Made by a program: the position numbers and the translations under genes | The notes under the pieces: generated by a model | Database searches by the model: none | What the model saw: only the letters and a program-made list of their open reading frames with translations | Told to the model about the DNA's origin: nothing | From: a virus | Reading direction: 5' to 3' (one strand) | Virus record (IMG/VR): IMGVR_UViG_3300031576_000156 | Location: 1 to 39,571 of that record | Length of the DNA: 39,571 bases | Part shown: in pieces, positions 1 through 39,571 of the stretch | Numbering within the stretch: the stretch's first letter is position 1 | Layout of the letters: the number at the start of each line of letters is the position of its first letter

Positions 1-256
1 TGAGTTAGGAAGGATTTGAATTTCGTCATAGCTTTTGTTAGAAATCTCTAGCTGCTCTAGCTGCTCTAGCTGCTGTAGCCGCTCTAGCCGCTCTAGCCGC
101 TCTAGCTGCTGTAGCCGCTGTAGCTGCTCTAGCTGCTCTAGCTGCTGTAGCTCGCCTTGTCGCTTCAAGATAATTTGCCTACATAAAAGTCGCCTATCGC
201 GAATTGATAACTTACCTGAAAATCGATTCATTTTTAGAAAATCAACCGCAAGTGAA
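1..256. repeat. Contig-terminal direct repeat, copy 1
   Basis: This segment recurs at the other end of the window. The first 51 bases and the last 106 bases of the two copies are identical, and they differ only in the number and order of 9-bp units between. The simplest reading is that the contig closes on itself (circular or circularly permuted genome) and the overlap was not trimmed because the repeat tract differed between reads or molecules. A true short terminal repeat on the virion DNA is possible but less likely, because the segment lies inside a gene. Confidence 0.93.
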
Positions 257-663
257 TCGAACTCGTTAAAAACCACGGCTTGATGTAGTGACTTTTTATT
301 TAACTCATTCTCTTCAGAGAAGAGATAGCCTTTCTGATTATTACCAAAGGACCATATGCATCTTGTGTAAGCGCAAGTGTCTTTGCGCCTAAAAAACTCC
401 TCCCGACTTATCCATTTCGGTTTGAATATGTTGTAATTATATTTTCCAGCGATTGCGTCGCGCACTAACTGTGCAACACCAGGAGCGGGCTCGTTGTAAA
501 AGAATCGTTTGTATTTACTAGCGTGATGCCAAAGCATGAAATGGGACACGGAAAATCCACCACCGAACAAGTCGTAGAAGTTATCTGCCTTCGGAAACAA
601 ATAAGCAAGTTTGTGTACGATAGAATCCTTCGACCCCCTGTATGGCATGCCGTAATTAGCCAT
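1..663 (-). CDS. dam: D12-class N6-adenine DNA methyltransferase, N-terminal part (cut by contig end)
   Basis: Transfers a methyl group from S-adenosylmethionine to adenine in DNA, probably protecting phage DNA from host restriction. The visible 221 codons hold the family landmarks: GMPYRGSK near residue 5, DLFGGG at 31-36 (SAM-binding motif I) and a WSFGNN stretch. The DPPY catalytic motif lies in the part at 39073-39571, and joining both gives about 304 residues, normal for the family. The start ATG overlaps the end of the upstream ParB-like gene by 8 bases, so they are co-translated. The oddity is a Leu-[E/Q]-[Q/R] repeat inserted between the N-terminal region and DPPY, in the region where target-recognition segments usually lie. 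Recognition site unknown. Confidence 0.9.
   Translation of the reverse strand, partial: MANYGMPYRGSKDSIVHKLAYLFPKADNFYDLFGGGFSVSHFMLWHHASKYKRFFYNEPAPGVAQLVRDAIAGKYNYNIFKPKWISREEFFRRKDTCAYTRCIWSFGNNQKGYLFSEENELNKKSLHQAVVFNEFDSLAVDFLKMNRFSGKLSIRDRRLLCRQIILKRQGELQQLEQLEQLQRLQQLERLERLERLQQLEQLEQLEISNKSYDEIQILPNS
52..150. repeat. 9-bp tandem repeat array inside dam-like gene (11 units)
   Basis: Eleven consecutive 9-base units of four types: A=ctgctctag, B=ctgctgtag, C=ccgctctag, D=ccgctgtag. The order is A A B C C C B D A A B. On the coding (minus) strand each unit reads Leu-[Glu/Gln]-[Gln/Arg], so gain or loss of a unit keeps the frame. The second copy of this region at the far end of the window has ten units in a different arrangement, direct evidence of length variation. 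Confidence 0.95.
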
Positions 664-1156
664 TGGCTTCGATTAAAACACCACAATTAGGACAAGTTTT
701 AAGTTCTGGCTCTTTAAATTCCGGGTCTTTCTTTTCAGATGGTTCGTTGAATTTATCTATTGGATCGATAAGAAAGTCCTTAATCCCCAGCATATCAAGA
801 TCAAACTCAGGACCGAGCTCTGGTATGTCCGTATTGATCCCAGACAGATCAAGCTCAGCCCACGAGGCGATAGCGTTGTCACTTTGAACAAAGGCGTACT
901 CCTGCTCCTCGTTATCAAAGTCCTGGTACACGACTGGCGCTTCTAGGATTTTAGCTAGCTCCATAGCGAGACAAGTCCCGTGCCCTTTGACAATGAAACC
1001 TGATAGCTTAGATACGATTATCGGAGCACGTACTCCTTGATAAAGAATCAGCCTGGAGAGCCTGTCTATCTGCTCCGTAGAGTGCTTATTTCTATTCTTC
1101 GGGTGCGGCTTAAGATCTGCTACCGGGATGAGAGCGTCGTACTTGCAGTGAATCAT
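656..1156 (-). CDS. ParB-like nuclease-domain protein with C-terminal zinc knuckle
   Basis: The first ~110 residues match the ParB/sulfiredoxin-like fold: LKPHPKNRNKHS near the start, GVRAPIIV, then GHGTCLA in place of the usual GHGRxxA, and a following DNAIASWAELD segment typical of phage proteins with this domain. The tail ends CPNCG, half of a zinc-ribbon. Such proteins are commonly encoded beside phage DNA methyltransferases, as here, where the stop overlaps the start of the dam-like gene. Its job may be DNA binding or nicking, or assisting modification; this is inferred from family and context. The change of the usual Arg to Thr in the GHG motif could reduce nucleotide-binding or nuclease activity. 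Confidence 0.78.
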   Translation of the reverse strand: MIHCKYDALIPVADLKPHPKNRNKHSTEQIDRLSRLILYQGVRAPIIVSKLSGFIVKGHGTCLAMELAKILEAPVVYQDFDNEEQEYAFVQSDNAIASWAELDLSGINTDIPELGPEFDLDMLGIKDFLIDPIDKFNEPSEKKDPEFKEPELKTCPNCGVLIEANG

Positions 1157-1325
1157 CTATCCCCCTTCGTACCCTAGCGTAGTACCGATTACGACAGGCA
1201 GTAGTGCAGAAGATATGCTTCATGCCCCTACTCATCCGGTGGTTATGAGTCCCAACCGATCGTTTGAAGTCTATGCGACAGTGATCGCAAACGAGATCTA
1301 GTAGTGTAACGCCTACTTTTCTCAT
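1110..1325 (-). CDS. Small zinc-finger protein, function unknown
   Basis: 71 residues with CDHC at 13-16 and CTTAC about 28 residues further on, followed by the basic segment RNRYYARVRR. The spacing suggests one zinc-binding finger (C-x2-C and C-x3-C) and nucleic-acid binding. It starts in a TAATG overlap with the upstream 49-residue gene and overlaps the following ParB-like gene by 47 bases, both signs of a compact co-translated operon. I do not recognise the exact family. It could be a remnant HNH-type zinc module, but no catalytic His/Asn pair is evident. Confidence 0.6.
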   Translation of the reverse strand: MRKVGVTLLDLVCDHCRIDFKRSVGTHNHRMSRGMKHIFCTTACRNRYYARVRRGIDDSLQVRRSHPGSRS

Positions 1326-1474
1326 TACTTCTTCTTAAGCGCGAGGCACTTGTGACATGACACATTAGCCCAGAAGTAGCTGCAGGCCTCTGAGAAGTTA
1401 GCCTTCTTGTTCGAGCATAAAAGATACTGAGTACTACTCCCGAGGCTTCGGTAGAACTTATGAGTTAGTTTCAT
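1325..1474 (-). CDS. 49-residue cysteine-rich small protein
   Basis: Short gene beginning MKLTHKFYRS and containing Cys at about residues 20 and 31, then a CHKC pair near residue 40, probably one zinc site. The segment VSCHKCLALKKK is similar in style to small phage proteins with a VTCKKC knuckle. Its stop codon shares a base with the start of the 71-residue gene (TAATG), which argues for real translation. It is the first gene of the minus-strand operon. No Shine-Dalgarno sequence is seen; a promoter -10 box lies only 8 bases upstream of the ATG, suggesting a leaderless message. Confidence 0.6.
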   Translation of the reverse strand: MKLTHKFYRSLGSSTQYLLCSNKKANFSEACSYFWANVSCHKCLALKKK

Positions 1475-1482
1475 TGCAGATA

Positions 1483-1512
1483 CCTATAACGCACTCTCCA
1501 TGGGCGTAACAA
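1483..1512 (-). promoter_or_regulatory. Candidate promoter for the minus-strand ParB/dam operon
   Basis: Reading the minus strand, TTGTTA and TATAGG are separated by 18 bases, a fair sigma-70-type match. The ATG of the 49-residue gene follows the -10 box after 8 bases, so transcription would begin at or next to the start codon. The interval 1475-1560 separates this operon from the divergent late region. I saw no convincing plus-strand promoter in it. Confidence 0.4.
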
Positions 1513-1560
1513 GCCGAAGTGCATTAGTGGTACACTGGAAATACCAGAAGGAGGTCTTCT

Positions 1561-1632
1561 ATGATTCTCTTTTTGATTATCACGAGCCTGTACGTGGCGG
1601 CCCTTCTCATTTTAAAACGAGTGCATGGCTAA
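1561..1632 (+). CDS. 23-residue single-transmembrane peptide
   Basis: ATG at 1561 is preceded by a perfect AGGAGG six bases upstream. The product starts MILFLIITSLYVAALLIL and ends KRVHG: one membrane helix with a short basic cytoplasm-facing tail. The last 8 bases (ATGGCTAA) also contain the start of the next gene, a coupling arrangement. It is the first gene of the late region. Role unknown: it may act as a leader that loads ribosomes, or as a small membrane effector. Too short to be recognised by similarity. Confidence 0.6.
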   Translation: MILFLIITSLYVAALLILKRVHG

Positions 1633-1879
1633 GTACCGCCTTAAGTGCCAGCGCTGCTTTTGCGAGATGGTCATCATGGCAGACCATCACCAGATAGACT
1701 ACCAAACGGTCGCCTGCGAGGACTGCGGGCGAAAGACTATGACGGTGGTAGAATACGATAGAATAGACGAAGACCGAATCCTGGGGCTCCAGAAAAGGAT
1801 CGAGGAGCTCCAGGATCGATTCGATAGACTGTCCGACAGTGATGAAGAAGCCGAGTACACAAATATCTGGCTACACTAA
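1625..1879 (+). CDS. Small zinc-ribbon plus coiled-coil protein
   Basis: 84 residues. The N-terminal half has CQRC at 8-11 and CEDC about twenty residues later (C-x2-C pairs), a rubredoxin-like zinc ribbon. The C-terminal half (ILGLQKRIEELQDRFDRL) is a predicted coiled coil, followed by an acidic tail. The start lies inside the 23-residue upstream gene. Function unknown; such proteins often bind nucleic acid or other phage proteins. The following 1880-1962 is non-coding and contains only a weak 5-bp inverted repeat (taggt/accta). Confidence 0.65.
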   Translation: MAKYRLKCQRCFCEMVIMADHHQIDYQTVACEDCGRKTMTVVEYDRIDEDRILGLQKRIEELQDRFDRLSDSDEEAEYTNIWLH

Positions 1880-1962
1880 ATAAATCTGATATCATTTCCC
1901 CAAGACCGATTAGGTTCCTACCTAGTCAATCCTAAAACTAAATACCAAAAGATGTCGGGGGA

Positions 1963-2565
1963 ATGATGGAGAAGAAGTCCAAGGACGGCACTCAGCTGTC
2001 TACAACTACGCACACGATGAAACGCATGAAGGGCGATGAACGCTACGAAGGCGCTAAGTTTAAACTCGAGGGGTCGTTCCGAAAACGCGATGACGGCTGG
2101 CAGAAGTACAAGCATACGTTCGTGGACGAGATCCACGGGCATACCTACTACACGATTAACGATCGTAACGGAGCTCCGAACAAGTACTCAGCTCCTATGG
2201 GTGGGCATTTCCACGAGATGGAAGTGGATTGGAACACACCTAATAAGACCGGCGATGGACCGACGGTTAAGTGCGGCCCACCGCTCGAGTTCGTGCGGGT
2301 AAAGACCAGAGGAGGGGGCTCACAGAAGAAAGTCGTCCAGGTCAGATGGAACACCGAGATAGACGGTGAGTATATCTACGATAACCACACTCATGATGTG
2401 ACGTATAAGTATAACGAGATCGTCTCCCCCACCGAGCAGAGAAGGCAAGCCGACGAAGATAGAGCCAAGATAGCGCATCTCACTAAAGGCGCGGTCCCGC
2501 GGATGACGACCACACCTACCGGCTCTACCGGGACAGGGGCTCAGATTGAGGATGTATCGGCATGA
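1963..2565 (+). CDS. Hypothetical 200-residue histidine-rich protein
   Basis: Starts at ATG 1963 after GGGGG. The product is hydrophilic and contains repeated His-rich patches, including GGHFHEMEVDW near residue 85 and DNHTHDVTYKYNE near residue 140, which could bind metal. The C-terminal 25 residues are Thr/Gly-rich and probably unstructured. It overlaps the next gene by ATGA. Immediately upstream of the terminase module, it may be a virion or packaging accessory protein, but I recognise no family. Confidence 0.65.
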   Translation: MMEKKSKDGTQLSTTTHTMKRMKGDERYEGAKFKLEGSFRKRDDGWQKYKHTFVDEIHGHTYYTINDRNGAPNKYSAPMGGHFHEMEVDWNTPNKTGDGPTVKCGPPLEFVRVKTRGGGSQKKVVQVRWNTEIDGEYIYDNHTHDVTYKYNEIVSPTEQRRQADEDRAKIAHLTKGAVPRMTTTPTGSTGTGAQIEDVSA

Positions 2566-2924
2566 CTCAATTTTTAGACATATATTTCCGTGTTGGTAGG
2601 GAGTTTGAGATGGCTGTCAAGGAGGCCACTAAGGAAAACCTCGAGCTCCAGCGCTTTTGCCTCACGCACGAACGTAGATCACTAGTGGTTAATAAGCTGT
2701 GCGCTGAGCTTGAGGCGTTAGAAAAGAGTCGGCGATTCAACCGAGAAACAGTCCTTGCAAATTCCAATAAGATAGTCGCTGGAGTTGTGGCAATGTTCGT
2801 CGCCACTGCTAAGGCGCATAAGGACCAGCAGAACAAAAGCGAGCTAGCTAGGAACTTCCTATCAAACGAGGCACGAGCTAAGGAGGAGATGGCCAGCATC
2901 TTTCGGGAGGCTACTCAGCAGTGA
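2562..2924 (+). CDS. Hypothetical helical protein upstream of terminase
   Basis: 120 residues, rich in Ala, Glu, Lys and Arg, predicted almost entirely alpha-helical with coiled-coil character and one moderately hydrophobic segment (IVAGVVAMFVATA, around residues 71-83). It overlaps both neighbours by 4 bases (ATGA at the start, GTGA at the end), so it belongs to the packaging operon. It has no DNA-binding motif that I can name. It might assist terminase assembly, but this rests on position alone. Confidence 0.6.
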   Translation: MTQFLDIYFRVGREFEMAVKEATKENLELQRFCLTHERRSLVVNKLCAELEALEKSRRFNRETVLANSNKIVAGVVAMFVATAKAHKDQQNKSELARNFLSNEARAKEEMASIFREATQQ

Positions 2925-3262
2925 GTAACAGATGGAAGCCGAACGAAGAGCAGATTAAACAGATCAGTACGATGGCTGGCCTTGGAATGACTGAGACTCA
3001 AATCTCTGCTGTCATGGACGTCTCGGTCAGTACCTATCAACTAGCCCTAAAGAAAGACCTTGCACTGTACCAAAGTGTATTAAAAGGCAGAGCGTTAGTT
3101 AGTTCTAACATTTTGAAAACAGCCTACAATCAGGCGATGTCTGGGAACACGGCAATGCTGATCTTCTGGCTTAAGTGCCGCGAGCGATGGTCTCCTCCTA
3201 GAGAAGATTCTCTTGAGCGGGTTGAGGACGGGTACGCGTTCGATAATGGCGAAAACTCTTAA
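2921..3262 (+). CDS. terS: Terminase small subunit
   Basis: 113 residues starting at GTG 2921, overlapping the previous stop. The N-terminal 55 residues read as a helix-turn-helix (EQIKQISTMAGLGMTETQIS, then VSVSTYQLAL). The C-terminal part carries the SGNTAMLIFWLKCRERWSPP segment seen repeatedly in phage small terminases. It would recognise the packaging site and load the large subunit, encoded immediately downstream with a 17-base overlap. The length is normal for this type. Confidence 0.82.
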   Translation: MSNRWKPNEEQIKQISTMAGLGMTETQISAVMDVSVSTYQLALKKDLALYQSVLKGRALVSSNILKTAYNQAMSGNTAMLIFWLKCRERWSPPREDSLERVEDGYAFDNGENS

Positions 3263-4526
3263 ATACGTTCGGCTTCCCTATCAAGATTCTTTTCACGAGT
3301 CTCGTAAGCCAAAGGTCTATCTCTCTACCGGCTATGGAGGTGGTAAAACTTACTCACTCGTAATGAAGATGTTCCAGCTGATGAACGAGAACAAAGGCCT
3401 AGCTGGAGGCATCCTCTGTCCCACCTTGAAGATGTACAAAAAGGACGTCCTTACCACGATCGATGATATATGCAGATCGCATGGGATCCACCCCAAATAC
3501 AATAAAAGCGAGTGCACTTGGTTCTTTCCAGAAACTAAATCCCACGTCCACGTGTTCCACGCAGAAGACGACGGTCGCAGTATCCGGGGCCCAAACCTCG
3601 CGTGGGCGGTTATTAACGAGCTAACGCTCTGCTCTCGTGACTCCTTCCTAGCTCTCATAGCTCGAGTGAGGCTTAAAGAAGCAAAGCTCCCCCAGGTCGC
3701 GATGAGTGCTACCCCGGAAGGGTTTAACTGGGCGTACGAATACTTCGTCGAATCTCAGCGCGCTGACACGGACTTTATCACCGGGGACATGCGGCTAAAC
3801 CACCACAACGCAGAGAGCTACGCGCGCATGCTCGAGGAGTCCTACGACCCCTTGATGCGTGAGCAGTACATCGAGGGGAAGTTCGTTAACCTCGTAGGTA
3901 AGCGCTGTGCGTATGCGTTTGATCGTTACAAGCATACTAGTCCCAATATCGACAAGCTCCCCACCTATCCGGTGTGGGTGAGCCTTGATTTCAACGTGTC
4001 GCCTATGGCTGCCACGCTTTGGAACCGGGTACCGTTTGGGATCAACTACCATGGGGACAACTCATTCACACACGAGCTCCGCGCATTCGATGAGATATGC
4101 CTCGAGTCGTCTAACACCTACGAGCTATGCGACGTACTCCATTCGAAGCTAGCGAAGGACGATGTGGTGACGATCTTCCCAGACCCCGCTGGAGTGGCAA
4201 GGAGTACGAAGAGCCGAGGTCACTCAGACATAGATATCTTGAGGCAGGCTGGATTCACGGATATAAGATACAAACCAAGCATCTCGGTAAGGGACTGCCT
4301 CAACTCACTTAACGCGCTATTAGCTAAAGACCGCATCGTGATAAACTCTAACAAGTGTCGAAACATGGTCGCCGACCTTGAGCAATGCAAGTTCAAGGAA
4401 GGCAGCTTCGAGATAGACAAATCAAATTTAAAACGTACTCACTGGCTCGATGGCCTTAAGAATCTCACAGACTACGAATTTCCTACAGTTCGCAGTCGAG
4501 GAATGAGAGAAGAACGGATTAGATAA
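3246..4526 (+). CDS. terL: Terminase large subunit (packaging ATPase and nuclease)
   Basis: Packages DNA into the prohead and cuts it. The ATG at 3246 gives 426 residues. An in-frame GTG-type start 33 bases upstream would lie deeper in terS and adds nothing recognisable. Walker A is GYGGGKT at 29-35; the Walker B region is AVINEL at 121-126, where Asn replaces the usual Asp but the catalytic Glu is kept; the coupling motif SATPEG is at 154-159. The C-terminal RNase H-like nuclease shows Asp248 in SLDFN, Asp313 in FPDPAG and Asp402/409 in the last segment. All domains appear intact. Confidence 0.93.
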   Translation: MAKTLKYVRLPYQDSFHESRKPKVYLSTGYGGGKTYSLVMKMFQLMNENKGLAGGILCPTLKMYKKDVLTTIDDICRSHGIHPKYNKSECTWFFPETKSHVHVFHAEDDGRSIRGPNLAWAVINELTLCSRDSFLALIARVRLKEAKLPQVAMSATPEGFNWAYEYFVESQRADTDFITGDMRLNHHNAESYARMLEESYDPLMREQYIEGKFVNLVGKRCAYAFDRYKHTSPNIDKLPTYPVWVSLDFNVSPMAATLWNRVPFGINYHGDNSFTHELRAFDEICLESSNTYELCDVLHSKLAKDDVVTIFPDPAGVARSTKSRGHSDIDILRQAGFTDIRYKPSISVRDCLNSLNALLAKDRIVINSNKCRNMVADLEQCKFKEGSFEIDKSNLKRTHWLDGLKNLTDYEFPTVRSRGMREERIR

Positions 4527-4575
4527 AACAAAATCATTCGCGCTTGATTCGAGCGGCTAAAGAAGGACAACTTCA

Positions 4576-6228
4576 ATGCATCTCGAACAAGAGCAGAACA
4601 TCTTAGACGAAGGCTACCGAAAAAAAGTAATCACCGAGATCATGCACTCGCAGGAGAACATCTCCCGCAAAGATCAAGCGCTCCGCAAGCACGAGATCTA
4701 CCGGGATATGAACAAAAAGTGGGTCATGGAAGCCCTGGTCCGTGAAGGCTTCAAGCAGAAGACGCTATTCCAGATGGAGAACCGCGCGGCGAACATCTCT
4801 ATCTGCAGAAAGATTATCAACAAGCTCGCCCAGACCTACATCGGCGGAGTCAAGCGTACCGTGGAGGATACCTCCTCACAGGAATCTATAGATGCTCTAG
4901 CTAACGAGTTAGACGTAGACTCCGTGATGAAGAAGTCTGACCGGTTTAGACAGCTCTTTAAGAACACGATGATTCAAGTGGTGCCCATCCCCTCTATTAC
5001 CGAGGTGGACGAATCAGACGAATACAAGTGGCGTTTGATGATGAAAGTCCTAGCCCCTTGGGAGTACGATGTGATCGAGGACTATCACGATAAGACCCAA
5101 GCTCGTGTAGTGATACTCACCACGTTCCCTGAACGAGCTAGGTTCGTACAGGACCAGCTCCTAGGAAGTCAGGGCTATCGCACTGGAGTCATTCTAAACT
5201 TCAAAGGCGGGGATAGCATCGAGCAGGAGATAGCCGACTCTCCAGAGGATGAGGGGGGCGAGAGCAAAAGGGAGTTCATCTGGTGGAGTAATAACTACCA
5301 CTTCACTACCAACGTAAACGGCAAGGTGATCCCTAAGCCAGGTCAGTCGGTGGATCTACTTAACCCGATCGGAATACTTCCGTTTGTGAACGTCACGGGC
5401 GATCAAGACGGGCACTTCTGGGCTAACGGTGGGGACGACCTTATCGACGGCTCGATACTCCTCAATAAGATGCTCACCGATCTTAACTTCATCACGTTCT
5501 GCCAAGGGTGGGGTCAGCTAGTCATCGCCGCCAAGGATATCCCGAAGCTAATCGAAGGCGGGCCTGACAACGCATTCCTATTCGATGTGAAGGAGGGGGA
5601 TCCAAACCCTCAGGTATTCTTCGCGACAAGTAACCCGCCTATCAGTCAGTGGCTAGAGAGCATCAAGAGCTACCTGGCTCTGTTACTCTCCACTAACAAC
5701 CTTAGTCCCAGGAACATCTCAGGCAACCTTGACGCTAACAACGCGGCTAGCGGCATCGCTCTCATGATAGACCAGTCAGAGATCACTCAAGAGCTCCAGG
5801 ACGTGCAGAAGATCTACCAGGATAAGGAACCAGTCTTGTGGGATATCATCTCTAAATGGCATGGCCTCTACCACGAGAGCGGAAGCCTAGAGGAATCCCT
5901 ACAAGAGATAGAACCTCCAGCAGACACCGAGGTCACCCTCAAGTTCCACTCTATTAAGCCGACCATCTCCGAGAAGGAGAAGCTAGAGACGATGAAGCTA
6001 CGAGATGAGCTAGGTATCAGTACCACTATCGATTTGCTTCGTATCGACAACCCAGATCTTAGTGATGCCGATGCCGAGGCTAAGGCTAAGGAGATCGCAG
6101 AAGAGAAGGCTAAGCGCCAAGAAGAGATGATGTCTACAATGATTAAACAAGGAGAGGGTAATGCCGAAGAAGCCGAAGAGCCAACCGAAACCGAAGAAGA
6201 GCCAGCAGCCAAAACCGAAGTGGTCTAA
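4576..6228 (+). CDS. Portal protein
   Basis: 550 residues, directly after the large terminase as in most tailed phages. It forms the dodecameric ring through which DNA enters and leaves the head. The middle holds segments typical of SPP1/HK97-type portals: WEYDVIEDYHDK, an LGSQGYRTGV beta region, NPIGILPFV, and a Leu/Asn-rich stem region followed by ASGIALMIDQSE. The last 60 residues are highly charged and Glu/Thr-rich, probably a flexible tail inside the head. A 50-base gap precedes it and the start follows GAAGGACAACTTCA. Confidence 0.9.
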   Translation: MHLEQEQNILDEGYRKKVITEIMHSQENISRKDQALRKHEIYRDMNKKWVMEALVREGFKQKTLFQMENRAANISICRKIINKLAQTYIGGVKRTVEDTSSQESIDALANELDVDSVMKKSDRFRQLFKNTMIQVVPIPSITEVDESDEYKWRLMMKVLAPWEYDVIEDYHDKTQARVVILTTFPERARFVQDQLLGSQGYRTGVILNFKGGDSIEQEIADSPEDEGGESKREFIWWSNNYHFTTNVNGKVIPKPGQSVDLLNPIGILPFVNVTGDQDGHFWANGGDDLIDGSILLNKMLTDLNFITFCQGWGQLVIAAKDIPKLIEGGPDNAFLFDVKEGDPNPQVFFATSNPPISQWLESIKSYLALLLSTNNLSPRNISGNLDANNAASGIALMIDQSEITQELQDVQKIYQDKEPVLWDIISKWHGLYHESGSLEESLQEIEPPADTEVTLKFHSIKPTISEKEKLETMKLRDELGISTTIDLLRIDNPDLSDADAEAKAKEIAEEKAKRQEEMMSTMIKQGEGNAEEAEEPTETEEEPAAKTEVV

Positions 6229-6249
6229 GGGATACGGAGCTAGGTAATC

Positions 6250-6708
6250 TTGGCTAGGACAGTCAAATTTGAGTTTGACCCATTCAAGGAGCTGGACATC
6301 AATCTCCCGAGGGGCGCAGACAAGGAGTCTATTCTAGAGGAGGTTGCCGACTTTACGCTAGCGTCTGTTCTAGAATCAATAGGTAATAGCCGCTCTCCGG
6401 TAGCATCCTATGGCAAGTTTCCAGCACTGAATCCTGAATACAAGAAAAGAAAAGTGGCAGAAGGCGGACAGCCCGTCCCGAACCTAGAGTTGTCAGGCGA
6501 TCTAATCGCGGCCATGGAGGTATTCCCCAAGGGTAATCGGATAGTGATTAGGGTAAAGGGTAAAGAAGGGGATAAAGCAGATGGTCACAATAACCACAGC
6601 GGGGAGAGTCAACTACCACTAAGACGATTTATCCCAGCTGAGGGGGAGATGTTTAACCAAACTATCATGCGAGGGATCAAGGAGATTATCCGATCACATG
6701 AAGAATAG
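6250..6708 (+). CDS. Minor head/neck protein, HK97-gp10/virion-morphogenesis-like (copy A)
   Basis: 152 residues, TTG start at 6250 after GGAGCTAGG. Recognisable landmarks are SPVASYGKFPALNPEY near residue 50, NLELSGDLIAAM near 80, and LPLRRFIPAEGEMF near 122, the pattern of phage virion-morphogenesis proteins that help join head and tail. The next gene shows the same order of landmarks, so the two look like diverged duplicates. The position between portal and scaffold is earlier than usual for a tail-completion protein; an assignment as minor head protein is equally possible. Confidence 0.6.
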   Translation: MARTVKFEFDPFKELDINLPRGADKESILEEVADFTLASVLESIGNSRSPVASYGKFPALNPEYKKRKVAEGGQPVPNLELSGDLIAAMEVFPKGNRIVIRVKGKEGDKADGHNNHSGESQLPLRRFIPAEGEMFNQTIMRGIKEIIRSHEE

Positions 6709-6710
6709 AG

Positions 6711-7232
6711 ATGGCCACCTATTCGAAGATCGGATTCGATAATCCGTTCATCACAAAGGCTATTGCTTCCAAACTCAAGAAGCTTCCGCATCCATTATCT
6801 AAATCAGACGCCGTCAATATAGGAAAAGAAATGGTAGCCGAGATGAAGGCGTTGATAGCCGTTGGCTCGAGCCCTATCCGTGGTTATGGAAAGTTTCCAA
6901 AATACAAGAATCCCAAGACCGGTTACCCGAGTACGGTAGCTAAGCAGTACCCTAATAAAAAAGCATCTCCGGTAAACCTCTACCTCTCTGGCGATTTCCT
7001 CAAGGATCTAAAAGCTGAAGTCGTAAAGATTCGACAGTCATTTGCTATCGCGATCGGCTACTCAAAAGAGAAAGAGATTCTTAAGGAGAAGGGCCATAGA
7101 GAAGGCGCTAACACGCAACCTAATCGTCCAACACTTCCACTGGCCAGAGCTAACGAACAGTTTGCGCTACGCGTCCAGGAGAAGCTTCTTCGTCGTATTA
7201 ACGAAATCCTTGGAAAGATAATCAAGGGGTAG
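6711..7232 (+). CDS. Minor head/neck protein, HK97-gp10-like (copy B)
   Basis: 173 residues beginning two bases after the previous stop. Landmarks parallel copy A: SPIRGYGKFPKYKNPK near residue 54, NLYLSGDFLKDL near 92, and a closing LPLARANEQFALRVQEKL helix. Residues between are basic and rich in Lys. Both copies probably act at the portal-tail interface, perhaps as an adaptor and a stopper, but the exact role cannot be decided from sequence. The start ATG follows AGAATAGAG, a weak ribosome site consistent with coupling to copy A. Confidence 0.6.
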   Translation: MATYSKIGFDNPFITKAIASKLKKLPHPLSKSDAVNIGKEMVAEMKALIAVGSSPIRGYGKFPKYKNPKTGYPSTVAKQYPNKKASPVNLYLSGDFLKDLKAEVVKIRQSFAIAIGYSKEKEILKEKGHREGANTQPNRPTLPLARANEQFALRVQEKLLRRINEILGKIIKG

Positions 7233-7273
7233 CTTTTTGACTCATTTCACAAAACCAAGAAGGAGAGTATATA

Positions 7274-7933
7274 ATGGCTGATGAGATAAAGGATGGAGGC
7301 GGTGCCTCAACCTCTACGGATTCCAGCGGTGCTGAGTCCACTCAAACCGAACCAATTGAAAACAAGAAAACCGTTCCTCTCGAGAACCACAAGCGGGCTC
7401 TCGATGACATGCATAAGTTTAAGACCAGGGCTCAGGAGCTCGAGTCTAAGCTAAACGCAGTCGAGGAGGAGCGGCTTAAAGAGACGCAGAACTTCAAGTC
7501 GCTGTGGGAGAAGAGCAAAGCGGAACTGGATGCGGAAAAGAAGAAGCGGGAAAGTCTGGAAAGTAACGTCACTCGAAGCCTTAAATTCAACGCTCTCCAC
7601 AGAGCAGCGGTTGAGTCAGGGATTCGGGACGAGGCCATCGCAGATTTAGAGCTGCTCGATATCACGGGCGTTGAGCTAGAGACGACCGACAAGGGCCGTT
7701 ACACAGTTCAAGGCACGAAGGAATATATCGAGAACCTAAAGTCTACGAAACCTCATTGGTTCAAAAAAGATAAACCTCCCGTAGTGAATAGTGGGGGCGG
7801 CGGTGCCAAGCCTCCAGCGGAAGGGAAGCTAACAGCTAGTAAGGTTAACGAACTGGAACGAATGTGGAAATCCGGTAGGGCTACGAAAGAGCAGTACATG
7901 GATGCCCACCGTCGTTTCGTAACTCAAAAATAA
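7274..7933 (+). CDS. Capsid scaffolding protein
   Basis: 219 residues, placed directly before the major capsid gene as scaffolds usually are. The first 40 residues are acidic and Ser/Thr-rich, then about residues 45-110 form a long charged coiled coil (AQELESKLNAVEEERLKETQ and following). Next comes a compact region, a Gly-rich linker (NSGGGGAKPP) and a basic C-terminal helix pair with a conserved-looking ERMWKSGRATKEQYMDAHR. That C-terminal helix is the expected capsid-binding element. Strong AAGGAGAG ribosome site. No protease motif, so removal would need another factor or exit. Confidence 0.82.
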   Translation: MADEIKDGGGASTSTDSSGAESTQTEPIENKKTVPLENHKRALDDMHKFKTRAQELESKLNAVEEERLKETQNFKSLWEKSKAELDAEKKKRESLESNVTRSLKFNALHRAAVESGIRDEAIADLELLDITGVELETTDKGRYTVQGTKEYIENLKSTKPHWFKKDKPPVVNSGGGGAKPPAEGKLTASKVNELERMWKSGRATKEQYMDAHRRFVTQK

Positions 7934-7951
7934 ACCAATAGAGGAGAAGTT

Positions 7952-8800
7952 ATGGCTGATCAAATCATGACAGGAGATGCGGAGCTAAATGTACTCCGCC
8001 CAGAACTCTGGTCGGATGCGTTTTACCCGACCCTAAAGGAAGCACTCCCATGGGCTAGTGTCATCTCTGATTCGTATCAGGGAGAGATCCAGGACCTTGG
8101 GGATAAGGTAAACATTATCCAGTTCCCACAGTTCGACGAGGCCGACACGATTGCCGAGGACGAGAAAGTGGATGCCGATGCGATCACCGCAACGCGCACA
8201 CAGCTGGTCGTCAATAAGCAGGTCGTTAAGGACTTCATCGTCACGAATCGTGCGATGGTGCAAACGATCGAGCATGCCAACGCGCTAAGAGACTTGGCCT
8301 TCTTCTCCATTATGAAGAAGATGCAGAGTATCATCATCGCGGCGGTAGCTCCTTCGGCTGCAGCGCCTGACCACACCCTGACCTACACAGCTGGTTCGAC
8401 GTTAGCTTTGGCTGACATCTTGTCAGCTAAAGAAGCTCTCGATACTGCCGATGTTCCGGACGATGGAACCAGAGTCGGTGTTCTCGGAGCAGCTCAGTGG
8501 AACGATATCTTCAATATCACTGGATTCACTTCTCGTGATTTCGTTCCCGCTGGTAGCCCGCTCTCGAGTGGCTCGCTCCCGTCGCCTGTTCTCGGATTCA
8601 GTCTGAGGATGACGACCGAGGCCGGCAACGTGGCGACGTTCTTTCATCCCATCTTTATGCAGATGGCCGTACAGCGTGGACTAGATGTCCAGGTGTACGA
8701 CCAGGGCGTGGATGGTAGACGGTCGATGCGCGTCAACAGCACGCTACTCTTCGGGGTGGTGCAGGTGTCGAACGTGCGAGTGGTCACCATTTCACCCTAA
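7952..8800 (+). CDS. Major capsid protein
   Basis: 282 residues with a strong GAGGAG ribosome site, following the scaffold. The pattern fits the HK97 fold of the shorter P22/phage coat type: N-terminal LRPELWSDAFYPTLKEALPWASVI, a long beta hairpin (QFPQFDEADTIAEDEKVDADAI), a spine-helix region around residues 105-130, and a C-terminal beta-rich end DVQVYDQGVDGRRSMRVNS. No N-terminal prodomain is evident, in keeping with a separate scaffold gene. Forms the icosahedral shell. Confidence 0.9.
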   Translation: MADQIMTGDAELNVLRPELWSDAFYPTLKEALPWASVISDSYQGEIQDLGDKVNIIQFPQFDEADTIAEDEKVDADAITATRTQLVVNKQVVKDFIVTNRAMVQTIEHANALRDLAFFSIMKKMQSIIIAAVAPSAAAPDHTLTYTAGSTLALADILSAKEALDTADVPDDGTRVGVLGAAQWNDIFNITGFTSRDFVPAGSPLSSGSLPSPVLGFSLRMTTEAGNVATFFHPIFMQMAVQRGLDVQVYDQGVDGRRSMRVNSTLLFGVVQVSNVRVVTISP

Positions 8801-8825
8801 TTACCTAGATAGGAAAGGAACTATT

Positions 8826-9269
8826 ATGAGCGTGCACAGTAACGTAAAGCACATCCAAGAATACGTTTACGACTTCGCCGTAGATGGCGGAGCCGTAGGA
8901 GCGATCGATCTAAGCGCCAAGGTAGGGAAAAACCCCCTTCCTGTGGGCTCTGTGGTGCTAGCAGTCACCGCTAAGGTAGTCACCGCCTTTACCTCTGGTG
9001 GAGCGGCTACCCTAGCGTGGGGACCGACTGCGAGCGCGACCGGATATTCTGGTACCGCAGTAGCTGTCGCGTCCCTAACTGATAATTCCATGTGGAATGG
9101 TCAGGGCAACGGGGCGAGCCTTATCTTCGACGATACTCAAGACGCCGATAAGGCAGCTAACGTCGCAGTGGCTAACGATGGGGACTTCAAAGTCACTATC
9201 GGCACCGCAGCGATGACTGCTGGTAAGGCGGTCTTCGTGGTCGAGTTTATTAAGCCGACGTTGAGCTAA
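8826..9269 (+). CDS. Capsid-associated beta protein (probable decoration or head fibre protein)
   Basis: 147 residues starting at ATG 8826 after AGGAAAGGAA; an upstream in-frame start inside the capsid gene is rejected because it has no ribosome site and gives Cys/Arg-rich nonsense. The product is Gly/Ala/Val-rich and beta-predicted, with LPVGSVVLAVTAKVVTAFTSGGAATLAWG near residues 37-65, a pattern I associate with proteins encoded just after phage capsid genes. It probably sits on the capsid surface, but direct function is unproven. Confidence 0.72.
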   Translation: MSVHSNVKHIQEYVYDFAVDGGAVGAIDLSAKVGKNPLPVGSVVLAVTAKVVTAFTSGGAATLAWGPTASATGYSGTAVAVASLTDNSMWNGQGNGASLIFDDTQDADKAANVAVANDGDFKVTIGTAAMTAGKAVFVVEFIKPTLS

Positions 9270-9517
9270 TGCCTAAGGCAATAGCCACAAGGTTACGATT
9301 CGTCTCGGGCTCCTCCCCTGAGGAGCTCGAGATCGTAATTAACATGCTCCCATTTAAGGTGGAGCTAAAAAGCATCGTGAAGGATGGATCGAAGTGGCTT
9401 GCATGGTTCACGTTGTCCGATACCGTCTCTCACGATATGCTTAACCAAGCACTTAGAGTCATAGAAAAAAAGAAAAGACAATTCATCGCTCTTAAAGAGA
9501 GGCAGAACCAGCTGTGA
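9269..9517 (+). CDS. Small conserved-type protein of the head module
   Basis: 82 residues, starting in a TAATG overlap with the decoration-type gene. N-terminal half is a mixed alpha/beta segment (SSPEELEIVINMLPFKVELKSIV) and the C-terminal half a basic helix (ALRVIEKKKRQFIALKERQ). The overall look resembles small proteins that occur between decoration and adaptor genes, but I recognise no defined family. The GTG of the next gene overlaps its stop. Confidence 0.6.
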   Translation: MPKAIATRLRFVSGSSPEELEIVINMLPFKVELKSIVKDGSKWLAWFTLSDTVSHDMLNQALRVIEKKKRQFIALKERQNQL

Positions 9518-10314
9518 GTAGCATTCACCGTAACATCACTAGAACGATTCTTAACTCCACGGAAACGACCCTTAAGACAGATACCACCTCGTCTGACACG
9601 CTGGCCTTCAATATACTGACAACCGACGAGTTCTACATCGGCCATAACAAGCCGTTCGCCTCGAGGTACTTTAACCTCTCTACCGCCAACACGAACGCCT
9701 CCTCCCTGACTATTAAGTATTGGAACGGTACCGCATACGTCGCCGTCAACGATCCGATAGACCAGACGCTAGGGCTAACGAGAGACGGGTTCGTGTCCTG
9801 GGAGAATCAATCCGACTGGACGACTAAGATACAGACCGGCGTACCTATCCAGGAGCTCTACTGGATAGAGGTCACGGTAACAGCTAACCTCTCAGCGGGC
9901 ACCACGCTACAGTCGCTCAGTAACCTATTCTGTGATGAGACACTTCTTAGATCCTACTACCCTGAGATAGTGGCAAACGCGAGGTACCTACCGCCTGGCA
10001 GGACAGACTTTATGGACCAGCTAGTAGCTGCCAAGGACCTAGTGGCGCTCCGGCTTAAGCAGGATGGGATCATCAAGGACGAGTCAGAGATCCTGGACGT
10101 AAACGAGGTAGCTGTCTCGTGTGCTCACGCTACCGCCTGGATAATCCTACGCCCTATCGCTGTGGACGAAGGCGATAAGGAGCGGGCTAAGGAGGCGTTC
10201 GACGCCTTTAACCACGAGCTCAATAAAGTGAAGCTAGATTTCGACTACGATAACTCCGGTATTATCGACGACCAGGAGAAGGATATCGGTAACGTCTTTA
10301 GGGTGAGGGGATAG
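9514..10314 (+). CDS. Head-tail adaptor with N-terminal beta domain and C-terminal EF-hand loop
   Basis: 266 residues from GTG 9514. Residues ~40-140 form a beta domain (YFNLSTANTNASSLTIKYWN, ELYWIEVTVTA) like jelly-roll appendage domains. Residues ~145-240 are helical and resemble head-tail connector proteins that sit on the portal. At 244-255 lies D-Y-D-N-S-G-I-I-D-D-Q-E, a textbook calcium-binding EF-hand loop (Asp1, Asp3, Ser5, Gly6, Ile8, Glu12). Calcium may therefore stabilise the neck. The fusion of surface-type beta domain and adaptor is unusual but position fits a connector. Confidence 0.68.
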   Translation: MSSIHRNITRTILNSTETTLKTDTTSSDTLAFNILTTDEFYIGHNKPFASRYFNLSTANTNASSLTIKYWNGTAYVAVNDPIDQTLGLTRDGFVSWENQSDWTTKIQTGVPIQELYWIEVTVTANLSAGTTLQSLSNLFCDETLLRSYYPEIVANARYLPPGRTDFMDQLVAAKDLVALRLKQDGIIKDESEILDVNEVAVSCAHATAWIILRPIAVDEGDKERAKEAFDAFNHELNKVKLDFDYDNSGIIDDQEKDIGNVFRVRG

Positions 10315-10315
10315 T

Positions 10316-10762
10316 GTGGCGACGATTGTTCAAGACATTATCACACAGAGCAAATCAATCGCGTCAACGCTCCTTGGAGCGAGCTATAAGGAACTTAGAT
10401 TTGTGTATACGGTCGAGAGGAATGACATACGGTCCGCTGAAAAGGGATACAGTGTGCGTCCTCTATCCGCCACACCCGCTGAAAGTGTTACACGAGTTTA
10501 CACGCTTGATCATGGATTCGAGTTTATTCTCACTGATACTATTGGGCGAAGTGATGATGATAGTCAGCGCACTGATGCGTTAAACACTATGTACGATAAG
10601 GCAGATGAATACTTTAAACAGATTATCAACACGAAAATCAATCTGCCATCTGTCGTACTCTTGGTGTCTTCTCCGAGTATCAGCGAGCCAGAATTTGTGC
10701 TTGATAACAAGCTAGTGATTTTGCGAATGCAGTACACGGTGAAGTACCGCAGCGCACTCTAA
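10316..10762 (+). CDS. Tail terminator / neck protein
   Basis: 148 residues from GTG 10316, two bases after the previous stop. Mixed alpha/beta composition with central YTLDHGFEFILTDT and C-terminal LVILRMQYTVKYRSAL, the alternating beta ending seen in minor tail proteins that cap the tail tube. It lies just before the tail tube gene, the usual place for the terminator. Identification is from size, order and style rather than a diagnostic motif. Confidence 0.55.
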   Translation: MATIVQDIITQSKSIASTLLGASYKELRFVYTVERNDIRSAEKGYSVRPLSATPAESVTRVYTLDHGFEFILTDTIGRSDDDSQRTDALNTMYDKADEYFKQIINTKINLPSVVLLVSSPSISEPEFVLDNKLVILRMQYTVKYRSAL

Positions 10763-10798
10763 GGGCGATTAGCCTAATCAAAAAAAGGAGTAGTAGTT

Positions 10799-10906
10799 AT
10801 GATTCTGAACCCAGGATCTACGCACAACTTTTTGGATTACGGCGATTATCCGACCGCAGGAACTCTGGTGAGTTCCCTATCTAACAACCCAGCAGTTCTT
10901 AGCTAA
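10799..10906 (+). CDS. 35-residue small protein between terminator and tail tube genes
   Basis: ATG 10799 has a very strong ribosome site (AAAAAAGGAG, 8 bases upstream). The product begins MILNPGSTHNFLDYGDYPT and ends NNPAVLS. It is followed after nine bases by the tail tube gene, whose AAGGAG ribosome site overlaps the stop. Neither a membrane segment nor a known motif is present. The good ribosome site and clean packing argue it is translated; it could be a small virion component or merely a spacer peptide. Confidence 0.55.
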   Translation: MILNPGSTHNFLDYGDYPTAGTLVSSLSNNPAVLS

Positions 10907-10915
10907 GGAGCAGTT

Positions 10916-12100
10916 ATGGCAAACGGACTTATCAGGCAGAATAGTATTATCGCAGTCGAGGAAGAGGTAACCGAAGGAACTTACGTTGCCCCTTCGTCGG
11001 TGAATAGCTACATCAGGCCAAAGCAAGATGGGTTCGAAATGACTCCCGCTAGGGAGATTATCGACCGCGAGCTTCTCAATGCGTCGCCAGGAATGGAAAC
11101 CCCTAGAATGGGTATGAAATCAGTGACTGCGGCACTGCCTGTTGAGTTTAGAGCAAGCGGCGTAGAGGGAGGCAACGTAGACCATGGCCCTTTAATTAAG
11201 AGCGCTCTAGGGGCGTACCGAACTGGTATAACTAAAAGCGTAGTTGCTGGCAGCACATCGACCGTCCTTCAGTTCGGAGTAGGAGACGCGACGAACTATA
11301 ACATCGGCGATATCGTCGTGGTGAAGCGAGCTACCATGCACGAGGCCAGGCCGGTTACCGCCGTAGATACTGGGCTTGATACCGTGACTCTAGCATTCGC
11401 GCTAGCAAACGGAGCGCCTCCGGCTGCGACTGCCATCTCGGCGTTCTCCACTTTCTACACTGCTAACGGTGGTAACCCGTCTTTATCACTATCGTATTAC
11501 TGGGCAAATGAGATTAGGCAGGCGGCTATAGGAGCTAGAGTAAATTCCATGAGCCTGGAAAACTTCCAGACCGGGCTAGTGGCTTCACTAAACTTTGGGT
11601 TCGAAGGGTTAAACTACAGTGAAATTAATGGAGTCGCACCGCACACGCCAACGTATGATTCTGGTATTCCACCTATCATACTCTCTGCTTGTGTTTATCG
11701 TAATGGCGTTGCTCTGGATGTTAATGCATTCGGACTTAGCCTTTCTAACACGCTCGGATTCCTCAAATCGTCCTGCGACGCTAATGGGCGATTCAAGGGT
11801 AGGGTTACCAAAAGAGAGATAACCGGAACCATCAATCCGTACAAAGACGACACGTCGGTAGCGTTCTTCACCGACTGGAATGCAGGAACGGAGTTCTCCC
11901 TATTCGCGGTAGCCTATAATCCCAGCTCCACGACCGGTGAATTCACGATGGGATCCGTTACCGGAATTTTGCTTCCTCAATGCTTCACAACTGAGTATAC
12001 AGTCGGGGATCTTGATGGCATCTTGACTGACGATATGTCCTTCCGGGCCACGCGTGGTAGCACTGGCACTTCGGAGGAAATGTATATGGGGCTAATCTAA
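10916..12100 (+). CDS. Major tail tube protein
   Basis: 394 residues with AAGGAG ribosome site. Order (after the terminator, before the frameshifting chaperone and tape measure) and composition (beta-rich, many Gly/Thr, e.g. VTAALPVEFRASGVEGGNVDHGPL and TNYNIGDIVVVKRA) identify the tube subunit that polymerises around the tape measure. It is longer than the common ~200-residue tubes; the extra residues include TLDTVTL-type repeats that may form a surface domain. No sheath gene is present in the window, consistent with a non-contractile tail. Confidence 0.8.
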   Translation: MANGLIRQNSIIAVEEEVTEGTYVAPSSVNSYIRPKQDGFEMTPAREIIDRELLNASPGMETPRMGMKSVTAALPVEFRASGVEGGNVDHGPLIKSALGAYRTGITKSVVAGSTSTVLQFGVGDATNYNIGDIVVVKRATMHEARPVTAVDTGLDTVTLAFALANGAPPAATAISAFSTFYTANGGNPSLSLSYYWANEIRQAAIGARVNSMSLENFQTGLVASLNFGFEGLNYSEINGVAPHTPTYDSGIPPIILSACVYRNGVALDVNAFGLSLSNTLGFLKSSCDANGRFKGRVTKREITGTINPYKDDTSVAFFTDWNAGTEFSLFAVAYNPSSTTGEFTMGSVTGILLPQCFTTEYTVGDLDGILTDDMSFRATRGSTGTSEEMYMGLI

Positions 12101-12102
12101 GG

Positions 12103-12528
12103 ATGATTATTTACAAAGTAACAGACAGGATTCCAATCATAGTAGGGCCGGTTACGTTCTGGGTGGCACCACTCTCCTGGTCGGACAAAATGGAGATCCT
12201 ATCCCACTACAAGCTAAAGGCCGGTGAGGAGCGACTCAATCATTTAGAGATAGCGATGCGAACCATTCAGCTATCGTTAAAGAAAGTGGACGGGCTTAAG
12301 TATGCTGACGGTACTGATTACGAGCTTTCACTTGATGAGAATGGGAATGTCACTCAAGAATCTGTGTCGGAGATTATGCAACTCAGCGGATCGCATCATC
12401 TTGTGACGGTATGTGGGCAGTTCGCTGTTGGCGAGATTAAGGCGCTGGAGCTCGATGGAGCCAAGATAGATTTTTCTCAAGTGAAGACCGTTAAAAAAAA
12501 ATCATCGGGCCTAGCTGTAGCCCAGTAA
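12103..12528 (+). CDS. Tail assembly chaperone, short form (gpG-like)
   Basis: 141 residues, starting two bases after the tail tube stop. It matches the tail chaperone position and style: a compact N-terminal beta segment (FWVAPLSWSDKMEILSHY), then helices. Near its 3' end are nine consecutive A residues at 12493-12501 in a GTT-AAA-AAA-AAA context, where ribosomes can slip back one base to make the longer gpGT-like form. The short form ends VAQ after the slippery site. It would chaperone tape-measure folding during tail assembly. Confidence 0.85.
   Translation: MIIYKVTDRIPIIVGPVTFWVAPLSWSDKMEILSHYKLKAGEERLNHLEIAMRTIQLSLKKVDGLKYADGTDYELSLDENGNVTQESVSEIMQLSGSHHLVTVCGQFAVGEIKALELDGAKIDFSQVKTVKKKSSGLAVAQ
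12493..12501 (+). promoter_or_regulatory. Programmed -1 frameshift site (A9 slippery run)
   Basis: In the zero frame the run is read AAA-AAA-AAA. In the -1 frame a TAA at 12492-12494 closes the frame just upstream, and no stop follows until 12990-12992, so only slippage inside the run can join the two frames. This is the arrangement of the lambda G/GT system and its many relatives. No strong downstream pseudoknot was identified by eye. Confidence 0.85.
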
Positions 12529-12992
12529 TTGAACACATCGTATCTCGTATTAACGATTTATCGAGTGTGACGAATAGGGAGTGGGTGGAGATAAAAGCTA
12601 CGTTGTATGCCTTAGACAACAGGCATTTCATCTGTGGAGAGTGTTTGAACACTTACAGGGGGAGGCTAGACGAAGAGCCGATGATAGAGCGACTAAGACA
12701 ATCCAAAGCCTGTCGAGATGTAAGGCCTACGCCGATTCACACCATCAATCGTGAGATTAACTTCTCCACCTGCATAGGTAACTTCTTTTCCAGCCAGATA
12801 GCTCAGTGGTACGAGCCGTACCGGCAATACCAGAATGGTATACTCCCGTTTCCTGGCAGCATGAGTGAGCAGCCTAATAAGGTTATCGAGCTGTTTAGAC
12901 TATTTGGAGCGCACGAAGCCGAGAAAACCGAGCAACAGATAAAGAAGAATAATCTGGTTAACAAGAAGCGAGTGGCCAGTAGTGGCAGATAA
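12501..12992 (+). CDS. Tail assembly chaperone, frameshift extension (gpT-like)
   Basis: Read in the -1 frame relative to the short chaperone. With slippage at 12501 the fusion has about 296 residues (133 + 163). An internal GTG at 12567 could give a stand-alone product, but it has no good ribosome site. The extension contains FICGECLNTYRGRLDEEPM near its middle, a Cys pair and charged helix usual for gpT-type parts. It overlaps the tape measure start by 11 bases. The fusion binds the tape measure and tube subunits during assembly and is not expected in the finished virion. Confidence 0.83.
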   Translation: MIGPSCSPVIEHIVSRINDLSSVTNREWVEIKATLYALDNRHFICGECLNTYRGRLDEEPMIERLRQSKACRDVRPTPIHTINREINFSTCIGNFFSSQIAQWYEPYRQYQNGILPFPGSMSEQPNKVIELFRLFGAHEAEKTEQQIKKNNLVNKKRVASSGR

Positions 12993-15000
12993 TAAAGTCA
13001 TCATAGATATAGAGGCTCGTGGTAATGCAGACGTCCAGATAAAAAAGGTCACCAGTGCGGTCGAGGAGCTTGGGAGTAAGGGAAATGAATCGTTCAAGAA
13101 AATATCTGGTTCTCTGGATTCGTTCACGGACAGCATCGCTAACTTCATAACCCCAATCACCGCTGTAGTTGGCTCGGCTGGAGCCCTGGCTTTTTTAGTA
13201 AAGGGCGCATTCGATGCAGCAGATTCCCTTATCGACTTAAGCGAAAACTTAGGCATCAGCACTTCAAAGCTACAGGAGTTTGAGTTCGCAGCCAGCCAAA
13301 ACGGAATCAGTGCGCAGCAGTTCAATAGTCAGCTCGATAAATTCTCGAGGTTAATCGGCGATGCGGCCCAGGGTAGTAAGACCGCGATAGACGCATTCGG
13401 AAAGATTGGCGTGTCTGTAACAGACGCAGCCGGGAAACTGAAAACCACCGACGAGCTTTTCGTAGAGGTTTCAGAAAAGATACAGCGCGTAGGTTCTCAG
13501 GCAGAGCAAGCTGCTGTACTAACTGACCTCTTCGGTAAGTCAGGCGTCAAATTAGTCCAGGTCTTCAAGGACGGTCCGGCGGGTTTGGCTGCATACGCAG
13601 AGCAGGCTAGGGAGCTCGGATTAGTACTAGATGAGGACATGGTAAAGAAGGCCGCTGCTGCCAATGACAAATTCGACGCTTTGTCTAAAGCGATAAAGAC
13701 TCAATTTATAGCGGTGGCCATAGAGGCTGCCCCGGCTGTTTCTATTTTGGCTAATGCCTTACTTAGCGTAGCTTCAACGGCGAACGACGCTGTCGGGGTT
13801 TTTCGTGGCCTAGCTCTTCAGATAAGAGAAGCCACCGGTGGAAATGTAACCCAGTCCGAAGCTGTAGCTCTGTTGAAGAACGAAATCAAATTACTGGAAC
13901 AGCAGCTAGAGGCAGCCAAGAATGCACAGACCGGTTACTCTGGGGAGGTAGCCAGGGGGAACGGGCAGATAGCTTTTTTCATACAGAAAGAAGTCGAAGC
14001 CACAGAACAAATCCAGAAGAAAAAAGAAGCCCTATTCGAGCTTCAAAATGTTACTCAATCCACATCCGAACGTGCCGTAGCTTCTAACGTCGCTGAAGAG
14101 GCGGCTCGAGGGAAAGCACACGAAGCAGCGGTAAAGCAGCACGAAGAGATAATTAAGCAAGCGGAGTCCAAAACAGAGCTTCTTGCGAGGCAGCTCGAAG
14201 AACAGACGCTAGCGTTTGAAAACGAACTTATAACTGTTGAACAATTTGAACTGTCTAAGGCGGCGATTAAGACACAACAAAAGCTACTAGAAGATCAACA
14301 GAGAGCCGAACGGATATCCGCTATTCAGGCAGAGAACGCTCTCCTTATTCAGATTGATGCAGACGCAAATGCGGAAAAAATAGCCGCTAATGAAGCCACC
14401 ATACAAGAACTCGCACAACAGAATGCTAAGGGACAGGCTGCCTATCAAGCGAGCCTAGAAAGGCAACGGCAATTTGAATTAAAGCAAAATCAGCAAAAGC
14501 TTGCCGCAACCGCAACTTTGTTTGGTGGACTTGGAGCACTGGCTAGGGCCGGTGGCAAAGATACGTTTGAATTATCGAAAAGACTATTCCAGGCACAGGC
14601 GATTATCTCAGGAATAGCCGCAGTTCAATACGCTTTAGCGAATCCACCCGGACCACCATTTAACGCATTCATAGTGGCTGGAGTTATCGCCTCAACCATA
14701 GCTAACGTGGCACAGATAGAAGCGACCAAATTAGCCACAGGTATAACGAGCGTACCACCGGGGTTCCCGAACGATTCGTTCCCTGCGAGGCTGACATCTG
14801 GCGAGCGCGTGGTAGACGCTAACGCTAACAGTGATCTGAAGATGTTCCTGGCTACCAACTCAAATAACAGTGAGCTCCTTGGCGCTATCCTCACTCGCCT
14901 CAATCGCCTTGAGAATAGAACCGTGGTCAACATCGGTGGTCGCGAGATAGTAAACGAGATCCAGCAGCAGATAGATTCAGGGAGGGCTCTCACCGTATGA
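12982..15000 (+). CDS. Tail tape measure protein
   Basis: 672 residues from GTG 12982. Long alpha-helical protein with coiled coils (roughly residues 370-520, rich in Glu, Gln, Ala), a hydrophobic helix pair near residues 52-75 and another near 535-580 (QAIISGIAAVQYALANPPGPP), and the C-terminal FPARLTSGERVVDANANSDL segment typical of tape measures. At about 1.5 angstrom per residue it predicts a tail near 100 nm. No lysozyme or peptidase domain seen. Overlaps the next gene by ATGA. Confidence 0.93.
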   Translation: MADNKVIIDIEARGNADVQIKKVTSAVEELGSKGNESFKKISGSLDSFTDSIANFITPITAVVGSAGALAFLVKGAFDAADSLIDLSENLGISTSKLQEFEFAASQNGISAQQFNSQLDKFSRLIGDAAQGSKTAIDAFGKIGVSVTDAAGKLKTTDELFVEVSEKIQRVGSQAEQAAVLTDLFGKSGVKLVQVFKDGPAGLAAYAEQARELGLVLDEDMVKKAAAANDKFDALSKAIKTQFIAVAIEAAPAVSILANALLSVASTANDAVGVFRGLALQIREATGGNVTQSEAVALLKNEIKLLEQQLEAAKNAQTGYSGEVARGNGQIAFFIQKEVEATEQIQKKKEALFELQNVTQSTSERAVASNVAEEAARGKAHEAAVKQHEEIIKQAESKTELLARQLEEQTLAFENELITVEQFELSKAAIKTQQKLLEDQQRAERISAIQAENALLIQIDADANAEKIAANEATIQELAQQNAKGQAAYQASLERQRQFELKQNQQKLAATATLFGGLGALARAGGKDTFELSKRLFQAQAIISGIAAVQYALANPPGPPFNAFIVAGVIASTIANVAQIEATKLATGITSVPPGFPNDSFPARLTSGERVVDANANSDLKMFLATNSNNSELLGAILTRLNRLENRTVVNIGGREIVNEIQQQIDSGRALTV

Positions 15001-15794
15001 GTCAGACCTGCGTAAGAATCGTGGACTACAATTACGTGTTCGATTCGTCGGTCGATCTCCTCCCCACAACTGAGAACTCAGAATTTCCTGCGTCGAATGT
15101 ATCTAAGTTCCATAGAGCTAAAGTATGGCGAACTACAAGCGCTACCTCTCAAGCGTTAGTGTTCGACCTAAAGACGGCTGAGAGTATAGACACTTTTGTC
15201 ATGGTGTTTGACCCGCTTTCATCTCCTACGTTCTCAAGCGGAACTACTTTCACTCTACAGGCGAGTGCTACCAATGTTTGGACAGCGCCTCCAGTGAGTG
15301 AGACACCGGTCCTAGACGAAGATGCGGGGGTGATCGTTAAGTTTATGACTACGGCTCAGGAGTATCGGTACTGGAGGATTCTCATTAACGATGCCTCGAG
15401 TACACTTGGTTATTTCGAGGTGTCTAAAATCATTTTGGGGTTAGGTAATTCCATCTCACAACCCCCGTCCATAGGGTTCACTGTCGAGGAAAGAGACCAG
15501 AGTAGCATCATCGATAATGAGTACGGACATGAGTACGCTGATTCTTACCCTGGCAGAAGAAGACTGGAGCTTGAGTATAAGGCCCTAACCGATGCAGATA
15601 GGGACATATTTCGAGAACTATACCAACGTAACGGGAGGACGAAGCCTATTTTGATAGCAGTAGACCCTCTCCAGGCTACATTTCTAGACAAGGATGATTA
15701 CGTTTTCTATGGATTCTTAAGTAACGATTACGAGGCTAGCCAGTCCTTCTACACGTTCTTCGATATTGACCTAGAGCTAAGGGAGGCTATGTGA
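14997..15794 (+). CDS. Distal tail protein-like, with discoidin-type beta domain
   Basis: 265 residues directly after the tape measure, the usual place of the distal tail (Dit) or first baseplate protein. Residues ~30-150 resemble an F5/8-type (galactose-binding-like) sandwich: KVWRTTSATSQALVFDLKTA and EYRYWRILINDASSTLGYFEVSKI. The C-terminal part is beta-rich with YEASQSFYTFFDIDLEL. It probably forms the hub below the tail tube and may contact cell-surface sugars. Overlaps neighbours by four bases at both ends. Confidence 0.65.
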   Translation: MSQTCVRIVDYNYVFDSSVDLLPTTENSEFPASNVSKFHRAKVWRTTSATSQALVFDLKTAESIDTFVMVFDPLSSPTFSSGTTFTLQASATNVWTAPPVSETPVLDEDAGVIVKFMTTAQEYRYWRILINDASSTLGYFEVSKIILGLGNSISQPPSIGFTVEERDQSSIIDNEYGHEYADSYPGRRRLELEYKALTDADRDIFRELYQRNGRTKPILIAVDPLQATFLDKDDYVFYGFLSNDYEASQSFYTFFDIDLELREAM

Positions 15795-16255
15795 CGCTCG
15801 TGGTTTATGAGTTAGTATCTAACACTGGCTCAGACCAGCTTAGGCAGATAGTCACAACGCCTTCGGATAGGCATACGGTCGTGGCTGCGGTGAGACCGCA
15901 TCTTGTGATTATCGGCACTCCCGCCGGGTCTCTCAAGGTGGACATTCAAAATAGTAGCGGGACTGTGCTCTATTCTTCTGAGACAATAGCTATCTCTACG
16001 ATTACAACAGCCAATGCGTTTCACGGCTATGTCAGGTTTTATCTGAATGCGGTGTTAGCTGCTTCGACAAACCACTATATCTCGTTACAGTCGTCCGGTG
16101 GGTATGTTTATTCAGATACGAGTTACGTCGGATGGGCGAACGATTTCGACCTTAGGAAATACGAAGCTAGCTACAGTCCCAGTACTGGGCTGGACGCAGC
16201 ATTAGATACCGAGATATGGAGTTATAATCTCATAACCAAAGGGAGCTATCCTTGA
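15791..16255 (+). CDS. Beta-rich minor tail protein
   Basis: 154 residues from GTG 15791. Beta-sandwich style, with LKVDIQNSSGTVLYSSETIAIS near residue 48 and FHGYVRFYLNAVLAASTNHYISLQSSGGY near residue 77, a pattern common to carbohydrate-facing phage tail domains. Coupled to both neighbours by GTGA-type overlaps. Probably a tail-tip accessory; exact role not recognised. Confidence 0.6.
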   Translation: MTLVVYELVSNTGSDQLRQIVTTPSDRHTVVAAVRPHLVIIGTPAGSLKVDIQNSSGTVLYSSETIAISTITTANAFHGYVRFYLNAVLAASTNHYISLQSSGGYVYSDTSYVGWANDFDLRKYEASYSPSTGLDAALDTEIWSYNLITKGSYP

Positions 16256-16653
16256 GAGAGCTAGATTTTTCAGACGGCTTCGAATCTGCTTCTATCCCGG
16301 TAGATTCCGGTACTACGACTCAAACCATAAACAATGGACAGGCTACGACTAACATAACCGGGATGGTGTTTAGTAGTACTACCTATCGGACCATCGTCAT
16401 TGAGTATGACGTGCTTAGAAGTACGGCTACTAACGAGCGAGTCGCTGTTGGGATTCTTAAACTACAATACAGCCCTACCGGCGCGGCGTGGGAGATCGCT
16501 AGCGATGTCCAAGACCACGAACAATCAGAAGATCACGGCATCACCTTTAGCATTACAGCTGCAGGACAGGCTAGATATAGTAGCGACACCTTAGCTGGGG
16601 CCAGCTATTCAGGCTCCATGAAATGGAAAGTACTTAGGAGGTACAGTGTTTAA
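16252..16653 (+). CDS. Minor tail protein of a recurrent phage tail-domain type
   Basis: 133 residues, TTG start overlapping the previous stop. The sequence has a pattern I recognise from domains in many tail proteins: TTQTINNGQATTNITGMVF, TYRTIVIEYDVLR, and ITFSITAAGQARYSSDTLAG, ending KWKVLRRYSV. It is a single all-beta domain, here encoded as its own gene whereas elsewhere it is often part of a longer fibre. Overlaps the start of the following fibre gene, whose AGGAGG ribosome site lies inside this gene. Confidence 0.65.
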   Translation: MRELDFSDGFESASIPVDSGTTTQTINNGQATTNITGMVFSSTTYRTIVIEYDVLRSTATNERVAVGILKLQYSPTGAAWEIASDVQDHEQSEDHGITFSITAAGQARYSSDTLAGASYSGSMKWKVLRRYSV

Positions 16654-18367
16654 GAAAACAGTTTTTGCTCTACTAGCGCTATCACAGATAGCATTTTCAG
16701 CTCCTACAAAAACGATAACCGGTAACGTCAATGTTACCGGAGTGCATAAGACTGGTAGTGGCGTGGTCGGAACTCCTGGCCAGAGCTGGGTATCAGAGCC
16801 AACGAGCGGATGGTATCGAGAGAACGTAAACGACTTTAGATTTTCAATAGCTGGCGCAGACGCTTTACGTTTAAAGCCGGCCGCTTCGTATTTCCCAGCT
16901 GGAACTGAGACACTCCCAGGAATATCGATTCTCCCAGATCCGGACAGTGGGTGGTTTCAGATATCAGATAACAAGTGGGGATTCTCTCTAGGCGGCTCAA
17001 AAAAGCTAGACATAGATGGTTCGTACTTCGCCACGAGTTTACCAATAGAACATCCAAACGGGACAGCAGGGAGCCCGTCCATTACTTTCCTAAACGGACA
17101 TGCGCATGGAGTTTATTCCAGTGCGGGGAACGTGGTGAATATCACATCAGCTGGAGTGGATAGATTTCTGGTGAACACTTCGACGAACGATTCTAGACAG
17201 CTTGTGAATATTATAACTGGCGGGCTAACAAACCCATCCTTCAGTGACGGGAACGATTCGTTGTATATAGAAAAGGACGGTATTTATTCTCAATTTGATC
17301 TATACAACACGAACCTTGGCACTCCAGTCAGGGGAATCTATTCAATTAATCGTACTGGAACATCTAACGGAATGGGATCAACCGTGGCTGGTCTGAATAT
17401 GTTTACGGTGACTAACCAGCCAATTCGGTTCGGTTCTTTTTTGACTCAAGCGATGGAATTACATGCCGGACAGATTAGGTGTTCTGGTGGAACTGCTGGA
17501 GCACCGTGTTTCACCGGAAAGGATGACCTAGATAGCGGCTGGTATAACGTATCGGATAATGTCTGGGGATTCTCCCTTGGGGGCAATGAGAAACTTAGGG
17601 TGGATTCGGATTATTTCTACGTATCCGGCTCCGGAAATATGGGGGTCGAGCATCAGCCAGGGACTGTTTCTAAGCCGTCTATGACGTTTTCGAATGGGCA
17701 TAATCACGGAGTCTACTCTAGCGGTACAAACGTAGTCGATGTCACTACGTCCTCAGTCAATAGAATGAGTGTCAGTGACGCCGGAGTTGCGTTGCCGTTC
17801 CCGACAACACTAACCGATCAAGGAAGTACGCCGAGTAGTCCAGCGGCTAGTAAACAGAAGGCGTACACGAAGACATCTAGCGATCACAAACTGTTTCTTT
17901 TAAACTCATCTGGGGCGGAGCATTTAGTGGGCTCTGGAGCAGTAGCTAGGTATAAAACCGGGGCAGGTCAGAGCATCCCTGACAACTCTGCCACTATATT
18001 AGATTGCGAGACGTCGGTTTTTGACACCGATTCAAGGGTGACTACAGGCGCTGCTTGGAAGTTCACATCTAATAGGGATGGATATTATAGAGCAGCCGCA
18101 GTTAGTCGGTCCGCTGCCGGTGCGGGGTGGGACCCTGGAGAGCAGTGGGAGATGACGGTCTATAAGAACGGAACGATTCATACTGTGCTTGGGACGCACA
18201 TTTCAGAGACTACTAATTCTACTGGGCATGGATCCGGTGGTAGCGCGTTAGTTTTTCTAGCTAGTGGTGACTATGTGGATTTCAGGATTCTGCAGACCAC
18301 TGGGGCTGCCAGAGGTGTAAACGCAGATGCTAACCAAAACTGGTGCGAAGTCGAATTTGTAAGATAA
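16646..18367 (+). CDS. Tail fibre protein with N-terminal signal-peptide-like segment
   Basis: 573 residues from GTG 16646 with AGGAGG. Residues 1-18 (MFKK then VFALLALSQIAFSA) look exactly like a Sec signal peptide with an Ala-x-Ala-type cut site, odd for a virion protein assembled in the cytoplasm. The body holds repeated fibre units of the form SGWY..DN.WGFSLGG..KL at about residues 53-75, 100-125 and 290-320, and two GH[A/N]HGVYSS units. The last 140 residues are a C1q-like beta domain (DGYYRAAAVS, GDYVDFRILQTTGA). Probably receptor-binding. Confidence 0.8.
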   Translation: MFKKTVFALLALSQIAFSAPTKTITGNVNVTGVHKTGSGVVGTPGQSWVSEPTSGWYRENVNDFRFSIAGADALRLKPAASYFPAGTETLPGISILPDPDSGWFQISDNKWGFSLGGSKKLDIDGSYFATSLPIEHPNGTAGSPSITFLNGHAHGVYSSAGNVVNITSAGVDRFLVNTSTNDSRQLVNIITGGLTNPSFSDGNDSLYIEKDGIYSQFDLYNTNLGTPVRGIYSINRTGTSNGMGSTVAGLNMFTVTNQPIRFGSFLTQAMELHAGQIRCSGGTAGAPCFTGKDDLDSGWYNVSDNVWGFSLGGNEKLRVDSDYFYVSGSGNMGVEHQPGTVSKPSMTFSNGHNHGVYSSGTNVVDVTTSSVNRMSVSDAGVALPFPTTLTDQGSTPSSPAASKQKAYTKTSSDHKLFLLNSSGAEHLVGSGAVARYKTGAGQSIPDNSATILDCETSVFDTDSRVTTGAAWKFTSNRDGYYRAAAVSRSAAGAGWDPGEQWEMTVYKNGTIHTVLGTHISETTNSTGHGSGGSALVFLASGDYVDFRILQTTGAARGVNADANQNWCEVEFVR

Positions 18368-18379
18368 GGAGAAAAACTT

Positions 18380-18673
18380 ATGTCACAATCATTAACACCA
18401 CCTATTACATTTCAAACCGGACAGGCAACGGTAGCTACCGCAGGGACCAGGGTTCAATTATCCGCATCATCTATTCTGGTAGATAGGGGAGTCGTGGTGA
18501 AGGCGCTAGATGGGAATAGTGGAAAAATCTATGTAGGTAATAGTGGGGTCACCGCATCGAACGGGTTCGAGCTTGGAGCAGGTCAGGGGATAACGGTAGA
18601 CACCGATAATCTAAATGACATCTGGATCGATTCTAGCGTGAACGGTGATGATGCGTGTTGGATGCTTTCTTAG
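18380..18673 (+). CDS. Small beta-structured tail-tip protein
   Basis: 97 residues with AAGGAG ribosome site. The order of segments ATAGTRVQLSASSI, GVVVKALDGNSGKIYVGNSG, GFELGAGQ and NLNDIWIDSSVNGDDACW is a pattern seen in small virion proteins or fibre subdomains of many phages. Likely a single jelly-roll domain accessory to the fibre encoded before it. Precise location in the virion is inferred from position only. Confidence 0.68.
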   Translation: MSQSLTPPITFQTGQATVATAGTRVQLSASSILVDRGVVVKALDGNSGKIYVGNSGVTASNGFELGAGQGITVDTDNLNDIWIDSSVNGDDACWMLS

Positions 18674-18688
18674 GAGAGGAGATTTATT

Positions 18689-19744
18689 ATGCCTAACATG
18701 TTTTTAGGAGGTGGTGGCAGTGGCGGTGGCGGCGGTGAAACTTTCATGTCACAGACATTTACCTCTAGTGGAACTTTTGTAGTTCCGGCTGGAGTAACTA
18801 AATTATCCAATGTTCGTGGACGCCCAGGCGCAGGTGGAGGATCTGGTGGTGGTGGAGGAGCTGGAGCTGCCGGTGGAGCAGGAGCTCGTAACGGTGGATC
18901 TGCTGGAGCGGGCGGCGTCGCCGGTGGAATGGCGACAATGGTTTCGGTCGGTCCCGTTGACGTAACGTCTGGAGAAAGTATCGCCGTTACCATAGGAGCT
19001 GGTGGAGCTGGTGGAGCTGGTGGTACTGGAGGAACCGGTGGGACTGGCGGAAACGGGACCAGCGGAGGTAGCTCTTCAGCTGGTGGAAACGGCGGGGTTA
19101 CGATCTTTGGCACTAGATTTAAGTTTGGAAATAACGTCGCAGGGACTCAGAGAGGTAGTACCGGTGGAAGTGGTGGAGCTGGAGGGACTGCCGGAGGATC
19201 AGGTGGAGCAGCCAGTGGCACTCAGGGGAACCTTCATAGCTCCTACGCAACAGAAATAGCTGGCAGTGGGGCTATGATCGGTGGTGGCGGTGGAACCGGA
19301 GGCAACGGTGCTGCCTCTGGAGCATCGGGAGCGAATGGTGTTGCAGGGGCCACACTTAATATCGCGATAGGAATAATCCCAGTTACCCCGCCGTCCGGCG
19401 GAGCGTTCGGAGCCGGTGGAGCAGGTGATGGTGTTGATAAGGCTGGTGGTGGCGGAGGCGGTGGAGGCGGACCGTCTCATAGCTGGGATAATAGTCTTTC
19501 CGGAGAGGGTATCCAAACGACAGCCGGATCAGGAGGAGCCGGAGGAGCTGGAGCTTCTGTCGCCTCTGGTAGTCCTGGTGCAGCCGGATCAAACGGCGTT
19601 GCCGGAGCTGGCGGTCGAGGTGGTGGCGGTGGGGGTGGTGGTGGAGGCGGAGCCGCCCAGGCCACTACCGGTACCGCTGGAGGAGCTGGAGGGACTGGTG
19701 GTACCGGATCTAGCGGGGTTCTTATCGTAGAATGGTTTCAGTAG
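18689..19744 (+). CDS. Glycine-rich tail-tip/adhesin protein
   Basis: 351 residues, about half glycine, with Gly-Gly-x triplets over most of the length. Residues ~20-42 (SQTFTSSGTFVVPAGVTKL) are a recurring leader domain of glycine-rich phage appendage proteins, and the end (SSGVLIVEWFQ) is their usual beta closing strand. Long GGx tracts form polyglycine-II helical sandwiches in known tail-tip adhesins such as the gp38 of S16-type phages; the loops between tracts (e.g. around residues 135-150 and 265-285) would contact the receptor. Ribosome site AGGAGAGG. Repetitive DNA makes it prone to recombination. Confidence 0.8.
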   Translation: MPNMFLGGGGSGGGGGETFMSQTFTSSGTFVVPAGVTKLSNVRGRPGAGGGSGGGGGAGAAGGAGARNGGSAGAGGVAGGMATMVSVGPVDVTSGESIAVTIGAGGAGGAGGTGGTGGTGGNGTSGGSSSAGGNGGVTIFGTRFKFGNNVAGTQRGSTGGSGGAGGTAGGSGGAASGTQGNLHSSYATEIAGSGAMIGGGGGTGGNGAASGASGANGVAGATLNIAIGIIPVTPPSGGAFGAGGAGDGVDKAGGGGGGGGGPSHSWDNSLSGEGIQTTAGSGGAGGAGASVASGSPGAAGSNGVAGAGGRGGGGGGGGGGGAAQATTGTAGGAGGTGGTGSSGVLIVEWFQ

Positions 19745-19751
19745 GGGATGA

Positions 19752-22316
19752 ATGGCTCTATCTACCTACTCAGAATACCAAGCCTTAAGCGCTAGTGAGA
19801 AGCTAGTCCTGGCTACCATTGAAGCGTCTCAGCGACTCATGGGCTGGACGCTATACTCTGGCTCTGTCTATACGGTATCGTTCTCCTATTCCGTGATATC
19901 ATCAATAGAAGAAAACGGGACGACACTAACATCCGTCGGAAGTATCGGGGCCGTTGTCGCATCCTCCTATTTCCATGATAGGGATAACGGCCTCATTTAT
20001 TTGCGGGCATCGGACTCGACTAACCCTAACGGCAAGGTAGAGGTTTGCACGTTTAAGCTTTTCTTCGCAAACGGCCCTGTGAGAGCTCCTCACGATCTAT
20101 CGACCGGATTTGATGTCGAATGGATTCATCTTGTAAAGGAGACATCAGAGTTTGGGGTAGAGCTAGATAACTATAACCAGTTCGGTCTTGCCATAGAGGG
20201 GTCGGGCAATATCCGCTTAATCAATGATCAATCCTACTGGGCATCCAGGTTCGACAAACTCACGTTCGAAAACCAGCGAGTCAGTATCTACTCATGGAAT
20301 AGAGACCTCCCTATTACCGAGGCCAAACTTATCTACAAAGGTAGAATCGTTAGTAAGACATGGGGCCCAGAGAGAATAGCCTTTGAGCTTAAAGACACGT
20401 TCAATGAGCTAAGAGCTCCCGTTACCCTTAATGACCTAAGTAGCCTGTCTGGAGCGAGGCTAATCCCATCGTTTTCAACCCTCAAGCAACGTCTCCTCTA
20501 CGGTAAGCCTCAAGGGGTAAGGGGGATAAATTACGATCACGTCATGAATGGGTACCCGATTACCGGGACTTTGAACTCTACAAACGCCTCTACTGCAGTG
20601 AGCGGAACGGGAACCGCCTTCCTTACGCAACTGTCCCCAAACGATCAAATACAAATTGGAAGCAGTTTTGTTAGGGGCACAATAGCTTCGATAACGGACG
20701 ATACTAATCTGGTACTTACGCAAAATTACGGCGGACCGACTCAAGTCGGAGTTACCGCCATAGTGAACCCATCCCATTCTAAGCGTTATACGAACAGAAA
20801 ATTCTCTATCGCGGGCCACGCCCTAAGAGAGCCGTCTACTACAGTGGTCAGTGCTCCAGGCCCTCAGCAGTTCACCGTTTCTGATGCGACTGACATAGAG
20901 GCTGGTGATGATATTTTGGTAAACTCAGAAGCCTCTGTAGTTGAATTGGTATCAGGAAATATCATACGGCTCACCGGAGCCTTAAGCTTCACGCCGTCTG
21001 TTGGGCATGTCGTCTTAAGACCAGCCATTAGTGAAGTGTTCATAGAGGACAGAGAGCTTACAAGGACTAGGGATTACACCTACACGGCATCAGCCGGGAC
21101 GCTGCTACTCAACAACCTAGCCGAGTTTAATATAGCCCCAGAGCTTAAGCTCACTGGTACGTCGGTGACGTTTACTAACACGTCTAGAGCGATAACGGGG
21201 ATTGGAACGCATTTCAAAAAAGACCTTAGCCCTACGACTTGGATTAAGGCCAATGGTCAATCCGACTGGTTCGAGGTTTTATCTATTGAGAGTGATACCG
21301 CCTTAACCCTTAGGACAGCGGCGACATACACCTCCACAAGTACATCTAACCTTTATAGGGATCCGCTGATATACAAAGAAGGAACTACCGTCCTATCCTG
21401 TAGCGCGCTTGGAGTGACCACTAACGGCCTAACCACTGGAGCACTACTTAAGACCGCAGGCGGGATAGCAAAAGATCTATTAACCAGAGCGGGTCTTAGT
21501 TCTATTCTAAACACCGCTAGCTTCACCGCTTCGGACATAGATAATCAATTCACTTTGGGAATGGTTGTACCGAAAGAATACAATCAAAGATCCATTCCTA
21601 ACTACAGAGACACAATCGAGCGGGTGAATAAGAGCGTCTTCGGTTCCCTGGTCCAAAATGAGGACTTTCAGCTTGAGTACATAATCCTTTCACCAGAAAG
21701 ACTCTCCTCTGCGACAAAGCTAGAGGAGCTAGACATTCTGAATTTTGCCGTCACCTCGCAGTCTGACAAGATAGCTAAGACGGCTAATATTCAATATCTA
21801 TTTAAAGAGTACGACCCAGACGCCGATGATAATTCATTCGCCGTCTCATCAGCCGATAGTGATGATGGCGAGTTCTTAGCTAAGACGAATAATGAGTTTA
21901 CGATGGAGACGGCGATAATCTCGGCGTCTGATGCAGCTACTTACGCAAGCCGCTGGGCGTTTGTGCTAGGCGTTGCGACGTCCATAGTGAAGATAAAGAC
22001 GAAGCTTCAGATAGCAAGGCTCCAGGTGACTGACAAGGTGGAACTCCTCCACGAGAAGCTCTACGAGAGGTATGGGAGTACGGACACTAGAAAGATAGCT
22101 CTAATGCGGTTCGTAAAGCAAAATGGGCTAGACGTGAACGCTGAGATGGAGGACCTTGGGAATGCCTTCTCAAGGGTAGCTATCATCACCCTCAATACCG
22201 CAGTAGACTTTTCGAGTGCAGACACGAGGACTCGGGCTTACAATGGGTACATCACTGACACGTATGGCATGCAGTCTAACGACGCAGAAACCTTTGGGAC
22301 GAATCTAATCTGGTAA
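19752..22316 (+). CDS. Tail hub / baseplate central protein
   Basis: 854 residues, the largest tail protein. The first ~210 residues are beta-rich and hub-like (FDVEWIHLVKETSEFGVELDNYNQFG; SIYSWNRDLPITEAKLIYKGRI). Two related beta inserts follow: one near residues 273-320 with NASTAVSGTGTAFLTQLSPNDQI, the other near 475-520 with TSRAITGIGTHFKKDLSPTTWI, both of the recurrent GTG.F...L phage-domain type. The C-terminal third contains the ring-like fold (LGMVVPKEYNQRSIPNYRDT; KLQIARLQVTDKVELLHEKLY). It probably caps the tail and organises fibres. No peptidase motif recognised. Confidence 0.75.
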   Translation: MALSTYSEYQALSASEKLVLATIEASQRLMGWTLYSGSVYTVSFSYSVISSIEENGTTLTSVGSIGAVVASSYFHDRDNGLIYLRASDSTNPNGKVEVCTFKLFFANGPVRAPHDLSTGFDVEWIHLVKETSEFGVELDNYNQFGLAIEGSGNIRLINDQSYWASRFDKLTFENQRVSIYSWNRDLPITEAKLIYKGRIVSKTWGPERIAFELKDTFNELRAPVTLNDLSSLSGARLIPSFSTLKQRLLYGKPQGVRGINYDHVMNGYPITGTLNSTNASTAVSGTGTAFLTQLSPNDQIQIGSSFVRGTIASITDDTNLVLTQNYGGPTQVGVTAIVNPSHSKRYTNRKFSIAGHALREPSTTVVSAPGPQQFTVSDATDIEAGDDILVNSEASVVELVSGNIIRLTGALSFTPSVGHVVLRPAISEVFIEDRELTRTRDYTYTASAGTLLLNNLAEFNIAPELKLTGTSVTFTNTSRAITGIGTHFKKDLSPTTWIKANGQSDWFEVLSIESDTALTLRTAATYTSTSTSNLYRDPLIYKEGTTVLSCSALGVTTNGLTTGALLKTAGGIAKDLLTRAGLSSILNTASFTASDIDNQFTLGMVVPKEYNQRSIPNYRDTIERVNKSVFGSLVQNEDFQLEYIILSPERLSSATKLEELDILNFAVTSQSDKIAKTANIQYLFKEYDPDADDNSFAVSSADSDDGEFLAKTNNEFTMETAIISASDAATYASRWAFVLGVATSIVKIKTKLQIARLQVTDKVELLHEKLYERYGSTDTRKIALMRFVKQNGLDVNAEMEDLGNAFSRVAIITLNTAVDFSSADTRTRAYNGYITDTYGMQSNDAETFGTNLIW

Positions 22317-22320
22317 GAAT

Positions 22321-22830
22321 ATGGCCTTCACACCACTTACTTCAGCCGACATAGTCGCAGGGAAGCCAGTTAAGCAGGAGCTATGGACCCTGACCAAGGA
22401 TAATTTTGATGATCATGAAAGTAGAATCGTCTCGCTTCAGGCAAGCGTAGCCACTCCACCTCCCTTAGTCCTAGGCGTTCAAGGACCTGGTTACAACGTA
22501 ACTACCCCATCTACGAATTTGTGTGTGGTAAGAATACCGTACAATATTACGCTCTCCCCTACTAACGCTCGATTATTCATCCACACAGCTGGTACATCTG
22601 GCACCTTAGAGATCGACGTCCAGAGATCTGCTGCTGGGGGGGGTGCATTTTCGTCTATATTCTCAACAAGGCCTAGCATTGGGTTTGCGTCGGGTAGCTA
22701 CGCTATATCTACCAACGGAGTGGTTTCGTACACTGGGTTAGTGACTGGGGATATTCTTAGGCTTGATATCGTAACCGCACAAGCTGGTGATGTGGACGAT
22801 TTCTATGTTTACCTACAATACGGGGTTTAG
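22321..22830 (+). CDS. Tail appendage protein with G8 tract
   Basis: 169 residues. N-terminal helix (PVKQELWTLTKDNFDDHESRIVSLQ) could form a trimeric coiled coil attaching to the tail; the remaining ~115 residues are a beta jelly-roll (LCVVRIPYNITLSPTNARLF and GDILRLDIVTAQ). Codons near residue 106 run through eight consecutive G bases at 22636-22643, a possible slippage hotspot. It sits between hub and lysis genes, consistent with a receptor-binding or fibre protein. Confidence 0.65.
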   Translation: MAFTPLTSADIVAGKPVKQELWTLTKDNFDDHESRIVSLQASVATPPPLVLGVQGPGYNVTTPSTNLCVVRIPYNITLSPTNARLFIHTAGTSGTLEIDVQRSAAGGGAFSSIFSTRPSIGFASGSYAISTNGVVSYTGLVTGDILRLDIVTAQAGDVDDFYVYLQYGV

Positions 22831-22833
22831 ACC

Positions 22834-23328
22834 ATGACTGGGCTAAAGGTTTTTCTGAATAAGGTACTTGGTAATTGGAGAACGACAGGTAACGCCACTG
22901 TCGATTTACTGATCGAGCTAGGGAACGACACTGGCTCGCCGGTGAAACTAAGAAGACGCACCGAAAGGACTGTGGATGTTAGGGATTTCACGACCGGGAC
23001 AGACCATCCTATTGTGGTATCTGCTAATCCTTCGACTCATGGGTTGATGATAGTGAGAGGAATCGTTAATTCAGGGGGGACCACCTTTAATGGGGAAGGT
23101 TTTTCTGCCTCTAATACATCTACTGGAAATTACGAGATAACCTATTCCGCTGCTTTTGTTGATCAGCCTGCAGTTATAGTGACGCAATCTGATGCCGTCG
23201 TAAGATTCTTGCAGTATGACGTTGGTGCATCAAGTGCGAGCCTATCTGTTATTAGGCTGAGAGACGAATTTTCCAGTGCTACAAATGGTAGATTTAGTTT
23301 CCTAGCCATAGGCCAGCGAGGCGCATGA
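22834..23328 (+). CDS. Tail appendage/fibre-tip beta protein
   Basis: 164 residues. After a basic N-terminal region, residues ~73-120 carry MIVRGIVNSGGTTFNGEGF and STGNYEITYSAAFVDQPAVIVT, a recognised tip-domain pattern (G.GF...GxYxITF..aF...PaV) present in many tail fibres. Likely a receptor-contacting part or an accessory to the preceding protein. It overlaps the peptidase gene by ATGA, linking tail and lysis modules. Confidence 0.65.
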   Translation: MTGLKVFLNKVLGNWRTTGNATVDLLIELGNDTGSPVKLRRRTERTVDVRDFTTGTDHPIVVSANPSTHGLMIVRGIVNSGGTTFNGEGFSASNTSTGNYEITYSAAFVDQPAVIVTQSDAVVRFLQYDVGASSASLSVIRLRDEFSSATNGRFSFLAIGQRGA

Positions 23329-23786
23329 CTGATCAAGACTGGGATCAGCTAAAGCACTTCACGCGAGATGATGCGTGGGGTGATTCATCCAAGATGAACT
23401 TCCAGCTTATCTGGCTACTCGACTGCTACCGAGAGTACATCGATAGACCCATCTACGTGACGTGTGGTACTCAAGGGAAGCATAGCCCGCGCTCTTGGCA
23501 CTACTCTGGGAATGCCGTAGACGTGATAATAGATAAGAAGGACACGACTAGGATGGACCTAATCCTCGCTGCCTTTAGGTTCCCATTCTCAGGCTTTGGG
23601 ATCTACCCCTACGTTCTGCACACCGAGTGCTCTGAGCCTATCGGATTTCATTTTGATAGCAGGCCCGTCTCTTCACTCCCCCGTGGGATTACTCAAGCCC
23701 AGTGGATGGGCATTAAGCAAAAGGACGGATCGAATAAATACGTCGAAATGAATAAATCGAATTTTCTTACATACGGTATAATTTAA
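23325..23786 (+). CDS. M15-family peptidase (probable endolysin)
   Basis: 153 residues, single catalytic domain without signal peptide or wall-binding domain, the usual plan for Gram-negative endolysins. Landmarks of the VanY/M15 fold: HSPRSWHYSGNAVDVII, giving zinc-ligand candidates His59 and Asp66, and GFHFDSRP giving His109 with Asp111. It would cut the peptide cross-links of peptidoglycan at lysis. A role as a tail-borne wall-opening enzyme is possible because it overlaps a tail gene, but the adjacent small membrane proteins favour lysis. Confidence 0.82.
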   Translation: MTDQDWDQLKHFTRDDAWGDSSKMNFQLIWLLDCYREYIDRPIYVTCGTQGKHSPRSWHYSGNAVDVIIDKKDTTRMDLILAAFRFPFSGFGIYPYVLHTECSEPIGFHFDSRPVSSLPRGITQAQWMGIKQKDGSNKYVEMNKSNFLTYGII

Positions 23787-23811
23787 CTACACCATACAAG
23801 GAGACTCTCAA

Positions 23812-24132
23812 ATGGACATGAAGGAAACAAAAGAGCTGGTCTATATGGGCCTTAAAGCCGGCGAACTTATTGCCTCCCTCGAGGACGGCTTTTCCCTAGG
23901 GGACCTAAGCGAGTGTGTTACCGCGGCTAAAGCGGTGCCTGCTGGGATTAAGGACGTTGCCAAAGTTTTAACGGAGCTCTCTGCAGCCACTCCAGAGGAC
24001 AGGGACGCGCTGAAGGCTTACGTCTCTGAAAACTTCGATCTCCCAAACGACAAAGTCGAAGAGGGGATTGAGTCTGCTATCCATGTGGCTATTGAGCTAT
24101 CCGAACTAATCGCCTTATTCAAAAAGGCGTAA
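23812..24132 (+). CDS. Small conserved-type phage protein, function unknown
   Basis: 106 residues with AAGGAG ribosome site. Acidic and helical. The segment ETKELVYMGLKAGELIASLEDGFSLGDL and the C-terminal VEEGIESAIHVAIELSELI have the look of a small protein often found beside phage lysis or tail genes; I cannot attach a function. No membrane segment. A TATAAT box at 23777-23782 lies upstream but lacks a -35 partner. Confidence 0.6.
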   Translation: MDMKETKELVYMGLKAGELIASLEDGFSLGDLSECVTAAKAVPAGIKDVAKVLTELSAATPEDRDALKAYVSENFDLPNDKVEEGIESAIHVAIELSELIALFKKA

Positions 24133-24143
24133 AGGAGAAAAGA

Positions 24144-24857
24144 ATGAAAAGCGTAATGATTCTTATGGCAGTATTCTGCCTTTCAAGCTTCGCGTCTAAC
24201 GACATTGAATCATCTTCCGAGTACAAGGAGATCCATGGGGAGGGAGTTCCGACCATAACTAGTAGACACCGAAGACTGGCGCAGAAGATTTCAGACGAGT
24301 TATCCAGAGGCAACGTGCTAGCTATCGCAAAGCGAAGTAACACGGCATTGCGGGCGATGATTAAGATAGGTGCTCTTAACCTCCATCGAAAGGGGTTCCA
24401 CCAGGAGGCCGAGCTCTTAAAAGCGAAATGGCGAGCGTTTGATGGGAAGCTAATCGAGTTAGCCGAGACGCCGTATAGGGACATCGGAGATTTCGATCCG
24501 CTGTCTGATGAGATAGCAATCTTCTACGAGCTCCTCGAGGCGAAGCTAGGCTATACCCTCTGCTATATGCTGAGACTCTCGGATATCAAGACGCTTAACC
24601 ACGGCCTGCGTGTGGTCTTTAAGCCTTGTGAGTACGGGCTAGACGAGTTTACGCTCCACTTCGTTCACGACAGCCAGTACCGAGGCGTTGCACCGGTGGT
24701 CGCATACTGGACGACGGTTATTACCTGCTCCGTTGCCACATATGGAGCTGGGACGTTCTTCATCTGCTCTCCCCTCGGCATGGGCGTCGAGTTCGTCATG
24801 GACAGGGCGCTAGCGCCTTGGCTTGCTCCTAAAATCTATAACGCTGTCTGTGAATAA
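24144..24857 (+). CDS. Exported protein with signal peptide, function unknown
   Basis: 237 residues with AAAGGAG ribosome site. Residues 1-18 (MKSVMILMAVFCLSSFAS) form a signal peptide, so the mature protein is periplasmic or membrane-linked. The middle is helical and charged. The end has a hydrophobic stretch (residues ~193-225, containing YWTTVITCSVATYGAG) that may insert in a membrane. Several Cys could form disulfides outside the cytoplasm. Lying in the lysis region it may help cell-envelope disruption or exclude other phages; neither is proven. Confidence 0.62.
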   Translation: MKSVMILMAVFCLSSFASNDIESSSEYKEIHGEGVPTITSRHRRLAQKISDELSRGNVLAIAKRSNTALRAMIKIGALNLHRKGFHQEAELLKAKWRAFDGKLIELAETPYRDIGDFDPLSDEIAIFYELLEAKLGYTLCYMLRLSDIKTLNHGLRVVFKPCEYGLDEFTLHFVHDSQYRGVAPVVAYWTTVITCSVATYGAGTFFICSPLGMGVEFVMDRALAPWLAPKIYNAVCE

Positions 24858-24868
24858 GGAGAATCACT

Positions 24869-25093
24869 ATGAGCTGGTGGATAAAAATCCTTTTGGACCT
24901 TGCAATTAAGATGGGACTTCCTTGGTTAATGGAGAAGCTGGCTTGGGTGCCTTCGGAGATCTGGGTAGCTATCCGAGCTGCCATCGAAGCCATAGCCAAC
25001 GCAGAGAATAAGCCAGAAGCGTTGGCCAACGCGAACAGAGCCTTCTCGGCTTGTAGTGGTAGCTTCTGTCCGCCTAGTCTGAAGACTGAGTAG
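24869..25093 (+). CDS. Small hydrophobic protein, possible holin-like factor
   Basis: 74 residues with AAGGAG ribosome site. The N-terminal half (WWIKILLDLAIKMGLPWLMEKLAWV) is a Trp/Leu-rich amphipathic or membrane-inserting helix; the second half is Ala-rich with two Cys (residues ~62 and 67). It is the last gene of the late region and its end overlaps the oppositely directed membrane protein by 20 bases. Holin or membrane-associated function is inferred from size, composition and place. Confidence 0.55.
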   Translation: MSWWIKILLDLAIKMGLPWLMEKLAWVPSEIWVAIRAAIEAIANAENKPEALANANRAFSACSGSFCPPSLKTE

Positions 25094-25337
25094 GATGCTT
25101 CGATGATATAGAGAGGAGTTGTTTTATGTCCTTCTGGACTATTTCAATTCCTCTCTTTAGAGGCTCTATCACATCAGAGAAGTGATCGATCGTGACGAAT
25201 TTCTCAGACTTCGCTCTGCACTCTTCTAAATCCTTTTCAACCCGCTCTATCTTAACTTTCATAATACCGTGAGAGACCCCTGCGGAGAATATCGAAGATA
25301 TAACTCCAGTCACCGCCGCGATGGTAGCGTCGTCCAT
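25074..25337 (-). CDS. Membrane-anchored coiled-coil protein (holin-like)
   Basis: 87 residues. An N-terminal hydrophobic helix (AAVTGVISSIFSAGVSHGIM, about residues 7-27) is followed by a charged coiled coil (VKIERVEKDLEECRA; KRGIEIVQKDIKQLL). This plan is frequent among phage lysis-associated proteins of the holin/XhlA type. It has a strong GAGAGGGG ribosome site and is the last gene of the minus-strand module, converging on the late region where its 3' end overlaps 20 bases of the opposite gene. No terminator hairpin is visible at the junction. Confidence 0.6.
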   Translation of the reverse strand: MDDATIAAVTGVISSIFSAGVSHGIMKVKIERVEKDLEECRAKSEKFVTIDHFSDVIEPLKRGIEIVQKDIKQLLSISSKHPTQSSD

Positions 25338-25369
25338 AGAGTCCCCTCTCCATTTTTAGATTATACTAG

Positions 25370-25696
25370 TTATCCGTTCTTCTCGTAGTAAACAGTCACT
25401 CCCATTACTACTGCAGTAAGGCCAGAGGTGTTGTCTAACCTCAGTTTTAAGACCTTTACACCATTGCCTTGGATCGGCATTTCCAGCGACACAAACTTAG
25501 AGTTATACGAAGCGTCTTTTATGTTCGATATTGCAGAACCATCCCAATAGATAGCTATCCTAGATAGGTTGTTCTGTGGGATCGCGTAAGAGATGCCTTT
25601 GATAACGTACGTCTGGTTAGCTGGGGGTACTACATCTAAATCATTGACTGGTGCGGCTATAGCAAGGCTCGCGTAATGGGTTAGTGTTTGAATCAT
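25370..25696 (-). CDS. Beta-rich virion-associated protein
   Basis: 108 residues, predicted nearly all beta (TYVIKGISYAIPQNNLSRIAIYWDGS; VKVLKLRLDNTSGLTAVVMGVTVYYE). Overlaps the upstream gene by ATGA. The composition matches jelly-roll appendage proteins and differs from replication proteins, so I place it with virion accessory or receptor-binding components. No family recognised. Confidence 0.55.
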   Translation of the reverse strand: MIQTLTHYASLAIAAPVNDLDVVPPANQTYVIKGISYAIPQNNLSRIAIYWDGSAISNIKDASYNSKFVSLEMPIQGNGVKVLKLRLDNTSGLTAVVMGVTVYYEKNG

Positions 25697-26160
25697 AGTT
25701 CAACCCAATAGAGGTGTGAAAACACGCTTACGTTAGTAATGTCGTTCTTCACGGTTATGAGAAAATTCTGCCCGGCTGGTACTGAGATAATCCTATTCTG
25801 TCCATTACTCAAATGATTCGTTGGTAGCAGGATCGTAGAAAGAAGCCCGCCGTTAGCTGAGATAGTAGGGTTCTTATATGCCTGGGCCACAGAACCGGAA
25901 CCGCCAATGAGGTTACTTCTTATCGTCACCGAAGTTCCATCAGATGTAATTGTGGGCGCTCCGTACACCCTGAAGCAGGATCGGGTTACCGAGGAATCTA
26001 CCGCGAAGTTAAAATGAGTCAGAAGTAAGGACCGACCGCTACCACTAGGATTTTTAAGTAATAGCAACGGGAACTCGGACGTTCCAGAGATGGATGCGAA
26101 ATCCTCCGCTACTCCGAAGCTACTACCAGCCATTGTTAGTTTGTCTATATTAATAAGCAT
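25693..26160 (-). CDS. Beta-rich virion-associated protein
   Basis: 155 residues starting directly after the upstream stop (TAGATG). Beta-predicted with SGSGRSLLLTHFNFAVDSSVTRSC and NRIISVPAGQNFLITVKND, typical of phage surface jelly-rolls. The PAGQ.F turn recurs as PAGKTWY in the 28219-28626 gene, suggesting related folds. Probably part of a head- or tail-surface complex; the function is not established. Confidence 0.55.
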   Translation of the reverse strand: MLINIDKLTMAGSSFGVAEDFASISGTSEFPLLLLKNPSGSGRSLLLTHFNFAVDSSVTRSCFRVYGAPTITSDGTSVTIRSNLIGGSGSVAQAYKNPTISANGGLLSTILLPTNHLSNGQNRIISVPAGQNFLITVKNDITNVSVFSHLYWVEL

Positions 26161-27252
26161 CTATTCCTCAAAAAATCCCACCGCCGCAACCTGAAGTTTG
26201 ACTATCTGGGTGGATGATAAATCATCTCTCACTGTCACGGTAATGTCGTCCGGCGTTCCAAAGGTCCCGGCTTTTCTAATGAAAAATGGTCTTGCGAACA
26301 CAGCCACTAGAGAATCATCTCCTGAGCCAATCTCCAGTTGGAATTTAGATCCCTCCCCGAATGCGAACGAGTGAAATACGTCGGTAAGGTTTTTCATGTT
26401 TTCGTTGTATTCTAAATTTCCATCCGAACGAATTTCGAATAGGTGTCCGACTGTTATGGCATTTATTCCGACATACTTCTGGCTACCCATAGTCATTGTG
26501 TTGGCTGTAGCCTCAAACCTGAGCTCTGTTACTATCATATCTCTAGTCGAGTCATAGCTAGCGTTATTAGACAGCTTAAATACAACCGGGGTAACAGACC
26601 CGTTGATACTCATGTCTGGGCTAGCAGTGGAGTTATGTAGCAATATCCTTTTGGGTGGTCTTCCAGAGGCTAGGACGTTAATCTCTCCGACTACCGAGAT
26701 AGTTCCCTTTGTGCAATCCTTAGGATGTGGGAACAGTGCGAGTGCTAGGGACTGGTCTAGTATCGTGTCCCAAACCAAAGTAAATGTGATCGTGCCGGTG
26801 GATGTCACGACAACGTCGCCAGAGTCAGGACGACGCGTCTGTATTAGCAGGGCTTCTATACAAACCAGGTTACTATCTCTAGGTACGGAAGCCTTGTAGA
26901 GAGTATTGAAACTGCTAGCAGCATTTAGATTATCTCTAACTTTCTTAGCCAGGTCATTTAGCGTTACTTCCGAAGCCGTTTTGGTCGTGGTCACATCTAC
27001 CGAATCGTCTGGAATTTGAACTCGAATGGTATTTGTGTTGGCTCCGACAGTTAGAATCCGAATCGCGGTGAATGGTAATACAGCCTCCCCGAAGAGGGAC
27101 TCAACGGTGGCTGTTGCGTTTGTCTGCAGTTTACGAACACCATCTTCAAGAAAAACATCGGCATGGTGAACACCGTCGTGGCCCTTAATCTTGGCGTCAA
27201 GCTGAGTGTTGACGTCTTCTGATATCTCAAATTCTGGGGTTTCGTCTGCCAT
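26161..27252 (-). CDS. Large beta-structured probable appendage protein
   Basis: 363 residues. The N-terminal ~60 residues are acidic (TPEFEISEDVNTQLDAKIKGHDGVHHADVFLEDG); the rest consists of alternating beta strands with Thr/Val-rich segments, including SASYDSTRDMIVTELRFEA-like and KAGTFGTPDDITVTVRDDL regions. It is the longest gene of the minus-strand structural-looking set and has adjacent stop/start contacts on both sides. It could be a spike or baseplate-accessory protein. No enzymatic motif seen. Confidence 0.55.
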   Translation of the reverse strand: MADETPEFEISEDVNTQLDAKIKGHDGVHHADVFLEDGVRKLQTNATATVESLFGEAVLPFTAIRILTVGANTNTIRVQIPDDSVDVTTTKTASEVTLNDLAKKVRDNLNAASSFNTLYKASVPRDSNLVCIEALLIQTRRPDSGDVVVTSTGTITFTLVWDTILDQSLALALFPHPKDCTKGTISVVGEINVLASGRPPKRILLHNSTASPDMSINGSVTPVVFKLSNNASYDSTRDMIVTELRFEATANTMTMGSQKYVGINAITVGHLFEIRSDGNLEYNENMKNLTDVFHSFAFGEGSKFQLEIGSGDDSLVAVFARPFFIRKAGTFGTPDDITVTVRDDLSSTQIVKLQVAAVGFFEE

Positions 27253-27483
27253 TCATTTTCCGCTAGTGAGTGATAGTATCCACTTCCCTTCGACGTTTTT
27301 CAAATGCATACGCATTCCACAAATCTTACATACTGACATAAATGAATTGTTCAATGCATCAAATCCGGATCTTTGTTTACAGAGCGGGCAGCCTATTCTG
27401 GTAAGAACCAAGTTCTTAAATTCATCTTCTAGTAAAGAGGGGAGCGATCTCTCACCCCCCTCTTTCTCACAACAAGACTTCAT
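27253..27483 (-). CDS. Small zinc-ribbon protein
   Basis: 76 residues with CPLC near residue 32 and CKIC near residue 52, the two knuckles of one zinc ribbon; an additional N-terminal CC pair at 4-5. Starts in a TAATG overlap with the preceding gene. An unexpected cytoplasmic-type protein in a set of beta-rich genes; it may be a chaperone or regulatory partner for them. Function unknown. Confidence 0.6.
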   Translation of the reverse strand: MKSCCEKEGGERSLPSLLEDEFKNLVLTRIGCPLCKQRSGFDALNNSFMSVCKICGMRMHLKNVEGKWILSLTSGK

Positions 27484-28193
27484 TAGGCTCTAAGCGCGCT
27501 CACGATCCCGTGGAGATCTGAGGCCGCTCCGGTGAGCTGTTTCCCAGAGAGCTTTAGCTGCTGGGTACCAGAAGCTCCAGCCGTCCGGCTGATGTTCTTA
27601 GGTAGAAAGTTTACCGTGAACATGCCAGGCCCGGAGATTCCTTCAGCCACAATGGTGGTGGTCATATCGTCTACCTGCTCCAGCTTCCACGCGACAGGAA
27701 ACGTGCTGGAACCGATAGCGTCTATTTCAGAATAGGCCGTCGATGCCACTAGGGTCAGGGTGGCGACAGTCACGTAAGATGCAAGTGTGGCAAGGACTAA
27801 CCCTCTGGCATCTACTGGAGTTCCGGGGGTGATATCCACAAGCAATTCGCCGCTCGCGTTCACCTCGAGAAATTGCAGGTTCCCAGATTGATCTTTGGCG
27901 ACTAGCGCTGGGACGTTCTCATCACCAGGGGCCTGGCCTTCATCTCGCACGTTCGCATACTGGAGGTTACCGGCTAGGTTCTTATAGCCTAACCCAGGCG
28001 TACCGGGGGAGGCTGTGTCTCCAGCGCTTCGATAGGGAATATGCTGGAAGTTTCCGGCGGAGTCCTTAGAAGGCAGAACGCCGTGTTCCTTACTTCCAGA
28101 GACGGCATCGCCTTCAACGCGCTTATGTAGTCCATGCCCAGCGCCGGTGCTAGAGTCCTCAAGTATCGTGAATACTTCTCGTTCGTCGGCCAT
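27483..28193 (-). CDS. Appendage-type protein with N-terminal repeat units
   Basis: 236 residues with AAAGGAG ribosome site. Residues 40-115 contain three diverged repeats built around KDSAGNFQHIP, KNLAGNLQYANV and KDQSGNLQFLEV, a beta-repeat style seen in fibre necks. The C-terminal ~120 residues form a beta domain (TYVTV-like strands, MFTVNFLPKNISRT). Likely a virion accessory or receptor-binding protein. The first two residues after Met (Ala-Asp-Glu) echo the start of the 26161-27252 gene. Confidence 0.58.
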   Translation of the reverse strand: MADEREVFTILEDSSTGAGHGLHKRVEGDAVSGSKEHGVLPSKDSAGNFQHIPYRSAGDTASPGTPGLGYKNLAGNLQYANVRDEGQAPGDENVPALVAKDQSGNLQFLEVNASGELLVDITPGTPVDARGLVLATLASYVTVATLTLVASTAYSEIDAIGSSTFPVAWKLEQVDDMTTTIVAEGISGPGMFTVNFLPKNISRTAGASGTQQLKLSGKQLTGAASDLHGIVSALRA

Positions 28194-28218
28194 CGAGATG
28201 CTCCTTTGTTATGGGGTT

Positions 28219-28626
28219 TTAGACTTCCGCAGCTGACAAGTACGCTTCCACATCGGCCACTGGCTGACCCGACCTAGATAATATCTCTACGGTAATAAGG
28301 GTGGATGCGGCTACGGATTTAGCTGGATGCCATTGATGAGGTGAGTCCGGGTGACCGGCCCCACTTCTGCCAGACGCGGCGACTGCCCCAGCTACTTTTA
28401 CTTCCCACTTAATATCCATTCTACTGGAAATCCGAGCGGTGTGAAGATACCAAGTTTTTCCAGCTGGAACGGTTTCTGAGATAAGGGTTTGAGCTACTCC
28501 AGGGGTAGTCGTAGTAGTGGACTTAAAGTGCTGGGCAGCTCCAGCGCCTAGGAAATCAAGAAGATCTTGTATGTCCCCACCACCACTGCCTGTTGATGCG
28601 ACCTCGATAACTGAAGTTGAAGACAT
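28219..28626 (-). CDS. Jelly-roll-type virion-associated protein
   Basis: 135 residues. After a short Ser/Gly-rich and helical start, the sequence runs as beta strands around LISETVPAGKTWYLHTARIS and a conserved-looking HPDSPHQWHPAK turn, ending VAAYLSAAEV-like. The PAGKTWYL segment is a pattern common in phage surface domains that stabilise trimers. Starts one base after the preceding stop, coupled by a GGGGG ribosome site. Function inferred from style only. Confidence 0.57.
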   Translation of the reverse strand: MSSTSVIEVASTGSGGGDIQDLLDFLGAGAAQHFKSTTTTTPGVAQTLISETVPAGKTWYLHTARISSRMDIKWEVKVAGAVAASGRSGAGHPDSPHQWHPAKSVAASTLITVEILSRSGQPVADVEAYLSAAEV

Positions 28627-28950
28627 TTATAACCCCCAGATGGTTGCGGTAACTACCCCAGTAATGGCCGTAGTGCCATCGTCGGTACGGATGAATACCT
28701 TGGAATTTCTCCCTATGTGCTGCTCATCTAGGGTGATGCCCCCTTTGGGGAGGATATAGACCTCGTTAGAGCCAGAAGCAGGAGCTCCCGACTCGAGCCT
28801 CCCTATCCAAGCGACGATGCGGCTAGTGGTGGTGTTCTCGATCTTTATCTTCATCCCGGCGTGGGAACCAGAGATGATAAGGCTTCCCGCACCGGTTGAG
28901 AATGTAGGAAGGATATTGTTTACGCTTGCGTCAATTTTGCCGGAGAACAT
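28627..28950 (-). CDS. Small beta virion-associated protein
   Basis: 107 residues, beta-predicted (AGSLIISGSHAGMKIKIENTTTS; ITLDEQHIGRNSKVFIRTDD). It resembles small capsid- or tail-surface proteins in which a polar DEQHIGRNS loop separates strands. It overlaps the coiled-coil gene upstream by 31 bases. No diagnostic motif; grouped with the surrounding appendage-like genes. Confidence 0.55.
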   Translation of the reverse strand: MFSGKIDASVNNILPTFSTGAGSLIISGSHAGMKIKIENTTTSRIVAWIGRLESGAPASGSNEVYILPKGGITLDEQHIGRNSKVFIRTDDGTTAITGVVTATIWGL

Positions 28951-29126
28951 TCCGCCATTCTATCACGGGCGTCTCTAGCGATATAATCGTTTAGTTCTTC
29001 GATGGTGACCATAAGCTGAACGATCTCTAGCTCTTTAGTTTTCACTAGCTCCTGCAGCATAGTTATCTTTTCGAACATCCACCTATTCCGGTCTGTCATT
29101 GTCGTGTATTCGCTGCCAGCTTCCAT
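28920..29126 (-). CDS. Small coiled-coil protein
   Basis: 68 residues; residues ~14-55 are a continuous amphipathic helix (MFEKITMLQELVKTKELEIVQLM and beyond). The ATG at 29126 has a GGGGG ribosome site, whereas the internal Met at residue 10 has none, so the longer form is preferred. It overlaps both neighbours by tens of bases. May oligomerise or act as a tail/fibre assembly factor; unknown. Confidence 0.5.
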   Translation of the reverse strand: MEAGSEYTTMTDRNRWMFEKITMLQELVKTKELEIVQLMVTIEELNDYIARDARDRMAECSPAKLTQA

Positions 29127-29484
29127 CTGATACCCCCTTTGCCTTTATTCGGCTTATTTCGTTTTTAAGGAACTCTATTCTGTCACCATGCTCAAACCGC
29201 CCGACTGGAGATCGTTCCAGGGATGATAGCTCTATCTCCATCTTCTCTATTACCCTCACCTGCTCAACTTTACGATCTAGCACCCCCTCTACGTGCTTGC
29301 GGAGCTGTCCAAACTCGATATCCAGGGTGAAGCATATAGCCTCGATCCCCCCTGCGGAGAACTCTTCTCTGCGGTGCCTAAGGTGCTTGATGCCATAAGA
29401 GAAGTGGATCTCGGAGATGTACTTATCCAGTACGGCGAACCATAGCTTGTGTTCGGGGGTATAGCGGTCTGCCACATGGGGCAT
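29083..29484 (-). CDS. Hypothetical helical protein
   Basis: 133 residues, predicted helical. The middle shows KHLRHRREEFSAGGIEAICFTLD and a charged coiled coil (VRVIEKMEIELSSLE). Starts four bases after the preceding stop, with little ribosome site, so translation is probably coupled. I recognise no family. Together with the 68- and 74-residue neighbours it makes a group of small coiled-coil proteins ahead of the beta-rich set. Confidence 0.52.
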   Translation of the reverse strand: MPHVADRYTPEHKLWFAVLDKYISEIHFSYGIKHLRHRREEFSAGGIEAICFTLDIEFGQLRKHVEGVLDRKVEQVRVIEKMEIELSSLERSPVGRFEHGDRIEFLKNEISRIKAKGVSDGSWQRIHDNDRPE

Positions 29485-29488
29485 TGTC

Positions 29489-29713
29489 TCATGGTTTTAA
29501 CTCAGAGTCTTTTTGCATCGTCTCTTGGTAGTCGCCTTTTATCTCTATAACAGTTACGACTGGTGGAAGCTCCCTTAGCCTCTCATCGGTCCTCTCCGCG
29601 TATCCCCTCCACAACGCATAGACCTTATGCCAATACTCTAATAGTTTCGTTTGTTGCTCCGCTAGGCGCTTGTAGTAGTCGAGTGTTTCTTCAGGTGTTA
29701 GTTGGTCTGGCAT
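29489..29713 (-). CDS. Small helical protein
   Basis: 74 residues with an excellent GAGGAG ribosome site. The sequence EETLDYYKRLAEQQTKLLEYWHKVYALWRGYAER is a single long amphipathic helix rich in aromatic residues. First gene of the minus-strand structural-looking set; the preceding gap 29714-29761 holds only the ribosome site and an AT-rich stretch. Unknown role. Confidence 0.55.
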   Translation of the reverse strand: MPDQLTPEETLDYYKRLAEQQTKLLEYWHKVYALWRGYAERTDERLRELPPVVTVIEIKGDYQETMQKDSELKP

Positions 29714-29761
29714 TTCTTTTTTCTCCTCAAAATAAAAGCCATCATGTACCTACCTATTCCC

Positions 29762-30604
29762 TTATATCCCCATCAACCTCCTAAACGCCGTCCTGTATTG
29801 CATCCACGGACAGCTATTGCCCAAGGTTCTAATGCGCTTGTTCCGAAACTTGTGCCCATGATCCACTCGATGAAAGATGCTGGACATTGCGTGCCAGTCG
29901 TTTCTTTCCATAGCGCCGGCAAGTTCGGACTGTTCCGCTTCAAGTCGCTTTTGTATCCCGCATGGCGATAGTCTCTCGCTGTCGGTGGCGGTATAAGGCC
30001 CTTCCTCCACATTGCCGATAATGTGTACCGTTTTCTTCCTACTCTCCCCGCTGCTCCACCCTGATTGTATCCGCCTTCGTTCGCGCAAGGCGTGAGCAGA
30101 GTGGGCAAGCAGGAACCATCTCTTTCGTTGATGCGGTAGACCGACATCGGATGCGGCGAGATGACCGTCTCTGACTTTGTAGGATAGTCCCTCAAACGAA
30201 TCTCGGATCGTCTTGATAAACTTTCTAACACCAGGCCATACATTTTCGACGAACACAAACGACGGGCGAATCTCTTCCGTAAGCCTGACAATCTCCCAGA
30301 ATAGCGACGACTGCCTGCCGCCCAAGCCGCGGCGAGCTCCAGCAAGGCTGATGTCGGTGCATGGGAATCCTCCGTAAATGATGTCTGGACGCACTGGGAG
30401 CAAACCTCCGCGAAGAGTTGTAACGTCGTCCCAGAGTGGAGCTTGGAATATCTCTCCCCGATACATGCGTGATAGCAACAATCTTTGAGCGAAATCGTCG
30501 TTCTCACAATAGGCAACGGGCCGGACCCACGGTGCCAAGGCTTCACTGACCCATCCTCCACCGGAGAAGAGATCGAGTCCGTTGATTCTGCTAGCACTAG
30601 CCAC
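29762..30604 (-). CDS. DNA cytosine-5 methyltransferase
   Basis: 280 residues. Motif I DLFSGGG at 11-17, motif II region CEND at 33-36, motif III WDDV at 58-61, catalytic GGFPC at 78-82 with nucleophile Cys82, ENV at 120-122, QRKRWFLLA at 159-167 (motif VIII) and the end motif LGNSCP near residue 262. All core motifs are present in order, so it is probably active and protects phage DNA. The target-recognition part is short. Start GTG at 30604 overlaps by two bases the GTG of a second long frame covering the same DNA. Ribosome site GAGAGG is about 11 bases away. Confidence 0.9.
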   Translation of the reverse strand: MASASRINGLDLFSGGGWVSEALAPWVRPVAYCENDDFAQRLLLSRMYRGEIFQAPLWDDVTTLRGGLLPVRPDIIYGGFPCTDISLAGARRGLGGRQSSLFWEIVRLTEEIRPSFVFVENVWPGVRKFIKTIRDSFEGLSYKVRDGHLAASDVGLPHQRKRWFLLAHSAHALRERRRIQSGWSSGESRKKTVHIIGNVEEGPYTATDSERLSPCGIQKRLEAEQSELAGAMERNDWHAMSSIFHRVDHGHKFRNKRIRTLGNSCPWMQYRTAFRRLMGI

Positions 30605-30606
30605 AC
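29773..30606 (-). CDS. Overprinted second frame within the cytosine methyltransferase gene
   Basis: A 277-codon frame that begins at a GTG sharing a base with the upstream TAG (TAGTG) and two bases before the methyltransferase GTG, and stays open to within 11 bases of its end. Its N-terminal half is Ser/Arg-rich without known motifs. Its C-terminal half has LPTL at 167-170, PPTARDYRHAG at 207-217, RNSPNLPAL near 224-232 and FIEWIMG at 245-251, then ALEPWA. These resemble the ends of proteins often encoded with phage cytosine methyltransferases (typically PTPTARD and FVEWLMGFP). It may be a genuine overlapping gene, or a shadow of conserved methyltransferase codons. Confidence 0.4.
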   Translation of the reverse strand: MWLVLAESTDSISSPVEDGSVKPWHRGSGPLPIVRTTISLKDCCYHACIGERYSKLHSGTTLQLFAEVCSQCVQTSFTEDSHAPTSALLELAAAWAAGSRRYSGRLSGLRKRFARRLCSSKMYGLVLESLSRRSEIRLRDYPTKSETVISPHPMSVYRINERDGSCLPTLLTPCANEGGYNQGGAAGRVGRKRYTLSAMWRKGLIPPPTARDYRHAGYKSDLKRNSPNLPALWKETTGTQCPASFIEWIMGTSFGTSALEPWAIAVRGCNTGRRLGG

Positions 30607-30911
30607 TAGTCTCTTACCTCTCTGGCTTCTTCTTCTAAGTGATCGTACTCACGTACAATACCTATGCGATATTCTCCGGGGGGGATTTCGATAGGTTTGT
30701 GCTCCTCATGCCTAAGCATCACTGGCGTTACAACTCGCAAATGTCTCGTCTTGTTTTTAATGTGAGTTACAAACTCATACTCTCCACCGTAAAGGCGGTG
30801 AGCGTGTCCAGTCGCCTCCCCGTGTTGCACGATGGGTGATTGGATAGGTTTTAAGTCGCCGCTTGGAATTGTCTCTGCGTGAAACAACACATCACCTTGC
30901 TGGATAAGCAT
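30606..30911 (-). CDS. Conserved hypothetical protein (GEATGHAH / HEEH family type)
   Basis: 101 residues. The landmarks QQGDVLF at the start, HGEATGHAHRLYGG in the middle, LRHEEHKPIEIPPGEYRI and the ending EYDHLEEEAREVRD are the signature of a small protein widespread in phages and bacteria, of unknown function. The conserved His residues suggest a metal-binding beta fold. Its stop overlaps the start of the dual-frame methyltransferase locus, so expression is coupled to it. Ribosome site AAGGAA. Confidence 0.75.
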   Translation of the reverse strand: MLIQQGDVLFHAETIPSGDLKPIQSPIVQHGEATGHAHRLYGGEYEFVTHIKNKTRHLRVVTPVMLRHEEHKPIEIPPGEYRIGIVREYDHLEEEAREVRD

Positions 30912-30926
30912 TTTTACTTCCTTTCC

Positions 30927-32204
30927 TTAAGTTAAAATCTCTGGGGATTTGTAAACGTCCACACCGTTGCGCCAGGCTAATGCCTGATCCACCGTCTTGC
31001 AATCTGGATGCACCCCTTCGACGTGCCACGTATCGATCGATGGATTTTTCATTTTAAGATACGGCCTATGTCTACCGTCTTTCAGATCGAGTAACAGTAA
31101 TTCGTAGGTACCTTCTTTATCGATACTTTGTGCGTTTAGATCTCGGCACAATCTTTCGGTGCCAATTTTTCTCACTATCTCCCGGCGTATTTCGGCATTT
31201 TTTTCAGTGAGGATAAGCGCAGCACTAAGCTGATCGCTCGGGGTTTCTACAATCTCTTGTGTGACTCTTACGCCGTTTAGTCCGTACACGGAAAACCCAT
31301 CCCGGTAGCGGACACAAGGGCCACTATCACAATGTATTTTCCCGGCAGCATTGACCTTTATTATTTCCGGTTTCTCACTAAGAACCGCAATATTTCGATA
31401 CGGGTATACCCAAGACGAATGCTTAGTTAGATCTGAAAGCGGGACAGCTTTTTCCGTTTGTTCAACAAGGTTACAAACCTCACGAAAAAAGTCACACCAT
31501 CCTAAATACCCTGCGTCGAATTGTCCTAAGTAACGATAGTAAGGATTAAAATTCTCTTTATACGAATCCCCCACAGAATCCCACACGGAATCCACCACGG
31601 AAGCCCTCACGGAAGCCCCCACAGAATCCCACACGGAAGCCCCCACAGAATCCCACACGGAAGCCCCCACGGAAGCCCTCACGGAATCCCCCACGGAAGC
31701 CCTCACGGAATCCCACACAGAATCCCACACGGAATCCCCCACGGAAGCCCTCACGGAATCCCACACGGAATCCCACACGGAAGCCCACACGGAAGCCCTC
31801 ACGGAATCCCACACGGAATCCCACACGGAAGCCCACACGGAAGCCCTCACGGAAGCCCCCACGGAATCCCACACGGAAGCCCCCACGGAAGCCCTCACGG
31901 AATCCCACACGGAATCCCCGACTTTAGTCACCGTCGCTTTTGTAGAAATGCTCGCTAGGATTTTCCTCATTAGCTTTTCGTTTTTTAGAATTCCTACGAG
32001 CACACATCCGGCAAGCGGTGAAGTAGTCCAGATAATTTGTTTCGGCTGATCAAGCCCTGCAATTTGATAGCAACGTCTTAGCGCAGCTTCCGCTACATCT
32101 CTATCGGCTGGTGTGGTAGACAATCCAATCTTTAACCACTTGTCAGCAAACTCAGGGAAACGCTCCGTTTGCTCTGGCGTTAGCTCCTCAATTTTTTTAC
32201 TCAT
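30927..32204 (-). CDS. DUF6745-like protein with 30-unit tetrapeptide repeat
   Basis: 425 residues from ATG 32204, chosen because it overlaps the stop of the tiny upstream gene (TGATG); an ATG six bases earlier is also possible. Residues ~1-94 are helical. Residues ~95-214 consist of 30 consecutive four-residue units of type Ser-Val-[Trp/Arg/Gly]-[Asp/Ala]. The remaining ~210 residues are a conserved-looking domain (YLGWCDFFREVCNL, YGLNGVRVTQEIVETP, TWHVEGVHPDCKTVDQALAWRNG) that I associate with DUF6745. The repeats would make a regular beta solenoid or rod. Function unknown. Confidence 0.75.
   Translation of the reverse strand: MSKKIEELTPEQTERFPEFADKWLKIGLSTTPADRDVAEAALRRCYQIAGLDQPKQIIWTTSPLAGCVLVGILKNEKLMRKILASISTKATVTKVGDSVWDSVRASVGASVWDSVGASVRASVWASVWDSVWDSVRASVWASVWDSVWDSVRASVGDSVWDSVWDSVRASVGDSVRASVGASVWDSVGASVWDSVGASVRASVVDSVWDSVGDSYKENFNPYYRYLGQFDAGYLGWCDFFREVCNLVEQTEKAVPLSDLTKHSSWVYPYRNIAVLSEKPEIIKVNAAGKIHCDSGPCVRYRDGFSVYGLNGVRVTQEIVETPSDQLSAALILTEKNAEIRREIVRKIGTERLCRDLNAQSIDKEGTYELLLLDLKDGRHRPYLKMKNPSIDTWHVEGVHPDCKTVDQALAWRNGVDVYKSPEILT
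31563..31922. repeat. 12-bp tandem repeat array, 30 units
   Basis: Thirty uninterrupted 12-base units within the DUF6745-like gene. On the coding strand each is Ser-Val plus two variable codons: TGG, AGG, GGG (once GTG) and GAT or GCT. Unit combinations counted: Trp-Asp 11, Arg-Ala 7, Gly-Ala 5, Gly-Asp 4, Trp-Ala 2, Val-Asp 1; Arg-Asp is absent. Ser is TCC except four TCT and one TCG; Val is GTG in all but one. Length changes keep the frame. Confidence 0.97.
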
Positions 32205-32257
32205 CACCATCCCCGAATTTCTTTTAATTGGCCAATGGTTAAATGATTGATGTTCAT
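32204..32257 (-). CDS. 17-residue coupled peptide
   Basis: MNINHLTIGQLKEIRGW. Its ATG overlaps the stop of the zinc-finger gene (ATGA) and its TGA overlaps the next ATG (TGATG), so ribosomes could pass through three genes without leaving. The wording LTIGQLKEI is similar to tiny phage peptides. It may exist only to relay translation. Very short, so support comes from the double overlap. Confidence 0.45.
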   Translation of the reverse strand: MNINHLTIGQLKEIRGW

Positions 32258-32445
32258 TTTGTCTCCATTTCTTGATATCGAGTCATGGCCCCGCTCCCCT
32301 CGCAATTACGGCACGTCTCATTTTCGAACGGTCCCAAATTAAAAATCCCACTTCCACCGCAATATGCACACGGCTCTGAGTGATTAATCCAAACTGTCTT
32401 GTCTCGGAGCTTGAGACGTACTTTTATTGAGTTGTTATCCTGCAC
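32254..32445 (-). CDS. Small DnaJ-type zinc-finger protein
   Basis: 63 residues with two CxxCxGxG-type knuckles, CAYCGGSG at ~27-34 and CRNCEGSG at ~45-52, the zinc-binding unit of DnaJ chaperones, here alone and without a J domain. Such stand-alone fingers are common in phage replication regions and may bind protein or nucleic acid. It overlaps the 17-residue gene. Function unknown. Confidence 0.68.
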   Translation of the reverse strand: MQDNNSIKVRLKLRDKTVWINHSEPCAYCGGSGIFNLGPFENETCRNCEGSGAMTRYQEMETK

Positions 32446-32447
32446 AT

Positions 32448-32663
32448 TCAGTTCACATCTGAGTTATTCATATCGAGAGAAATTCCTTTTGCTTTAAGAG
32501 CCTCCAGCGCTCGAAACGAGTACCCAATATCAAAAGAACGATCAATCAAAGTCGAGAATAATCCCGTGGCCCGTTCTCTTATCAGCGGATCTGCTTCCAT
32601 AGGGAGATTAAGACCTACGAACATTATTTCAATTACCTCTTTTTTATATTCTTCTTTATCCAT
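32448..32663 (-). CDS. Hypothetical helical protein of the replication region
   Basis: 71 residues from the ATG at 32663 (GGA a few bases upstream). In-frame alternatives are ATG 32669 and TTG 32699; the latter would include residues decoded from the upstream hairpin. Helical composition with KKEVIEIMFVGLNLPMEADPLIRERAT and YSFRALEALKAKGI. No recognised family. Followed after two bases by the zinc-finger gene. Confidence 0.5.
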   Translation of the reverse strand: MDKEEYKKEVIEIMFVGLNLPMEADPLIRERATGLFSTLIDRSFDIGYSFRALEALKAKGISLDMNNSDVN

Positions 32664-32692
32664 TTTCATTCCATCTTGTGAAGTGCTCCTGC

Positions 32693-32723
32693 CCGGCAAG
32701 GGTGGCGTACCAAGCCATGCCGG
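32693..32723 (-). promoter_or_regulatory. Hairpin in the leader of the 71-residue gene
   Basis: On the minus strand CCGGCA pairs with TGCCGG, with an inner TGGC/GCCA stem and a CCCT bulge. It sits in the 63-bp leader between the single-strand binding protein gene and the next start codon, immediately before an AGGAG. It has no U-run, so it is unlikely to terminate; it could shield or pace translation or be a processing site. Confidence 0.35.
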
Positions 32724-32786
32724 ACAGGTTAGCTTGTTTACCCCACATTCCGCAGCGGATTAATCACCGCGCCCCGGAGGGATAAA

Positions 32787-33260
32787 TTATTCAAGGCCAT
32801 TAAGCCCTACTGCGGCTATTGCATCTAGTTCAACAGAGTTAGGCTGCGCGCTCGGAGGAGCTACAACTACCGAGTAGCTAGTGTCCATCCCCTGACCCTT
32901 GCGGGTGATCTTTAGGAGAACTCCGGACATTTTATCCGGTCCGTACTCTTTCGCGATATCTGCAAGCGAATCATAGATAGTCTTTCCCCCTTCGTAGATT
33001 TTGGCTACATATGCGCCGTTCTCTAGGGTGACGAAGTTACATCTAAATTTGAACTTTGACTTATCCCCTGTTTTACAGACAGCACACTCAACGCCCACAC
33101 AATCCACGGATCGTTTTCCTTGAGGGGTATTCGTCCAGTGCTGGCGGAACAAATGGGGCTCGCCTCTGAAGACGCCCTTAATCGAGTCCCCGTCGTTTTT
33201 AAGTGAGATGAATGCTTTGCCACTATGGGCGTTACCATTCGTTGGGAGCGGGTAGAACAT
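32787..33260 (-). CDS. Single-stranded DNA-binding protein
   Basis: 157 residues from ATG 33260, selected because AAAGGA lies nine bases upstream; an ATG 24 bases further upstream lacks a ribosome site. Has a CVGVECAVC cysteine cluster near residue 55 (possible zinc site) followed by FKFRCNFVTLENGAYVAKIYEGG and LKITRKGQGMDTSYSVVV, the pattern of phage OB-fold/gp32-style proteins, and an acidic C-terminal end suited to recruiting partners. It overlaps the Cas4-like gene upstream and would coat DNA during replication and recombination. Confidence 0.75.
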   Translation of the reverse strand: MFYPLPTNGNAHSGKAFISLKNDGDSIKGVFRGEPHLFRQHWTNTPQGKRSVDCVGVECAVCKTGDKSKFKFRCNFVTLENGAYVAKIYEGGKTIYDSLADIAKEYGPDKMSGVLLKITRKGQGMDTSYSVVVAPPSAQPNSVELDAIAAVGLNGLE

Positions 33261-34143
33261 GTGATTTTTCCTTTGTGATGACATAGGTCGGACGATAATG
33301 ACCCCACTGGTCTACTTTCCATTCTATGTCGTAGTTACCTTGGCAAACCTTAGTGTAAGGGCAGTATCCCGCACAAGGAAAGGAGAGGAGCTTCCGCCCC
33401 TTTACCTCATAGGCTGCGTATGGGGCGGATGGTTCTGTTTCGGAGCTTGCGGTTAGAAATTCAGTGCGGACAGAACTCCACAAGGCAGCATCAAAAGGCT
33501 CAAACTTATCCCAAATGTGTCCCGTGCTCTTTCTCAAAAAGAAAAAGCGAACTTCTTTCGCCTCCAGTGTTCTGGCCTTCGTGGTGCTTAACACTGTCAT
33601 CGCCTGTTTAAGATAATCCTTGGCACCCACCTTTTGGAACTCTTTAAAGCCGTAGTCCGCAGCACTTTTGATTTCGATAAGCTCCCATTTATTATCCGCA
33701 TTGCGAAGTCCGAATCCATCGGCATGGGCTGTTATGAGAGGTAGTCCATCTTCTTCTACTTTAAGTTCCTCCTGCTCGTGGATGTCTATCTCGCGGCCCT
33801 GGACGATGAGAGAACCGAGCCGCTTTCCTAAATCGACTTTCTTATAGAGCTTCCCTTCGCCAACGAGCCCGTCCTTAATAAATGACAGGAGGACTCGCTC
33901 GGTGAGATCCCCTAGAGCGAAGTTCATTATCTTGCGCGGGTTAGTCGCCTCACCTTTAATCCCCCTCCCCTGATACCACCTGCGTTTCACGCACATGGAA
34001 GCGCTGCTCGCCCGGTTAATATGAGTCGAGTCAGCGCGGGCTAGAGTTGAGTTGATATGGTCGTAGATCTGAAGTGAGGCTGTTGGGATTGACCGGTCAG
34101 CCCTGTCGTCTGTCGACGAGTATGGATTATGTACGGAATCCAT
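33232..34143 (-). CDS. Cas4/RecB-like PD-(D/E)XK exonuclease
   Basis: 303 residues. Nuclease core: His140-Ala-Asp142, then ELIEIKS with Glu157 and Lys159, and Gln180. Four cysteines, Cys51 in MCVKRRWY and Cys257, 261, 267 in the C-terminal C-x3-C-x5-C, match the iron-sulfur cluster layout of Cas4 and AddB. It probably processes DNA ends for recombination-dependent replication with the neighbouring single-strand binding protein. First gene of the replication operon; no Shine-Dalgarno, and a -10 box 8 bases before the ATG suggests leaderless translation. Confidence 0.82.
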   Translation of the reverse strand: MDSVHNPYSSTDDRADRSIPTASLQIYDHINSTLARADSTHINRASSASMCVKRRWYQGRGIKGEATNPRKIMNFALGDLTERVLLSFIKDGLVGEGKLYKKVDLGKRLGSLIVQGREIDIHEQEELKVEEDGLPLITAHADGFGLRNADNKWELIEIKSAADYGFKEFQKVGAKDYLKQAMTVLSTTKARTLEAKEVRFFFLRKSTGHIWDKFEPFDAALWSSVRTEFLTASSETEPSAPYAAYEVKGRKLLSFPCAGYCPYTKVCQGNYDIEWKVDQWGHYRPTYVITKEKSHVLPAPNEW

Positions 34144-34180
34144 GGATAACGGTTATCGATGTAACATCTATAAAAGTCAA
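34144..34180 (-). promoter_or_regulatory. Promoter and operator of the minus-strand replication operon
   Basis: On the minus strand, TTGACT (34180-34175) is 17 bases from GATAAC (34157-34152), which ends 8 bases before the ATG. The -10 box is one half of the 13-bp palindrome GATAACGGTTATC (34145-34157), a natural repressor site that would block both RNA polymerase and the start codon. The -35 box lies in the arm of the adjoining hairpin. No encoded repressor can be assigned to it. Confidence 0.5.
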
Positions 34181-34217
34181 CGCCCCAAGAGGCGTTTTAG
34201 TTCTCTGGGGCGTTGAC
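34176..34217. promoter_or_regulatory. Strong inverted repeat 1 in the divergent replication region
   Basis: GTCAACGCCCC and GGGGCGTTGAC are perfect complements (11 bp), extended by AGAG/CTCT after a one-base bulge, with an 11-base loop. Because transcription on both sides points away, a terminator makes little sense. Each arm presents TTGAC outward on its own strand. Possible origin structure or shared regulatory element. Confidence 0.55.
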
Positions 34218-34273
34218 CCGTACATAGCTTTTCCGTCGAGAAATCTGTAGCACAATAGCTACGTGAACGCAAA

Positions 34274-34304
34274 CGGCCCTAGTTGACGATTGTCCCTAGG
34301 GCCG
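34274..34304. promoter_or_regulatory. Strong inverted repeat 2 upstream of the primase gene
   Basis: CGGCCCTAG and CTAGGGCCG form a perfect 9-bp stem around a 13-base loop. It lies within the otherwise gene-free interval 34144-34394, about 90 bases before the primase start. No U-run follows. With inverted repeat 1 it may mark a replication start or control the plus-strand leader. The rest of the interval holds a GGAGGT ribosome site at 34380-34385 and nothing else I can identify. Confidence 0.5.
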
Positions 34305-34394
34305 CCTAAAGTCGGATCTCTTAAATAACAGCCAGCCTACCGTAGCAACGCGTCAGTCTGGTCGCAAGAAAAAAATAGTGGAGGTAAATAAGCA

Positions 34395-36356
34395 ATGTCT
34401 AATCTTGATATCAAGACGTGGGCGTACGCCTACGTCGAGGCCGGCTATGGGATCATGCCTCTTGTGCCAGAGACTAAACGTGCTGCTCGTAAGGGAGAAG
34501 ATCTCGGCGGGCTACGCAATCCCGTTCGAACGATAGATGACGTAGATAAAGTCTGGAATGGAACTCTTTACGGCATCGGCCTTCCGCTCGGAAAGATTAA
34601 TAACGTCATCGCTCTCGACGTTGACTATGACGATGGCTGTAGAGCTGACTTTATCAATGGGTTTGATACCTACATCACAAAAACCGGCTCAGATAATCAC
34701 CACGTATTTTTTAGACCTGGCGACATCCAAATAAAAAACGGTCTACTGATCGAAAAGGGAGTGACACTTAAGAGTGATGGCTCTTATGTGGCGATGCCTC
34801 CCACGATCCATGATGTAACTAAGAAGCCATATCTTCCATTGAGAGAGAAGTTTCCGCTATTCAAAAGTGAGATTTTGGATCTCCCGGATTTTCACCTGCA
34901 TACTATTCGCGCGGCAGATCCAGAAACTCAGAAGATTTGGCAAAAAGTAAATAACCGCATCCTTATGCCGGTAGAGGGAGAGATCCCTCAAGGTATGCGT
35001 CGTCCTCAATTATTCCGCGAAGCTGGCTTTATGAGGGCACGGAACTGGAAGGCGGATGAAATCCTTTCTGCTCTACGTAATCTAAATGGAAGATGTAATC
35101 CTCCTCTTTCTGAGTCTGACTTAATTATGCTAGCAAACGGTGTTCTTAGATACTCCGCAGTCGAAGAGACTTACGACATTACGCTCTATGAAGCCAGACA
35201 AAATCTTATCGTTTCTGATAAGGGTCGAGCTATTCACAATGTGGACAATGTTCTACGACTTTTGGAGAATTGGTCTAAGACGAGCGGCAAGATTTGGTTC
35301 GATGAGTTTCATCAGAAAATCAGGACTAATTGGAATGATTCCACGGTCCAAGATTGGTCTGATAAAGATACAAGCAATTTAACTTGTATTCTTCAGCGTT
35401 ATACAGAGCTAATCAAAGTCCCAGACAACCTAGTCGCCTTCGCGGTAAACGAGCTCGCGCTACGCAATAAGAAAAACGAACCAAAGGAATGGCTCGACTG
35501 GGTTAGCTGGGATGGACAAGAGCGAATGAGCGCTTTTTTTAATTACTACTGCGGCGCTGAAGATTCGGAATACTCTAAAGCGATAGCGCACAACTTCTGG
35601 CTAAGTCTTGTAGCTCGGGTCTACTCGCCCGGATGTAAGCTCGATAACATGGTCATCCTCGAAGGGACTCAAGGAATAGGAAAATCCAGGATGCTAAGTA
35701 TCGTAGGAGGGGAGTGGTATGGGGAATCGTATGAATCTATCCAGTCTAAGGATTTTCCTCTCTCTCTTCAGGGGAAAATGGTTATCGAGATCTCTGAGCT
35801 CGACGCGTTTAGTAAGGTCGAAGCCAACACTATTAAGAAAATTCTCTCAATGGGCGTAGACCGCTTCCGCCCTCCCTACGGCAGGATGACTCAGAGTTTC
35901 CCTCGGAGCTGTGTATTCGTTGGCACTACGAACGATGACAACTACCTCAAAGATCCCACCGGTAACCGCCGCTTCTGGCCTATACGGGTTGATGAGTTCA
36001 AACTTGATGAGATAGCCCGCGATCGCGAGCAGCTCTTCGCTGAGGCCGTCCACCGCTATAAAAGCGGCGAGTCGTGGCATGAGGTACCTTGGGACGCTGC
36101 CAAGCTCGAGCAGGACGCTCGGGTTGAATCTGATTTGTGGGAGGAAATGGTCCAGGAATACATAATAGGGAAAGATGAGGTGAAAAGTACCGATGTCTTA
36201 CGTGACGCAATACAACTTAGCTCAGATAGATGGACAGCTCGTGAATACCGGAGGTTAGGGCGGATATTCCGACAACTCGGATGGAGCCGCCGGACGGTGA
36301 GAAAGGGAGAAAGGACAATGAAGCTTTGGGTTCGTCGTTACTCGAAGTTTCGGTAA
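34395..36356 (+). CDS. Primase-polymerase fused to VirE/VapE-type helicase
   Basis: 653 residues with GGAGGT ribosome site. N-terminal ~170 residues are a bifunctional primase-polymerase domain: YGIMPLVPETK, catalytic Asp75-x-Asp77 in ALDVDYDDG, His102/103 in NHHVFFRPG and LKSDGSYVAMPP. Then a linker helix region, and from ~365 an ATPase of the VirE type: GTQGIGKS at 424-431 (Walker A), VIEISELD at 463-470 (Walker B), TTNDDNYL at 511-518 and PTGNRRFWPI. The protein can in principle both prime and unwind at the phage origin, making it the central replication enzyme. Confidence 0.9.
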   Translation: MSNLDIKTWAYAYVEAGYGIMPLVPETKRAARKGEDLGGLRNPVRTIDDVDKVWNGTLYGIGLPLGKINNVIALDVDYDDGCRADFINGFDTYITKTGSDNHHVFFRPGDIQIKNGLLIEKGVTLKSDGSYVAMPPTIHDVTKKPYLPLREKFPLFKSEILDLPDFHLHTIRAADPETQKIWQKVNNRILMPVEGEIPQGMRRPQLFREAGFMRARNWKADEILSALRNLNGRCNPPLSESDLIMLANGVLRYSAVEETYDITLYEARQNLIVSDKGRAIHNVDNVLRLLENWSKTSGKIWFDEFHQKIRTNWNDSTVQDWSDKDTSNLTCILQRYTELIKVPDNLVAFAVNELALRNKKNEPKEWLDWVSWDGQERMSAFFNYYCGAEDSEYSKAIAHNFWLSLVARVYSPGCKLDNMVILEGTQGIGKSRMLSIVGGEWYGESYESIQSKDFPLSLQGKMVIEISELDAFSKVEANTIKKILSMGVDRFRPPYGRMTQSFPRSCVFVGTTNDDNYLKDPTGNRRFWPIRVDEFKLDEIARDREQLFAEAVHRYKSGESWHEVPWDAAKLEQDARVESDLWEEMVQEYIIGKDEVKSTDVLRDAIQLSSDRWTAREYRRLGRIFRQLGWSRRTVRKGERTMKLWVRRYSKFR

Positions 36357-36492
36357 CACCCTACTCTCTATACTTATATAATAAAGATTTTTTCTTAAAA
36401 GTTAAAATTGGCGAAAAATCGGTAACATTGGATACATTAATGGAATGATTGAAAAATTGATCAGTAACCGATCTGGTTACATCGAAGTAACA
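36352..36492. promoter_or_regulatory. AT-rich gap with clustered GTAAC motifs
   Basis: The 165-bp gap after the primase gene is AT-rich. GTAAC occurs at 36353, 36422, 36464 (forward) and 36487, and on the reverse strand within GGTTAC at 36475-36480. The 36464-36480 pair forms a palindrome GTAACC-GATCT-GGTTAC. The cluster may be binding sites for an initiator or repressor controlling the next gene, whose GGAG ribosome site follows. A TATAAT occurs at 36377-36382 without a clear -35. Confidence 0.4.
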
Positions 36493-36521
36493 ATTCGGGA
36501 ACAAAGGAGATTGTAGCATAG

Positions 36522-36803
36522 ATGAGACAGCTTTGGACCCCAGATGAGTGGCTACTGCGTCGCATAGCCGTCCGGCCAACCCGAGCTAACACACTACTCT
36601 GGCGCTGGGACATCCGATCTATCTACGCGCGTTACAAAAAGGAGGTGGAGTGGGACGTCGCTCTGCGTGAGTTCATCTGTGCGTTAGAGCGCGCGGGGCT
36701 CGAGACGTGGGAGCATAACGGCGAGGAGGCGTGCCTTATGTCCGAGGGCTGGGCGCTTGAGGACGATGTGACGCCTAAGATGCTTTTAGATTGGCCCGAA
36801 TAG
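36522..36803 (+). CDS. Hypothetical protein downstream of primase
   Basis: 93 residues with AAAGGAG ribosome site. Trp/Arg-rich (LWTPDEWLLRRIAVRP; TLLWRWDIRSIYARYKKEVEWD) with an acidic end. The mixture of basic helix and tryptophans would fit nucleic-acid contact in replication, but I recognise no family. Its last 29 bases are overlapped antisense by the HNH gene. Confidence 0.6.
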   Translation: MRQLWTPDEWLLRRIAVRPTRANTLLWRWDIRSIYARYKKEVEWDVALREFICALERAGLETWEHNGEEACLMSEGWALEDDVTPKMLLDWPE

Positions 36804-37203
36804 GAGTAGGCACCGAGTTATTTGCTGTTGGTTTTTGGTTATTGGCATGAGTGGTAGTAATGATTTTATAAATCGATCCTGAGTGATTTAAACGGTTTTT
36901 CTTTGCGCAGTCAGACATGTTTTGTTTTTGAGTTCCAACCCTAAGATGGATGGGATTAATACAAGCGGGCGTGTCACAGATATGTAAAACGAAGAGACAG
37001 GAATCGAAGGCACTGTAATAAAGAACATAAGAAAGTCTTGAAAGTTTCCACCTTTTTCCTCGGATAGAAATTGAGGGGTATTTTTTAACATCGGCGTTGA
37101 ATGGGTATATCCAACAACCAGTTTCTAATTTTTTCGAATTAGTTTCGAGAGACTCTTTTAGAGAATCGATTTCTGTGGGGGATAAGTTAATGTCATCAAC
37201 CAT
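36775..37203 (-). CDS. HNH homing endonuclease (probably mobile)
   Basis: 142 residues on the opposite strand to its neighbours. GCWIYPF near 29-35, YPSISIRGKRWKLSRLSYVLYY, then the HNH core LHICDTPACINPIHLRVGTQKQNMSDC, a characteristic free-standing phage HNH homing enzyme. It would cut DNA of uninvaded relatives so that its own gene is copied in. Local base composition is clearly more AT-rich than the flanking genes, indicating separate origin. It lies between two plus-strand genes whose normal junction it appears to interrupt. Start lacks a good ribosome site. Confidence 0.82.
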   Translation of the reverse strand: MVDDINLSPTEIDSLKESLETNSKKLETGCWIYPFNADVKKYPSISIRGKRWKLSRLSYVLYYSAFDSCLFVLHICDTPACINPIHLRVGTQKQNMSDCAKKNRLNHSGSIYKIITTTHANNQKPTANNSVPTPIRANLKAS

Positions 37204-37271
37204 GCTATGGTTTTACATTTATTGAGAGGATTAGCATCAATTTTCTCCCTACAACCGAAGCCGAGCTCCTC

Positions 37272-37625
37272 GTGCAGTGTAAGGCCGTCCTCGACCCATT
37301 ACGACAAGTGGGCGTACTCACCTACCGCCGTCTCCATACGACGGGCGTCCCCCTAAGGCTCGGCCAGAGCTGGTCGATGCGCCGCAACGTGGAGATGGAG
37401 GGGATGAGTGACCTCCAGATCTTCCTACCTAACGGGCGTATGATCCATATCGAGCTTAAGGGCCCCAAAGGCTGCCCGAGCCCTGAGCAGGGGGCTTGGG
37501 GTAGGGAGCTCGCGCACTACGGGCATAGGTGGGTTGTGGTGAGGACGGTGGAGGAGCTCTATGCTGAGCTAAGGGCGCATGGGGTAGATCATTGGAGCAT
37601 GCCTAAATCAACACTTATAAAATGA
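37272..37625 (+). CDS. VRR-NUC-type nuclease (start uncertain)
   Basis: 117 residues from GTG 37272. Nuclease landmarks: YRRLHTTGVP, GMSDLQIF (Asp), HIELKGPKG (Glu-x-Lys) and PEQGAWGRELAHYG (Gln), the PD-(D/E)XK pattern of VRR-NUC proteins used in phage recombination or junction cutting. The frame stays open upstream and would add LPTTEAELLV, which resembles a natural start of this family, but no ATG, GTG or TTG exists there; GAGAGG lies six bases before an ATC at 37236. The true start may be non-standard or was lost when the HNH gene inserted. Confidence 0.75.
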   Translation: MQCKAVLDPLRQVGVLTYRRLHTTGVPLRLGQSWSMRRNVEMEGMSDLQIFLPNGRMIHIELKGPKGCPSPEQGAWGRELAHYGHRWVVVRTVEELYAELRAHGVDHWSMPKSTLIK

Positions 37626-37664
37626 ATTTTTTCAGCATTTATTTAGTGGCGCACTGCATATCAG

Positions 37665-37689
37665 TAAGCGCTTCATTGACTAGCGCTTA
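37665..37689. other. Inverted repeat between convergent genes
   Basis: TAAGCGCT and AGCGCTTA form a perfect 8-bp stem with a nine-base loop, between the end of the VRR-NUC gene and the stop codon of the lipoprotein gene read the other way, which it overlaps. Position suits a bidirectional terminator, but neither side carries a proper U-run, so Rho-independent termination is doubtful. Confidence 0.4.
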
Positions 37690-37871
37690 AAACAGTTCCC
37701 CCCTACAGCCTTATCCTCCTCATCGCGGATGATGACGCACGTATAGTCGAGGGACGGGCCAGGGACGAGCTCCGCTCGAGCTCCAGAGCCCGCGCGTGCG
37801 TTGGCGCAGCTCCCTAGCACAAGGATAGCTAGAATGGATAGGGGGGCAATTATGGAGGATAAGACACCCAT
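37680..37871 (-). CDS. Small lipoprotein
   Basis: 63 residues from ATG 37871 after GGGGGG; an upstream in-frame start overlapping the next gene gives a poor N-terminus. Residues 1-21 are a lipoprotein signal with lipobox LGSC (Cys22), so it would be anchored in an outer or inner membrane. The mature part has two Cys, in YTCVIIRDEEDKAVGGNC. Possibly an outer spanin-like or receptor-modifying factor; no proof. Its 3' end holds the inverted repeat. Confidence 0.6.
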   Translation of the reverse strand: MGVLSSIIAPLSILAILVLGSCANARAGSGARAELVPGPSLDYTCVIIRDEEDKAVGGNCFKR

Positions 37872-37893
37872 TCTTGCCCCCCTTTTGTGATGA

Positions 37894-38076
37894 CTACTTA
37901 TCCGCATCGGTATGTCCAGTCGTGGCACGCTCGAGACAGGCGATAGCGGTCTTGAGATTGAAGAGGAGTCCGCGATCTAAGACGGTGCCCGACTCCGTTT
38001 GGAGCTTAATCCACGTCTCAATTTGTCGTTTGATAAATTCTGCCTGTGGCATGCGGTAGATATATTTGTCACTCAT
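37894..38076 (-). CDS. Hypothetical 60-residue protein
   Basis: Start ATG 38076 with GGAGG four bases upstream; a longer in-frame version starting at 38118 lacks a ribosome site and overlaps the lipoprotein gene. Helical composition (MPQAEFIKRQIETWIKLQ; LLFNLKTAIACLERATTG). No signal or membrane segment. Lies between two lipoprotein genes. Function unknown. Confidence 0.6.
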   Translation of the reverse strand: MSDKYIYRMPQAEFIKRQIETWIKLQTESGTVLDRGLLFNLKTAIACLERATTGHTDADK

Positions 38077-38087
38077 ATAACCTCCAA

Positions 38088-38648
38088 TTATTGAACTATG
38101 CAGACCTGGGGGTCCCAATCGTGTGAGTACCTTAGATTCGAGCCTTCGTAATAATTAACGTGTAGAACGCGGTCTTGGAGGCCTCCCCTCACCATCGAGA
38201 TCTCCCACTTAGAATTGCCAGTAAGAAAGGCGTCTAATGTGATAAGACCTGTCGCATACCGCGAGCTCGCAGATGAGATGACTGCCTCCTTCTCGCTCTG
38301 GTGTGGGTGGTGGATGAAGGCGCGGACCTCTAGCGTGTTATCAGAGTATTCACTCACCCAATACCTCACGCGGCGGTAGTTATAGGGAATGTACGAGCTA
38401 TCGGTGTTGGCATCGCAGGCGACAGAACGCACGAGTTGCCTCGGCGCTGGGGAGGTGGGCGTAATGACCACGGCACCTACGGCGCCTGTTGACGGCTTTG
38501 CCTGCTCCTCCCCCTTCTTATCCGAAGGGGCGGCGGAGCCTCCAACATCGCCGGTGATGCCTACGCAGGTAGTGACCTCGCCGTTGCACTCGATACGACC
38601 GCAGCCATATAGGCCGAACAGGATTAAGAACGTGCTAACGTACTTCAT
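38088..38648 (-). CDS. Phage-encoded lipoprotein
   Basis: 186 residues. Signal MKYVSTFLILFGLYGC with Cys16 as lipidation site. Residues ~17-70 are Gly/Pro/Ser-rich, an extended tether, with Cys pairs in RIECNGEVTTCVG. The remaining ~110 residues are a folded domain (YRRVRYWVSEYSDNTLEVRAFIHH; LHVNYYEGSNLRYSHDW). It would reach into the periplasm or cell surface, perhaps for superinfection exclusion or lysis. Overlaps the next upstream gene by ATGA. Family not recognised. Confidence 0.62.
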   Translation of the reverse strand: MKYVSTFLILFGLYGCGRIECNGEVTTCVGITGDVGGSAAPSDKKGEEQAKPSTGAVGAVVITPTSPAPRQLVRSVACDANTDSSYIPYNYRRVRYWVSEYSDNTLEVRAFIHHPHQSEKEAVISSASSRYATGLITLDAFLTGNSKWEISMVRGGLQDRVLHVNYYEGSNLRYSHDWDPQVCIVQ

Positions 38649-38851
38649 ACATCCCCCAGTGCCGCCTTAACGGCGACGGTTTTCCAGACTAGCGCTTGGA
38701 TATCGTCCTTTAAGTTCCGTATATGAAGCTCGTAGCCGTCACAGACGACAAAGGCGTCGCTCCGGCTGAGTCCTGATATGACGGCGCGGATATTAAGGAT
38801 GTCCCCCGTCCCAGGAACGACTAACTCAAATTCCATCTCTACCGCTTCCAT
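38645..38851 (-). CDS. Small hypothetical protein heading the lipoprotein operon
   Basis: 68 residues with GGGAGG ribosome site. Mixed alpha/beta (MEFELVVPGTGDILNIRAVISGLSRSD; FVVCDGYELHIRNLKDD). First gene of a minus-strand operon running to 37680 and divergent from the ribbon-helix-helix gene, so it may be controlled by that regulator. Function unknown. Confidence 0.58.
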   Translation of the reverse strand: MEAVEMEFELVVPGTGDILNIRAVISGLSRSDAFVVCDGYELHIRNLKDDIQALVWKTVAVKAALGDV

Positions 38852-38902
38852 ATTACCTCCCTATAATCACAGAATAGCACGATGCATTACCTAATGTCAA
38901 GT

Positions 38903-38934
38903 ATATTGTGCCATACAATATGGTATGCTATAGT
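38903..38934 (+). promoter_or_regulatory. Promoter with overlapping operator for the RHH gene
   Basis: TTGTGC (38906-38911), 17-base spacer, TATAGT (38929-38934), then six bases to the ATG, predicting a leaderless transcript. ATATTGT-GCCAT-ACAATAT (38903-38921) is a perfect 7-bp inverted repeat over the -35 box, and CATAC/GTATG arms lie next to it. A ribbon-helix-helix product binding here would repress its own gene and perhaps the divergent operon. Confidence 0.55.
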
Positions 38935-38940
38935 GTGATT

Positions 38941-39099
38941 ATGAGGCTAGACCTGCCTAAGAAGCCTAGACGTAACCTAAACGTATCGGTACGCCTCGAG
39001 CCTGAGGTAGTGGCTATCCTTAAAGAACTGGCTAAGAAGTCGGGAGGTAGTCAAGCGGATGTGATCACGTACTTACTTCGGCAGGCTGTTGAGCGATAA
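38941..39099 (+). CDS. Ribbon-helix-helix (Arc/CopG-type) DNA-binding regulator
   Basis: 52 residues from ATG 38941; an in-frame ATG 33 bases earlier would include promoter DNA and is rejected. The N-terminal RRNLNVSVRLEPEVVAILKEL gives the strand and first helix and SQADVITYLLRQAVER the second helix. It would bind as a dimer to inverted repeats such as the one upstream. No Shine-Dalgarno. Its last 27 bases overlap the antisense end of the dam-like gene. Confidence 0.78.
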   Translation: MRLDLPKKPRRNLNVSVRLEPEVVAILKELAKKSGGSQADVITYLLRQAVER

Positions 39100-39571
39100 G
39101 CCTTTCCAATGAAACAATTTCTCTGGAGGGGCGTTCGTCGTCCCCTTCTGGCTTAATCGCGTTTTTTTATTTATCGCCATTACAACTTTTATATCTTTTG
39201 GAGCTTGGTACTCTGATATAAACACCTGTTCGGTTTGTTTTCTAACCCAGTTCCAAAATTTGTCGTGGCCAAACGAATTTAAGTATGGTGCCGTTCCCAG
39301 GTAGGGTGGGTCACAGTAGATAATTGAGTTAGGAAGGATTTGAATTTCGTCATAGCTTTTGTTAGAAATCTCTAGCTGCTCTAGCTGCTGTAGCCGCTCT
39401 AGCCGCTCTAGCCGCTCTAGCCGCTCTAGCTGCTGTAGCCGCTGTAGCTGCTCTAGCTGCTGTAGCTCGCCTTGTCGCTTCAAGATAATTTGCCTACATA
39501 AAAGTCGCCTATCGCGAATTGATAACTTACCTGAAAATCGATTCATTTTTAGAAAATCAACCGCAAGTGAA
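39073..39571 (-). CDS. dam: D12-class adenine methyltransferase, C-terminal part (cut by contig end)
   Basis: Continuation of the gene at 1-663 across the circular junction. Here the catalytic DPPY is in ILPNSIIYCDPPYLGTAPYL, and FISEYQAPKDIKVV near the end is the family's usual C-terminal strand. The repeat is in its ten-unit form. Read from the window edge it lacks its start. The 3' end overlaps the regulator gene, an antisense arrangement. Confidence 0.9.
   Translation of the reverse strand, partial: SLAVDFLKMNRFSGKLSIRDRRLLCRQIILKRQGELQQLEQLQRLQQLERLERLERLERLQQLEQLEISNKSYDEIQILPNSIIYCDPPYLGTAPYLNSFGHDKFWNWVRKQTEQVFISEYQAPKDIKVVMAINKKTRLSQKGTTNAPPEKLFHWKGLSLNSLPK
39325..39571. repeat. Contig-terminal direct repeat, copy 2
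   Basis: Second copy of bases 1-256, nine bases shorter because it has ten rather than eleven repeat units. Flanks of 51 and 106 bases are identical to copy 1. Confidence 0.93.
39376..39465. repeat. 9-bp tandem repeat array, alternate allele (10 units)
   Basis: Order A B C C C C B D A B with the same unit names as at 52-150. Compared with the eleven-unit version, two A duplications are missing and one C is added, so at least three separate unit changes distinguish the alleles. Confidence 0.95.

Follow-up and report, generated by a model that had tools for sequence, protein, structure and literature searches.

The small gene of M.EcoHK31I, a C5 methyltransferase with YGGCCR as its target, was reportedly found by Lee et al. 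(1995) to be encoded in a nested frame. The enzyme consists of two polypeptides, in such a way that motifs I-VIII and X belong to the large subunit and motif IX to the smaller chain (PMC3404938). M.AquI is split in another manner, into an alpha and a beta chain, with the break located after motif VIII and with part of the variable region and motifs IX and X in beta (PMC3404938). In the 5093-group phages of Streptococcus thermophilus, two C5 methyltransferase products overlap totally, which is called striking in the passage of the report devoted to them, where pneumococcal phage MM1 and Tn5252 are also cited; as proposed for the locus described here, one piece of DNA gives two products, each in its own frame, and that passage contains no selection analysis (PMC5601072). 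Multispecificity based on tandem target-recognition domains is known from the enzymes of the Bacillus phages SPR, SPbeta, phi3T, rho11 and H2 (PMC8936443). Two-frame C5 methyltransferases are already known, in the searchable papers, as isolated cases (M.EcoHK31I, the 5093 group and an "internal gene" of Paenibacillus phage Shelly), and what is apparently new here is their breadth, the demonstrated dual constraint and the modular, putative recognition cassettes of the overprinted frame, since no paper on any of these three aspects was found in a search that left most of the subscription literature outside. To our knowledge, long same-strand overlaps in which both frames are demonstrably selected are uncommon among documented prokaryotic and phage genes.

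The locus belongs to a 39.6-kb IMG/VR record (the window, i.e., the whole stretch of 39,571 nucleotides that was analysed), which reads as a tailed phage judging by its ORFs; among the PHROGs matches of the eight neighbouring ORFs searched there are a single-strand DNA-binding protein and a Cas4-domain exonuclease. The first-pass annotation had reported two overlapping frames, and both are present on the minus strand with exactly the coordinates, lengths and GTG starts given there, frame B covering frame A nearly end to end, while the third frame contains 12 stops across the same stretch. The overlapping TAG, GTG and GTG are likewise confirmed in TAGTGTGG, where the G of the TAG of the upstream gene (30608-30606) is the first base of the GTG of B.

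29762..30604, minus strand: frame A, putative large subunit of a C5-cytosine methyltransferase; 280 aa, GTG start, with motifs I-VIII and X
29773..30606, minus strand: frame B, putative overprinted small subunit, +1 to A; 277 aa as drawn from GTG 30606
30602..30606, minus strand: overlapping start codons GTGTG, as read from the bases (GTG of B at 30606-30604, GTG of A at 30604-30602)

We consider it very probable that two overlapping frames of this locus code for a heterodimeric C5-cytosine methyltransferase similar in kind to M.EcoHK31I, with a nested small subunit that carries target recognition. Frame A would provide the large subunit, in which an unconserved spacer separates the catalytic fold (motifs I-VIII) from motif X, and frame B the small one, with an N-terminal part over motifs IV-VIII, one or more exchangeable cassettes of about 38 residues and motif IX. 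The N-terminal part of B, overprinted on IV-VIII, would dock on A, and we infer that both chains assemble into a dimer that would methylate the phage DNA where B directs, presumably shielding it from host restriction. The copy in the window may be active, and B may adopt the fold of a recognition domain.

The nature of frame A is clear from its matches to PF00145 (Pfam, E=3.9e-28) and phrog_363 (PHROGs, 2e-44), and the C5-methyltransferase motifs I, IV (PC), VI (ENV), VIII (RxR) and X are all present and in order.

30539..30580, minus strand: motif I of A (GLDLFSGGGWVSEA), from the translation and alignment A2
30350..30364, minus strand: motif IV of A, with the catalytic Cys (PCTDI), from alignment A2
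30239..30247, minus strand: motif VI of A (ENV), from alignment A2
30116..30133, minus strand: motif VIII of A (HQRKRW), from the translation and alignment A2
29804..29824, minus strand: motif X of A (LGNSCPW), from alignment A2

When compared with single-chain methyltransferases, the profile of the A family gives an alignment that spans motifs I-VIII and, in the particular case of M.HhaI, residues 12-177 and 296-319 align with profile A2 and 178-295 are skipped. Neither a recognisable target-recognition domain nor motif IX was found in the A frame of the window, and the 112 A sequences of dual loci contain no motif IX-like stretch either, which, together with the skipped part of HhaI, implies that A by itself falls short of a complete single-chain enzyme.

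This arrangement is widespread. At least 120 viral loci of IMG/VR matched a degenerate DNA pattern for WVEWLMGFP in frame B, and, for nearly all of those listed, reading one base behind gives an open methyltransferase frame that contains LGN; as these loci were selected on the motif, their informative parts are the open A and the long B. A scan with profile A5 gave at least 600 stretches, 598 of those listed being relatives, and the 80 loci kept from it (some of whose contigs are common to the first scan) all have an open A frame. A regular expression for motifs IV, VIII and X is passed by 55 of these 80 loci, and the one failure inspected by eye has the variant spellings ENS and GNGQVP; in the 23 loci that failed an earlier motif check, frame A is 254-360 codons long. 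Searching with the A frame of the window retrieved locus L004 (45%) and nine others, several of which have B-type frames laid out differently. Natural single-chain A-B fusions were found neither among the 80 loci of the A5 scan, examined by motif, nor among the loci of the first scan. Under the two-frame reading, the annotation of many phage methyltransferases as a single gene leaves out half of the enzyme, and, without frame B, neither the prediction of the specificity nor the correct cloning of the enzyme is possible. With hundreds of natural examples and internal controls, the family can also show how a protein evolves inside the frame of another gene.

Could frame B be an accidental open frame, i.e., an untranslated shadow of the conserved codons of the methyltransferase? 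Part of the similarity among the N-terminal parts of B (SPAKTSA, SGMMRSG) does mirror the FPCQDIS and GYDAEW of A, and the B frames of the window's clade show no residue conservation ahead of motif IV, as a shadow would have it. Nevertheless, when only the synonymous codons of A were shuffled within the overlap, keeping its protein and codon usage fixed, frame B of the window was stop-free in none of 20,000 permutations, with a mean of 8.2 stops. The same applies to the family: in 112 dual loci the longest run of the +1 frame averages 213 codons vs 109 after shuffling (p<0.05 in 100 of them), whereas the single-chain controls (30 bacterial methyltransferases) show no such effect, their +1 open runs having chance length (86 codons vs 84 shuffled). 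The stops scattered through the second frame of homologues, which the first-pass annotation had named as evidence against its proposal, are thus not seen in relatives. Moreover, B of the window is 37% identical to that of L004 over 242 residues (136 bits), compared with a mean of 39 and a maximum of 76 bits for the shadow of A in 1,000 shuffles; the match to B of the more distant L056 reaches 65.9 bits, scarcely over its shadow maximum of 63.5.

The fourfold sites of A lead to the same point. In 41 pairs, in which each sequence was used once and only sites with the same amino acid were counted, their identity rises from 44% upstream of B to 58% over the 90 nt that precede motif IV and to 72% in the overlap, and falls to 42% past the end of B, with an excess in the overlap in 38 of the 41 pairs (p=1e-10), whereas the amino-acid identity of A follows the opposite trend (61% in the overlap, 84% upstream). 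This constraint, limited to the overlap, places frame B of the relatives under selection from around motif IV (30350..30364) onward. Between motifs IV and VIII, A is the more conserved product (84.7% vs 69.5% for B, with a fourfold identity of 73%), and between VIII and X it is B (58.8% vs 48.7% for A). In the clade of the window, fourfold identity is 33/72 in the overlap vs 10/41 upstream (p=0.019, the pairs being non-independent); the nearest relatives of its A are about 42-45% identical and the best match of its B 37%, and the constraint is consequently weaker in this immediate clade. A B that is only a shadow was rejected on the permutation test, the fourfold sites and the codon signature of the cassettes (see below), which are conserved in frame B alone, and we regard it as extremely improbable. 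What had been proposed as an overprinted partner protein is thereby strongly supported, since many viral relatives have B open, conserved and under selection; as in M.EcoHK31I-type systems, a small ORF is nested in a large one in another frame, and both are selected.

Regarding the identity of B, the copy in the window taken alone has only a weak PHROGs match, to phrog_1008 (E=0.018), labelled "DNA methyltransferase", and since the B proteins of the relatives match that same family at 1e-18 to 1e-33, the motifs that the first-pass annotation recognised in the second product are real. Its further suggestion, that a separate family arose by frame change, was half right: phrog_1008 corresponds to the second frame of this very gene rather than to a separate gene derived from it, and in two loci (L071 and L074) B extends to include motif X too. 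Pfam and NCBIfam hold no family for B, tblastn of the window's B against phages and a related-locus search with it as query gave no match, and neither did its profile against PDB sequences. The AlphaFold2 models are of low confidence (pLDDT of 56 for B of the window and 62 for that of L019, the latter with 67 sequences), with no Foldseek match in the PDB. This lack of a recognisable fold would suit an independent protein with a role of its own (e.g., in anti-restriction or regulation) and with nothing but the locus in common with A. However, we find this very unlikely, given that the motif IX-like stretch is in B and none is in A, that B of L071 and L074 also has motif X, with A ending after VIII, and that a similar FVEWMMG precedes motif X within frame A itself in the L005-type loci.

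The motif IX-like stretch deserves closer attention in the heterodimer reading.

29818..29886, minus strand: motif IX region of B (CPASFIEWIMGTSFGTSALEPWA), degenerate with respect to the LNPxWVEWLMGFPxGWT of relatives (alignments A1 and A5)

We take LNPxWVEWLMGFPxGW to resemble motif IX of M.HhaI. Such a stretch is found in B in 109 of 112 relatives, a set mostly gathered by that very motif, and B of L139 carries a canonical motif IX, RMLPLEYERLQGFPDNW, where positions 270-320 of PF00145 match (E 2e-4). In L071 and L074, B carries the cassettes followed by motifs IX and X, and B of L074 matches phrog_363 over the IX-X end; when B was compared with 17 single-chain methyltransferases by whole-profile hhalign, motif X of this L074-type B was aligned and motif IX was not. 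These two loci (L071 4342-5598 and L074 5158-6030) look like an AquI-like split in which the two genes still overlap, and they resemble M.AquI in having motif X in the small subunit, whereas the window and most relatives keep it in A. Another layout is seen in L005, L007, L008 and L010 (near 2339-3223), where the IX-like stretch directly precedes motif X in A and a B of 146-167 codons comprises only the cassette region. The division of labour also differs in phage 5093, whose +1 frame has 143 codons and whose frame A, unlike here, retains motif IX (RKLTPRECWRLQGFP). As for the window, the LNP and GFP typical of motif IX are missing from its degenerate version (FIEWIMGTSFGTS) and motif X has an uncommon spelling (GNSCP), so that this copy may be drifting. 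Both motifs diverge from those of the relatives at the same bases (29818-29886) with no length change, due to either drift or a compensated local change. In L053 (6975-7916), B continues beyond motif IX, and the paired cysteines of its additional tail (CQSCGATEALERHHPDYSRP) resemble, by eye, a zinc finger or HNH motif.

The interval between motifs VIII and X, where known enzymes have their target-recognition domain (PMC3404938), is occupied in B of the relatives by "(W)PTPTAxD" cassettes with a median of 38 residues, and two candidates can be drawn in the window.

29998..30108, minus strand: cassette 1 of B (LPTLLTPCANEGGYNQGGAAGRVGRKRYTLSAMWRKG), 63% identical to a cassette of L004; its NQGGAAGRVG is common to L103
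29887..29997, minus strand: cassette 2 of B (LIPPPTARDYRHAGYKSDLKRNSPNLPALWKETTGTQ), resembling cassettes of L224, L017, L250 and L055

A simple rule, which overlooked the two of the window, counts none in 9, one in 42, two in 83, three in 30 and four to six in 10 of 174 B proteins. The same cassette can be found beside catalytic domains that are merely 30-60% identical, and in such pairs (75-85% B identity) codon positions 1, 2 and 3 of B give 0.79, 0.85 and 0.45, while frame A over the exchanged cassettes has a conservation of 0.39 vs 0.41 for the unused frame. With this codon signature in B, and with A as unconserved as an unused frame, B is the coding frame between VIII and X and A an open spacer. 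Multispecific methyltransferases of Bacillus phages are single chains read in one frame; their tandem recognition domains resemble the candidate ones of the present loci, where the tandem cassettes sit instead in the overprinted frame. Their tandem recognition domains (PMC8936443) lend support to the idea that the cassettes would recognise DNA, which otherwise comes from their position. M.EcoHK31I, compared here by its published description, has motifs I-VIII and X in the large chain and IX in the small one, as would be the case in the relatives here, and differs in that its predicted recognition domain was assigned to the large subunit (PMC3404938), whereas the conserved frame of the interval is here that of B, with repeated exchangeable cassettes; a gene named EcoHK31I was not identified in a plasmid search. 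The same layout is seen in gp55 and gp56 of Paenibacillus phage Shelly, a different phage with a distant sequence, in which A has motif X and B has WPTPAAQD-like cassettes and LNPEWVECLMGFPIGW, gp56 being described, by annotation only, as "g55 internal gene". On a tentative basis, and with somewhat less than an even chance of being right, these loci might form a very large and mostly unrecognised phage class whose specificity is set by tandem, horizontally exchanged overprinted cassettes, one target each, with the catalytic frame as a tolerated spacer in that region. If so, phages could swap or add specificities by exchanging cassettes while both frames stay open. In L038, a tandem pair of dual-frame methyltransferase genes with unlike cassettes is located near 818 and 1860.

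How would B be translated? Two elements of the window may be relevant.

30617..30623, minus strand: AGAGAGG, possible ribosome site for both starts, from the sequence only
30544..30559, minus strand: alternative start of B, GTG at 30546-30544 with GGAGG at 30559-30555, eight bases upstream

That one ribosome site could serve both frames, as the first-pass annotation had put forward, holds as a possibility for the window's clade, in which B opens within about 10 nt of the start of A (the window, L004 with ATGCGTGG, L056 with TTGAATGG and L136 with ATGAATGG), and not for most other relatives, where B starts inside A, ahead of motif IV, with a Shine-Dalgarno site of its own. A frame-B ATG open to motif IV and with a Shine-Dalgarno match of at least 4 bases is present in 59 of 106 loci, compared with a mean of 7.3 and a maximum of 14 in shuffles. 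In the window, no ATG, GTG or TTG was found in frame B from 146 nt before to 16 nt after the codon of the motif IV Cys. A start shared by A and B is plausible there, and the leader of B before motif IV is open in all four members of the clade, which in each of them could be due to chance (p=0.10-0.31); the GTG at 30546 with its GGAGG would be the alternative, and BLAST similarity to B of L004 starts right after it.

The absence from the window of the internal start that other loci usually have 20-80 nt ahead of motif IV is also what would be expected if a programmed frameshift near motif VIII of A led into B, so that one chain contained I-VIII, the cassettes and IX, with or without a separate A. 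Such a chain would restore the usual order of motifs I-VIII, recognition domain and IX, and both frames are open throughout the region. However, selection on B starts ahead of motif VIII (as seen in the fourfold identity between IV and VIII), the ATG codons with Shine-Dalgarno sites in frame B far exceed the 7 expected, and the fused chain would miss motif X in most loci, which together make a frameshift unlikely.

Two further observations concern the surroundings of these genes. In L056, a tRNA-Arg (tct) gene (1471-1542) ends immediately ahead of the methyltransferase start. In the window, a 12-bp tandem array of 29.6 copies (31564-31918), which encodes DSVW/ASVR repeats within the ORF 30927-32210 of the minus strand, has a second frame that is open for 116 codons, apparently due to the repeat alone.

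Follow-up and report, generated by a model that had tools for sequence, protein, structure and literature searches.

Tandem 12-bp units that encode tetrapeptides are already known from one phage family, that of Tweety gp54 (with Che8 gp57 and PMC gp51). In the sections of the article that treat this repeat, gp54 units take the form AA-[GWQ]-[SY] with more variation at the first and second codon positions, and Pham et al. 2007 suggested a wider occurrence of such repeats (PMC2884959). According to the relevant parts of two reviews by Hatfull, Tweety mutants that escape defence by the Phrann or MichelleMyBell prophage carry more or fewer gp54 repeats, and the repeat number appears to tune counter-defence through a mechanism described as obscure (PMC9262239, PMC8549241). 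Another repeat, set beside the present one by its description in part of the first article, is variable region 2 of bbp36 in Bordetella phage BMP-1, a 24-bp repeat in 9-20 copies within a non-essential gene, which differs in that each 24-bp unit comes with one of three 5-bp spacers (PMC2884959). A literature search that covered tetrapeptide repeats, bbp36, Tweety, and counter-defence that is tunable or depends on repeat number yielded, among the titles listed, only these three articles as bearing on the array, and no publication was found on DUF6745. As far as these searches show, the spread of the array, its recurring alphabet, its setting of DUF6745 protein and partner gene, and the fusion of the two were not found described.

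The array considered here lies in virus record IMGVR_UViG_3300031576_000156, a metagenome contig of 39,571 nt (the window), and is situated between the N-terminal domain and the DUF6745 domain of one encoded protein (Table 1). The score of this protein against the Pfam profile (E 2.8e-22, 79.5 bits against a curated cut-off of 27) places it in DUF6745, and alignments indicate that its N-terminal domain, for which AlphaFold gives a pLDDT of 86-95 over residues 11-70, is common to DUF6745 relatives in phages and bacteria.

Table 1. Positions of the array-bearing gene, its parts and its partner gene in the window.
Feature	Position	Strand	Basis
Array-bearing DUF6745 protein gene, 427 aa	30927..32210	-	ORF and Pfam PF20530
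DUF6745 domain, residues 251-417	30960..31460	-	Pfam profile match
N-terminal domain, residues 1-97	31920..32210	-	Alignments with relatives; AlphaFold
Array, thirty 12-bp units Val-[Trp/Arg/Gly]-[Asp/Ala]-Ser, 48-bp higher-order period	31563..31922	-	Tandem Repeats Finder, unit counts
Partner gene, 101 aa, phrog_27831, motifs QGD, GExTGHxH, HxEH	30606..30911	-	phrog_27831 E 6.3e-9

Besides the 30 units counted in the Val-X-Y-Ser register of Table 1, whose first Val is encoded by GTC, the array holds 29 complete Ser-Val-X-Y units at 31566-31913. The original prediction that X is Trp, Arg or Gly (with one Val) and Y is Asp or Ala is borne out over these 29 units, in which X is W in 13, G in 8, R in 7 and V in 1, and Y is D in 15 and A in 14; the predicted dominance of Trp-Asp and Arg-Ala is likewise found in the pair counts (WD 11, RA 7, GA 5, GD 3, WA 2, VD 1, RD 0). 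The units do differ almost entirely by amino-acid-changing substitutions, since 31 of the differences from the consensus unit change the residue and 4 are silent, over about 9.7 and 2.3 sites, respectively; all four silent ones are TCT for TCC. When Y was shuffled against X with the 29 units taken as independent, zero RD arose in 0.23% of trials (p = 0.0023) and an equally strong X-Y association in 0.05%. However, blocks of four units were copied within this array, so that the units are not independent, and this copying explains much of the WD and RA excess; at a lag of 4 units, 13 of 25 comparisons join units of the same type, where 25% would be expected (p = 0.009 for the best among lags 1-12), and Tandem Repeats Finder scores the array at 465 for period 12 and 563 for period 48. 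The 360 bp of 12-bp repeat come from a metagenome assembly, with length and unit order given as assembled. A period of 12 bp, or four residues, sets the array apart from pentapeptide repeats, and hmmscan of the window protein at E 0.1 gave no match to PF05017, the tape-measure TMP repeat; the PHROG tape-measure family phrog_1272 weakly matches the array (E 8.1e-5), likely owing to composition.

Relatives were collected through a first scan with whole-protein baits, including the peptide SVWDSVWD, and through an array-blind scan baited with the C-terminal domain alone. The first scan gave 78 viral loci, the composition of which is therefore biased; their arrays occur in three settings, namely DUF6745 proteins, a second protein group whose short C-terminal domain has its end near PSFDGK.WRLHSG (L037 being a variant with a DUF7666 N-terminus), and short proteins that are nearly all array. 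The array-blind scan returned 78 viral loci, of which 77 were analysed (L018 was left out), together with 30 bacterial ones, and tetrapeptide arrays are present in 65 of the 77 viral and 11 of the 30 bacterial DUF6745 loci. Five of the 12 array-less viral loci (L274, L286, L293, L300, L312) are cut off by the edge of the contig a few residues short of the place of the array, and one (L287) has an unclear frame; in L285 and L295-L299, seemingly one virus type, there is room for an array and none is present. These few viral loci and the 19 of 30 bacterial loci without an array indicate that the core function does not depend on it. The diversity and composition set excluded L257, L292, L306 and L287 (frame anomalies), arrays of fewer than six units and identical duplicates, and composition was counted for the SV, QV and QL frameworks only; in the units so counted, X is W, R or G in 1,451 of 1,641 and Y is D or A in 1,371 of 1,641.

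It is on the array-blind relatives that the suggestion of a restricted code excluding Arg-Asp fails. The pair is absent from the window array, as had been claimed, yet it makes up 212 of 1,320 units in the relatives, where it is second only to GA (215) and is missing from a mere 4 of 45 informative arrays. The missing RD is thus local to the window array, and the copying of a few founder units in blocks suffices to explain it. The Trp-with-Asp association among first-scan relatives (Mantel-Haenszel ratio 2.8, counted after the near-duplicates L019, L020, L026 and L075 had been dropped) was rejected as an artefact of the SVWDSVWD bait; it is gone in the array-blind set (0.87, z -1.0), which shows a weaker excess of Arg with Asp (1.39, z 2.6). 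A 4-unit period was similarly discarded as a feature of the class, being specific to the window array (lag-4 z 1.3 in the array-blind set), and a "core" subset of the first scan was not relied on because it had been selected by its own alphabet. A further pattern scan, which by its design demands [WRG][DA] in five units and whose listed matches include the unrelated repeats WAWA, RSGA and LPWA, served solely as evidence of the existence of other frameworks. Some bacterial DUF6745 arrays vary otherwise, with QAT-[HDYR], QA-[TVA]-[RNEY] and AT-[DRYG]-A units (L225:1-845, L221 and L227), and their variable sets could again be mostly first-base changes of one codon; a Halobaculum plasmid protein (L087:2809-3696) that was matched via the array carries a long coiled-coil-like EKSVEESVGEQV repeat, which is probably unrelated.

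Over 61 array-blind arrays with 1,628 units, the mean diversity at bases 1-12 of the unit is 0.009, 0.009, 0.040, 0, 0, 0.081, 0.652, 0.158, 0.101, 0.100, 0.488 and 0.099, with peaks at base 7 (codon 3, base 1) and base 11 (codon 4, base 2) and near-fixed third, silent bases in framework codons 1 and 2. Silent change therefore lies far below amino-acid-changing change in the related arrays, and such comparisons support a protein-level constraint on the array with maintained variation. A neutral, slippage-prone linker with no selected residues, in which the W/R/G and D/A variation is drift, would predict the reverse of this profile, and Ser-Val also persists across the switch between AGC and TCN codons. 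Trp, Arg and Gly codons are first-base neighbours of TGG, so that the alphabet is easily reached from it, and the array is missing from many bacterial DUF6745 proteins, both of which speak for the linker; accessibility from TGG helps explain the alphabet, but not its mixed upkeep in array after array, and we consider a neutral origin unlikely.

The Ser codon varies between viruses (AGC, TCG, TCT, TCC, TCA) and is nearly constant inside one array, and its alternation between AGC and TCN across viruses argues that Ser-Val is conserved as peptide and not as DNA. More broadly, framework codons vary freely between viruses with the amino acids kept, at loci of 28-71% G+C, which makes it very improbable that the array is a DNA- or RNA-level element (a recombination signal, G-rich structure or nuclease decoy) translated by chance, even if its DNA is G-rich and strongly repeated. 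The confinement of variation to two bases per unit might recall targeted mutagenesis that writes these bases, such as that of a diversity-generating retroelement. However, the variable bases are T/A/G and A/C instead of being adenine-specific, no reverse transcriptase (PF00078) was found in the one record of the window, which may be a fragment, and Arg is encoded by AGG only in 32, by CGG only in 19 and by both in just 1 of 52 arrays; this near-exclusivity argues that units were copied from few founders and not mutated afresh, and a mutagenic origin is hardly credible.

The prediction of a modular, frame-neutral and quickly evolving array is in keeping with near-identical relatives, in which 12-bp units differ in number and order. 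The DNA of L052 and L057 is 98.1% identical over 3,334 bp; their arrays hold 18 and 17 units in different order, and in the aligned array every substitution falls on the two variable bases. L003 and L019 hold 33 and 29 units at 99.9% DNA identity over 3,595 bp, but L019 ends just past the array, which makes this pair weaker. Similarly, Tweety gp54 homologues whose flanks are 99-100% identical measure 1122, 1002, 906, 738 and 702 bp, all length differences being multiples of 12 bp and those from Tweety amounting to 10, 18, 32 and 35 units. Arrays of relatives are therefore not identical, as they would be if the original prediction were wrong. Contig ends fall inside the array in 21 of 65 viral arrays, a warning that long reads are required to establish the order of units in assembled metagenomes; the same 33-unit array in L003 and L015, which come from two differently numbered metagenomes, speaks against a pure assembly artefact. 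Uninterrupted array length ranges from 8 to 70 units, with a median of 22 (contig-truncated arrays included), and this wide range, along with the altered repeat number in Tweety escape mutants that parts of the cited reports describe, would suit a molecular ruler, in which only length counts in spacing the N- and C-domains and the side chains keep the array soluble and extended. A ruler has no need for the same mixed W/R/G x D/A alphabet, which recurs as frameworks change (SV, QV, QL, KV, AA), and we deem it somewhat unlikely.

The window contains further repeats. Its ends, 1-256 and 39325-39571, are the same sequence, which makes a circular or terminally redundant genome probable; the overlap is identical outside a 9-bp array, and inside it one whole unit and three bases differ, as if array length varied among members of this very virus population in a second gene. 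The 9-bp array (39073-39546, minus strand) encodes in-frame Gln/Arg-Leu-Gln/Glu repeats within a gene that resembles DNA methyltransferases and contains a DPPY motif (phrog_56); it is thus the second in-frame array of the virus in which unit differences change amino acids. Glycine-rich repeats lie at 18835-19711 in an ORF (18689-19744, plus strand) between two ORFs matching tail-fibre families.

Like Tweety gp54 as characterised in the repeat-related sections of its description (PMC2884959), the window array consists of 12-bp units with two invariant and then two variable residues per tetrapeptide and with invariant silent positions, and the third residue of gp54 is Gly, Trp or Gln; repeat number differs between close relatives in both. 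In contrast, the same sections give gp54 an Ala-Ala framework and Ser or Tyr as the fourth residue (PMC2884959), its flanking domains are unrelated, with no DUF6745 and no Pfam match, and no phrog_27831 partner occurs in the Tweety stretch that was examined. An iterated HMM of the Tweety N-domain, run over all collected loci, missed the window protein (L001); it recovered at least 16 ORFs including Tweety, most with AA arrays and typically [WRG][DA] units, an alphabet that is partly by construction because these relatives came from the [WRG][DA] pattern scan. Closer to the window protein are gp38 of prophiGD102-1, a Mycobacterium abscessus prophage, and a Nocardia farcinica homologue, both of which resemble it along most of their length, carry a tetrapeptide array at the corresponding position and have the partner gene upstream; they differ in framework (Gln-Leu and Gln-Val) and share about 25% and 37% identity, respectively, with the window protein. 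Gp174 of Microcystis phage Ma-LMM01 is also DUF6745-like and stands beside a partner gene (gp175), but has no array.

The partner gene lies 15 bp downstream of the array gene, and an iterated profile built from its product found homologues in 61 of 77 viral and 21 of 30 bacterial array-blind DUF6745 loci, on the same strand in all 82. All but one of the 16 viral loci without a partner are cut at a contig end, the exception being L285, which has both flanks; bacterial L214, L230 and L234 gave no partner with DNA on both sides. The partner tracks DUF6745 and not the array, bacterial and Microcystis-phage pairs being often array-less, and in at least one virus (L089) N-domain, Lys-Val array, DUF6745 and partner are fused in a 486-aa ORF. 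The conserved motifs GExTGHxH and HxEH suggest a metal site, and the partner has no Pfam, NCBIfam, PADLOC or significant PDB sequence match. A scan of neighbouring genes covered 137 of 148 listed ORFs. An array-less bacterial DUF6745 gene and its partner lie beside radical-SAM and ATP-grasp genes (L232), with a similar upstream arrangement in L237 and L238, and an array-less pair on a Streptomyces plasmid (L085) lies near an STM4015-family gene; these neighbourhoods are an uncharacterised cluster. In an Obscuribacterales MAG (L214:252-2138), a DUF6745 homologue with no partner detected lies directly downstream of a caspase-domain gene.

Nearly constant adjacency on one strand, with fusion in at least one virus, would also be expected if DUF6745 protein and partner formed a phage-carried conflict cassette, for example for toxin-antitoxin function or superinfection exclusion, in which the array sets the specificity of the cassette and does not serve counter-defence; a Verrucomicrobium locus in which bacterial copies neighbour radical-SAM and ATP-grasp genes, and the homologue following a caspase-domain gene, point the same way. 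Neither the window protein nor its partner matches a toxin or defence family, and we regard such a cassette as rather unlikely.

AlphaFold models the N- and C-domains of the window protein with confidence and the array at a pLDDT of about 30, and a relative of 104 aa that is repeat throughout comes out as a single helix (mean pLDDT 63), so that a helical rod is at best a tentative working picture. With this model of more than 400 residues and its low-confidence middle as the query, the best Foldseek E was 0.49 and VIA-align gave no Z of 5 or more. A PDB sequence search with the array returned low-complexity matches only, PADLOC had no match for the window protein, a DNA search of phage records found none, and the second-type array protein L055 had no match in isolate phages.

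As judged from sequence, the array is a selected, recombining and frame-neutral module. We give about an even chance to the fuller reading of it as a selected, recombination-driven tuning module, probably for a tunable contact with the host or for counter-defence. Near-identical relatives show that slippage or unequal recombination adds, removes and rearranges units with the frame intact, and those within one array are copies of few founders; from the pattern of silent and amino-acid-changing differences, selection appears to hold the framework and to keep side chains mixed at X (Trp/Arg/Gly) and Y (Asp/Ala). The array may form an elongated, mostly helical contact surface or spacer. This reading is supported by the QL array of prophiGD102-1 and the QV array of Nocardia, which were found by protein homology and carry the same alphabet, and the conserved partner gene and the L089 fusion are counted in its favour. 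Because arrays of this kind occur in many phage proteins, in one of which repeat number tunes counter-defence, the array probably serves as a contact surface that can be adjusted quickly, and not as an idle repeat. Since the N-domain of Tweety gp54 has no detectable similarity to the window protein and gp54 has no Pfam match, function is argued from the array alone: counter-defence is reported for gp54, and we infer by analogy that a defence protein may be the target. Together with its small partner, the window protein would then most likely make contact with a protein of the host or of a prophage, probably one that takes part in defence, and the length and order of the array might set which target is met, as repeat number seems to do in Tweety gp54. 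A wider proposal appears improbable to us, namely that the array class is general in phages, with a common alphabet (a bulky, cationic or absent side chain, times an acidic or neutral one) on interchangeable frameworks (SV, QV, QL, KV, AA) in several unrelated proteins, and that unit order is a code choosing the host or prophage defence protein that is bound.

Until now, Tweety gp54 has been an isolated curiosity; dozens of unrelated viruses turn out to share the same array design, which sits in at least three protein settings and keeps to one recurring alphabet, and to which the DUF6745 proteins add a conserved partner gene. It becomes testable, henceforth, whether phages use the addition, loss and rearrangement of 12-bp units to adjust protein-protein recognition, a shuffling that would offer them a frame-safe route to fast adaptation.
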